38,518 nucleotides of DNA from Patescibacteria group bacterium. GTDB lineage: Bacteria; Patescibacteriota; Patescibacteriia; Buchananbacterales; GWA2-38-13. The notes under the pieces were generated by a model. That model ran no database searches. It worked only from the letters and a program-made list of their open reading frames with translations, and had not been told where the DNA came from. A program made the position numbers and the translations under genes. The stretch is taken from positions 1 through 38,518 of the forward strand of contig JAQTQO010000012.1 of the NCBI GenBank assembly GCA_028712155.1, in the 5' to 3' direction. Below, piece by piece: positions 1 through 38,518 of this stretch. Positions within the stretch are counted from its first letter, which is position 1; every line of letters starts with the position of its first letter.

Positions 1-1
1 G

Positions 2-472
2 AGCATTTCCGGCGAGGTTTCCCTGATTGATACGCTCGGTACGGTGAGTTCCGGCGTGGTGAATTACGACACCAAAATTTCGTTTGATACGCAGGACACC
101 CGGGTCAAGCCGGGCATGAGCGTCACGGCCGTGATTATCACGGACGCCAAACCCGACGTGCTGCTCTTGCCCAATGCTGCGGTCAAAACCAGCGGTACGC
201 AGCGCTACGTCGAGGTCCTCGATAACCCGCAACCGGTATCCGGCAACGGTTCGGGCGGCACTACGGTGACGTCGGCGACCCCGCCGCGCCAGCAAGAGGT
301 GACCGTCGGTTCGGCCAACGATACCTCGACGGAAATTTCCAGCGGTTTGAAGGAAGGCGATTCCGTCGTCCTGCGAACGGCGGCCACGGGAGCTACGAGC
401 TCAACTACAACGACCGGGCGGAGTAGCGGCGGCTTTGGCATTCCGGGTCTCGGAGGCGGGCCGGGACGTTAA
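2..472 (+). CDS. HlyD/MacA-like periplasmic adaptor (membrane fusion protein), C-terminal part, truncated at the left edge
   Basis: The frame stays open to the left edge ([20 protein letters not shown]...). [13 protein letters not shown] and LLLPNAAVK are typical of MFP beta-barrel/MPD regions. It is followed directly by a MacB-type ATPase and permease. Confidence 0.8.
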
Positions 473-498
473 TCCCGGCACGGGAAATTTCCGTTCCT

Positions 499-1179
499 AT
501 GATTGAAGTGCATGATCTGAAAAAAACGTACGGCACGGGGGTGAACGAAACCCCGGCGCTCAAAGGTGTCACATTCAAGATTGCCGACGGCGAATTCGTC
601 GCCATCATGGGGCCGTCCGGATCGGGGAAATCAACGCTCATGCACATCTTGGGCGCGCTGGACCGCCCGACCTCGGGCACCTACCATCTCGATAACCAGG
701 ACGTATCCCAATTGTCCGAAAATGAGCTGGCCGACATCCGGAAAAATAAAATCGGTTTTGTCTTCCAATCCTACAATCTGCTGCCGCGTGCAACGGTCAT
801 CCGCAATGTGATGCTGCCGTTGATTTACGCCGGTGTGGCCGAAGACCAGCGCCGCGCCAAGGCGGAAGCCGCGTTACGGGCCGTCGCATTACCCGCAGAC
901 CGGTGGAACCACCTCTCCAACCAGCTGTCCGGCGGGCAAATGCAGCGCGTCGCGATCGCCCGGGCGCTCGTCAACGACCCCAAGCTCATCCTCGCGGATG
1001 AACCGACGGGCAATTTGGATACGCAGACCGGAGAAATCGTACTCTCGACGTTTCGGGAATTGAATCTGAAAGAGGGGCATACCATTGTCTTGATTACGCA
1101 CGAACGCGACGTGGCCGAACACGCCGACCGCATCATCCACGTCCGCGACGGCGTGGTGACCGAGGACGTGCGGAAATAA
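499..1179 (+). CDS. ABC transporter ATP-binding protein, MacB/LolD type
   Basis: Walker A GPSGSGKS, signature [15 protein letters not shown], Walker [14 protein letters not shown]-loop ITHE. Confidence 0.95.
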
Positions 1180-1203
1180 TCTTTCGCCTAAGCATTCCAT
1201 CGT

Positions 1204-2427
1204 ATGAGAATTTCCGACTTGTTCAAAGAAACCTACGCGGCCATCACCGTGAACAAACTGCGCACGAGCTTGACGATTTTGGGCATTGTCATCGGTATTA
1301 GCTCGGTCATCACGCTGACATCGATCGGCCAAGGCACGCAGGCGTCAATTGAATCCCGCATCCAATCCATCGGCTCCAATCTCATTATCGTCATGCCGGG
1401 TTCTCAGCGCGGCATAGGAGTACAGGTGAGCGCCGGCCGCGGTTCCGCTCAATCGCTGACGCTCGCCGATGCCCAGGCGATCAGCAGCGAGTTGTCGGGC
1501 GTTTCCGCCGTCGCGCCGGAAGTATCGCGCCGCTATCAAGCCACCGCCCCGGGGAAGAATACCAACACGCAAGTCGTCGGCACGGTGGCCAATTACACGA
1601 GCGTCCGCAATGTCCAGGTAGCGCTTGGCTCATTTATCACCGACCAAAACATTGAAAGTGCCGCGAAGGTTGCGGTGTTGGGCCCGACCACGCGCGACGA
1701 CCTGTTCGGCGAAAATGCCGACCCGACCGGCCAGGATATCCGCATCAACAAGATGAATTTTAAGGTGATCGGCGTGACGGTGTCCAAAGGCGGCACCGGC
1801 TTCGGCAGCCAGGATGATGTCATCTACATTCCCATCTCCACCGCGCAGCGTTTTCTGTCCGGCAATGAAAACGTCTCCGATATCTATGTTGAAGCGCAGG
1901 ACCAGAGCACGATGTCGGATTTGCAGCAGCAGATCACCGACCTGCTGCTTTCCCGGCACAACATCTCGAACCCGCAGCTGGCGGACTTCAGTACGCTCAA
2001 CCAGGCCGACCTCGTGGCCACGGCCACGGCGGTGACCAGTACGCTCACCATCCTGCTGGGCGCGATCGCCGGCATTTCGCTTTTGGTCGGCGGCATCGGC
2101 ATCATGAACATGATGCTCACGTCGGTGACGGAACGGACGCGAGAGATCGGCCTGCGCAAGGCGATCGGCGCCAAACGGACCGACATCAGCACCCAGTTTT
2201 TAGCCGAAGCCGTCACGCTGACGTTTCTGGGCGGCGTATTCGGCATTGCGGTCGGATGGGGAGCTTCATTCATCATCACAAAATTTTTCAGCGTGGCGAC
2301 CGACATTTCCCTCAACTCGATCCTGCTGGCGTTCGGCGTGTCGGCCGGAATCGGCATCATCTTCGGGTTCTACCCGGCCCAGCGGGCGGCCAAACTGAAT
2401 CCCATCGAAGCGTTGCGCTTTGAGTAA
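1204..2427 (+). CDS. ABC transporter permease, MacB/FtsX type
   Basis: N-terminal TM followed by a MacB_PCD-like periplasmic domain; C-terminal FtsX region (GIGIMNMMLTSVTERTREIGLRKAIGAKRTDI). Confidence 0.93.
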   Translation: MRISDLFKETYAAITVNKLRTSLTILGIVIGISSVITLTSIGQGTQASIESRIQSIGSNLIIVMPGSQRGIGVQVSAGRGSAQSLTLADAQAISSELSGVSAVAPEVSRRYQATAPGKNTNTQVVGTVANYTSVRNVQVALGSFITDQNIESAAKVAVLGPTTRDDLFGENADPTGQDIRINKMNFKVIGVTVSKGGTGFGSQDDVIYIPISTAQRFLSGNENVSDIYVEAQDQSTMSDLQQQITDLLLSRHNISNPQLADFSTLNQADLVATATAVTSTLTILLGAIAGISLLVGGIGIMNMMLTSVTERTREIGLRKAIGAKRTDISTQFLAEAVTLTFLGGVFGIAVGWGASFIITKFFSVATDISLNSILLAFGVSAGIGIIFGFYPAQRAAKLNPIEALRFE

Positions 2428-2442
2428 TTAACTTCATACACT

Positions 2443-2907
2443 ATGCAGAAAACAATCATTATGGTCGTGGCGGTGCTGGTGGTCGGGGGCGGTGCGTTTT
2501 ACGGCGGCATGCTCTACGGGAAAAGCACGGCAGCGGCCGGCCGCGGGAACGGATTGGGGCAGTTCCAGAATCTTACGCCGGAGCAGCGGCAGCAGCGCCT
2601 GCAGCAGTTCGGGCAGGGCGGCGGGGCAGGCCGAAACGGCGGCGGTTTTACCGGCGGCAGCATCCTGAGCAAAGACGATAAAAGCATCACGGTAAAACTA
2701 CCGGACGGCGGGTCGAAGATAATTTTCTTCTCTTCTTCCACCACGATCGGAAAAACCGCCACGGGTACGCAAAGTGACCTCGCGGTGGGGGAAAACGTAA
2801 CGATCAACGGCACGCCTAACAGCGACGGCAGCATTACGGCGCAGTCCATCCAAATCCGGCCGGCCGGTCAGCAACCGCCGCAACCCCGGCCGCAGGCGAC
2901 CCCGTAA
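2443..2907 (+). CDS. Small secreted/anchored protein, possibly DUF5666-like
   Basis: N-terminal hydrophobic anchor, low-complexity Q/G region, then a beta-rich domain (GSILSKDDKSITVKLPDGGSKIIFFSSSTTI...GENVTINGTPNSDGSITAQSIQI). Co-directional with the ABC genes. Confidence 0.7.
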   Translation: MQKTIIMVVAVLVVGGGAFYGGMLYGKSTAAAGRGNGLGQFQNLTPEQRQQRLQQFGQGGGAGRNGGGFTGGSILSKDDKSITVKLPDGGSKIIFFSSSTTIGKTATGTQSDLAVGENVTINGTPNSDGSITAQSIQIRPAGQQPPQPRPQATP

Positions 2908-2936
2908 CTGGCCGCGCCGTAGCGCCGTCACCATTT

Positions 2937-2967
2937 AAAAAAAACGCGGGTACCCCCGCGTTTTTTT
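2937..2967 (+). terminator. Rho-independent terminator of the MacAB-like operon
   Basis: AAAAAAAACGCGGG-TACC-CCCGCGTTTTTTT, 30 nt after the last stop codon. Confidence 0.9.
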
Positions 2968-3013
2968 GACCGGCGCAGATTTGCGTGATCCCGAAACGGA
3001 TTTTCCCGAACCG

Positions 3014-3505
3014 TTAGGGTTTGGCGACGTACCACACGTTATTGATGCCTTCACCCAACGTATCGCCGGCTTTCAAATCATTGAGATAGTAGTACAACGG
3101 TTGGTTGTTGTAGGTAACCTGCTTGGTGCCGTCGGAGCGGGTGATGGTTCCCAGCGTACCTGTGACGCCCGTTCCCGCCACGACATTGCCGTTGTCCGTA
3201 AGCGGCGGCCAAATGACCAGGCATTGGCCGGAGCAATTGCTGACGCCCGGCGTATCATTTTTGAATACGTACAGGGTCATGCCGTTTACCACCAAAAACG
3301 TGCCCAGGGTCTGGTTTTGGCCGGTCCTGATGGTCACGCTTGCCGCGCCGGGTTGATTCGTGTTGGCATTAATCGGCGGGGTATTCGTATTGGTGTTCGT
3401 GGTGCTGGCGGGCACACTCTGGCAGCCGGTCAAAATCAGGAGTGCGCCGAATGCCGCTACGGTATACGCCATCGGGCCAACGGATTTTCGAGCTGACTGT
3501 GACAT
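3014..3505 (-). CDS. Lipoprotein with secreted repeat of unknown function (PF03640/COG4315 type)
   Basis: Signal peptide with lipobox LLILTGC; GMTLYVFKNDTPGVSNCSGQCLVIWPPL and YNNQPLYYYLNDLKAGDTLGEGINNVWYVAKP match the family. Confidence 0.85.
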   Translation of the reverse strand: MSQSARKSVGPMAYTVAAFGALLILTGCQSVPASTTNTNTNTPPINANTNQPGAASVTIRTGQNQTLGTFLVVNGMTLYVFKNDTPGVSNCSGQCLVIWPPLTDNGNVVAGTGVTGTLGTITRSDGTKQVTYNNQPLYYYLNDLKAGDTLGEGINNVWYVAKP

Positions 3506-3763
3506 ACGTTTTAGACTTGTTAGTTAGTTGCTATCGAAGAGTAGGATGAAGCCGCAACCAAACTGCCATGAGCCTAAGAATCCGGCCGCAGCCAATTAAT
3601 ATTCGAACCATTCGATCAGGTACTCAAAATATCTTTTTACGTATTTCAGCAGTCGCATAGGTAAGTATGAACTTTATGGTGCTTATGATGTAGGTGTATC
3701 ACAGAGTTATGAACATAAGATTAAGCCGCCCCCCCTCGTTCGATTCCCGTCGTGGGCCGGACA

Positions 3764-3803
3764 AAATAAAACACCCTCCCAAAACGGGAGAGTATTTTAT
3801 TTA
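3764..3803 (-). terminator. Probable terminator downstream of tRNA-Glu
   Basis: AAATAAAACACCCTCCC-AAAA-CGGGAGAGTATTTTATTT imperfect hairpin directly 3' of the tRNA on the minus strand. Confidence 0.6.
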
Positions 3804-3873
3804 GCCCCACCGGGAATCGAACCCGGGTTCCCACATTGAAAGCGTGGTGTCCTAGCCACTAGACGATGGGGCC
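3802..3873 (-). tRNA. tRNA-Glu (anticodon UUC)
   Basis: Minus strand GGCCCCATCGTCTAGTGGCTAGGACACCACGCTTTCAATGTGGGAACCCGGGTTCGATTCCCGGTGGGGCTA folds as a cloverleaf with anticodon loop CTTTCAA. CCA is not encoded. Confidence 0.95.
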
Positions 3874-3891
3874 GCGCGAGGTCGGAACCTA

Positions 3892-3922
3892 AAGCACGTA
3901 GCGGAAACTCCGCTACGTGCTT
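3892..3922. terminator. 14-bp perfect hairpin between the FN3/LamG gene stop and tRNA-Glu
   Basis: AAGCACGTAGCGGA-AAC-TCCGCTACGTGCTT. Only a short T run (TTT) follows on the minus strand, so the terminator role is uncertain. Confidence 0.5.
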
Positions 3923-3952
3923 ATGGTAAGCTATACGATTATCAGTGTCAAT

Positions 3953-6256
3953 CTACTGGACGGGTTCTCCCATCGGATAGAAATCGAGGTGGGTGCGACT
4001 GACCGTTGCCACGTGCGGTCGCGGCAGAGCCAGGGCGTCGAAAGCGGCATCACTGGAGATTGGCCGCTTCTTGCCGTCGTCGAGCAGGTAGATCTGGGAT
4101 TCGTCATCCGCCTTAATCAGTTGAACATTCGGGTAGTTTGCCAAGTCGATTTCATTGATGGTTATGATGTTCCCCCAGAAGTTGCCCGGGTACGACACAA
4201 AGACGGTGGGCGATGGGATGGCCAGTTTCAGCCATTCGCGTTGCGGCCGCAGGTAGAGGTAGTAGATGGCCGGATCGGACGGCGTGCGCACCAGCCGCGC
4301 GTCGGGGATCTTTTCGAGGACTTCGGGCTTGACCACGCGCACGTCCGACCAGCGGTAACCGTAGGCGGCAAACGAACTGGGCCCCGAGATGATATGCTTC
4401 TGCCCGTTCATGATGGCGTAGACATCGGGTTGACCCTCGGCTTTCAGCAGAGCGCTCGCCTGGGTGTACTGAAGTGTGGAAGCACCGAGAACCTGGCCGC
4501 CACTCGAAGCGGGCGTTGGTGTCGGCGTCACCGTACCGCGTTGCGGAATGTACCGACCGATGCCGCGGGAGTAGATGTCCTTGATCTCATTTTCACTCAG
4601 GACGCGGCCGAAGATCGCCACTTCATCAATGTACGAACCCGCACCGCCCGCTTGCGCGCTGCCGATATTGAACCGATTATCGATGTCGAACGGAATTCCG
4701 CCGAGCGTGCTATCGGAAAAATCGTAGTTTTTCATCGCCTGCACGCCGGCGTGGCTGGCGTTGTAGTACAATCGCACGCGGCCGTCGTAGTATTGCCAGG
4801 TGGCAGCCACAAATTGCCATTGGTCTTTTTTGACGTAGTCGCTGGTAACAAATTGCAGCAAGGTATTGCCGGTGTCTTTTACGCCGAATGCGAACATGTT
4901 GCTCGTGTTGAGCGGCGCCCACCGGTCGCTGGTAATTTTGCCGAACTTCGCGATGGTCAGTTTCGGATCATACGACGTCTGCGAATTGTTCACGAGGAAC
5001 AGCGGGTGCCACTGGTTATCGTTGGGATTGAACGTCGGCTTGTACCAGAATGTGATCGTCCCCTGGGAAAACAGGAGGTTGTTATCGGCGTCAAAGTTGA
5101 GGTAGGAGCCGTTGGTAAGATCCACCGCGCCTCCCCGGACGCCGCCTTTTCCGCCGCTCAGGGCGGGGACGCCGAAAATCCCCGCGGTAGAATCGCCCAA
5201 CGAGAAATCGGCATCCAAACTGTGGTCAAAGCTGGCGTAGAACATCAGATCCTGCTCGGTGCTGACGCCCAGGACTTGGCCGCTCGGCAGCGGCGTCGTG
5301 TAGCCGCCGCGCGTGGTGAACGAAAAGACGGGCGACGTGACGCTTTGCCGGAAAATGTCCGCCGACCGGACTTGGAAGTAGTACGTGGTAGCCGGCTGCA
5401 GGTTGACGAGTTTCGCTGCATGGGTGAAATCCCGGGGCGGGGGGGACTTTACCGTCATGCCTAATCCGCTGGTGGTGCCCCAGAATACCACGCCGTCGGC
5501 CAGGGTGGTGGTGCGCCAAGAAATTTCCGCGCTGGTGTCGGTGATGGCCGAGTCATTGGCAGAAACCGGCCGGATATTCACCAGCTGCAGCGGCGCGATG
5601 GTTTCGCTGCTGCTGATGGTGCGGAACGTATAATCTTCGGAAATGCCGACGTTGCCGCCGTCATCTTTCGACTTCACCTGAAAATGGTAGGTCGTGAGGG
5701 GTTGCAGCCCGCTGATAATGATGTCATGCGCGGTCACCCACGCGCCTTCACGCGCCTGCATGGTATATTTCGTCGTCGGTCCGTAGAGCACCTGGCTGTC
5801 GGACGCCTCATTCGTGAGCCATTGGACCACGACGGAATTCGGCCCCTGGAACGGAATCGCGATGTCCGTCACGATCGGTACGTCGCGGTCAACGGCCTTG
5901 GCCGTAGTAAACGTCTGGTCAAAACTTCTCACCTCTTGCGCTGCCGTGCTTGAGACGACGCGGAAGTGGTACACAGTATCTGCCTTCAGGTTGTCCAGCG
6001 TAATCGAGTGACTCGTGCGCGATTCGCCTTCAAATCCGTAGCGCGAGCCGTAAGAGGTATTCAAACCAAACCATACCTCTCCGCTGGACGGGTAGTTCGT
6101 GGTCCACTCGATAATGGCTTTTTCATCGGAAACCGCGCTCACTCTGAGGTTAGCAATAATGAGCGGATCTTGCGCCAAGGTGTAACCGGTAGGCGCAATG
6201 AGTCCCAGTACCAATAAGGTGGCTACCAGGAATTTTCCGAAGCTTTTATTGCGCAT
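3953..6256 (-). CDS. Large secreted protein with FN3-like repeats, LamG/concanavalin A-like domain and C-terminal repeats
   Basis: Signal peptide MRNKSFGKFLVATLLVLGLIAPTGYTLAQD; several FN3-like units (TVYHFRVVS, TTYHFQVKS, TTYYFQVRS); LamG-like region (TITFWYKPTF...GRVRLYYN...YIDEVAIFGRVLSENEI). Start chosen at 6256 because the ORF-track start (6313) lies upstream of a good -10 box. Confidence 0.85.
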   Translation of the reverse strand: MRNKSFGKFLVATLLVLGLIAPTGYTLAQDPLIIANLRVSAVSDEKAIIEWTTNYPSSGEVWFGLNTSYGSRYGFEGESRTSHSITLDNLKADTVYHFRVVSSTAAQEVRSFDQTFTTAKAVDRDVPIVTDIAIPFQGPNSVVVQWLTNEASDSQVLYGPTTKYTMQAREGAWVTAHDIIISGLQPLTTYHFQVKSKDDGGNVGISEDYTFRTISSSETIAPLQLVNIRPVSANDSAITDTSAEISWRTTTLADGVVFWGTTSGLGMTVKSPPPRDFTHAAKLVNLQPATTYYFQVRSADIFRQSVTSPVFSFTTRGGYTTPLPSGQVLGVSTEQDLMFYASFDHSLDADFSLGDSTAGIFGVPALSGGKGGVRGGAVDLTNGSYLNFDADNNLLFSQGTITFWYKPTFNPNDNQWHPLFLVNNSQTSYDPKLTIAKFGKITSDRWAPLNTSNMFAFGVKDTGNTLLQFVTSDYVKKDQWQFVAATWQYYDGRVRLYYNASHAGVQAMKNYDFSDSTLGGIPFDIDNRFNIGSAQAGGAGSYIDEVAIFGRVLSENEIKDIYSRGIGRYIPQRGTVTPTPTPASSGGQVLGASTLQYTQASALLKAEGQPDVYAIMNGQKHIISGPSSFAAYGYRWSDVRVVKPEVLEKIPDARLVRTPSDPAIYYLYLRPQREWLKLAIPSPTVFVSYPGNFWGNIITINEIDLANYPNVQLIKADDESQIYLLDDGKKRPISSDAAFDALALPRPHVATVSRTHLDFYPMGEPVQ

Positions 6257-6303
6257 ATACATTAAAAATTTAGCTAAAATCAAATAAATTATACCGATTT
6301 TTA

Positions 6304-6332
6304 ATACTATCACATCTTAATTATTTTGTCAA
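6304..6332 (-). promoter_or_regulatory. Sigma70-like promoter for the FN3/LamG gene
   Basis: TTGACA-N17-TAGTAT on the minus strand. Confidence 0.7.
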
Positions 6333-6495
6333 TATTTTAGGGAAAATTCATCATCAAGAATGGATAACATTAAATGTCTAGGAATCCATAGCTTTTGCAT
6401 AATTCCAGGCGAATAGTTGGGTATGCCGTCACGAAATTATCATGGGACATGCATAATTTCATCATACCTGCTCTCATGGCAGCATGAAAAATATG

Positions 6496-6532
6496 AAAAA
6501 AAATGACTGCCGAGTAACGAGTACCGGCAGTC
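6496..6532 (-). terminator. Rho-independent terminator
   Basis: Minus strand GACTGCCG-GTACTCGTTACT-CGGCAGTC followed by ATTTTTTTT. Confidence 0.85.
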
Positions 6533-6556
6533 GGTGACTGAGGTCTTCCATCGTGC

Positions 6557-6718
6557 CTAGCGCAGCACCGGCTTCCCTTGCAGTCCGCGCGGGATTTTCC
6601 TCTTGCAGAAAGGGCAAAAATTTCCGTGGTGGAATTTTACCCCGTGACCGGGACAGTTTGCCATGCGTTTCACCCAGGTGGCGAAACGGTTGGCAAGTAT
6701 GCGCAACGCTTGTTTCAT
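6557..6718 (-). CDS. Small (53 aa) putative zinc-ribbon-like protein
   Basis: Hand translation MKQALRILANRFATWVKRMANCPGHGVKFHHGNFCPFCKRKIPRGLQGKPVLR; RBS-like GAGGTGGAGC before ATG; promoter and terminator frame the ORF. Not in the supplied ORF list. Confidence 0.7.
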   Translation of the reverse strand: MKQALRILANRFATWVKRMANCPGHGVKFHHGNFCPFCKRKIPRGLQGKPVLR

Positions 6719-6769
6719 GCTCCACCTCAGTGATTGGATTTTCAGACACAGTAAAGAGCGTTGTATCGT

Positions 6770-6798
6770 TGTATACCATAAAAATTTTTATTTGTCAA
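6770..6798 (-). promoter_or_regulatory. Sigma70-like promoter for the 53-aa ORF
   Basis: TTGACA-N17-TATACA on the minus strand. Confidence 0.75.
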
Positions 6799-6839
6799 CG
6801 GTCGGACAGAAACGCGGGCATTCTGCGATATTTCTCCGT

Positions 6840-6868
6840 TTGTCAGATATCGCCAGGCCTACTATAAT
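6840..6868 (+). promoter_or_regulatory. Sigma70-like promoter upstream of the 77-aa ORF and VanW gene
   Basis: TTGTCA-N17-TATAAT; the -10 box ends 8 nt before the ATG. Confidence 0.75.
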
Positions 6869-6876
6869 GACGTGGT

Positions 6877-7110
6877 ATGGCGCAAACCCCGCATCCGCAT
6901 GGCGTTGCTATGGCAACGATCGTCGAATTCACCGATACGCACGCCATCGCCGCGGACGAGCGCGGCGCACGCTGGCAAGTACCGCGCGCCGAGCTGCCCG
7001 GCGGCGTGAATGTGGGCGACCGGATAACCCTGTGCGCGTTCGCCGGAACGATTGCCCAGCGCGAAGAGCTTGCGCGCACCATCCTCAACCAGTTGTTGGG
7101 TGGGACGTAG
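6877..7110 (+). CDS. Small hypothetical protein (77 aa)
   Basis: Clean ORF between a promoter and the VanW gene, same strand, 24-nt gap: MAQTPHPHGVAMATIVEFTDTHAIAADERGARWQVPRAELPGGVNVGDRITLCAF... Confidence 0.65.
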   Translation: MAQTPHPHGVAMATIVEFTDTHAIAADERGARWQVPRAELPGGVNVGDRITLCAFAGTIAQREELARTILNQLLGGT

Positions 7111-7134
7111 ATTATTTTTCATCAGCGCTACGAT

Positions 7135-9015
7135 ATGACTTTGCGGGCATCTGTATCGTCTTCCCGGACCCAGCGCGCGCGCACACACCGGGGCGTGCGC
7201 TATGCGCGTTGGTTTGTCCTGGCCTGCATCGTGTGCGCGAGCGCGTTGGTCGCCGGAGTGCTGGGCGCTTACCAATGGCAATACCGCGGGCGGGTGTATC
7301 CGGGAGTGTCGGTTGCCGGGTTGGTGGCCGACGGCCTGACGCCGGCACAGCTGAATACGCTGCTGGTTTCCCGCCGCGATGCGCTGTTGCAATCGGGGCT
7401 GTGGCTGGATATCGGCGGTGAGATGATCAATCTTCCGCTGGAGATTACGTCGTCCGATCCCGACCTGGCGCGCGTGCCGGTCGAGTATGATGTTACCGCA
7501 GCCGTCAACGCGGCGTACCGCGTGGGCCGCGGGGGGACGCTCTGGTCGCAGCTCGTTGAACCGATGCGGTTGCGCTGGATCAGCCAGGAAATCGCCGTGC
7601 CGCCGACGATGGATGAATCGGCGATCCGGGAGCTGCTGTATGCGGTGCTGGGGAACCGCGAAACGCCGCCGCTGGCCGCCGCCCTGGAAATCAATGCGTT
7701 GGGAACGGTTCGGGTACTGCCGGAACGCGACGGTTCAGTGTTCGATTACGATGCCGCCGTTACCGAGGTCAAGCGCCGGCTCGCCGATCTGGATACGTCG
7801 CCGATTCCGCTGCGCATGACGGCGGTACCCGCGCCGATCCGCGTCACGGAGACCGAAGCGGCATTCGCTCAGGCGCAGATGCTCGTCGGTACCACCACGC
7901 CGGCGTTCACTTTCAAGGATCGCCGGTGGAATGTGGACGCGGCCACGTTCCAAGGATGGCTGGAGTTTCAGCGCAGCGCCGATCCGCCCGCGGCCGGCCA
8001 ATCGCCCGTTGTTCTCGGGTTCAATGCCGCAGCCGTCGCCGGATTTCTCGCCCCGATTGCCGCCGAGGTTGATGTTGCCCCCCAGGATGCGAAGTTGCGT
8101 TTGGAGAATGGCAAGGTGGTGGAGTTTCAGGTCAGCCGTGACGGCATCGCATTGGATATTCCCTCAACGACGCAGCGGATGGCCGAGGTCTTGCTGGGAC
8201 AAGGGGGAAATGTTATTCCGCTCGCGGTAACGGTGGCACCGGCCAAGATCGCCACCGGCGACGTCAATGATCTGGGCATCCGCGAGCTGCTCGGCGTGGG
8301 CACGTCGAACGCCGCAGGCAGCCCGAAGAATCGCTGGCACAACATCCGCATCGGCGTCAACACGCTCAACGGCATTCTGATCGCGCCCGGTGAAGAATTT
8401 TCATTGATCAAGGCGCTCGGTGAAGTGGACAAGGAGCACGGCTACCTGGCCGAGTTGGTCATCAAAGGTGACCGCACCGTGCCGGAGTTTGGCGGCGGGC
8501 TGTGTCAGATCGGCACAACGGTATTCCGGGTGGCGCTGCACTCCGGCCTCCCCATTACCGAGCGACAGAATCATTCGTTCCGCATCCGCTACTATAATCC
8601 CGCGGGAATGGATGCGACGATCTATGACCCCAAGCCGGATTTCCGTTTCCTCAACGATACCGGTCACTCCATCCTGTTCCTTGCCGAAATTAAAGGTGAT
8701 GATCTCGTGTTCAGTTTCTACGGCACCAATGACGGCCGCATCATCGAGGTGCCCGAAAAGGCCACCATCTTGAGCAGCATTTCGTCGGGCCCGGTCCGTT
8801 ACATTGAAACCGACGAACTCAAGCCCGGTGAAAAGAGACTGGTGGAGAAACCCGCGCCAGGCGGCAGCACGGTGTTTGACTACAAGGTGACGTACCCGGA
8901 CGGCCACGTGAACGAGCAGGAGTTCAAGAGTTTCTACCGGCCGTGGCCGGAGACGTGGCTGGTGGGTAAAACGCCGAGCAGCACGGATGCAACGATTCCG
9001 CCGGCCTCGTCCTAA
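7135..9015 (+). CDS. VanW family protein with N-terminal TM and YoaR-like putative peptidoglycan-binding region
   Basis: GEEFSLIKALGEVDKEHGY...GGGLCQIGTTVFRVALHSGLPITERQNHSFRIRYYNPAGMDATIYDPKPDFRFLNDT is diagnostic of VanW. Confidence 0.93.
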   Translation: MTLRASVSSSRTQRARTHRGVRYARWFVLACIVCASALVAGVLGAYQWQYRGRVYPGVSVAGLVADGLTPAQLNTLLVSRRDALLQSGLWLDIGGEMINLPLEITSSDPDLARVPVEYDVTAAVNAAYRVGRGGTLWSQLVEPMRLRWISQEIAVPPTMDESAIRELLYAVLGNRETPPLAAALEINALGTVRVLPERDGSVFDYDAAVTEVKRRLADLDTSPIPLRMTAVPAPIRVTETEAAFAQAQMLVGTTTPAFTFKDRRWNVDAATFQGWLEFQRSADPPAAGQSPVVLGFNAAAVAGFLAPIAAEVDVAPQDAKLRLENGKVVEFQVSRDGIALDIPSTTQRMAEVLLGQGGNVIPLAVTVAPAKIATGDVNDLGIRELLGVGTSNAAGSPKNRWHNIRIGVNTLNGILIAPGEEFSLIKALGEVDKEHGYLAELVIKGDRTVPEFGGGLCQIGTTVFRVALHSGLPITERQNHSFRIRYYNPAGMDATIYDPKPDFRFLNDTGHSILFLAEIKGDDLVFSFYGTNDGRIIEVPEKATILSSISSGPVRYIETDELKPGEKRLVEKPAPGGSTVFDYKVTYPDGHVNEQEFKSFYRPWPETWLVGKTPSSTDATIPPASS

Positions 9016-9027
9016 ATTTTTGGCAAC

Positions 9028-9056
9028 AAAAAAATAACCGGACGGTTATTTTTTTT
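9028..9056. terminator. Bidirectional rho-independent terminator
   Basis: AAAAAAATAACCG-GAC-GGTTATTTTTTTT; serves the VanW gene (+) and the minus-strand RNA locus. Confidence 0.85.
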
Positions 9057-9057
9057 G

Positions 9058-9458
9058 TAGCGAATATTTAATTTCCGGCCGCGGGCGGGAATCGCACCAG
9101 CATATCAGGAGTTTCAAGTACCTGCGCTCTCAAGCATTAAGCTACCGCGGCGGAAAAAATTTACCTCGCGAACTCTGCAGACAAGGAAGCCACCCAAAGG
9201 CGCAGTCGAGCGGGCGCCGGACGTGCCCTTACGGATGGCTCCCCGCTTGTCGTGCCTGCAGATCTCTGGACCGTGGTGAAAGGGGGTCCCCGCCCAAAGG
9301 CGGGGGAACGTGAAAAGTGCACGACGTAAAACACCAGCGGTCCAAGGATCTACAGGCACCGCATTTCCTCCCATGCTGAGGCACAAGGCGCTCCCGGAAG
9401 GGTTGTCTGCAGAGTTGGCGGGATAAAGTATTGGTTTGGCAAAGTCCAACCGTAACCC
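9058..9458 (-). ncRNA. Putative structured noncoding RNA of unknown family with a degenerate tRNA-like 3' domain
   Basis: Promoter TTGACA-N17-TAAGCT (9462-9490); 14-bp perfect inverted repeat AACTCTGCAGACAA (9171-9184 / 9403-9416); long inner helix (9252-9277 / 9331-9359); hairpin TCCCCGCC-CAAA-GGCGGGGGA; tRNA-like segment 9078-9151; terminator 9028-9056. Confidence 0.5.
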
Positions 9459-9461
9459 GGA

Positions 9462-9490
9462 AGCTTAGCATATCCTGGATGATTTGTCAA
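9462..9490 (-). promoter_or_regulatory. Extended -10 promoter for the putative ncRNA
   Basis: TTGACA-AATCATCCAGGATATGC-TAAGCT on the minus strand (TGC just before the -10). Confidence 0.55.
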
Positions 9491-9522
9491 TGATTTTCAG
9501 CCGGTCATCCGCTGGATAGAAC

Positions 9523-9550
9523 AATAAATCGCTCTACTGAGCGATTTATT
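9523..9550. terminator. Hairpin terminator downstream of the YggU-like gene
   Basis: AATAAATCGCTC-TACT-GAGCGATTTATT, 12-bp perfect stem. Confidence 0.75.
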
Positions 9551-9572
9551 TTCCAGACAATGCACCATTCTT

Positions 9573-9821
9573 TCAACTATCTGGTACCACTACGATGACC
9601 TGTTTATTTCGTGAATGGTGGCCGCGTTTGATTTCTACCAGACTCTTTGCGACGCCAAATTCTTCGGCAATTAGTTCCACGAGTGCGTCGTTGGCCGCGC
9701 CTTCGACCGGTTTTGCCGCGAGTCGGACGCGCCAATGGCTGCCGTCCTTACTCACTACTTCTGATTGTTTCGCGTTAGTTACCACGTGGATGTCGAGGTG
9801 TACGGTGGGCATATTTTTCAT
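9573..9821 (-). CDS. DUF167/YggU family protein
   Basis: VHLDIHVVTNAKQSEVVSKDGSHWRVRLAAKPVEGAANDALVELIAEEFGVAKSLVEIKRGHHSRNKQVIV; start at the internal Met overlaps the upstream gene stop by 4 nt. Confidence 0.9.
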   Translation of the reverse strand: MKNMPTVHLDIHVVTNAKQSEVVSKDGSHWRVRLAAKPVEGAANDALVELIAEEFGVAKSLVEIKRGHHSRNKQVIVVVPDS

Positions 9822-10324
9822 TTTATCAATTGTTCCACCAGCTTGAGAGTCGCCTTGCCGGTTTTCAAGTCCACGAGTGCGAAGGTCGCCTTGTACCACA
9901 TGCCGGAGAGGGTGCCGGGGTTCAAGAGCGTCGTGGTACCGATTTTTTCTTCCCACGGCTTGTGGGTGTGGCCGTAAAAGACGAAGCCGTATTTGCCGGT
10001 TGCGGCGAGTTGTTTGGCTTCTTTTGGAAAATGATTGAAGGCGACGTTGATGCCGCCAAGTTCGAGCGCGCCGGAATCTCCGTAACCGTGGAGATCGGGG
10101 TAGCGCGAAAGCATTTTGTCGAGGCCTGCTCGATCGTAGTCAACGTTGCCGTATACCACGTGGATGGGTTTGGGAAATTCACGCGCGAGCAGTTTTAGTG
10201 TTTCTGGCGTGCAAATGTCGCCGCAGTGAATCATGGCGTCCACCGGCAGCGACGCAAGATAATGCAAGGCCAAATGGATATTGGCCTCGTTGTCGTGGGA
10301 ATCCGCAATTACCGCAATTATCAT
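9818..10324 (-). CDS. Metallophosphoesterase, MJ0936/YfcE type
   Basis: IAVIADSHDNEANI...MIHCGDICTPET...VYGNVD...FYGHTHKPWEE...LLNPGTLSG metal-binding motifs. Confidence 0.95.
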   Translation of the reverse strand: MIIAVIADSHDNEANIHLALHYLASLPVDAMIHCGDICTPETLKLLAREFPKPIHVVYGNVDYDRAGLDKMLSRYPDLHGYGDSGALELGGINVAFNHFPKEAKQLAATGKYGFVFYGHTHKPWEEKIGTTTLLNPGTLSGMWYKATFALVDLKTGKATLKLVEQLIK

Positions 10325-10392
10325 GCTTGATATTATTACATTTATAGTTTATTTCATCTTTTGGAAAATTTTTTCGCTAATTTTCTCGGAGG

Positions 10393-10695
10393 GGTAGGGG
10401 GCTCAGAGTTGGCAATCCCTACCCCGGCACCCCACCCCCGGCACGCTTTTGGCCGCCGGATCGACTGCTACCGATCGGGCGCCCATTGGAGGAATTTAGG
10501 GAAAATTGCGCCACGAGGAGGAGCATTCCCGCCACGGGAAATTTCGCGTTGTTTGAGGACACGCCGCGTGGCCGAGTTCGCGAAATTCGCGACGACGAGT
10601 GGCACAATTTTCCCTAAATTCCAAGACAGGGCGCGACTTTCCTCCTACGCCTAAGGCTTCGGAGGACAGGTGGGCCACCTTTCTAGAAAGGTGGC
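10393..10695. repeat. Intergenic hairpin/inverted-repeat island
   Basis: GGGGTAGGG/CCCTACCCC; 24-nt inverted repeat GGAATTTAGGGAAAATTGcGCCAC (10491-10514) / GTGGCaCAATTTTCCCTAAATTCC (10599-10622); CCTCC...GGAGG; 22-nt palindrome GCCACCTTTCTAGAAAGGTGGC. Confidence 0.75.
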
Positions 10696-10714
10696 AAAAG
10701 ATAAAAAGGAAATA

Positions 10715-11569
10715 TTATTGTTCGTCGCGTAGCGACTTGAGTAATTTGAGATCCTCAACCTCTTTTCCGTCTTTTGGTGTTTCTAATATGAAATCAATGT
10801 TTTGCAGTTTCGGATGTTTGACGAGTGCGGCAAATCCCGCTTTGCCGATTTTTCCCGCGCCGAGGTGCTCGTGGCGGTCGATGTGAATTCCAAAATCAGC
10901 TTTTGAATCATTGGCGTGGATGAGCGCGAGGCGTTCGAGTCCGATGGTTTCATCGAATTTTTTGAGTGTCGCATCAACCGTTTCGGCAGTGCGCAGGTCG
11001 TAGCCTGCAGTGAATGCATGGCAGGTGTCCAGGCACACGCCGATTTTTCCACGCAGCTTTGGCAGTTGTTTTTCCACCTGTTGAATGTAGTCGGCGATTT
11101 CCTCAAACGTGTCGCCCAGGATCGCTCCGGCGCCGGCGGCAAGCTCGATCAAAAAACGGGTCGAGCCCGTGTACCCATCAAGCATTTTCGCCAAACCTTC
11201 CACGACCATCTGTCGCGCGGCTTTTTCCGAGGTGTCTTTGGCGCTGCCTAGGTGGGTCATGAGTGCCGACACTTTCAGCTGCGACGCGCGTTCGAGCTCT
11301 TCGCGTACGACGGCAATGGTGCCGTAGCGGATGCGATTATTTTCGGAGGCGAAGTTCACGTAGTACGGCGTGTGCACGTACCAGGCGGCTTGGCGGTGCT
11401 TTTTGGTTTCTGCCGCAAATTGTTTGACTACTGCGGATGTTAACTCCGGCGCTTTGCCTCCACGCGGCGAACGCGTGAACATCTGAAACACTTCACAGCC
11501 GACTGCGGCCGCGTTGCCCGGAGCGTTGAAGACTCCGCCGGCGATGGAAACATGGAAGCCGAAACGCAT
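10715..11569 (-). CDS. nfo: Deoxyribonuclease IV (AP endonuclease)
   Basis: FGFHVSIAGGV, VGVCLDTCHAFTAGYDLR-type segment, LALIHANDSKADFGIHIDRHEHLGAGKIG, FILETPKD. Confidence 0.95.
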   Translation of the reverse strand: MRFGFHVSIAGGVFNAPGNAAAVGCEVFQMFTRSPRGGKAPELTSAVVKQFAAETKKHRQAAWYVHTPYYVNFASENNRIRYGTIAVVREELERASQLKVSALMTHLGSAKDTSEKAARQMVVEGLAKMLDGYTGSTRFLIELAAGAGAILGDTFEEIADYIQQVEKQLPKLRGKIGVCLDTCHAFTAGYDLRTAETVDATLKKFDETIGLERLALIHANDSKADFGIHIDRHEHLGAGKIGKAGFAALVKHPKLQNIDFILETPKDGKEVEDLKLLKSLRDEQ

Positions 11570-11645
11570 AACTGGCGGAGCATTAAGGGAGTGTAATGTT
11601 ACGATTTTATCACGGTCGAACCTGCTTGAAAAGGCGAGGGTACGC

Positions 11646-11678
11646 AAAACCCCCGCGCCGAGATCGGCCGGGGGTTTT
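11646..11678 (-). terminator. Terminator downstream of tig
   Basis: AAAACCCCCG...CGGGGGTTTT hairpin directly after the tig stop. Confidence 0.8.
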
Positions 11679-11696
11679 GGCAGTGATAGTAATATG

Positions 11697-12980
11697 CTAT
11701 TTCGTGATCGTTTTTTTCAGGTGCTCCATTACCTTGCGCGAGGCAAGGATGTTTTTCACGTGGGTGCGAAAGTCCGGATCGCGGGTGCGTTTTTTTGCCT
11801 CCTCATCGTGGGCGTAGGCGGCCAGTTCTTTGGCAATCGCCGCGTCCACTTCCGCTTCACTGACCTCGGTTTTCTGCTGCTGGGCGATTTCGCGCGTAAT
11901 GAGCGCGCCTTTGATGCGCTTGAGCGCTTGCGGGGTGAAGTCCAGCAATAGCTGTTCGCGCGATTTTTTCATGTGCGCCAGGTACTCTTCGAACGGAATG
12001 CCCCGCTGCTTGATCTGCTCCTCGAGCTCGGCGATCATGTTTTTGGTTTCCGTGGTCACCAGCAGATCGGGGATGTCGGAAAATTTGCTCTTCGGGATGA
12101 TGACGTCGAGGATTTCATTTTCGAGCCGCTCATCTTCCTTGGCGGTGGCATCGTCCAGCATGGTGGCGCGGATTTTTTGCCGCAGGTCGTCAAGCGAAGT
12201 GAATCGGCCCAGCGACTTAGCGAAGTCTTCTGTGAGTTCAGGCAATTTCAGTTCAAAGACGGAGAGCACTTTCACACGGAACTCAACGGTTTTACCGGCG
12301 ACCATGCGGTTGTGGTAGTCAGCCGGCATCTGCAGGGAAAATGTTTTTTCCTGGCCGGCCGACAGGCCGATGATCTGCTGCTCGAAACCGGGGATGAACC
12401 GGTTTTCTCCCAGCACGAGCGGCAGGGCGTTGGATTGGCCGGCGTCCACGGCGACGTTGTCGAGAAACGTCTGGAGGTTGATTTCCACCTTGTCATTGCT
12501 TTGGGCCGGCCGCAATACCAGCGCTTCGGTGCGGTGGAGCTTGCGGATGTCGTCGAGCGTCCGTTGCAGCTCCGCGTCGCTGACCTCCGGCGCGCGGCGG
12601 GCGATCGAGATTTTGCTCAAGTCGGCAAGCTCGACCTCCGGCAGCAGGTTGACCGTCGCGCGGTAGGATACGGGATTGCCCGGCGCCAGTTTCTGAATCG
12701 CGATTTCCGGCGACCCGACCGAAACGAGCTTGGCTTCGTCGAGGGCCGGAGCAAAAGTTTTTCGCACCGCCGGTTCCAGCGCTTCTTCCCACAGCTTGGC
12801 TTCTCCGACGCGCTCCATGACGACCGCGTACGGAGCCTTGCCGGGCCGGAAGCCCGGGAAAGAGATCTGTTCGGAAATGGCGGCCGCGGCTTTCTGTAGG
12901 AAGGGTTGGTACTCTTCCGTGCTGAGCTCGACGGTAATTTCCGCTTTCCCGCGGGGGAGTTTTTTGGATGTGACTTGCAT
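11697..12980 (-). CDS. tig: Trigger factor
   Basis: Ribosome-binding region ISFPGFRPGKAPYAVV, central FKBP-like domain, C-terminal chaperone domain; 427 aa. Confidence 0.95.
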   Translation of the reverse strand: MQVTSKKLPRGKAEITVELSTEEYQPFLQKAAAAISEQISFPGFRPGKAPYAVVMERVGEAKLWEEALEPAVRKTFAPALDEAKLVSVGSPEIAIQKLAPGNPVSYRATVNLLPEVELADLSKISIARRAPEVSDAELQRTLDDIRKLHRTEALVLRPAQSNDKVEINLQTFLDNVAVDAGQSNALPLVLGENRFIPGFEQQIIGLSAGQEKTFSLQMPADYHNRMVAGKTVEFRVKVLSVFELKLPELTEDFAKSLGRFTSLDDLRQKIRATMLDDATAKEDERLENEILDVIIPKSKFSDIPDLLVTTETKNMIAELEEQIKQRGIPFEEYLAHMKKSREQLLLDFTPQALKRIKGALITREIAQQQKTEVSEAEVDAAIAKELAAYAHDEEAKKRTRDPDFRTHVKNILASRKVMEHLKKTITK

Positions 12981-13012
12981 GCAGAAGAGATGAAGTGGAT
13001 GAGGGGGCGGCG

Positions 13013-15079
13013 TTATTTGTGCAGCAGGGTGAAGAGCGGCAGCAGCACCAGCGTGAGCGTTGAGAGCAGTTTGATGAGTACGTGCAAGCTGGGGCCGGCA
13101 GTATCCTTGAATGGATCGCCGACGGTATCGCCGACGACCGCCGCCTTGTGGACGTCCGAACCCTTGCCGCCGTACGCGCCGGTTTCGATGAATTTCTTGG
13201 CGTTATCCCAGGCGCCGCCGCCGTTGTTGAGCACGAGCGCCAGCAGAACGCCGGCGATGGTGCCGACCATCAGGGTCGCGCCAACTGCTTCCTTGCCGAG
13301 AAGAATGCCCACCAGTGTCGGCACGGCCACGGCGATAATGCCGGGCAGCACCATTTGCTTGAGCGCACCGCGCGTCGCAATGTCCACGCAGCGGGCGTAA
13401 TTCGGCTTACTGGTGCCCGCCATGATTCCCGGGTTTTCTTTGAACTGGGCGCGCACGTCATTGATGATGTAGTAGGCCCCTTTACCCACGGCGCGAATGG
13501 CCAAGCTGGAGAATAGGAACACGAGCATCGCGCCCAGCATCGCACCGACAAAGACCACGGGTTTGGCCAGGTCAATCTGCGTCAGATCCGCCGCTTCCAG
13601 GTAGGCCGAGAACAGCAGGAACGCGGCAAGCGCTGCCGAACCTACGGCGTAGCCCTTGGTCAAGGCCTTGGTCGTGTTGCCGACGGCGTCCAGGCGATCG
13701 GTGGTTTTGCGCACCGCTTCCGTGGCATTGGACATTTCCACGATGCCGCCGGCGTTGTCGGTGATGGGGCCGAACGTGTCCATCGCCAGCACGTAGCCGA
13801 CCGTGGAGAGCATCCCCATGGTGGCAATCGCCGTGCCGAACAGGTTGCCGCCCGCGATTTCCGTCAGCCCGCCGATCCAATACGACGAGAGCAGCGCGGC
13901 GCCGACCACGATGACCGGTGCGGCGGTGTTTTCCAGTGCGACGGAAAAGCCCGTGATGATGTTGGTGGCCGCGCCCGTGCGCGAGGCTTCGACGATGGAT
14001 TTGACCGGGCGGAAGCGATGGCTGGTGTAGTACTGGGTCAGGAACAGGAACGCGATGCTGGTCGCCAATCCAATCGCTCCGCAGGCCAAAAACAGCAACC
14101 ACGCCTTCGGGAAATCCGGAGAAGACAGCAGCCACCGGCTGGCGGCGGCAAAGCCGACGAGGGCGAGCACGGCCGTGATGTAAAAGCCACGGTTGAGCGC
14201 TTTCATTGGGTCCTCATCACCATGCACGCGTACTGATAGCACGCCGATGATGGAAGCAATCAGTCCGAGCGCGTGGGCGACCAGCGCAAAGATGACGCCG
14301 CCGAGTCCGAAAATGCCGTACATCGTGATGCCGATGATCATGGCGCCCAAAGCTTCGGCGACGCTGGATTCAAACAAGTCCGCCCCGCGGCCGGCGCAGT
14401 CGCCGACATTGTCGCCGACGAGGTCGGCGACCACCGCGGGGTTGCGCAGGTCATCTTCCGGAATGCCGGCTTCCACTTTTCCCACCAGATCGGCGCCGAC
14501 ATCGGCGGCTTTGGTGTAGATGCCGCCGCCCAGCTGCGCGAACAAGGCAACCAGCGACGCGCCGAACCCGAAACCGACCAGCTGCAGCGGCACCTCTTGC
14601 GGATTACCGTAACCGCCGAACAGCAGGAACAGGCCGGTGACGCCCAACAGCGACAGTGCGACGACCAAAAATCCGGCGACGGCGCCGCCGCGCAGTGCCA
14701 AGCGCAGCGCGCGGTCAACGCTGGTGAGCGCACCCGCGGCCGTGCGGAGATTGGCGCGGACTGCCGTAGCCATGCCGAGGTATCCGGCGAGCGCCGACAG
14801 GAACGCGCCGAGCACAAACGCGCCGACGGTACGCAGGCCGGTAACGGTATTGCCCTGAAGGGCGTAGAGAAGGTACATGAGGAGGGCGAGCGCCACGACG
14901 ATGCCGGCAATGGTGGTGTTCTGGCGTTTGAGGAAGGCCCCGGCTCCCTGCTTAATGGCCAAAGCGACCGACTGCATTTCGGGCGTGCCGGTGTCGGCGG
15001 AGAGCACCTGGCGGGACAGCAGGAACGCGGCGATTAACCCGGCCAGACCAACGGAGAAGATGAGGACAAACATCGTCAT
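13013..15079 (-). CDS. hppA: Membrane-bound proton-translocating pyrophosphatase (K+-independent type)
   Basis: DVGADLVGKVEAGIPEDDLRNPAVVADLVGDNVGDCAGRGADLFES; MDTFGPITDNAGGI; GNTTKALTKGYAVGSAAL; AYGGKGSDVHKAAVVGDTVGDPFKDTAGPSLHVLIKL. Confidence 0.98.
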   Translation of the reverse strand: MTMFVLIFSVGLAGLIAAFLLSRQVLSADTGTPEMQSVALAIKQGAGAFLKRQNTTIAGIVVALALLMYLLYALQGNTVTGLRTVGAFVLGAFLSALAGYLGMATAVRANLRTAAGALTSVDRALRLALRGGAVAGFLVVALSLLGVTGLFLLFGGYGNPQEVPLQLVGFGFGASLVALFAQLGGGIYTKAADVGADLVGKVEAGIPEDDLRNPAVVADLVGDNVGDCAGRGADLFESSVAEALGAMIIGITMYGIFGLGGVIFALVAHALGLIASIIGVLSVRVHGDEDPMKALNRGFYITAVLALVGFAAASRWLLSSPDFPKAWLLFLACGAIGLATSIAFLFLTQYYTSHRFRPVKSIVEASRTGAATNIITGFSVALENTAAPVIVVGAALLSSYWIGGLTEIAGGNLFGTAIATMGMLSTVGYVLAMDTFGPITDNAGGIVEMSNATEAVRKTTDRLDAVGNTTKALTKGYAVGSAALAAFLLFSAYLEAADLTQIDLAKPVVFVGAMLGAMLVFLFSSLAIRAVGKGAYYIINDVRAQFKENPGIMAGTSKPNYARCVDIATRGALKQMVLPGIIAVAVPTLVGILLGKEAVGATLMVGTIAGVLLALVLNNGGGAWDNAKKFIETGAYGGKGSDVHKAAVVGDTVGDPFKDTAGPSLHVLIKLLSTLTLVLLPLFTLLHK

Positions 15080-15120
15080 AGGCGGTTTCGGTTAATGAAA
15101 CGGTGACGCGTTAAGAATAA

Positions 15121-16467
15121 TTATTTCTTTTTCGATTTCTTGGGTTTCTCGGAAATTTCAGCGGCCGGTTGGGGCGCCGCCGCCTCTCCTTCGGCGGGCG
15201 CTGGGGTAGTAGCCGGCGGTTCCGAGGTTTCCGTTTTCGTTTCATCCGGCGCGGCGGAAGCTTCCGGGGTCAATTCGGCGCCCTCGGCGAGCTTGCCGGC
15301 GGCAATGATATCAATCTTCCAGCCGGTGAGCTTGGCCGCCAGCCGCACATTCTGACCGCCGCGGCCGATGGCCAGGGACAACTGGTCTTCCGGTACCGTC
15401 ACCACGGCCGTCCGGTTGGGTTCGTCGATCTGGATGCTGGAGACCTTGGCCGGCGAGAGCGCGTTACCCAGGTACACTACGGGATTGGCGTCGTATTGAA
15501 TGATGTCAATTTTTTCTCCGCGCAGTTCCGAGATGATGGTTTGCACGCGGGCGCCGCGCTGGCCGATACAAGATCCGATCGGGTCGATGTTTTCGTCGTC
15601 GGTCCAGACGGCGACTTTGGTGCGCGAGCCGGCCTCGCGGGCAATGCCTTTGATCTGGACCGTGCCGTTGGCGATTTCCGGGATTTCGGTATGGAAGAGT
15701 ACCCGGACGATCTGCGGATGCGAGCGCGACACGACGATCTCCGGTCCGCGGGTGCCTTTGGTGACCGACACCACGTAGACTTTCAGGCGTTCGCCCGGCG
15801 GGTAGGGTTCACGTTCGATCTGCTCCTCGGGCGGCAGGATCGCCGCGGCCCGACCGAACTCGATCAACACCATGCGGCCCTCGCGCCGCTGGACGGTGCC
15901 CGTAGCGATTTGACCTTCGCGGCCCTTGAATTCGTTGAAGACCATTTCGCGCTCCGCCTCGCGGATCTTTTGGGTGATGACTTGCTTGGCGGTTTGCGCG
16001 GCCATGCGTCCGAACGCGCCCGGCGTTTCCAGTTCCTGAACCAGCTCTTCGCCGATATTAACGTCCGGTTTGATCTTTTTGGCGTCGGAGATCTGAATTT
16101 CCGTTTTCGGGTTGAAACGCGGTTTCTCCGGATCAGTGGTCCCCGCAGCCGGCGCAGCGGTTCCATCCGTCGGTGCGGCCGGCGGGGGTGGCGGGAGCGG
16201 TGCCGCGCCGCTGGCGGCGGCTTCCAGGGCCGCCAGTTCTTCCGGCGGCAGGTCTTCCACCACGGTTTTGACGTCGCAGACCTTCATGCCGCCGGTTTCC
16301 ACGTCAAACTTAACCTTGATGTTTTGCATCCGGTTACCGTAGTCCTTGCGGTAGGCCGCGCCGAGCGCCGACTCCACCGTTTCGAGGACCGAATCGTAGG
16401 AGATGTTTTTCTCCTCGCAGATTTGCTTCATGGCCGCCGCAATGGCGGAACGCTGGTCTTTGTCCAT
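15121..16467 (-). CDS. nusA: Transcription termination/antitermination factor NusA
   Basis: NTD, S1 (GTVQRREGRMVLIEFG), KH (EREPYPPGERLKVYV, IGQRGARVQTIISELRGEKIDII, AIGRGGQNVRLAAKLTGWKIDI). Confidence 0.97.
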   Translation of the reverse strand: MDKDQRSAIAAAMKQICEEKNISYDSVLETVESALGAAYRKDYGNRMQNIKVKFDVETGGMKVCDVKTVVEDLPPEELAALEAAASGAAPLPPPPPAAPTDGTAAPAAGTTDPEKPRFNPKTEIQISDAKKIKPDVNIGEELVQELETPGAFGRMAAQTAKQVITQKIREAEREMVFNEFKGREGQIATGTVQRREGRMVLIEFGRAAAILPPEEQIEREPYPPGERLKVYVVSVTKGTRGPEIVVSRSHPQIVRVLFHTEIPEIANGTVQIKGIAREAGSRTKVAVWTDDENIDPIGSCIGQRGARVQTIISELRGEKIDIIQYDANPVVYLGNALSPAKVSSIQIDEPNRTAVVTVPEDQLSLAIGRGGQNVRLAAKLTGWKIDIIAAGKLAEGAELTPEASAAPDETKTETSEPPATTPAPAEGEAAAPQPAAEISEKPKKSKKK

Positions 16468-16513
16468 AATAAAATGAGAAATTATTGGTTGGATAATTGA
16501 GGCAAAAAATGAA

Positions 16514-16530
16514 GTAGCCTATCAGGCTAC
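16514..16530 (-). promoter_or_regulatory. Stem-loop at the predicted 5' end of the nusA mRNA
   Basis: GTAGCCT-GAT-AGGCTAC (minus strand) followed by TTCATTTTTT, immediately after the -10 region. Confidence 0.5.
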
Positions 16531-16539
16531 CTTGTCCAC

Positions 16540-16569
16540 AGTATAGACGGGAACGCCGCGAACTGTCAA
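16540..16569 (-). promoter_or_regulatory. Sigma70-like promoter of nusA
   Basis: TTGACA-N18-TATACT on the minus strand. Confidence 0.75.
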
Positions 16570-16605
16570 GCGAGCTCGGCGCTGCAGCCGGTTTTAACCG
16601 GATGT

Positions 16606-16634
16606 TTGACGGGAATAATTTTCCTTGATATATT
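16606..16634 (+). promoter_or_regulatory. Sigma70-like promoter of the downstream glycosyltransferase
   Basis: TTGACG-N17-TATATT. Confidence 0.7.
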
Positions 16635-16708
16635 CTGGAACTCTCGATGTGGTGGTTGATGATCGGTACTTGAGGCAATGGGTGCGCAGGAGGTGTTCTT
16701 TGGAAAAA

Positions 16709-17476
16709 ATGAAGGTTGTCCTCGTCACGACGACCTTTTACCTGAAGCTGAATGATCCGCGGCTTGCCCTGGCGCAGCGGACCATCGAAGCGGCGGAGGG
16801 GCACCGGTACCCCATCATCGTCGTGGACGACTCATCGGATCCGGCCGTGCGCCAAGCCATTCGCGCAACGCGGTGGGCCACAGTCTGTGACCAGGCCGAG
16901 GACGGCATGGGTGCTTCCCGCCGTCAGGCCATTGCCGCCGGGCTGGCGTGGGAGAGCGGGACGGCCGATGTCGTCGTCTGGCTGGAGCCCGAAAAGTATC
17001 CGCTGGTCGCGCAGCTTACACCGGCCATCCGGGCGGTCCACGAACGGAGGTGCGAGCTCGCGGTGCTGCGGCGCCCGAACTTCGGGTGCCATCCGCGCTA
17101 TCAGGCGCGGTCCGAGCAGCTCGGCAACCTCGCGCTATCGGCGCTCACGGGCCGGCCGGATCTCGATCTTTTTTTCGGGCCGCGCGTGATGAGTCGCGAC
17201 GCAGCGGAAGTGTTCGGCCGGTACGACGGCCGGTACGGCGACCGCTGGGAAATCCTCTTCGTTCCCGTCCTGCAGTTGCTCGCCGAAGGTGGCTGGCGAA
17301 TCCATTCGATTCCGGCCGAATTCTACTATCACCCGCCCGAGCAGACGGCCGCCGAAGAAGGCGACCCCACTATCGTTCGCAAACGCGACGAGCAGCGCAT
17401 CGTGCTGATCGCCGCCATGGCGAGTGCGGCGCAGGATCTCCGGTTCTTTCCCCGGTTGTCCGATAACGGGTGCTAG
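16709..17476 (+). CDS. Glycosyltransferase-like protein (GT2-like fold)
   Basis: PIIVVDDSSDPAVRQAI...AEDGMGASRRQAIAAGL...VWLEPEKYPLV; AGGAGG upstream. An in-frame TTG at 16700 is an alternative start. Confidence 0.7.
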   Translation: MKVVLVTTTFYLKLNDPRLALAQRTIEAAEGHRYPIIVVDDSSDPAVRQAIRATRWATVCDQAEDGMGASRRQAIAAGLAWESGTADVVVWLEPEKYPLVAQLTPAIRAVHERRCELAVLRRPNFGCHPRYQARSEQLGNLALSALTGRPDLDLFFGPRVMSRDAAEVFGRYDGRYGDRWEILFVPVLQLLAEGGWRIHSIPAEFYYHPPEQTAAEEGDPTIVRKRDEQRIVLIAAMASAAQDLRFFPRLSDNGC

Positions 17477-17504
17477 GCCCGTGGCGCAGGGAAAAAAATA
17501 GAAC

Positions 17505-17536
17505 GCCGTTGTCATTGATCTGACAACGGCATTTTT
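17505..17536 (+). terminator. Rho-independent terminator
   Basis: GCCGTTGTCA-TTGATC-TGACAACGGC-ATTTTTC. Confidence 0.9.
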
Positions 17537-17554
17537 CTTGGTGTGGAAAATTTT

Positions 17555-18517
17555 TTATGGCCTGGCGCGCGGATTATTGAGCACTTCGCGCACGACGTAC
17601 TTGGGCCGGTGTTTGACCTCTTCAAAAATGCGGCCGAGGTACTCGCCGATAATTGAGAGGGAGAGCAGCTGCACCGTGCCGAAGAATAAGACCATCAGAA
17701 TAATCGTGCGGATGCCGCGCTGGCCTTCCGGCAGGTAGCCGAAGATGTAGCCGCCCAGGTAGAAGAGCAGCGCCAGCGACGTGACCACGACCAGGATTCC
17801 CGAAATGGTGGTAATCCACTCCAGCGGCGCATAGGAGAATGAGAAGAGTCCTTTGCGCGCGGTGCGGATGTACGTCCAGAATGTGAATTTGGTTTTCCCG
17901 GCGGTCCGTTCGCCCCGGAAGTACGGGATGCCGGTCGCCCTAAACCCGGCCCAGGCGCGCAAGCCGCGCACGAAGCGGTTGCGCTCGGGCATGGCGTTGA
18001 TGACGTTTACCACCTTGCGGTCCATCAGCGAAAACTCCGACACGTCCAGGGGGATGTCGAGGTACGAGGTGGATTTCATCAGCCGGTAGAACAGTTTGTA
18101 GCAGGCATTGCGAATGGGGTTGCCTGCGCGGCGCGACCGGATGCCGTAGACCACGTCGTAGCCGGAAATCCATTTTTTGACAAATTGCGGGATCATCTCG
18201 GGCGGGTCCTGCAGGTCGGCGTCCGCCCAGACCACGGCGTCGCCCGAGGTGTGCTCGGTACCGGCGGTATAGGTGTGGTCAGGAGAACCGAAGTTGCGCG
18301 ACAGCATGACGACCACCACGCGCGGGTCGGCGGCGGCGAGTTTGCGGTAGATGGGTTCCGAAGCGTCGGTCGAACCGTTGTCGGCGAAAACGATCTCGTA
18401 ATTCGGCGTCACTTGCAAAAGCACCTCCTTGAGTTTCCCGTAGGTGCGCTCAAGATTTTCCTGCTCGTTGTAGCAGGGCACGACAACGGATATTTTTTTG
18501 CTGGTGAGCGTCGGCAT
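17555..18517 (-). CDS. Glycosyltransferase family 2, DPM1/GtrB-like, with two C-terminal TM helices
   Basis: ISVVVPCYNEQENLERTYGKLKE...FADNGSTDAS...VVWADADLQDPPEMI...C-terminal TMs. Confidence 0.93.
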   Translation of the reverse strand: MPTLTSKKISVVVPCYNEQENLERTYGKLKEVLLQVTPNYEIVFADNGSTDASEPIYRKLAAADPRVVVVMLSRNFGSPDHTYTAGTEHTSGDAVVWADADLQDPPEMIPQFVKKWISGYDVVYGIRSRRAGNPIRNACYKLFYRLMKSTSYLDIPLDVSEFSLMDRKVVNVINAMPERNRFVRGLRAWAGFRATGIPYFRGERTAGKTKFTFWTYIRTARKGLFSFSYAPLEWITTISGILVVVTSLALLFYLGGYIFGYLPEGQRGIRTIILMVLFFGTVQLLSLSIIGEYLGRIFEEVKHRPKYVVREVLNNPRARP

Positions 18518-18534
18518 ACGTATAAGAGGTGAGA

Positions 18535-18897
18535 TTACGCGGTCACGTTTTCGAAATGGGTGATTTTTTCCTGTCCGTCTTCAAATTTTTCAATACTGAC
18601 GACATCGAGCCGGTACGCGGGGGGAGGGCTGTGAAGCCGCGTCAGGTATTCCGCCATGGCCCGCCCGATCCGTTGCTGTTTGCCTGCGCCGACCGCGTCT
18701 TCCGGAAATCCCAGTCCGCCGGCCGTTCGCGTTTTCACTTCGACGAACACCAGGCAGTCGCCGTCGCGGCAGATGAGGTCAACTTCACCGGCGCGGGTGC
18801 GGAAATTCCGTGCGACCATCCGGTAGCCCTTGCGTTTGAGGAATTTTTCCGCTGTCCGTTCGCCTTTTGAACCGAGGATGCTGCCAAGCCAGGCCAT
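18535..18897 (-). CDS. YraN family protein (UPF0102)
   Basis: GERTAEKFLKRKGYRMVARNFRTRAGEVDLICRDGDCLVFVEVKTRT matches the UPF0102 nuclease-like core. Confidence 0.93.
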   Translation of the reverse strand: MAWLGSILGSKGERTAEKFLKRKGYRMVARNFRTRAGEVDLICRDGDCLVFVEVKTRTAGGLGFPEDAVGAGKQQRIGRAMAEYLTRLHSPPPAYRLDVVSIEKFEDGQEKITHFENVTA

Positions 18898-18920
18898 GTG
18901 ATTGCGGGTTCCCCCGGCAA

Positions 18921-19325
18921 TTATTTTGGCAGATACTTTTCGATCTGCAGCCGCCGTTGACGTTCCTCGCGTTTCTGCGGTTGCGTTTTCCATTCCTTCC
19001 ATGCGACCGTCGCCACCCACGCGACGGTGATGGCCGTCCAGGCGGCCAGTAACAACCGTGACGAGAGGACGGGCACGCCGAGCCAGGCCACACCCGTGTA
19101 GGGCAAAAGCAGGATGCCCATGGTCATCAGCGGAAGCGCCAGCTGGCGGTAGGCATGCCGGCTGATGGGATCGGACGTGCGTGCGGCGTGCGATCGCGCC
19201 GCGATGCTGAGGAGTATCGCGACCACGGCCACGGCCGGGAGCAGCCGCTGGCCGGCCGGTCCCAGCGGGTCGGGATGCAAATTCAAGAGGTATCCCAAGT
19301 TGAGGTAGTAGGAGAGCGGCTGCAT
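18921..19325 (-). CDS. Hypothetical membrane protein (about four TM segments)
   Basis: 134-aa ORF with hydrophobic segments (LLPAVAVVAILLSIAA, LALPLMTMGILLLPYTGVAWLGV, LLLAAWTAITVAWVATVAW); gene order contiguous with neighbours. Confidence 0.7.
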   Translation of the reverse strand: MQPLSYYLNLGYLLNLHPDPLGPAGQRLLPAVAVVAILLSIAARSHAARTSDPISRHAYRQLALPLMTMGILLLPYTGVAWLGVPVLSSRLLLAAWTAITVAWVATVAWKEWKTQPQKREERQRRLQIEKYLPK

Positions 19326-19337
19326 AGTTTCCAGAGA

Positions 19338-19892
19338 TTATGATTTCGTGAATACGATTCCGTAGTGGTATTTGCCCGCGTCGAACGTTTCCTGCCGTTG
19401 CAACCGGGCGGCGGTGCCGAGCGCCACCACCTGGTCGGGAGAAAGGCGGTGGTCGGTCGGCGGCCCGAACGGGGTGGCGGTAGTTTTCCATTCCACCACC
19501 AGCAGTTGCCCGCCGGGTTTCAAGAGCCGTCGGGCTTCGCGGAAAATACTGGCACGGTCACGCGTTTGAAAGAGTACGTTGATGAGCAGGGTGATGTCAA
19601 GGCTTGCTTCCGGTACGGCGGTGACCCCGACGATCTCAAGATTCGCCCAGATCGGTTTGATGTTGGGTAGATTTTCCAGCCGGGCTTTCTTGGCGATTTC
19701 CGCCAGAGCCGATTTCAGAATATCCACGGCATAGACTTTGCCGGTGGTGCCCGCCAGCCGGGCGGCGCCCAGGGTGAACTGGCCATGACCCCCGCAGCCA
19801 AGGTCGGCGATCTTGCTCCCCGCGCGGAGCTTGAGGTGCGCAAATACCGCTTCGGGATGGAGGAGCTGGCTGTCGCTGGTGATGTAGGGCAT
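19338..19892 (-). CDS. Class I SAM-dependent methyltransferase
   Basis: GSKIADLGCGGHGQFTLGAAR...KVYAVDI...ARRLLKPGGQLLVVEW. Confidence 0.9.
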   Translation of the reverse strand: MPYITSDSQLLHPEAVFAHLKLRAGSKIADLGCGGHGQFTLGAARLAGTTGKVYAVDILKSALAEIAKKARLENLPNIKPIWANLEIVGVTAVPEASLDITLLINVLFQTRDRASIFREARRLLKPGGQLLVVEWKTTATPFGPPTDHRLSPDQVVALGTAARLQRQETFDAGKYHYGIVFTKS

Positions 19893-19924
19893 ACGATGAA
19901 ACGTGAATTATCACTCATTGATAA

Positions 19925-20617
19925 CTACAGTTTAGCAGGTTTGTCCGACTTCCGAAAAGACGGAGTCCGTTCCTTCGTTTTCATGCAATCAAAGATCGGC
20001 CGGTACGACCGGCGGTGGATCGCACACGGCCCGAATTGTGTGAGCGCGGCTTGGTGTTCGGGCGTGCCGTAGCCTTTATGATGTGCAAATCCGTAGGCGG
20101 GGTACCGGCGGTGGAGTGCGACCATCATGCGGTCGCGGGTGACTTTCGCGATAATCGAAGCGGCGGCGATGCAAAAAACGGAATTATCGCCGTCGATGAT
20201 CTGGCGATTCGGTACGGCGAACAGAAAACCCCGTCCATCCACCAGAAGAAATGCCGGTTGCCGGGGGAGCGCCGCGATGGCGCGTTCCATGGCCAGCTGA
20301 TTGGCCGCCGTCAATCCGCAGCAGTCGAGCTCGGCATGGCTGACCATCCCGACGGCCCAGGCGATTTTTTGCGTGAGAGCGTCGTACGCGCGTTCGCGCT
20401 GTTTTTCGCTCAAGGTCTTTGAGTCGCGCACCAGCCGCCGGAGCCGGCGGCAGGGCGCAAGTTCGGCGGCCGTCAGCAGTACCGCCCCGGCCACCAAGGG
20501 GCCGGCCCAGGCGCCGCGTCCGACCTCGTCGAGGCCGGCAATGTGCACATGTCCGTCGGCAAATGTTGCCTGCTCAACCGCCAGGGTGGGTTTGCGCGCA
20601 AATCGAAAACGGTTCAT
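19925..20617 (-). CDS. rnhB: Ribonuclease HII
   Basis: IAGLDEVGRGAWAGPLVAGAVLL, RDSKTLSEKQRE, CIAAASIIAKVTRDRMM, YGFAHHKGYGTPEH. Confidence 0.95.
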   Translation of the reverse strand: MNRFRFARKPTLAVEQATFADGHVHIAGLDEVGRGAWAGPLVAGAVLLTAAELAPCRRLRRLVRDSKTLSEKQRERAYDALTQKIAWAVGMVSHAELDCCGLTAANQLAMERAIAALPRQPAFLLVDGRGFLFAVPNRQIIDGDNSVFCIAAASIIAKVTRDRMMVALHRRYPAYGFAHHKGYGTPEHQAALTQFGPCAIHRRSYRPIFDCMKTKERTPSFRKSDKPAKL

Positions 20618-20700
20618 ACACAGGGTATCCGGTTTTATCCCATCAATATTTCACTATCCAACAATCTGGGGATAGGCTCGGTATAACTTCGGGAGAAACT

Positions 20701-20916
20701 GTGGGTCGTTTTTATCCGGGTCATATCAAATCGGCGTGGCTCATGGTCAAAGATACCGGATTTTATCTCCGTTCAGCTGATTCTTTCGCTCTTGCTTCAC
20801 TGAGCGGCAGTGCGGTATTCTTTCTTTTGCTTTCGCTGGGTGGGCCCGGTATTTTCCCGTCGCATCCGGTAGGAGGGGAAACCCAGCGCCAAAATTTAGA
20901 CCCTTCTCCAATATAG
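20701..20916 (+). CDS. Candidate 71-aa small hydrophobic protein (GTG start)
   Basis: GGGAG-N5-GTG start context; MGRFYPGHIKSAWLMVKDTGFYLRSADSFALASLSGSAVFFLLLSLGGPGIF...; terminator 10 nt after the stop. No recognised homology; codon usage not convincing. Confidence 0.3.
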   Translation: MGRFYPGHIKSAWLMVKDTGFYLRSADSFALASLSGSAVFFLLLSLGGPGIFPSHPVGGETQRQNLDPSPI

Positions 20917-20926
20917 TACCATTACC

Positions 20927-20952
20927 AAAACGGAGCCGCAGGGCTCCGTTTA
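20927..20952 (+). terminator. Hairpin terminator
   Basis: AAAACGGAGC-CGCAG-GGCTCCGTTTA. Confidence 0.7.
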
Positions 20953-20975
20953 TTTATTGAATGCAATTTCAACCG

Positions 20976-21111
20976 TTTACCCCCACACCAGAACGCCACG
21001 GGCGTCAGCCCGTGGATGAATCCCCACACCAAATTTGGTGTGGGGATGAATAGTCAAAAACCTGGAGGGCATTGCTCTAGTGCCACGGACGTAAGTCCGT
21101 GGTGTGGGGGT
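20976..21111. repeat. REP/BIME-like palindromic intergenic element
   Basis: CCACGGGC-GTCA-GCCCGTGG (20996-21015); 28-nt perfect palindrome ATCCCCACACCAAATTTGGTGTGGGGAT (21020-21047); CCACGGAC-GTAA-GTCCGTGG (21083-21102); flanking ACCCCCACACCA/TGGTGTGGGGGT. Confidence 0.85.
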
Positions 21112-22044
21112 TTACTTTTGGGTTGGCCAGCGGTACGCCGGGAGGGTGAGGTAGCGGTGGGCTTCCAGCGCCGCCAGTGCGCCGTCGCCGGCTGAGATGA
21201 CCGTCTGCTTGTAGGCGACATCGGTGACATCGCCGGCGGCGAAGGCGCCGGGGATGCTGGTGCGCTGCCGCCGGTCAACGACGATCTCGTGTTCCGCGTT
21301 TTGCTGAAACGGCGCGACGATCGCCGGATCGGTGTCGGCGCCGATTTCGAGGAACAAGCCGTCAATTTCCAGCTCGCGGGTAATGCCGGACGCATCGCGG
21401 ATCGTGGCGGAGCGGATGACCTGGGTGCCGGTGATGGCGGTGACCTGGGATCCCAGCAGCAGCTGCACGGGGCTTTGTTTCAGTTTGGCAACGGTAATTT
21501 CATCGGCGCGGAAATCGTTGCGGCGATGGATGAGGTACGTGGCTTTGGCGATATGGGACATTTCGAGCGCCGCTTCCACCGCCGCGTTGCCGCCGCCGAC
21601 TATGGCCACGGTTTTGCCCCGGTAGAGCGGCGCGTCGCAGGTCGCGCAAACCGAAACTCCCCGGCCGAAGAATTTGTCCTCGCCCGGAACTTTCAGGCGC
21701 CGCGGCACTTTGCCGCCGGCCACGATCAGCGCGCGACCGGTGACCGCGTCGCCGGTACTGAGCGCAAGCGTGAAAGTTTTATCCACGCTAATTTTTGTGA
21801 CCTTGGCGGAAATGTGCACTGCCCCCAGTCCGAGCGCGGTCTCTTTGAACCGTTCCATCAATTCCAGGCCGGCCAGATGGCCGACGCCGGGGTAATTTTC
21901 AATATGGCTGGAGAGCGCGGTGGCTCCTCCAACTTCGGGGCTGATGATCGCTGTCGTCAGCTGTTTTCGCCGGGTGTAGATGGCAGCCGTCAGTCCAGCC
22001 GCCCCCGCGCCGACGATCAGCACGTCATAACGTTGCTCGGCCAT
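21112..22044 (-). CDS. trxB: Thioredoxin reductase (FAD/NAD(P)-dependent)
   Basis: VGAGAAGLTAAIYTRRK; CATCDAPLYRGKTVAIVGGGNAAVEAALEM; HRRNDFRADE; PGAFAAGDVTD. Confidence 0.96.
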   Translation of the reverse strand: MAEQRYDVLIVGAGAAGLTAAIYTRRKQLTTAIISPEVGGATALSSHIENYPGVGHLAGLELMERFKETALGLGAVHISAKVTKISVDKTFTLALSTGDAVTGRALIVAGGKVPRRLKVPGEDKFFGRGVSVCATCDAPLYRGKTVAIVGGGNAAVEAALEMSHIAKATYLIHRRNDFRADEITVAKLKQSPVQLLLGSQVTAITGTQVIRSATIRDASGITRELEIDGLFLEIGADTDPAIVAPFQQNAEHEIVVDRRQRTSIPGAFAAGDVTDVAYKQTVISAGDGALAALEAHRYLTLPAYRWPTQK

Positions 22045-22066
22045 AGGCGAATGGTGGTGTCTGCGT

Positions 22067-22402
22067 TTACGCCGGTGGTTGGCTCGGCGGGAGCGACTGG
22101 AGTTTCTCTCGCAGCGCTTCCTTGCTCTGCAAGCCGATCAGCTGGACGACGGGGTTTCCTCCCGAGAAAACGATGAGCGTGGGGATGCTCATGATCTGGT
22201 AGCGGCCCGCGATGTTGGGGTACTCGTCAACATTCAGCTCCGTGAATTTGACCCCGGTGAGCTCTCCGGCGAGCTGTTCGATGATCGGATGCTGCACGCG
22301 GCACGGCGCACACCACGGCGCCCAGAAATCCACCAGCACCGGCCGATCGGATTTCAGCACCTCGGCGGTAAAATTATTTTCGTTAATTGCGACAATGGGC
22401 AT
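22067..22402 (-). CDS. trxA: Thioredoxin with CAPC active site
   Basis: DRPVLVDFWAPWCAPCRVQHPIIEQLAGE...NIAGRYQIMSIPTLIVFSGG. Confidence 0.95.
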   Translation of the reverse strand: MPIVAINENNFTAEVLKSDRPVLVDFWAPWCAPCRVQHPIIEQLAGELTGVKFTELNVDEYPNIAGRYQIMSIPTLIVFSGGNPVVQLIGLQSKEALREKLQSLPPSQPPA

Positions 22403-22537
22403 AGGTAAGTATTAATCCGATGCAAAAGAAAGCGCACCGGTTGATTCAGTAGAATAAATGAAATTTCTGTCTCCATCGGCGGCGCGTGGTACGGCAGGTC
22501 GCCCAACAACGGAGAGGGATGGGATTCGTACCACCGC

Positions 22538-22566
22538 AGTATACCCCGCCGCACAATCTCCAGCAA
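22538..22566 (-). promoter_or_regulatory. Promoter proximal to trxA
   Basis: TTGCTG-N17-TATACT on the minus strand. Confidence 0.6.
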
Positions 22567-22818
22567 GGGAATCGGTCAAGCGTGCGCCCGCAGGAGCACA
22601 TCGGACTTGACGCGCATGACCGATGCTAAGACCGTGCGGCAGGAGTATGTCCAGGGAAGCCATCCGTGTCGTCCATCACATCCGAAACCCGCCGGACATC
22701 AGTACATCGCCACGACGATGGGGAAAGTTAAAAGGGTAAAGCGATAAATTATTTCAAGCCGGAGCGCAGTCGGAATCCGGTACGGAATTTTTCCATGCGG
22801 AGAAAACGGTAGTCCGGA

Positions 22819-22847
22819 AGTGTAGCACGGTTTTTACTATTTGGCAA
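22819..22847 (-). promoter_or_regulatory. Promoter distal to trxA
   Basis: TTGCCA-N17(ending TGC)-TACACT on the minus strand. Confidence 0.55.
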
Positions 22848-22988
22848 GAGTGCCGGCTGCCCAAGCGTGTTGCTAAGGCTTGTTTTTGCGATTTTTGCGT
22901 GTTACCATTGCGACACTAGGCACGGTTTTCGTTTTTTGCAGCATGCGGTAATTTTAGCTTCGTTGAGTCATTTTATTGCATTAGACAC

Positions 22989-23807
22989 ATGTTTGGTATG
23001 GCTAGCTCGGATACTGCAGCGCATGACGTGCGCGCACCGCAGGAAAAATCATCGGCCGGTAAAGGTCAGGTCATGATTACGGGGACGTCCAGCGGCATCG
23101 GTCGGGCGCTCGCCAAACAAATGGTGAACGACGGGTGGAAAGTTTGGGGCGTGGCGCGGCGGGAGGCGCCGTTACGGGAACTGCAGCAGGAGTTGGGGGA
23201 GAGTTTTTCGTTTTCCGTTGCCGATGCGTCCGCGCCCGCCGACGTTGCGCGCGTGGTGCGGGAAATGGACGTCGCCAAGTTTACACCTGATACCGTGGTG
23301 CTGAATGCCGGAATTTATCCGCATGACACCGATAACGGTTTCGCGTCCGAGGTCGCCCGGGAGGTGATCTCCGTCAACGTCAACAGCGCCTTGAACTTCG
23401 TGGGGGTGTTACTCCCGCGTTTTTTGTCCCGCGGCCGCGGTCAGTTCGTGGCGGTCTCTTCCCTTTTTGGCGTACGGCCGGATCCCCGGGGGGTCGGGTA
23501 CGCCGCCAGTAAAGCGGCGCTCAGCATGGCGTTCCGCAGCTTACACGTGTGCTACCACCGCAGTCCGGTGCGATTTAAGGTGATGTATTTCGGGCCGATT
23601 ACCACGGAAAAGTATTTCCCGCCGAGCCGTCCGCATTCGGCGCTTGCCGCGCGCAGTCCCCAGCAGGCGGCTTTAGCTATCCGCCGGCTGATCGCCGGCC
23701 GCCGGGTGCGCGTCATTTATCCGGGATTGGTCGGATGGGCGTTCCGGCTTTCCGCCTGGCTGCCGGATTTGGCGTTTGAAACGCTCTCCAAGCCGTTCAA
23801 GCGGTAA
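22989..23807 (+). CDS. Short-chain dehydrogenase/reductase (SDR)
   Basis: VMITGTSSGIGRALAKQMV; VLNAGIYP; VAVSSLFG...GYAASKAALSM (Y-x3-K). Confidence 0.92.
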   Translation: MFGMASSDTAAHDVRAPQEKSSAGKGQVMITGTSSGIGRALAKQMVNDGWKVWGVARREAPLRELQQELGESFSFSVADASAPADVARVVREMDVAKFTPDTVVLNAGIYPHDTDNGFASEVAREVISVNVNSALNFVGVLLPRFLSRGRGQFVAVSSLFGVRPDPRGVGYAASKAALSMAFRSLHVCYHRSPVRFKVMYFGPITTEKYFPPSRPHSALAARSPQQAALAIRRLIAGRRVRVIYPGLVGWAFRLSAWLPDLAFETLSKPFKR

Positions 23808-24015
23808 CTCTCCACGCCCTGCCCCGTGCGGATGATGGCCTTGAATCCCCGTTGATTTTTTGGCGAAAATATGGGACATTGGGTAGCGTAATGAATCGGC
23901 TTACGCTCATTATTATATTCATTTAATCGGGTGGTTCGTTTTCCGGCATCTTTTAACAGCCGCGTTACCTGTTTGAAGCGTCGGGAACGGTGAATCACCC
24001 TTATTCATTCGTTGT

Positions 24016-24393
24016 ATGCAAATTACCCGGAACATCCGGCCGGTCGCGGTGGAAGAGCGCGGCAACATCACGCGCGTGGTTGATTCGCCATCCCCGATCC
24101 GCAGCGTCCTGTTGATTACCTCCAAAGCCGGTTCGGTGCGCTCGAATCACTACCACCAGAAGGATACCCATTACTGCTACATCATTTCCGGCAAGGCGGA
24201 GTGGCATGAAAAACCGGTCGCGGGCGGAAAAACGGAAACCGCCGTGCTGTCGGCCGGCGACATGGTCTTCACGCCGCCGATGGTGGTGCATGCCGTGAAA
24301 TTTTTGGAGGATACCGTGTTCCTGGCGTTTGCCACCGAATCGCGCGAACAGACGGACTACGAGGCCGATACCATCCGCGTGAAACTCATCTGA
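24016..24393 (+). CDS. Cupin-domain protein (sugar-metabolism type)
   Basis: SNHYHQKDTHYCYIISGKAEW...LSAGDMVFTPPMVVHAVKF. Confidence 0.85.
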   Translation: MQITRNIRPVAVEERGNITRVVDSPSPIRSVLLITSKAGSVRSNHYHQKDTHYCYIISGKAEWHEKPVAGGKTETAVLSAGDMVFTPPMVVHAVKFLEDTVFLAFATESREQTDYEADTIRVKLI

Positions 24394-24402
24394 AGTCGCA
24401 CC

Positions 24403-25380
24403 ATGGAAACTTTGCGTTTTGCCGTCATCGGCGTCGGGCATTTCGGAAAAAATTACGTGCGGTTGCTCAAGGAGTTGCCCGGCGCGACGCTGTCGGCCAC
24501 CGCGCAGAGCGCGGCGGAAGCGCAAGCGGTGCTGCAGCGCCCCGATATTGACGCCGTGGTGATTGCCACGCCCCCGACGACGCATGCGGCGCTGGCGGCC
24601 GCGGCGCTGGAATCCGGCAAACACGTGCTGGTGGAAAAGCCGATGGTACTGCGCATGGCGGATGCACGGATGCTGCAAAAGAAGGTGGGAAGTTCCCGGC
24701 GGGTGCTGATGGTCGGCCACCAGTACTGCTACAACGATTACATCAAACACCTCAAGGAAGAGATGCATCGCGGCACGCTGGGCAAGGTGCGCTACGTGTA
24801 CGCCGAGCATTTGTACTTCGGCCCGGTGCGCAGTGACGTCGGTGCGTTTTGGGATACGGCCACGCATGAGCTCGCGATCATTGACTATCTGTTCGGGCCG
24901 TGCGAAATTACCGACGCGCGCGGATCGGCCTGCGCCATACGGGGCGGAAGCGACGATGATTTCGCCGCCTGTACGGTGAATTTTTCAAACGGAATGCTGG
25001 CGACGATCGTCGCTTCGCGCTTCGCGCCGCAGAAGGTGCGCCGGATGTTTTTCGGCGGGACTGACGGCCTGGCGATATTTGACGATCTTGAACCGACCGA
25101 AAAATTGAAGTTCACGGATTTTGCGTATCCGATGCCGTCGGCAACACCCGCCGCCAGTTCACTATTTTTTACTCCGTCTTCCGCGCGGGTGGTGACGCCG
25201 CATATTACGGCCGGCGAGCCGTTGCGCCACCAGGTGGAGCACTTCATCGCGTGCGTGCGTACCGGCGCTTCTCCCACAACGGGCATTGAACACGGTCTGC
25301 GCGTAACGCAATGGCTGGAGTACATTTACCAGCGGATTTCTCCGGCGCCGTTGAACAACGGTAAACGGAGAAAAAAATAG
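24403..25380 (+). CDS. Gfo/Idh/MocA family oxidoreductase
   Basis: RFAVIGVGHFGKNYVRLL; DAVVIATPPTTHAALAAAALESGKHVLVEKPMVL; typical C-terminal domain. Confidence 0.94.
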   Translation: METLRFAVIGVGHFGKNYVRLLKELPGATLSATAQSAAEAQAVLQRPDIDAVVIATPPTTHAALAAAALESGKHVLVEKPMVLRMADARMLQKKVGSSRRVLMVGHQYCYNDYIKHLKEEMHRGTLGKVRYVYAEHLYFGPVRSDVGAFWDTATHELAIIDYLFGPCEITDARGSACAIRGGSDDDFAACTVNFSNGMLATIVASRFAPQKVRRMFFGGTDGLAIFDDLEPTEKLKFTDFAYPMPSATPAASSLFFTPSSARVVTPHITAGEPLRHQVEHFIACVRTGASPTTGIEHGLRVTQWLEYIYQRISPAPLNNGKRRKK

Positions 25381-25434
25381 TTCCCGTGCGAAACGAATTA
25401 ATTTTTACTTTGCCACATCAGTTGATCCCCTGGT

Positions 25435-26169
25435 ATGGAGCTCTCCATTATCATTCCGGCGTATAATGAGGAAGTGCGATTGCCGGCGACGTTGCGCGCA
25501 CTGTTCGATCATCTCTACGCCCACTACCATGGCGATTACGAAGTGATCGTGGCCGATGACGGTTCCACGGACGGCACCGCGGCGCTGGTGCGGCAGTCCC
25601 AGGATGCATACCCCCAGCTGCGATTGCTCCCGTTTCCCGGCAACCGCGGTCGCGGGGCCGCCGTGCGCGATGCGGTGTTTTCCGCCCAGGGGAAGTTCAT
25701 TTTGCAAATGGATGCGGACGGCAGTACGGAAATGGAAGCGGTGACCGAGTTTTTGAAATACCTCGCGCGGCATCCCGAAGCGCACGTGCTGGTCGGCAGT
25801 CGGACGGTGCCCGGCGCAAAAATTGTGACGCCCCAGCCGTGGCTGCGGGTGTTTTTGGGGTACGGTTTTTTGTTCGCCGCGTGGCTCCTCTACCGCTGGC
25901 CCTGGGGGATCGACCGGATCAACGGGTTCAAAATGTTTCGCCGAGAAGCGGCCGAGGATATTTACCGCCACCAGTTCGAGGACGGATTTTTGGCGGAAGT
26001 CGAAGTGGTGTTTGTCGCCGACCGGCGGGGGTGGAAAGTAGTGGAACTGCCGATCCGCTGGACCGATTACCGAGGTTCGCGCGTCCACCCTTGGCGCGAA
26101 TCCTGGCGGTCGCTGTCCGGCATGGTAAAGATTCTTGGGCGCAACCGGAAAGGCCTGTACGCCAAGTAA
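25435..26169 (+). CDS. Glycosyltransferase family 2 (dolichyl-phosphate-glucosyltransferase-like)
   Basis: LSIIIPAYNEEVRLPATLRAL...VIVADDGSTDGT...GNRGRGAAVRDAV...LQMDADGSTEM. Confidence 0.93.
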   Translation: MELSIIIPAYNEEVRLPATLRALFDHLYAHYHGDYEVIVADDGSTDGTAALVRQSQDAYPQLRLLPFPGNRGRGAAVRDAVFSAQGKFILQMDADGSTEMEAVTEFLKYLARHPEAHVLVGSRTVPGAKIVTPQPWLRVFLGYGFLFAAWLLYRWPWGIDRINGFKMFRREAAEDIYRHQFEDGFLAEVEVVFVADRRGWKVVELPIRWTDYRGSRVHPWRESWRSLSGMVKILGRNRKGLYAK

Positions 26170-26176
26170 GACGGAT

Positions 26177-27232
26177 ATGGAGCACGAGTTTGGCAGCGTT
26201 TTGATCACGGGGGGTTCGGGTTTTATCGGCTCGAATTTTTTGCGTTACTTTTACCACGCCCACCCGCAGGCCCGCATCGTCAACCTCGACCTGCTGACCT
26301 ACGCGGGGAACCCCGAGAACCTGCGCGACCTCGAAACGCTGGAAGCCGGCCGGACGGAGGCCCAACGGCGCTACCGTTTCGTGCAGGGCGACATCTGCGA
26401 CGAGGTGCTGCTGGAAAAAGTTTTCTCCGCCGGACGGTTTGACCTGGTGGTGCACTTCGCCGCCGAATCGCACGTGGACCGTTCGATCTTCAGCATGGTG
26501 CATTTTGTGCGCACCAACATCGAAGGCACGCGGGTGCTGGTGGAGACGGCGCGCCGTCACGCCATTCCGCGGTTTGTCAATATTTCCACCGACGAAGTCT
26601 ACGGAACGATTGCCGCCGGCTACGCGGCCGAACACGCGCAGCTCAAGCCCTCCAATCCGTACTCGGCGTCCAAGGCCGGCGCCGATCTGCTGGTGCAGGC
26701 GTACATGCGCACGCATAATTTTCCGGCCATCATCGTGCGCGGCTCGAACAACTACGGTCCGTACCAGTATCCCGAAAAATTGATCCCGCTGGCGCTCACC
26801 AATGTGCTCGAAGGAAAGAAGGTGCCGTTGCACGGCAACGGGCGGCACGTCCGCAGCTGGTTGCACGTGCAGGATTTTTGCCGCGCGATTGATCTGGTGG
26901 CGCACGCGGCGCCGGTGCACAGCCTCTACAATGTGGCCGGCGAAGAGCGCACCAATCTCGAAGTCGTCGACTGCATACTCCGGCATCTGGGCAAGGACCC
27001 GGCAGCGTGCCTGCAGTACGTCAACGACCGGCCGGGGGCTGATCTCCGGTACGCGGTGGACGGCAGCAAGCTCGAAGGGGAACTGGGCTTTAGCCGCGTG
27101 CACCGTTTTGAAGAGGCGATCGGCGACGTGGTGCGATGGTATGCCGCCAACCAAACCTGGTGGAAGAATATCCGCCTCAAGCCGGGATTTTTGGAACACT
27201 ATGAACGACAATCGAACGGTCGTTGGTGTTGA
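26177..27232 (+). CDS. rfbB: dTDP-glucose 4,6-dehydratase
   Basis: VLITGGSGFIGSNFLRYF; VVHFAAESHVDRSI; NISTDEVYG; NPYSASKAGADLLVQAY; RGSNNYGPYQYPEKLIPL. Confidence 0.96.
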   Translation: MEHEFGSVLITGGSGFIGSNFLRYFYHAHPQARIVNLDLLTYAGNPENLRDLETLEAGRTEAQRRYRFVQGDICDEVLLEKVFSAGRFDLVVHFAAESHVDRSIFSMVHFVRTNIEGTRVLVETARRHAIPRFVNISTDEVYGTIAAGYAAEHAQLKPSNPYSASKAGADLLVQAYMRTHNFPAIIVRGSNNYGPYQYPEKLIPLALTNVLEGKKVPLHGNGRHVRSWLHVQDFCRAIDLVAHAAPVHSLYNVAGEERTNLEVVDCILRHLGKDPAACLQYVNDRPGADLRYAVDGSKLEGELGFSRVHRFEEAIGDVVRWYAANQTWWKNIRLKPGFLEHYERQSNGRWC

Positions 27233-28448
27233 GCAATGCCGCATCTGCGGGAATGCCGACCTCACGCCCTGCATGGATTTCGGCGCGCAGCCGCTCGCCA
27301 ACGCGTTTTTGGACGAGGCCGCACTGAGCCAGCCCGAACCGACCTACCCGCTGCGGGTGCTGTGGTGCACGCGCTGCCATTTGGTGCAGCTGGCCGATGT
27401 CGTCGACCCGCGGGTGATGTTTGCCCATTACGTCTACCATTCGTCCGGGATGCCGGCGCCCAAACATTTCCGCGATTATGCCGAGCAGATCGTATCCCGC
27501 TTCATCCGTTCCCCGCAGGAGCGCGTGGTGGAGATCGGCAGCAACGACGGTCATTTCCTTGCGGTGGTCAAAGAGACCGGCACGCCCGTGCTCGGGGTGG
27601 ATCCGGCGTTAAACATCGCGCAGATCGCCAATGACCGCGGCGTGCCGACGATTGCCGATTTCTTCGGCGAACGCGTCGCACAACAAATCGTGCGCGATCA
27701 CGGTCCGGCCCAAGTCATCGTCGGCAATAACGTCGTCGCCCACATCAACGACCACCATGACCTGTTGCGCGGCGTCACGGCGCTTTTGTCCGACGACGGC
27801 GTGTTCGTGCTGGAGGCGCCGTATCTGGTGGACATGTTTGAAAATCTGACCTACGACACCATCTACCATGAGCACCTGTCGTACCTGGCGGTGCGGCCGC
27901 TCCAGGCGCTGTTTCACCAATACGGAATGGAAATATTTGATGTCGAACTCCACCAGGTGCAAGGCCAGTCGCTCCGAGTGTTCGCCTGCCGCCAAGGCAC
28001 GCGGCCGGTGGAGCCGAGCGTGGCAGAATTTGTCCGGCGGGAATCCGATTGGAAGCTCGACCAGCTGGCGTCGTATCAGCGCCTGAGTGAACGCATTGCC
28101 GCGTCGAAAAATAAATTAGTCAATCTGCTGCAGCGTTTGCGGCGGGAGGGCAATACGATTGCCGCCTACGGCGCGCCGGCCAAAGGCAACACCCTGCTCA
28201 ATTACTGCCGCATCGGTCCCGACATCCTCGACTACGCGCACGAGGATCTGCCCGCGAAAGTCGGCCTCTACACGCCGGGTATGCATATCCGCGTGGTCGA
28301 CCGCCCGTACACCCAGTCCCATTGGCCAAAGTATTTCCTATTGCTGGCATGGAATTACCTCGAACCGATCTTGGCCAAAGAAGCGGCCTACCGTCGCCAG
28401 GGCGGGAAATTCATCATTCCGGTGGGCGACGAAATCCGCGTGATGTAA
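27201..28448 (+). CDS. Sugar C-methyltransferase-like protein (N-terminal zinc-binding domain, methyltransferase, C-terminal domain)
   Basis: CRICGNADLTPCMDFGAQPLANAFL...LWCTRCHLVQLADVVDP; VVEIGSNDGHFL; YHEHLSYLAVRPL; AAYGAPAKGNTLLNYC. Overlaps the rfbB 3' end by 32 nt. Confidence 0.9.
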   Translation: MNDNRTVVGVEQCRICGNADLTPCMDFGAQPLANAFLDEAALSQPEPTYPLRVLWCTRCHLVQLADVVDPRVMFAHYVYHSSGMPAPKHFRDYAEQIVSRFIRSPQERVVEIGSNDGHFLAVVKETGTPVLGVDPALNIAQIANDRGVPTIADFFGERVAQQIVRDHGPAQVIVGNNVVAHINDHHDLLRGVTALLSDDGVFVLEAPYLVDMFENLTYDTIYHEHLSYLAVRPLQALFHQYGMEIFDVELHQVQGQSLRVFACRQGTRPVEPSVAEFVRRESDWKLDQLASYQRLSERIAASKNKLVNLLQRLRREGNTIAAYGAPAKGNTLLNYCRIGPDILDYAHEDLPAKVGLYTPGMHIRVVDRPYTQSHWPKYFLLLAWNYLEPILAKEAAYRRQGGKFIIPVGDEIRVM

Positions 28449-28450
28449 CT

Positions 28451-29080
28451 ATGGCGGATCAAACTCTTTGGGCCGAATTTCTCACGCGCGTTCTGTGCGA
28501 CCGTCTCCCCCGACCCGCGGCCGTTCCGGTGTATCTGTTTGAACAGACCGCCGATAATCAGAGTTCTGTTTTGGATGCCGCCGTGACCCTTTGGCGGGAG
28601 GGGCGGGTGCAATTCCTTGCGCTCTCCGGTTACGGAAATCGTTTGGGCTACCCGGGCGGAGCGGTCTGGAAAAAGTATCTTCTCTCACACGGCGTGCCGG
28701 AGTTAAAAATTCGGTTGGTGCACGACGACCCGTCCGGGTCTACCCAGTTCAATACGTTTCTGGAAGCCCAATCGCTGGTCCGGACCGCCAAGCAATCTGG
28801 GTGGACGTCGCTTGCGATTTGCGCCTCTCCGTTCCACCAGCCGCGGGCGTTCCTGAGTACCGTCAGCGCCGCGCTGCACGATTATCCCGAATTGCGCGTG
28901 TACAATACGGTGGGCAATGTGTTGTTATGGGACGAAAAAGTGACGCACAGCCAAGGGGTGCTCAAGGCCACGCGCGCCGGTTTGATCGGGACGGAATGGG
29001 AGCGCATCATCCGCTACCAAAAGAAAGGCGATCTGGTGCCTCTGGATTTGGCTGTGGCGTACCTGCGCAAGCGGGATTAA
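28451..29080 (+). CDS. DUF218/YdcF-like protein (paralogue A)
   Basis: FLALSGYGNRLGYPGG...SGSTQFNTFLEAQSLV...ASPFHQPRAFLSTVSAAL. Confidence 0.75.
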   Translation: MADQTLWAEFLTRVLCDRLPRPAAVPVYLFEQTADNQSSVLDAAVTLWREGRVQFLALSGYGNRLGYPGGAVWKKYLLSHGVPELKIRLVHDDPSGSTQFNTFLEAQSLVRTAKQSGWTSLAICASPFHQPRAFLSTVSAALHDYPELRVYNTVGNVLLWDEKVTHSQGVLKATRAGLIGTEWERIIRYQKKGDLVPLDLAVAYLRKRD

Positions 29081-29093
29081 GGCAACTAGAGAT

Positions 29094-31454
29094 ATGCCAT
29101 CACGTATAAAAATTTACGCGTTACTCGCCCTGCCCGGTCTGATCGCCTTGGCGCCGGTGCTGTTTTTTGGGCAGGTGTTTGCCGACGGTGACGCGGTCCA
29201 GCAGCTGTACCCCAGTTTCCAGTTTCTCCAGGACGCGATGCGTACGGGCGACACCGTGGTGTGGAACCCGCACGTGCTGACCGGTTTTGTGACCGCCGCG
29301 AGTTTGATGGGGGGTCTCTTGTCGTGGTTTCACCAACTGGTTTTACAGGTACTTTCAATTGCCGCTGCGTACGGGTTTCTTACTTTCTTCTATTTCACGC
29401 TCACGGCGATTTTTACATTCGAACTCGTGGTAGCGCTTGGGCTGTCGCCGACCGCGGCCGTCTTCGCCGGTCTGGTTGCGCCCTGGGTATCGGCCTACTT
29501 TGCGTGGGCGGGGAACATGACCATGACGCCGAGTTTTTTTCTCCTGCCTGCGCTCCTCTATTTCGGCCTGAAATTTTCCCGGCGGCCGTGGGGGTCGAAC
29601 CTCGTAATGGTGCTTGCCGGAGGAATTCTCATTGGAACTGCGCTCCATGCGGCGCACATTCAGACGGCGACGCAGGCGATTGCCACGGCGATGGTGTGGG
29701 CGCTGTTTTTGGATATCCGCAACCGCAAGCTCCGCGCGCTGCCGATGCTCCTGCTGACCTTGGTGGTTGCCGCGGTGGTCGCGTGGCCGCAGTACCGGCT
29801 GTTTTTGTTCGCGAAGGATCTGTCCGCCAGAGTACTGCAGGGCATCAGCATGTCCGAGGCGCAGGGCGGGGCGCTTGTTTTCGGCGATCCCCTCTCATTC
29901 CTTTTTCCGGATATCAGTTTGCCCAAGGGAATTTCCCAACCCGGCATACTGTATGTCGGCGCGGTGCCGCTCTTCCTGCTCGCCTTGGCGTTTGGCCGAA
30001 AAAAATCCGCCGAGTTTAAATTCTTTGCCGGCGTGCTGGCGTTCACGACCCTTGCCTCCATCAAATATTCGCCGGTGCTCTACCTCGTCCACCGGCTGCC
30101 GCTCTTTTCTTCGTTCCGTGGTCTTTCCCGACTGATGTATGTGGCGCTGTTTGCGCTCGTGATGCTGGCCGCTTACGGCCTGGAGCAGCTTCATGCCAGA
30201 AATGTTTTTACGCGGTGGCGGCAGATTTTTTTCCGCTGGGTCTGGCGCGGTGCACTCGCGATGCTCGCCGGATTTGTGCTGTGGAGTTTGGCGTGGAATC
30301 CGGTGCGCGGTTTCATCCGGGAGCAGGCCCTGCAGTATTTTACCGCTCACTACCCGGCGTCTGAGCTCACCCTGCCGCGCGCACACTACGAGCAGGTCAT
30401 TGATCAACTCATCGGCAACATCGGGCGCGGCACCACACTGCCCAACCTGCCGGTGACGGTGGCTGTCGTTTCGCTGGTTGTCGCTGCCGCGCTCTTTCAG
30501 TACCGGGATAAATTTTCATCGCGGCAACTCGCGGTCGGCCTGGTGGCGATTTCTGCCATGAATTTGGCGACGGTGAACGCCGCGCGCATCAACACCGTGC
30601 CGTTTGCCGATCTCCAGTCGCCGCCGCAATCCGTGTCGTATTTGCGCGCGCATGCGGCCTCCGACTTCCGCGTCTTCACGGTGTTTGCCGGTTTTACGGC
30701 GTTTGACCGGCTGGACACCCCCTACGGCTACCACCCGCGCGAAAATGTCGAACTGCTCAAAAACATTTTGAGCCCAAACCTCGGCATGCTGTACGGCATC
30801 GACAGCCTCGACAGTTACGACAACCTGATGGACGAGCGGTCCAGCCGGGTCCTGGGGTACCTGGGCAGCGATCGTTCGCTGGACCAGGAAGGGAAACTGA
30901 CGGAACAGCCGGTCAGCTTTGAAGAAAAGTTAAAAATCTTTCTGCAGCGTCTGCCGTTACTGTCCCAATACAACGTCCGGTACGTCGTTAGTGCTTATCC
31001 GTTGGAGCATCCGCAGCTCAAAGAGGTGCTGCGTTGGGAGGTTACCGTGCACCGCATTCCGCTCTACCTGTATGAGAACGTCGCCGCCCGGCCGCGGTAC
31101 GCGCTGGTCGGCGATCCGGTCATGAAAAATGTTTTGCCCGGACGGGAATCGTGGGCGGCGAACCTGGAAGCGGCGCAGCAGGGAAAAACGGTCATCGAGT
31201 GCGACGCGTGCGCGCCGGGAGAACTTGGCAGCGGCACGGTCACGCTGCAAAAAAAATCCAATGCCGCGTATGAATTTTTAGTGACCGCGGCGAGTTCGCA
31301 GTACTTCGTGTTCGGTCAGAATTTTTTGCCGGGCTGGCGCGCCACGGTGGACGGAAAACCGGTGACGATTTTGCGCGCCAACTATATCAATCAGGCGATC
31401 GCCGTGCCGGCCGGAACGCATACCGTTGTGTTCACCTTTGCGCCTCTCAAATGA
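29094..31454 (+). CDS. YfhO-like multi-pass membrane protein with large C-terminal extracytoplasmic domain
   Basis: FGQVFADGDAVQQLYPSFQFLQDAMRTGDTVVWNPHVLTGF; many TMs; SSQYFVFGQNFLPGWRATVDGKPVTILRANYINQAIAVPAGTHTVVFTFAP. Confidence 0.88.
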   Translation: MPSRIKIYALLALPGLIALAPVLFFGQVFADGDAVQQLYPSFQFLQDAMRTGDTVVWNPHVLTGFVTAASLMGGLLSWFHQLVLQVLSIAAAYGFLTFFYFTLTAIFTFELVVALGLSPTAAVFAGLVAPWVSAYFAWAGNMTMTPSFFLLPALLYFGLKFSRRPWGSNLVMVLAGGILIGTALHAAHIQTATQAIATAMVWALFLDIRNRKLRALPMLLLTLVVAAVVAWPQYRLFLFAKDLSARVLQGISMSEAQGGALVFGDPLSFLFPDISLPKGISQPGILYVGAVPLFLLALAFGRKKSAEFKFFAGVLAFTTLASIKYSPVLYLVHRLPLFSSFRGLSRLMYVALFALVMLAAYGLEQLHARNVFTRWRQIFFRWVWRGALAMLAGFVLWSLAWNPVRGFIREQALQYFTAHYPASELTLPRAHYEQVIDQLIGNIGRGTTLPNLPVTVAVVSLVVAAALFQYRDKFSSRQLAVGLVAISAMNLATVNAARINTVPFADLQSPPQSVSYLRAHAASDFRVFTVFAGFTAFDRLDTPYGYHPRENVELLKNILSPNLGMLYGIDSLDSYDNLMDERSSRVLGYLGSDRSLDQEGKLTEQPVSFEEKLKIFLQRLPLLSQYNVRYVVSAYPLEHPQLKEVLRWEVTVHRIPLYLYENVAARPRYALVGDPVMKNVLPGRESWAANLEAAQQGKTVIECDACAPGELGSGTVTLQKKSNAAYEFLVTAASSQYFVFGQNFLPGWRATVDGKPVTILRANYINQAIAVPAGTHTVVFTFAPLK

Positions 31455-31476
31455 TGCGAGAGAGGTAAAGCCCACC

Positions 31477-31638
31477 ACCCGCCTTCAGCCCGCGAACTAC
31501 GACAACGGTTGAAAAACAGTGATGCGGCGCGGTTTACCTCCTCTGGCTCGCTCATTCCGTAGCCGTTGTATTACGGGTGGCCTTCGGCGGGTTAATTGTT
31601 GCCAGCCAAATTTTCTGGCAAAATTTGGGGAAACAATT
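31477..31638. repeat. Hairpin-rich intergenic repeat region
   Basis: CCTTCGGCGGGTT (31581-31593) is the reverse complement of 37422-37434; nested inverted repeat AATTGTT...CCAAATTTT-CTGGC-AAAATTTGG...AACAATT (31594-31638). Confidence 0.6.
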
Positions 31639-31671
31639 AAAAAAATGCCTCCCGGTGTGAAGCCGGGAGGC
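31639..31671 (-). terminator. Terminator of DUF218-like paralogue B
   Basis: Minus strand GCCTCCCGG...CCGGGAGGC followed by ATTTTTTT. Confidence 0.9.
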
Positions 31672-31693
31672 GAATGTTGTGTGCGCGGGGCGC

Positions 31694-32341
31694 TTACGGA
31701 TTGCTGCGGTCGCGCAGCCACAGGTAGGACAGTGCCTCCTCTGCCGGGGGCAGGTCGCCCTTGGCCGTGTAGGTTCGGATGCGCTCCAGCTCGGCGTCGA
31801 TCAACCCCACGCGGCGGTCGCGGACTTCGCCCTGTGAGTGCAGCGCCACTTCCCCCCACGGCAGGGCGACGCCGGGTACGTTGTACACCCAGAGCGTGGG
31901 CGGATTTAAACGGCCCAGCCGCTTCATCGCGCCCACCACTGACAGGAACGCCCGCAGCTGGTGGAACGGTGCGGCGACGATCGCCAGCGCATTCCAGCCG
32001 GCGGTCTGTTCGGCGTACCGTACCAGCGCGAGCATTTCGGTGAACGTGTTGAGGGGTTCGGCCATCGGGACGACACAAATGCGATTGCGTTTTATGCCGC
32101 CCACGACCATCGCCTCTATCCACGAATCCGTTCCGGAGTAGCCGGTGGTCTGTCCGCCAGTAATTGCGATAGGGGGCGGATTGATCTGCCATTCCGGTAG
32201 TTTCGCGTCGCATACGCGCATGAGTACGGCAGGCCGGTTGTCGTCCGTCTCGCCGACCAGATACCGCGGCAGCGGGTGTCGCGGCAGCCGGTCGCACAGC
32301 ACCAAGGTCAGTAACCGCAGCAGCGTATTTTGCTCGTTCAC
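31694..32341 (-). CDS. DUF218/YdcF-like protein (paralogue B)
   Basis: Shares LCDRLPR, APFHQLRAFLSVVGA, HSQG...GLI..E.ERI..Y..KGDLPP..EALSYL with 28451-29080. GTG start with GGAGG upstream. Confidence 0.7.
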   Translation of the reverse strand: MNEQNTLLRLLTLVLCDRLPRHPLPRYLVGETDDNRPAVLMRVCDAKLPEWQINPPPIAITGGQTTGYSGTDSWIEAMVVGGIKRNRICVVPMAEPLNTFTEMLALVRYAEQTAGWNALAIVAAPFHQLRAFLSVVGAMKRLGRLNPPTLWVYNVPGVALPWGEVALHSQGEVRDRRVGLIDAELERIRTYTAKGDLPPAEEALSYLWLRDRSNP

Positions 32342-32403
32342 GACGATTCCTCCAAAAAGTTCAATGTATGAAATTGTTCGAGAACAAACGGTAACGGTAG
32401 AAA

Positions 32404-32432
32404 AATGTAGCAAATCAAGCCGTTATTGTCAA
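32404..32432 (-). promoter_or_regulatory. Promoter of paralogue B
   Basis: TTGACA-N17(ending TGC)-TACATT on the minus strand. Confidence 0.75.
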
Positions 32433-32455
32433 TGTTGAGAGCCGTTCATGTAGCA

Positions 32456-32484
32456 TTGACCCCTCCATATCCATGCGGTAGAGT
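32456..32484 (+). promoter_or_regulatory. Promoter of the downstream methyltransferase/flippase/carbamoyltransferase operon
   Basis: TTGACC-N17-TAGAGT, divergent from the paralogue B promoter. Confidence 0.65.
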
Positions 32485-32498
32485 GACCTTAACGAATC

Positions 32499-32531
32499 CG
32501 CCCCCCGTTCTCCATTGCGGGACCGGGGGCG
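32499..32531 (+). promoter_or_regulatory. Terminator-like leader hairpin
   Basis: CGCCCCCCG...CCGGGGGCG followed by TTTATT, between the promoter and the first start codon (32561). Confidence 0.5.
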
Positions 32532-32560
32532 TTTATTCTCACCTTTGATTGATTACCATT

Positions 32561-33367
32561 ATGTTTTGGAAAAAATACTTGGAACGGATTTCCCGGTTCT
32601 ACCCCAGCGACCAGAGTTCAGCCGTCGGCAAAGTTCGTACGATGGCGCAAATTGTCATCATCAAATTTTTCCATCCGTTCGCGTATCCCGGCATGAACCT
32701 CGTGCCGTACCAGAAAAAGCTCAAAGGGCTGAAGAGCAACCGTGCATTTGTGGACCGTTACATCGAATCGAAAAAAGATTTCGAGCAGCTGTGGAAGGCA
32801 AAACCCCGCGAGACGCAGGCGCAGGTGGAGAGTTTCTACCATGAGCACGACAAGGATGTCTGGCGGCAGGTGTACTTGAGCCGGTACAGCCGGCACAAGA
32901 AAAAATACGTGCTGATGGTGACCAACGCCGTGCGCGATTTTTCGCGCGATCCCAATCTCAAAATTCTGGATTACGGCTGCGGCTGCGGTATCTACGGCCA
33001 CTATTTGTCCCGCCGCGGCTACCGCGACATCACGTTCGCCGACATTCCGTGCAGCACGTTCGATTTTGTCCAGGCCGCGTTTGGTTCGGCCTTCAAGTAC
33101 ATTACGCTCAACCAGCCCGCGCCGCTCAAGGAAACGTACGACGTGATACTGATGATCGATTGTCTGACGCACGCGTTCCATCCGCTTGAGGCCACGCGCC
33201 ACGTACTTGCGCACCTCCGCCCCGGCGGACTGCTGGTGATCTACTACGAAAAGGGCGTGGAGATGACGCACCTGGCGCGGGCCGTCGAACAACGCGCGCC
33301 AACGATGCGCATGATCGCCGAGCAGTGCCGGTGTCTCAAGGACGAGGAAGTGTACGTGAAGCGCTGA
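32561..33367 (+). CDS. Class I SAM-dependent methyltransferase
   Basis: LKILDYGCGCGIYGHYLSRRGYRDITFADI...VILMIDCLTHAFHPLEATRHVLAHLRPGGLLVIYY. Confidence 0.88.
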   Translation: MFWKKYLERISRFYPSDQSSAVGKVRTMAQIVIIKFFHPFAYPGMNLVPYQKKLKGLKSNRAFVDRYIESKKDFEQLWKAKPRETQAQVESFYHEHDKDVWRQVYLSRYSRHKKKYVLMVTNAVRDFSRDPNLKILDYGCGCGIYGHYLSRRGYRDITFADIPCSTFDFVQAAFGSAFKYITLNQPAPLKETYDVILMIDCLTHAFHPLEATRHVLAHLRPGGLLVIYYEKGVEMTHLARAVEQRAPTMRMIAEQCRCLKDEEVYVKR

Positions 33368-33417
33368 AGGCAGGAAGTTTTTCCGTCGGCAGGGAAGTGC
33401 GACCGGCGGGTTGGTCT

Positions 33418-34770
33418 ATGTTTTCGAAAATTTTTTCGTGGAGTCGCTTCATTATCCGCCACCCGTTCACGCGCCACACCGCGATCCTGCAGGTCGGGGG
33501 CGTGATCGGCAAGGCGGTCGGCCTGGTGGCGAGCGTTCTGTACGCGAACCTGTTGGGGCCGGAAGAGTTCGGCGTCTACTCGCTCGCCATCGCCCTGGCG
33601 GGATTTCTGAATATTTTTCAGGAATTCGGGATGAGCCACGCGCTCGTGAACCTGCTGGCGCGCGCGGAAGCGCGCCATGACCAGGCGGACGCCAAGGATT
33701 TACTCGCCTATTTTCTCAAAGCGACGGTCGCGATCGGCGCGACTTCGGGTCTGGCCGGCATCCTGATCGCGCCGTGGCTGGGCGGGTTGTGGTACCACAG
33801 CCCGATGGTCGGGTGGCTGGCGGCGATCGGCGTACTGGCGTTTTCGTTGACGTTTTTTGTACCGTTGGTGACCACCATCCAGCAGGTGCGGCGCGAGCTC
33901 GTGCCGCTGGCGGTGCTGGAAACCGGCAGCAAGATTTTCGGCGCGGCGCTCACGGTCGGTTTGGTGCTCGCCGGTTTCGGTGCGCTCGGCGTCATCGGCG
34001 GCCAGTTTCTCACCATGGTTATCTCCAGCCTGGCCGCGGTATTTTTTTACCGGCGATACGTTCATGCGAATACCGCCGAACCCCTGACTGCACTCTGGCG
34101 CACGCGCGTTCCGTGGTCCAAAATCTCCTACTACTTCCGGTTCGGCTTCCTGATCGCGGTCAGTAAGAATATTTTAAAATTCAACCAAACCGTGCCCTTA
34201 CTGGTGCTGGGCGCCGTATTACCGACGGCTTCAGGGCTGGGATTTTTCAAGGTGGCGCTGACCTATGTGGCCGCGCCGCTGGTGCTGACCGATCCGGCCA
34301 TCCGGCTGTTGAGCGACCAGTTTCCCAAAACCGAAGTGTCCGGCACGGCTAAACTGTTCCGCCGTTTCTACCAGGTGACCGCGCTGACCATCCTGCTGCA
34401 AGCGGTGCTCACCGTCCCGATGCTGCTTTTGGCGCCGTTCGTGGTGACGGTGGTCTTCCCCGACTACCGCGCCGCGCTGCCGTTCATCTATGCGCTCGCG
34501 CCGTACACCGTACTGATTGCCAGCGGCGCCGGCTTGTCGGCCATGTTTCGTACGCTCAACCGGATGCAGGCAAACGTCATCATCCAGTTGGTGACGCTGG
34601 CGTGTCTCATACCGGCGTCGTGGTTCCTCATCCCCCGCTATGCCGTCCGGGGCGTGGTCATCGTGACCCTCTTCATGACCCTTTTGCCCAACGCCTTGGG
34701 GATTCTCTACTTCCGCTGGATCCAGCGCCGGCTCGTGGCCGCGCCGCCGGCCGCTCCCAACCCCGCCTGA
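33418..34770 (+). CDS. Polysaccharide flippase, Wzx/MATE-like
   Basis: About 12-14 TM protein; TAILQVGGVIGKAVGLVASVLYANLLGPEEFGVYSLAIALAGFLNIFQEFGM is typical of oligosaccharide flippases. Confidence 0.92.
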   Translation: MFSKIFSWSRFIIRHPFTRHTAILQVGGVIGKAVGLVASVLYANLLGPEEFGVYSLAIALAGFLNIFQEFGMSHALVNLLARAEARHDQADAKDLLAYFLKATVAIGATSGLAGILIAPWLGGLWYHSPMVGWLAAIGVLAFSLTFFVPLVTTIQQVRRELVPLAVLETGSKIFGAALTVGLVLAGFGALGVIGGQFLTMVISSLAAVFFYRRYVHANTAEPLTALWRTRVPWSKISYYFRFGFLIAVSKNILKFNQTVPLLVLGAVLPTASGLGFFKVALTYVAAPLVLTDPAIRLLSDQFPKTEVSGTAKLFRRFYQVTALTILLQAVLTVPMLLLAPFVVTVVFPDYRAALPFIYALAPYTVLIASGAGLSAMFRTLNRMQANVIIQLVTLACLIPASWFLIPRYAVRGVVIVTLFMTLLPNALGILYFRWIQRRLVAAPPAAPNPA

Positions 34771-34771
34771 T

Positions 34772-35530
34772 ATGGCCATGCACGAGAGCGAGCTCCATAA
34801 AATGTTTGCTTTTGAGCGCCACCATTGGTGGTTCGAGGGACGGCGCAAAGTTTTACGGGGGCTGCTGGCACGGTACCTGCCCGACCGGGGCGTGGAAATT
34901 CTTGACGCCGGTTGCGGGACGGGACATCACCTGATATTTTTGGATCGGCTCGGGTACCGCCGCGCGCAAGGGGTGGACCTCTCGCCGTTGGCCATTCGTT
35001 TCTGCGCGCGCCTGGGTTTGCGCAATGCGGAAACGGGCGACGTGACCCGGCTTCGGTTTTCCGCCGAGAAATTTGATGCGGTGATTTTGCTCGACGTGCT
35101 GGAACATTTAGCCGATGACACCGCGGGTTTGCGGGAGTGCTGGCGCGTGCTCAAGCCCGGCGGCATCGCGATACTGACCGTCCCGGCGTTCACGTACCTC
35201 TGGTCGCACCACGACGAGGTGCTCGGCCACCACCGCCGCTATCGCCGGGCCGACCTCCGGCGCCTCGCCGCCGCGACCGGTTTCACCCTCGTGCGCCAAA
35301 CCTACATTTACTGCATTATTTTCCCGTTGGTTGCCGCGTATCGCTTCGTGTCCAAAGCGTTCCGGTTCGATCGCACCTCGGACCTGGAGGCAACCGCTGA
35401 ACCGTTCAACAGCATATTGAAACTATTTGCCACTATTGAAGTCGGCCTCATCCGCCGCCGCGTGGATTTGCCGTTCGGCACGTCGCTGGCCGTCGTGCTC
35501 CATAAACCCGCGTCGGCCACCGGAGAATAA
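34772..35530 (+). CDS. Class I SAM-dependent methyltransferase
   Basis: EILDAGCGTGHHLIFLDRLGYRRAQGVDLS...FDAVILLDVLEHLADDTAGLRECWRVLKPGGIAILTVPAF. Confidence 0.93.
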   Translation: MAMHESELHKMFAFERHHWWFEGRRKVLRGLLARYLPDRGVEILDAGCGTGHHLIFLDRLGYRRAQGVDLSPLAIRFCARLGLRNAETGDVTRLRFSAEKFDAVILLDVLEHLADDTAGLRECWRVLKPGGIAILTVPAFTYLWSHHDEVLGHHRRYRRADLRRLAAATGFTLVRQTYIYCIIFPLVAAYRFVSKAFRFDRTSDLEATAEPFNSILKLFATIEVGLIRRRVDLPFGTSLAVVLHKPASATGE

Positions 35531-35532
35531 CT

Positions 35533-37266
35533 ATGGATATCCTTGGTCTCCACCTCGACACGCATGACAGCGGCGCGGCGATCGTCCGGGACGGAAAAAT
35601 TCTGGCGGCCGCCAATGAAGAGCGTTTCTCGCGCATCAAAATGGACGGCGCGCCGCCGCGCCTGGCGCTCGCGTCGGTTCTCGCCACTTCGGGCATCGCG
35701 CCGAAAGACCTGAACGTCATTGCGATCTCCGGCTTGCGTCCGGGCTTCCGGAAATACTGGTACCATTTTTTACAGCAAGCCCAGCGCGTCACTTTCACCC
35801 ACGGCCGGTACCTCCAATCGTTCTACACGTTCAAGAGCCTTGACCGCGGACGCTTCTTCCGCCAGACCGGACTCTACGCGGTCGTGGAAGCGGCGCGGGC
35901 GGTCCGGGCGGCGGCCGCGATGGTCGCCGATCTGCGCCGGCAGGGGTTTTCCGGCGAAGTGACTTTTGTCGATCACGACTTGGCGCACGCCGCCGGTGCG
36001 TACTATACTTCCGGCTTCGCGCGTTGTTTTGTCGCCATTATTGAAGGCTCGAGTTTTACCAATACCTGCTCGTTCTGGCGGGGGCATGACGGCCAGCTGA
36101 CCAAGGTCGGAGAAGTGCCGTTGCCGCACAGTCCGGGGCGCTACTATGAAGTCGTCACCCGCATATTGAATTTCCACCCGAAAAAACACGGCGGAAAAAT
36201 TACCGGCTTGGCCGCGTTTGGCGATCCAAAAAAACTTTACCCGGTGGTCGAGCGGCTGTTCTGGGCGGAAGGGAAAACCATGAAGGTGAGTCCGGAGCTG
36301 TTTTCCATCAATGAAGAGTACTTCACGCGCGGCAAGAGTTTGCCGGCCGCGTTCGCCGGGTATGCGCGGGAGGACATCGCGGCGGCGTTCCAGCGGCGCC
36401 TGGAGGATGTCTGCGTGCAGGTAATTTCCGCCTGGAAGAAAGAATTGCCGTTTGAATCCCTGGCGCTATCGGGCGGCGTAGTCGCCAACGTCAAACTGAA
36501 CTTCGAGCTCCTGCGGCAGTTGCAGCTGAAAGAAATTTTCGTGCACCCGGGCATGGGCGACGCCGGCCAGGCATTGGGCGCGGCGCTGGCGGTTATGGCG
36601 CAGCGGTCAAAACTTCTGCCGTTCAAGATGCCGCACGCGTATCTGGGGCCGAGTTTCGATGAACGCGCGTGTGCGGCGGCGCTCACCGCGGCGCAGATCC
36701 CGTTCCGCCGCGAGGAAGACGTGGCGCGCTGGACGGCACAGCGGCTGGCCGAAAATAAGGTCGTGGGATTTTTCCAGGGCCGGATGGAGTACGGGCCGCG
36801 GGCGCTGGGCAACCGCTCCATCCTCTATCCGGCCACCGACCCCAAGGTGAATGACTGGCTGAACAAGCGGCTCAAGCGCAGCGAATTCATGCCGTTTGCG
36901 CCCGTCACCCTGGATGAGCGCGCTCAAGATTGCTACGACCTGGTCCCCCGCTGCCGCCACACGGCAAAGTTCATGACGATTACTTTGCCAGCGACGAGAT
37001 TCATGCGCGAAAAGATGCCGGCGGCAGTGCACATCGACGGTACCTGCCGGCCGCAGCTGATCGACCGTCAGACCAATCCGGTGTACTATGACACGCTCAA
37101 GCGCTACGAGGAGATCACCGGACTGCCGACCCTGGTGAACACGAGCTTCAACATGCACGAGGAGCCGATTGTCTGCACGCCGCAGGAAGCGATTTCGGCG
37201 TACCTGCAGAGCGAGCTGGATGTGCTGGTGCTCGGTAATCTCGTGGTTGAGCGTCGGGCGCCTTGA
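35533..37266 (+). CDS. Carbamoyltransferase (NodU/CmcH/TobZ family)
   Basis: ILGLHLDTHDSGAAIVRDGKILAAANEERFSRIKMDG; FVDHDLAHAAGAYYTSGF; LALSGGVVANVKLN; MGDAGQALGAAL; GRMEYGPRALGNRSILYPATDPKVNDWLNKRLKRSEFMPFAP; VNTSFNMHEEPIV. Confidence 0.96.
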   Translation: MDILGLHLDTHDSGAAIVRDGKILAAANEERFSRIKMDGAPPRLALASVLATSGIAPKDLNVIAISGLRPGFRKYWYHFLQQAQRVTFTHGRYLQSFYTFKSLDRGRFFRQTGLYAVVEAARAVRAAAAMVADLRRQGFSGEVTFVDHDLAHAAGAYYTSGFARCFVAIIEGSSFTNTCSFWRGHDGQLTKVGEVPLPHSPGRYYEVVTRILNFHPKKHGGKITGLAAFGDPKKLYPVVERLFWAEGKTMKVSPELFSINEEYFTRGKSLPAAFAGYAREDIAAAFQRRLEDVCVQVISAWKKELPFESLALSGGVVANVKLNFELLRQLQLKEIFVHPGMGDAGQALGAALAVMAQRSKLLPFKMPHAYLGPSFDERACAAALTAAQIPFRREEDVARWTAQRLAENKVVGFFQGRMEYGPRALGNRSILYPATDPKVNDWLNKRLKRSEFMPFAPVTLDERAQDCYDLVPRCRHTAKFMTITLPATRFMREKMPAAVHIDGTCRPQLIDRQTNPVYYDTLKRYEEITGLPTLVNTSFNMHEEPIVCTPQEAISAYLQSELDVLVLGNLVVERRAP

Positions 37267-37337
37267 GGATGCCGGTCGGGCGGATTGACGTCTGGCGCGT
37301 CGTCTGGTACCATACCTCCTGCGCAAGCGCGTTCCTT

Positions 37338-37372
37338 CCAACCTGAGCAGCAGGTTGGATTTTTGATTTTTC
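37338..37372 (+). terminator. Rho-independent terminator after the carbamoyltransferase gene
   Basis: CCAACCTG-AGCAG-CAGGTTGG-ATTTTTGATTTTT. Confidence 0.85.
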
Positions 37373-37536
37373 GCCACCGCAGCAAGGGAGCGTGCGACCG
37401 CTGCGAGGTGTGCGAAAAATAAACCCGCCGAAGGTCGTTCGCTTGACGAGGTTTATATTCCAGTGAGCCGAAGGCGTTTTTCGCGCCGGCATATAGGGCG
37501 AGAACAGTTGGCGTATTCGTGGACCGAAGGCGGGTT
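37366..37536. repeat. Hairpin-rich intergenic repeat element
   Basis: TTTTTCGC-CACC-GCAGC...GCTGC-GAGGTG-TGCGAAAAA imperfect hairpin, then a segment bounded by AACCCGCCGAAGG (37422) and CCGAAGGCGGGTT (37524-37536). Confidence 0.6.
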
Positions 37537-37593
37537 GATATCCGAGCTTGCGGTAGAGTACCTGATAGCATACGATAGAACAGAAGCTACTGT

Positions 37594-38518
37594 ATGAAGA
37601 TTATCATTCTTTCCGATCGCATTGCGCCGATACTGGGCGGGGCGATTGGCGTGGCGTACCAGCAGGCGCGCGGATTGGCTCAGCGCGGCCATGCGGTCAC
37701 GGTTCTCGCCGGTTCGGGCACCGTTCCGCCAGAGGCCAAATTTTCCGTGCGCACGGTGCCGGCGGCATTCCATCCCCGCTATGCGGGCTATCTCGGCCTG
37801 CATAATCCCGCCGCGGCCCGCCAGGTGCGGCAGATGCTCGCCGAACTTCAGCCGGACGTGGTGCACGCGCACAACATTTACCATGCGTTGTCGTACCGCT
37901 GTCTGGTGGAAGCGCGCCGCGTCACGCCGCGCGTGTTTTTGACCGCGCATGACGTGATGAGTTTTGCGTACGCCAAGCTTACCCACTTCATCAATCCCGC
38001 CGACATGACCTGCCCGGCTCGGCCAAGTTACCACACGCCGTGGCAGGTGAATTTCTCCACCGCGCGCAAGCAATACAACCCGTTTCGCAATGGCATCATT
38101 CGTCGGCGGCTTGCCCGCATCACCAAAGTATTTGCCGTCAGCCAGGCACTGGCGGATGCTTTATCGGATAACGGTATCCGCAATGTCGCCGTGGTGCGCA
38201 ACGGCATTGACGTCAATGACTGGCCCACGCTGCCGGCCGACGCCGTACGCAATTTCCGCCGGCAGTTCAAGCTCGAAAATAGAAAAATTCTTTTTTTCTC
38301 CGGCCGGTTGTCCGGCGCCAAAGGCATTCATCAGGTGCTTTTGGCACTGGCGCAAGTGGTGCGGCGCGAACCCTCAGCGCTTTTGTTGATTGCCGGTGAT
38401 GTCGAGGATGGCCGCGGCTATGAAGCGTTGCCAAAAAAATACGGCGTTGAAAACCACGTCGTTTTTGCCGGCCGGCTCGACGCGGCGGCAATGGCGCTCG
38501 CATACCATGTCAGCGACG
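37594..38518 (+). CDS. Glycosyltransferase family 4, truncated at the right edge
   Basis: Hand translation from ATG 37594: MKIIILSDRIAPILGGAIGVAYQQARGLAQRGHAVTVLAG...PDVVHAHNIYHALSYR...VVRNGIDVNDWP...ILFFSGRLSGAKGIHQVLLALAQV. Open to the window end, so missing from the ORF track. Confidence 0.92.
   Translation, partial: MKIIILSDRIAPILGGAIGVAYQQARGLAQRGHAVTVLAGSGTVPPEAKFSVRTVPAAFHPRYAGYLGLHNPAAARQVRQMLAELQPDVVHAHNIYHALSYRCLVEARRVTPRVFLTAHDVMSFAYAKLTHFINPADMTCPARPSYHTPWQVNFSTARKQYNPFRNGIIRRRLARITKVFAVSQALADALSDNGIRNVAVVRNGIDVNDWPTLPADAVRNFRRQFKLENRKILFFSGRLSGAKGIHQVLLALAQVVRREPSALLLIAGDVEDGRGYEALPKKYGVENHVVFAGRLDAAAMALAYHVSD

What the first reader, a model, noticed from the sequence alone, without database searches (positions are those of the whole stretch)
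9028..9490. Unassigned ~400-nt structured RNA locus with its own promoter, nested long helices and terminator
Minus strand between VanW and YggU. It starts with TTGACA-N17-TAAGCT (TGC extension) and ends in a strong bidirectional terminator. In between is a perfect 14-bp long-range inverted repeat (AACTCTGCAGACAA 9171-9184 / TTGTCTGCAGAGTT 9403-9416), closing an inner helix of about 25 pairs with few mismatches (GTGCCTGcAGATCtcTGGACCG-TGGTG 9252-9277 / 9331-9359), capped by TCCCCGCC-CAAA-GGCGGGGGA. I do not see RNase P, tmRNA, SRP, 6S or group I/II intron core motifs. The inner-helix arms are not identical, as expected if pairing rather than sequence is conserved.
Basis: partly seen in the sequence, partly recalled or inferred. 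Interest (0 to 1): 0.78.

Follow-up and report, generated by a model that had tools for sequence, protein, structure and literature searches.

The report
Class-wide structured small RNA in ABY1
The window carries the gene of a previously uncatalogued, strongly structured small RNA that nearly every bacterium of the Patescibacteria class ABY1 has, usually once, next to a vanW gene; it probably works by base-pairing with messenger RNAs, and in several families the best match is the cell-division/cell-wall (dcw) operon.

Summary
In detail: promoter, 14-bp closing helix, inner helix and terminator are present, and the 271-nt core folds 9.9 SD better than shuffles.

It is an RNA family. A syntenic homologue lies in the sister genus and in nearly all genomes of the order. 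A 92-nt core (window 9263-9173, minus) occurs in 31 of about 33 same-class genomes against 1 of about 347 others of the phylum. Named hits are all ABY1. Of 30 pairs, 21-22 show changes on both sides. Nearly all copies have a TTGACA promoter; vanW adjoins 52 of 60 loci (control 0 of 60).

Best reading: a trans-acting sRNA showing the seed CGACAAGCAU in an internal loop. Own-genome complementarity to the sense strand of the dcw operon is enriched (29 genomes, Fisher p = 9e-7; antisense 0.85). In G043 the top genome-wide site, after the RNA's own genes, is the mraZ ribosome-binding region.

The window's order carries an enlarged four-way-junction version with an altered seed; its own target is not identified. 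SRP RNA is excluded; a 6S-like role is not. Expression and function are untested.

The parts
9485..9490 (-). -35 element TTGACA
   Evidence: read; 61 of 63 homologous loci have an exact TTGACA within 400 nt upstream of the core
9462..9467 (-). -10 element TAAGCT, 17-nt spacer; transcription start expected near 9455
   Evidence: start site inferred
9403..9427 (-). P1, 5' strand (14 bp perfect, extended outwards with covarying pairs in the order)
   Evidence: fold; covariation
9160..9184 (-). P1, 3' strand; its part CUUGUCUGCAG is also the 3' strand of stem 1 of the class-wide core hairpin
9364..9402 (-). P2 hairpin
   Evidence: fold; order homologues
9252..9359 (-). Its loop holds CCCCCUUUC; most order members have UUGUACCUUU...CCUCCUUUC there, which resembles the 16S rRNA 3' end (anti-Shine-Dalgarno-like)
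   Evidence: fold; resemblance to the 16S end from general knowledge
9173..9263 (-). class-wide conserved 92-nt core (model R2, 74 bits here)
9241..9254 (-). proposed seed CACGACAAGCGGGG (class consensus CACGACAAGCAUGG)
   Evidence: invariant columns; 13-mer in 204 of 286 class genomes; accessibility; complementarity
9186..9245 (-). P4 arm with the apical hairpin GGC-NNNN-GCU
9077..9151 (-). degenerate tRNA-like sequence between core and terminator, found only in this genome
   Evidence: Rfam tRNA 41.4 bits, ARAGORN Ser-UGA; absent in 10 order homologues
9028..9057 (-). intrinsic terminator, T-rich on both strands
   Evidence: sequence, fold

Best explanation
The locus encodes a stand-alone, probably abundant small RNA that belongs to a new RNA family nearly universal in the Patescibacteria class ABY1. 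In most of the class it is a rod of about 130-180 nt transcribed from a strong sigma70-type promoter and ending in a U tract. A closing stem and an apical stem flank an asymmetric internal loop that holds CACGACAAGCAUGG single-stranded. This displayed seed pairs in trans with messenger RNAs. In several families the partner is the leader or early part of the dcw operon mRNA (mraZ, rsmH), where pairing would block ribosome binding or change mRNA processing. In the window's order an upstream insertion captures both strands of the closing stem and turns the RNA into a four-way junction with extra anti-Shine-Dalgarno-like loops; the seed is altered (CACGACAAGCGGGG), so its targets have probably changed. 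SHOWN: family, structure, distribution, promoter, enrichment of complementarity. INFERRED: expression, pairing in the cell, direction of regulation, targets in the window's own genome.
For: Family and structure: 11 of 12 order genomes; 302 of 381 class genomes with R1; R2 in 31 of about 33 same-class against 1 of about 347 other genomes of the phylum. Covariation: 21 of 30 pairs changed on both sides, 0/500 shuffles, 92.9% paired against 36-53% when slid; 22 of 30 in the larger set; order-form P1/P3 also covary. Promoter: 35 of 63 loci score >= 10 of 12 within 130 nt, control 19 of 815. Seed: CACGACAAGCAUG in 204 of 286 genomes against about 5 for the reversed control; positions 3-12 mostly unpaired in the class form. 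Targets: own seed against dcw sense strand in 29 genomes, Fisher p = 9e-7, 9 of 29 below 0.05; antisense p = 0.85, 0 of 29. Of ten RNA segments only the seed segment is strongly enriched, p = 8.5e-5. vanW sense strand p = 0.77 in 48 loci. Sites in the mraZ leader: 21 nt perfect in G020, 17 nt in G037, about 22 paired positions over -33 to -10 in G043 (duplex -33.6 against -17.4 +/- 2.9 kcal/mol for shuffled seeds). In G043 the mraZ site scores 43, the next unrelated site 33.
Against: No expression data. Only about a third of the tested genomes show a significant dcw site; its position moves (mraZ leader, rsmH coding, ftsL region) and none is found in the window's own genome G000. Motif permutation does not preserve dinucleotides. 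The 3'-most RNA segment is also nominally below 0.05 in the sense strand (p = 0.016). The dcw lead arose from exact 13-mer hits, and G037 was part of that lead. G043 and G024 were chosen for whole-genome scans because their dcw scores were already high; in G024 the rsmH site (37) is first but within the range of permuted seeds (27-38). Such strong conservation of a 92-nt structure is more than a pairing sRNA needs and suggests a protein partner.
Confidence: 0.55

Rival explanations
1. A 6S-like regulator of RNA polymerase: a rod with closing stem, internal bubble and apical stem that mimics an open promoter and is made from a strong promoter.
For: Rod shape, size, near-universal single copy and strong promoter; the internal loop is predicted open; no Rfam 6S RNA in 12 ABY1 genomes.
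Against: The 3' side of the bubble is only CUUG; 13 invariant bubble bases are not what open-promoter mimicry needs; it does not explain complementarity to dcw. The 6S search is weak as a negative, since only 6 of 14 control genomes ring.
Confidence: 0.13
2. A housekeeping ribonucleoprotein RNA whose invariant loop binds a protein; the dcw complementarity is secondary or accidental.
For: Near-invariance of CACGACAAGCAUG, invariant G-U pair and apical motif across a class; genomes without a dcw site keep the seed.
Against: Specific enrichment of sense-strand dcw complementarity for the seed segment only.
Confidence: 0.22
3. An element tied to vanW: antisense or 3'-end control of the neighbouring vanW mRNA.
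For: vanW adjoins 52 of 60 loci, 41 of them convergent; 0 of 60 control loci.
Against: Orientation and side differ in 11 loci and vanW is missing nearby in 8; no seed complementarity to vanW mRNA (p = 0.77); median gap 143 nt and no overlap with the core.
Confidence: 0.07
4. A divergent form of a known RNA, such as SRP RNA.
For: No Rfam small SRP RNA is found in ABY1.
Against: SRP RNA is also missing in all 116 sampled genomes of the phylum, and the Ffh M domain that would bind it is absent in 12 of 12 ABY1 genomes while present in 14 of 14 controls. No Rfam hit to any RNA in the core.
Confidence: 0.02

Closest known systems
StsR acting on the UpsM/dcw 5' UTR of Rhodobacter sphaeroides (PMC8307010; PMC5089854)
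   Different: No sequence or structural relation was sought or claimed. StsR works with Hfq and RNase E; here no chaperone is known, the RNA is a class-wide rod with a loop seed, and pairing is only computed.
6S RNA (RF00013)
   Same: Rod with closing stem, internal bubble and apical stem; single copy, strong promoter.
   Different: No Rfam match; the bubble is strongly asymmetric and its sequence nearly invariant.
Bacterial small SRP RNA (RF00169)
   Same: Rod-like housekeeping-type RNA of similar size.
   Different: No match to the model; the partner protein domain is absent from the class.
sRNAs with C-rich anti-Shine-Dalgarno loops (such as RsaE/RoxS; from general knowledge)
   Same: The P3 loop of the window's order shows CCUCCUUUC-like sequence that could pair with ribosome-binding sites.
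   Different: Only in the order-specific insertion; not tested for targets.

Membership tests
SRP RNA (RF00169) | Match to the covariance model | tested here: not met
   0 of 12 ABY1 and 0 of 116 phylum genomes at the thresholds used; no hit on the window
SRP RNA (RF00169) | Ffh M domain to bind it in the same genome | tested here: not met
   PF02978 in 0 of 12 ABY1 genomes, 14 of 14 controls
6S RNA (RF00013) | Match to the covariance model | tested here: not met
   no hit on the window; 0 of 12 genomes at E <= 1; model also misses 8 of 14 controls
6S RNA (RF00013) | Binding to RNA polymerase and synthesis of product RNA | not testable with these tools
   needs biochemistry
trans-acting base-pairing sRNA | Independent promoter and terminator | tested here: met
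   sequence only
trans-acting base-pairing sRNA | Accessible conserved seed | tested here: met
   invariant and mostly unpaired CGACAAGCAU in the class form; partly open in the window's own form
trans-acting base-pairing sRNA | Complementary mRNA targets beyond chance | tested here: met
   dcw sense strand enriched over 29 genomes with controls; no target found for the window's genome
trans-acting base-pairing sRNA | Regulation of the target in the cell | not testable with these tools
   needs reporter or knock-out experiments
functional tRNA (for 9077-9151 only) | Paired anticodon stem and normal loop | tested here: not met
   anticodon stem and T stem carry mismatches in the Rfam alignment and the arm folds with an 11-nt loop; genuine class II tRNA-Ser(UGA) genes exist elsewhere in the genome
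RNase P RNA, tmRNA | Match to Rfam models | tested here: not met
   no hit in the locus at E <= 10 with all Rfam families; presence elsewhere in the genome was not tested

The most novel reading that the evidence does not exclude
A housekeeping regulatory RNA unique to ABY1 that coordinates envelope synthesis and division in these reduced bacteria: a protein-bound rod that displays one invariant seed and represses dcw and other envelope mRNAs, and that one order has rebuilt into a four-way junction with anti-Shine-Dalgarno loops.
Probability: 0.35. Interest if true: 0.87.

Novelty: new variant of a known kind. Interest (0 to 1): 0.78.

Why it matters
Patescibacteria are a large part of bacterial diversity, mostly uncultured, and almost nothing is known of their regulatory RNAs. 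A single-copy RNA kept by nearly every ABY1 genome, with overwhelming covariation and no Rfam entry, is a clear gap in RNA annotation. If it controls the dcw operon, it gives a directly testable entry into how these bacteria regulate division and cell-wall synthesis, without the need to culture them, because sRNA and leader can be tested in a laboratory host.

Tried and rejected
SRP RNA: rejected because the whole SRP (RNA and Ffh M domain) is missing. Known Rfam RNA: none in the core; the weak Leu_leader and STnc240 hits on the window are below gathering scores and fall on terminator-like hairpins. Mobile or repeat element: blastn finds no second full copy in the genome and no exact pattern match in viral contigs. 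Protein-coding explanation: the overlapping ORFs of 111 and 80 aa are not what is conserved; loop insertions vary freely and pairs covary. tRNA part of the system: found only in this genome, so not a defining part. vanW mRNA as target: not supported. Exact seed-complement hits inside uvrB and one unclear ORF are treated as probable chance. No paper on this RNA was found in the held library; that library lacks most subscription journals and preprints.

Full report
Observation. All its elements are there: TTGACA at 9490-9485, 17 nt, TAAGCT at 9467-9462, a perfect 14-bp inverted repeat, an inner helix and a terminator. The 271-nt core folds at -148.5 kcal/mol against -101.3 +/- 4.8 for shuffles, z = -9.86. 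VanW and YggU are confirmed by Pfam. The fold is a four-way junction. Rfam 15 gives nothing for the core even at E <= 10, but does find a tRNA-like sequence at 9151-9077.

Family at order level. blastn found a homologue in the sister genus in the same place between yggU and vanW, folding with z = -9.65. In all, 11 of 12 genomes of the order have it. Ten aligned sequences support P1, P2, P3 and P4: 29 of 63 pairs change on both sides, 91.3% of cells pair against 38-48% when the partner is slid, and 0 of 500 shuffles reach the observed values. The outer part of P1 and the upper part of P3 covary; the CUGCAG-rich inner parts do not vary.

Family at class level. A covariance model of the order form matched 302 of 381 genomes of the class, mostly once per genome. 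Aligning distant hits showed what is really conserved: a 92-nt hairpin that corresponds to window 9263-9173. Its stem 1 pairs CUGCAGG with (C/U)CUGCAG and varies freely by compensation; then come the invariant CACGACAAGCAUG, a long variable stem, and an apical hairpin AAUC-N-GGC-NNNN-GCU-C-GAUU. Of 30 pairs, 21 change on both sides in 31 sequences and 22 in 69 distinct rows of a model-fitted alignment, which includes a few weak opposite-strand matches. The hairpin model finds 31 of about 33 same-class genomes and one weak case among about 347 others of the phylum. An exact-pattern scan of GTDB gave nine records: those named to group are Magasanikbacteria, Uhrbacteria and Falkowbacteria, that is class ABY1; the rest are labelled only Patescibacteria or bacterium. 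That these groups make up ABY1 is general knowledge.

Gene anatomy. 61 of 63 loci have an exact TTGACA within 400 nt upstream of the hairpin; within 130 nt, 35 of 63 reach 10 of 12 promoter matches against 19 of 815 random positions. Typical leaders are 20-60 nt and a U tract often lies 15-50 nt past the hairpin. So the common form is a rod of about 130-180 nt. In the window's order an upstream insertion supplies partners for both strands of stem 1, giving P1 and P3; base-pair probabilities put these strands fully into P1/P3 there and into the simple hairpin elsewhere. The order's P3 loop often carries UUGUACCUUU...CCUCCUUUC, like the end of 16S rRNA. Tandem copies occur in one family.

Neighbour. 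vanW lies near 52 of 60 RNA loci, 41 of them convergent with a median gap of 143 nt, and near none of 60 control loci. Side and strand are not fixed.

Exclusions. SRP RNA is absent from ABY1 and from 116 sampled phylum genomes, and so is the Ffh M domain from ABY1, so this is not SRP RNA. 6S RNA was not found either, but the control shows that search to be weak.

Search for a partner. The 13-mer complementary to the invariant loop was searched in 286 class genomes: 204 have it, nearly always as the RNA gene itself, while the reversed control gave about five hits. Extra copies outside the hairpin cluster in a few families. Several lie in the mraZ leader on the sense strand, so that the mRNA is complementary to the RNA (families f13 and f76; later also f30); others lie in rsmH or between lgt and a glycosyltransferase (f34), and two overlap start codons as CC-AUG-CUU-GUC-GUG. 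Complementarity often extends past 13 nt, to 21 nt in G020.

Test. mraZ is present in 30 of 30 genomes tested. For 29 genomes, each genome's own 24-nt seed was compared with the sense strand of its dcw region. Against permuted seeds the combined p is 9e-7 with 9 of 29 below 0.05; the antisense strand of the same DNA gives 0.85 with 0 of 29. Sliding along the RNA, only the seed segment is strongly enriched (8.5e-5); the 3'-most segment is nominally significant (0.016) and the rest are weaker. The vanW sense strand gives 0.77. For the mraZ leader alone the signal is weaker (p = 0.008, 5 of 28).

Whole-genome view. In G043 (884,975 bases), leaving out the RNA genes themselves, the best complementary site is the mraZ leader, score 43 against 33 for the next; it covers -33 to -10 from the start codon. 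In G024 (about 96% read) the best site is in rsmH, score 37, followed by 34; permuted seeds reach 27-38, so this one is not significant by itself. Both genomes were chosen because of their dcw scores, so rank one is consistent but not independent.

Window genome. G000 has the altered seed CACGACAAGCGGGG and no notable dcw site. Its sister genus G001 has a 15-bp site in the dcw region. The target of the window's RNA is therefore open.

The tRNA-like part. 9151-9077 has a perfect acceptor stem, but the anticodon arm folds with an 11-nt loop and the T stem has a mismatch. True tRNA-Ser(UGA) genes are elsewhere, and order relatives lack this element. I read it as a decayed or captured tRNA.

Verdict. 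That this is a real, new RNA family of class ABY1 I hold at about 0.97. That it works mainly as a trans-acting base-pairing sRNA with the dcw operon among its targets I hold at about 0.55. The closest precedent is StsR binding the dcw 5' UTR of Rhodobacter (PMC8307010; PMC5089854). It works like such an sRNA on present evidence; no common origin is claimed.

Noticed in passing
window 9077-9151 (-): Degenerate tRNA-like sequence between the RNA core and its terminator. No tRNA-Phe(GAA) was called among the G000 tRNA loci scanned, and this element's loop contains UUGAAA; the assembly is incomplete, so this may mean nothing.
   Followed up: partly
ABY1 and other phylum genomes (G000 and others): No small SRP RNA (0 of 116) and, in ABY1, no Ffh M domain (0 of 12): the SRP pathway seems to be missing.
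   Followed up: partly
L024-type order loci, P3 loop (window about 9278-9330): Order members share UUGUACCUUU...CCUCCUUUC in the P3 loop, matching the 16S rRNA 3' end; a possible second, anti-Shine-Dalgarno seed.
   Followed up: no
L075, L103, L126-L135 (family f36): Two tandem copies of the RNA about 215-230 nt apart, with differing seeds flanks; one copy pairs better with mraZ in G043.
   Followed up: partly
L158, L159, L166 (family f34): Exact seed complement at the 3' end of lgt, upstream of a glycosyltransferase gene, in three genomes.
   Followed up: partly
L043 (G005): Large hairpin insertion of about 110 nt inside the P3 loop of the RNA.
   Followed up: no
G475:C17:1866-1951: Single weak R2 match (34 bits) outside the class; divergent homologue, contamination or chance.
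   Followed up: no
L241 (G000:C8:43071-43145): tRNA called with an irregular four-base anticodon (gtta).
   Followed up: no
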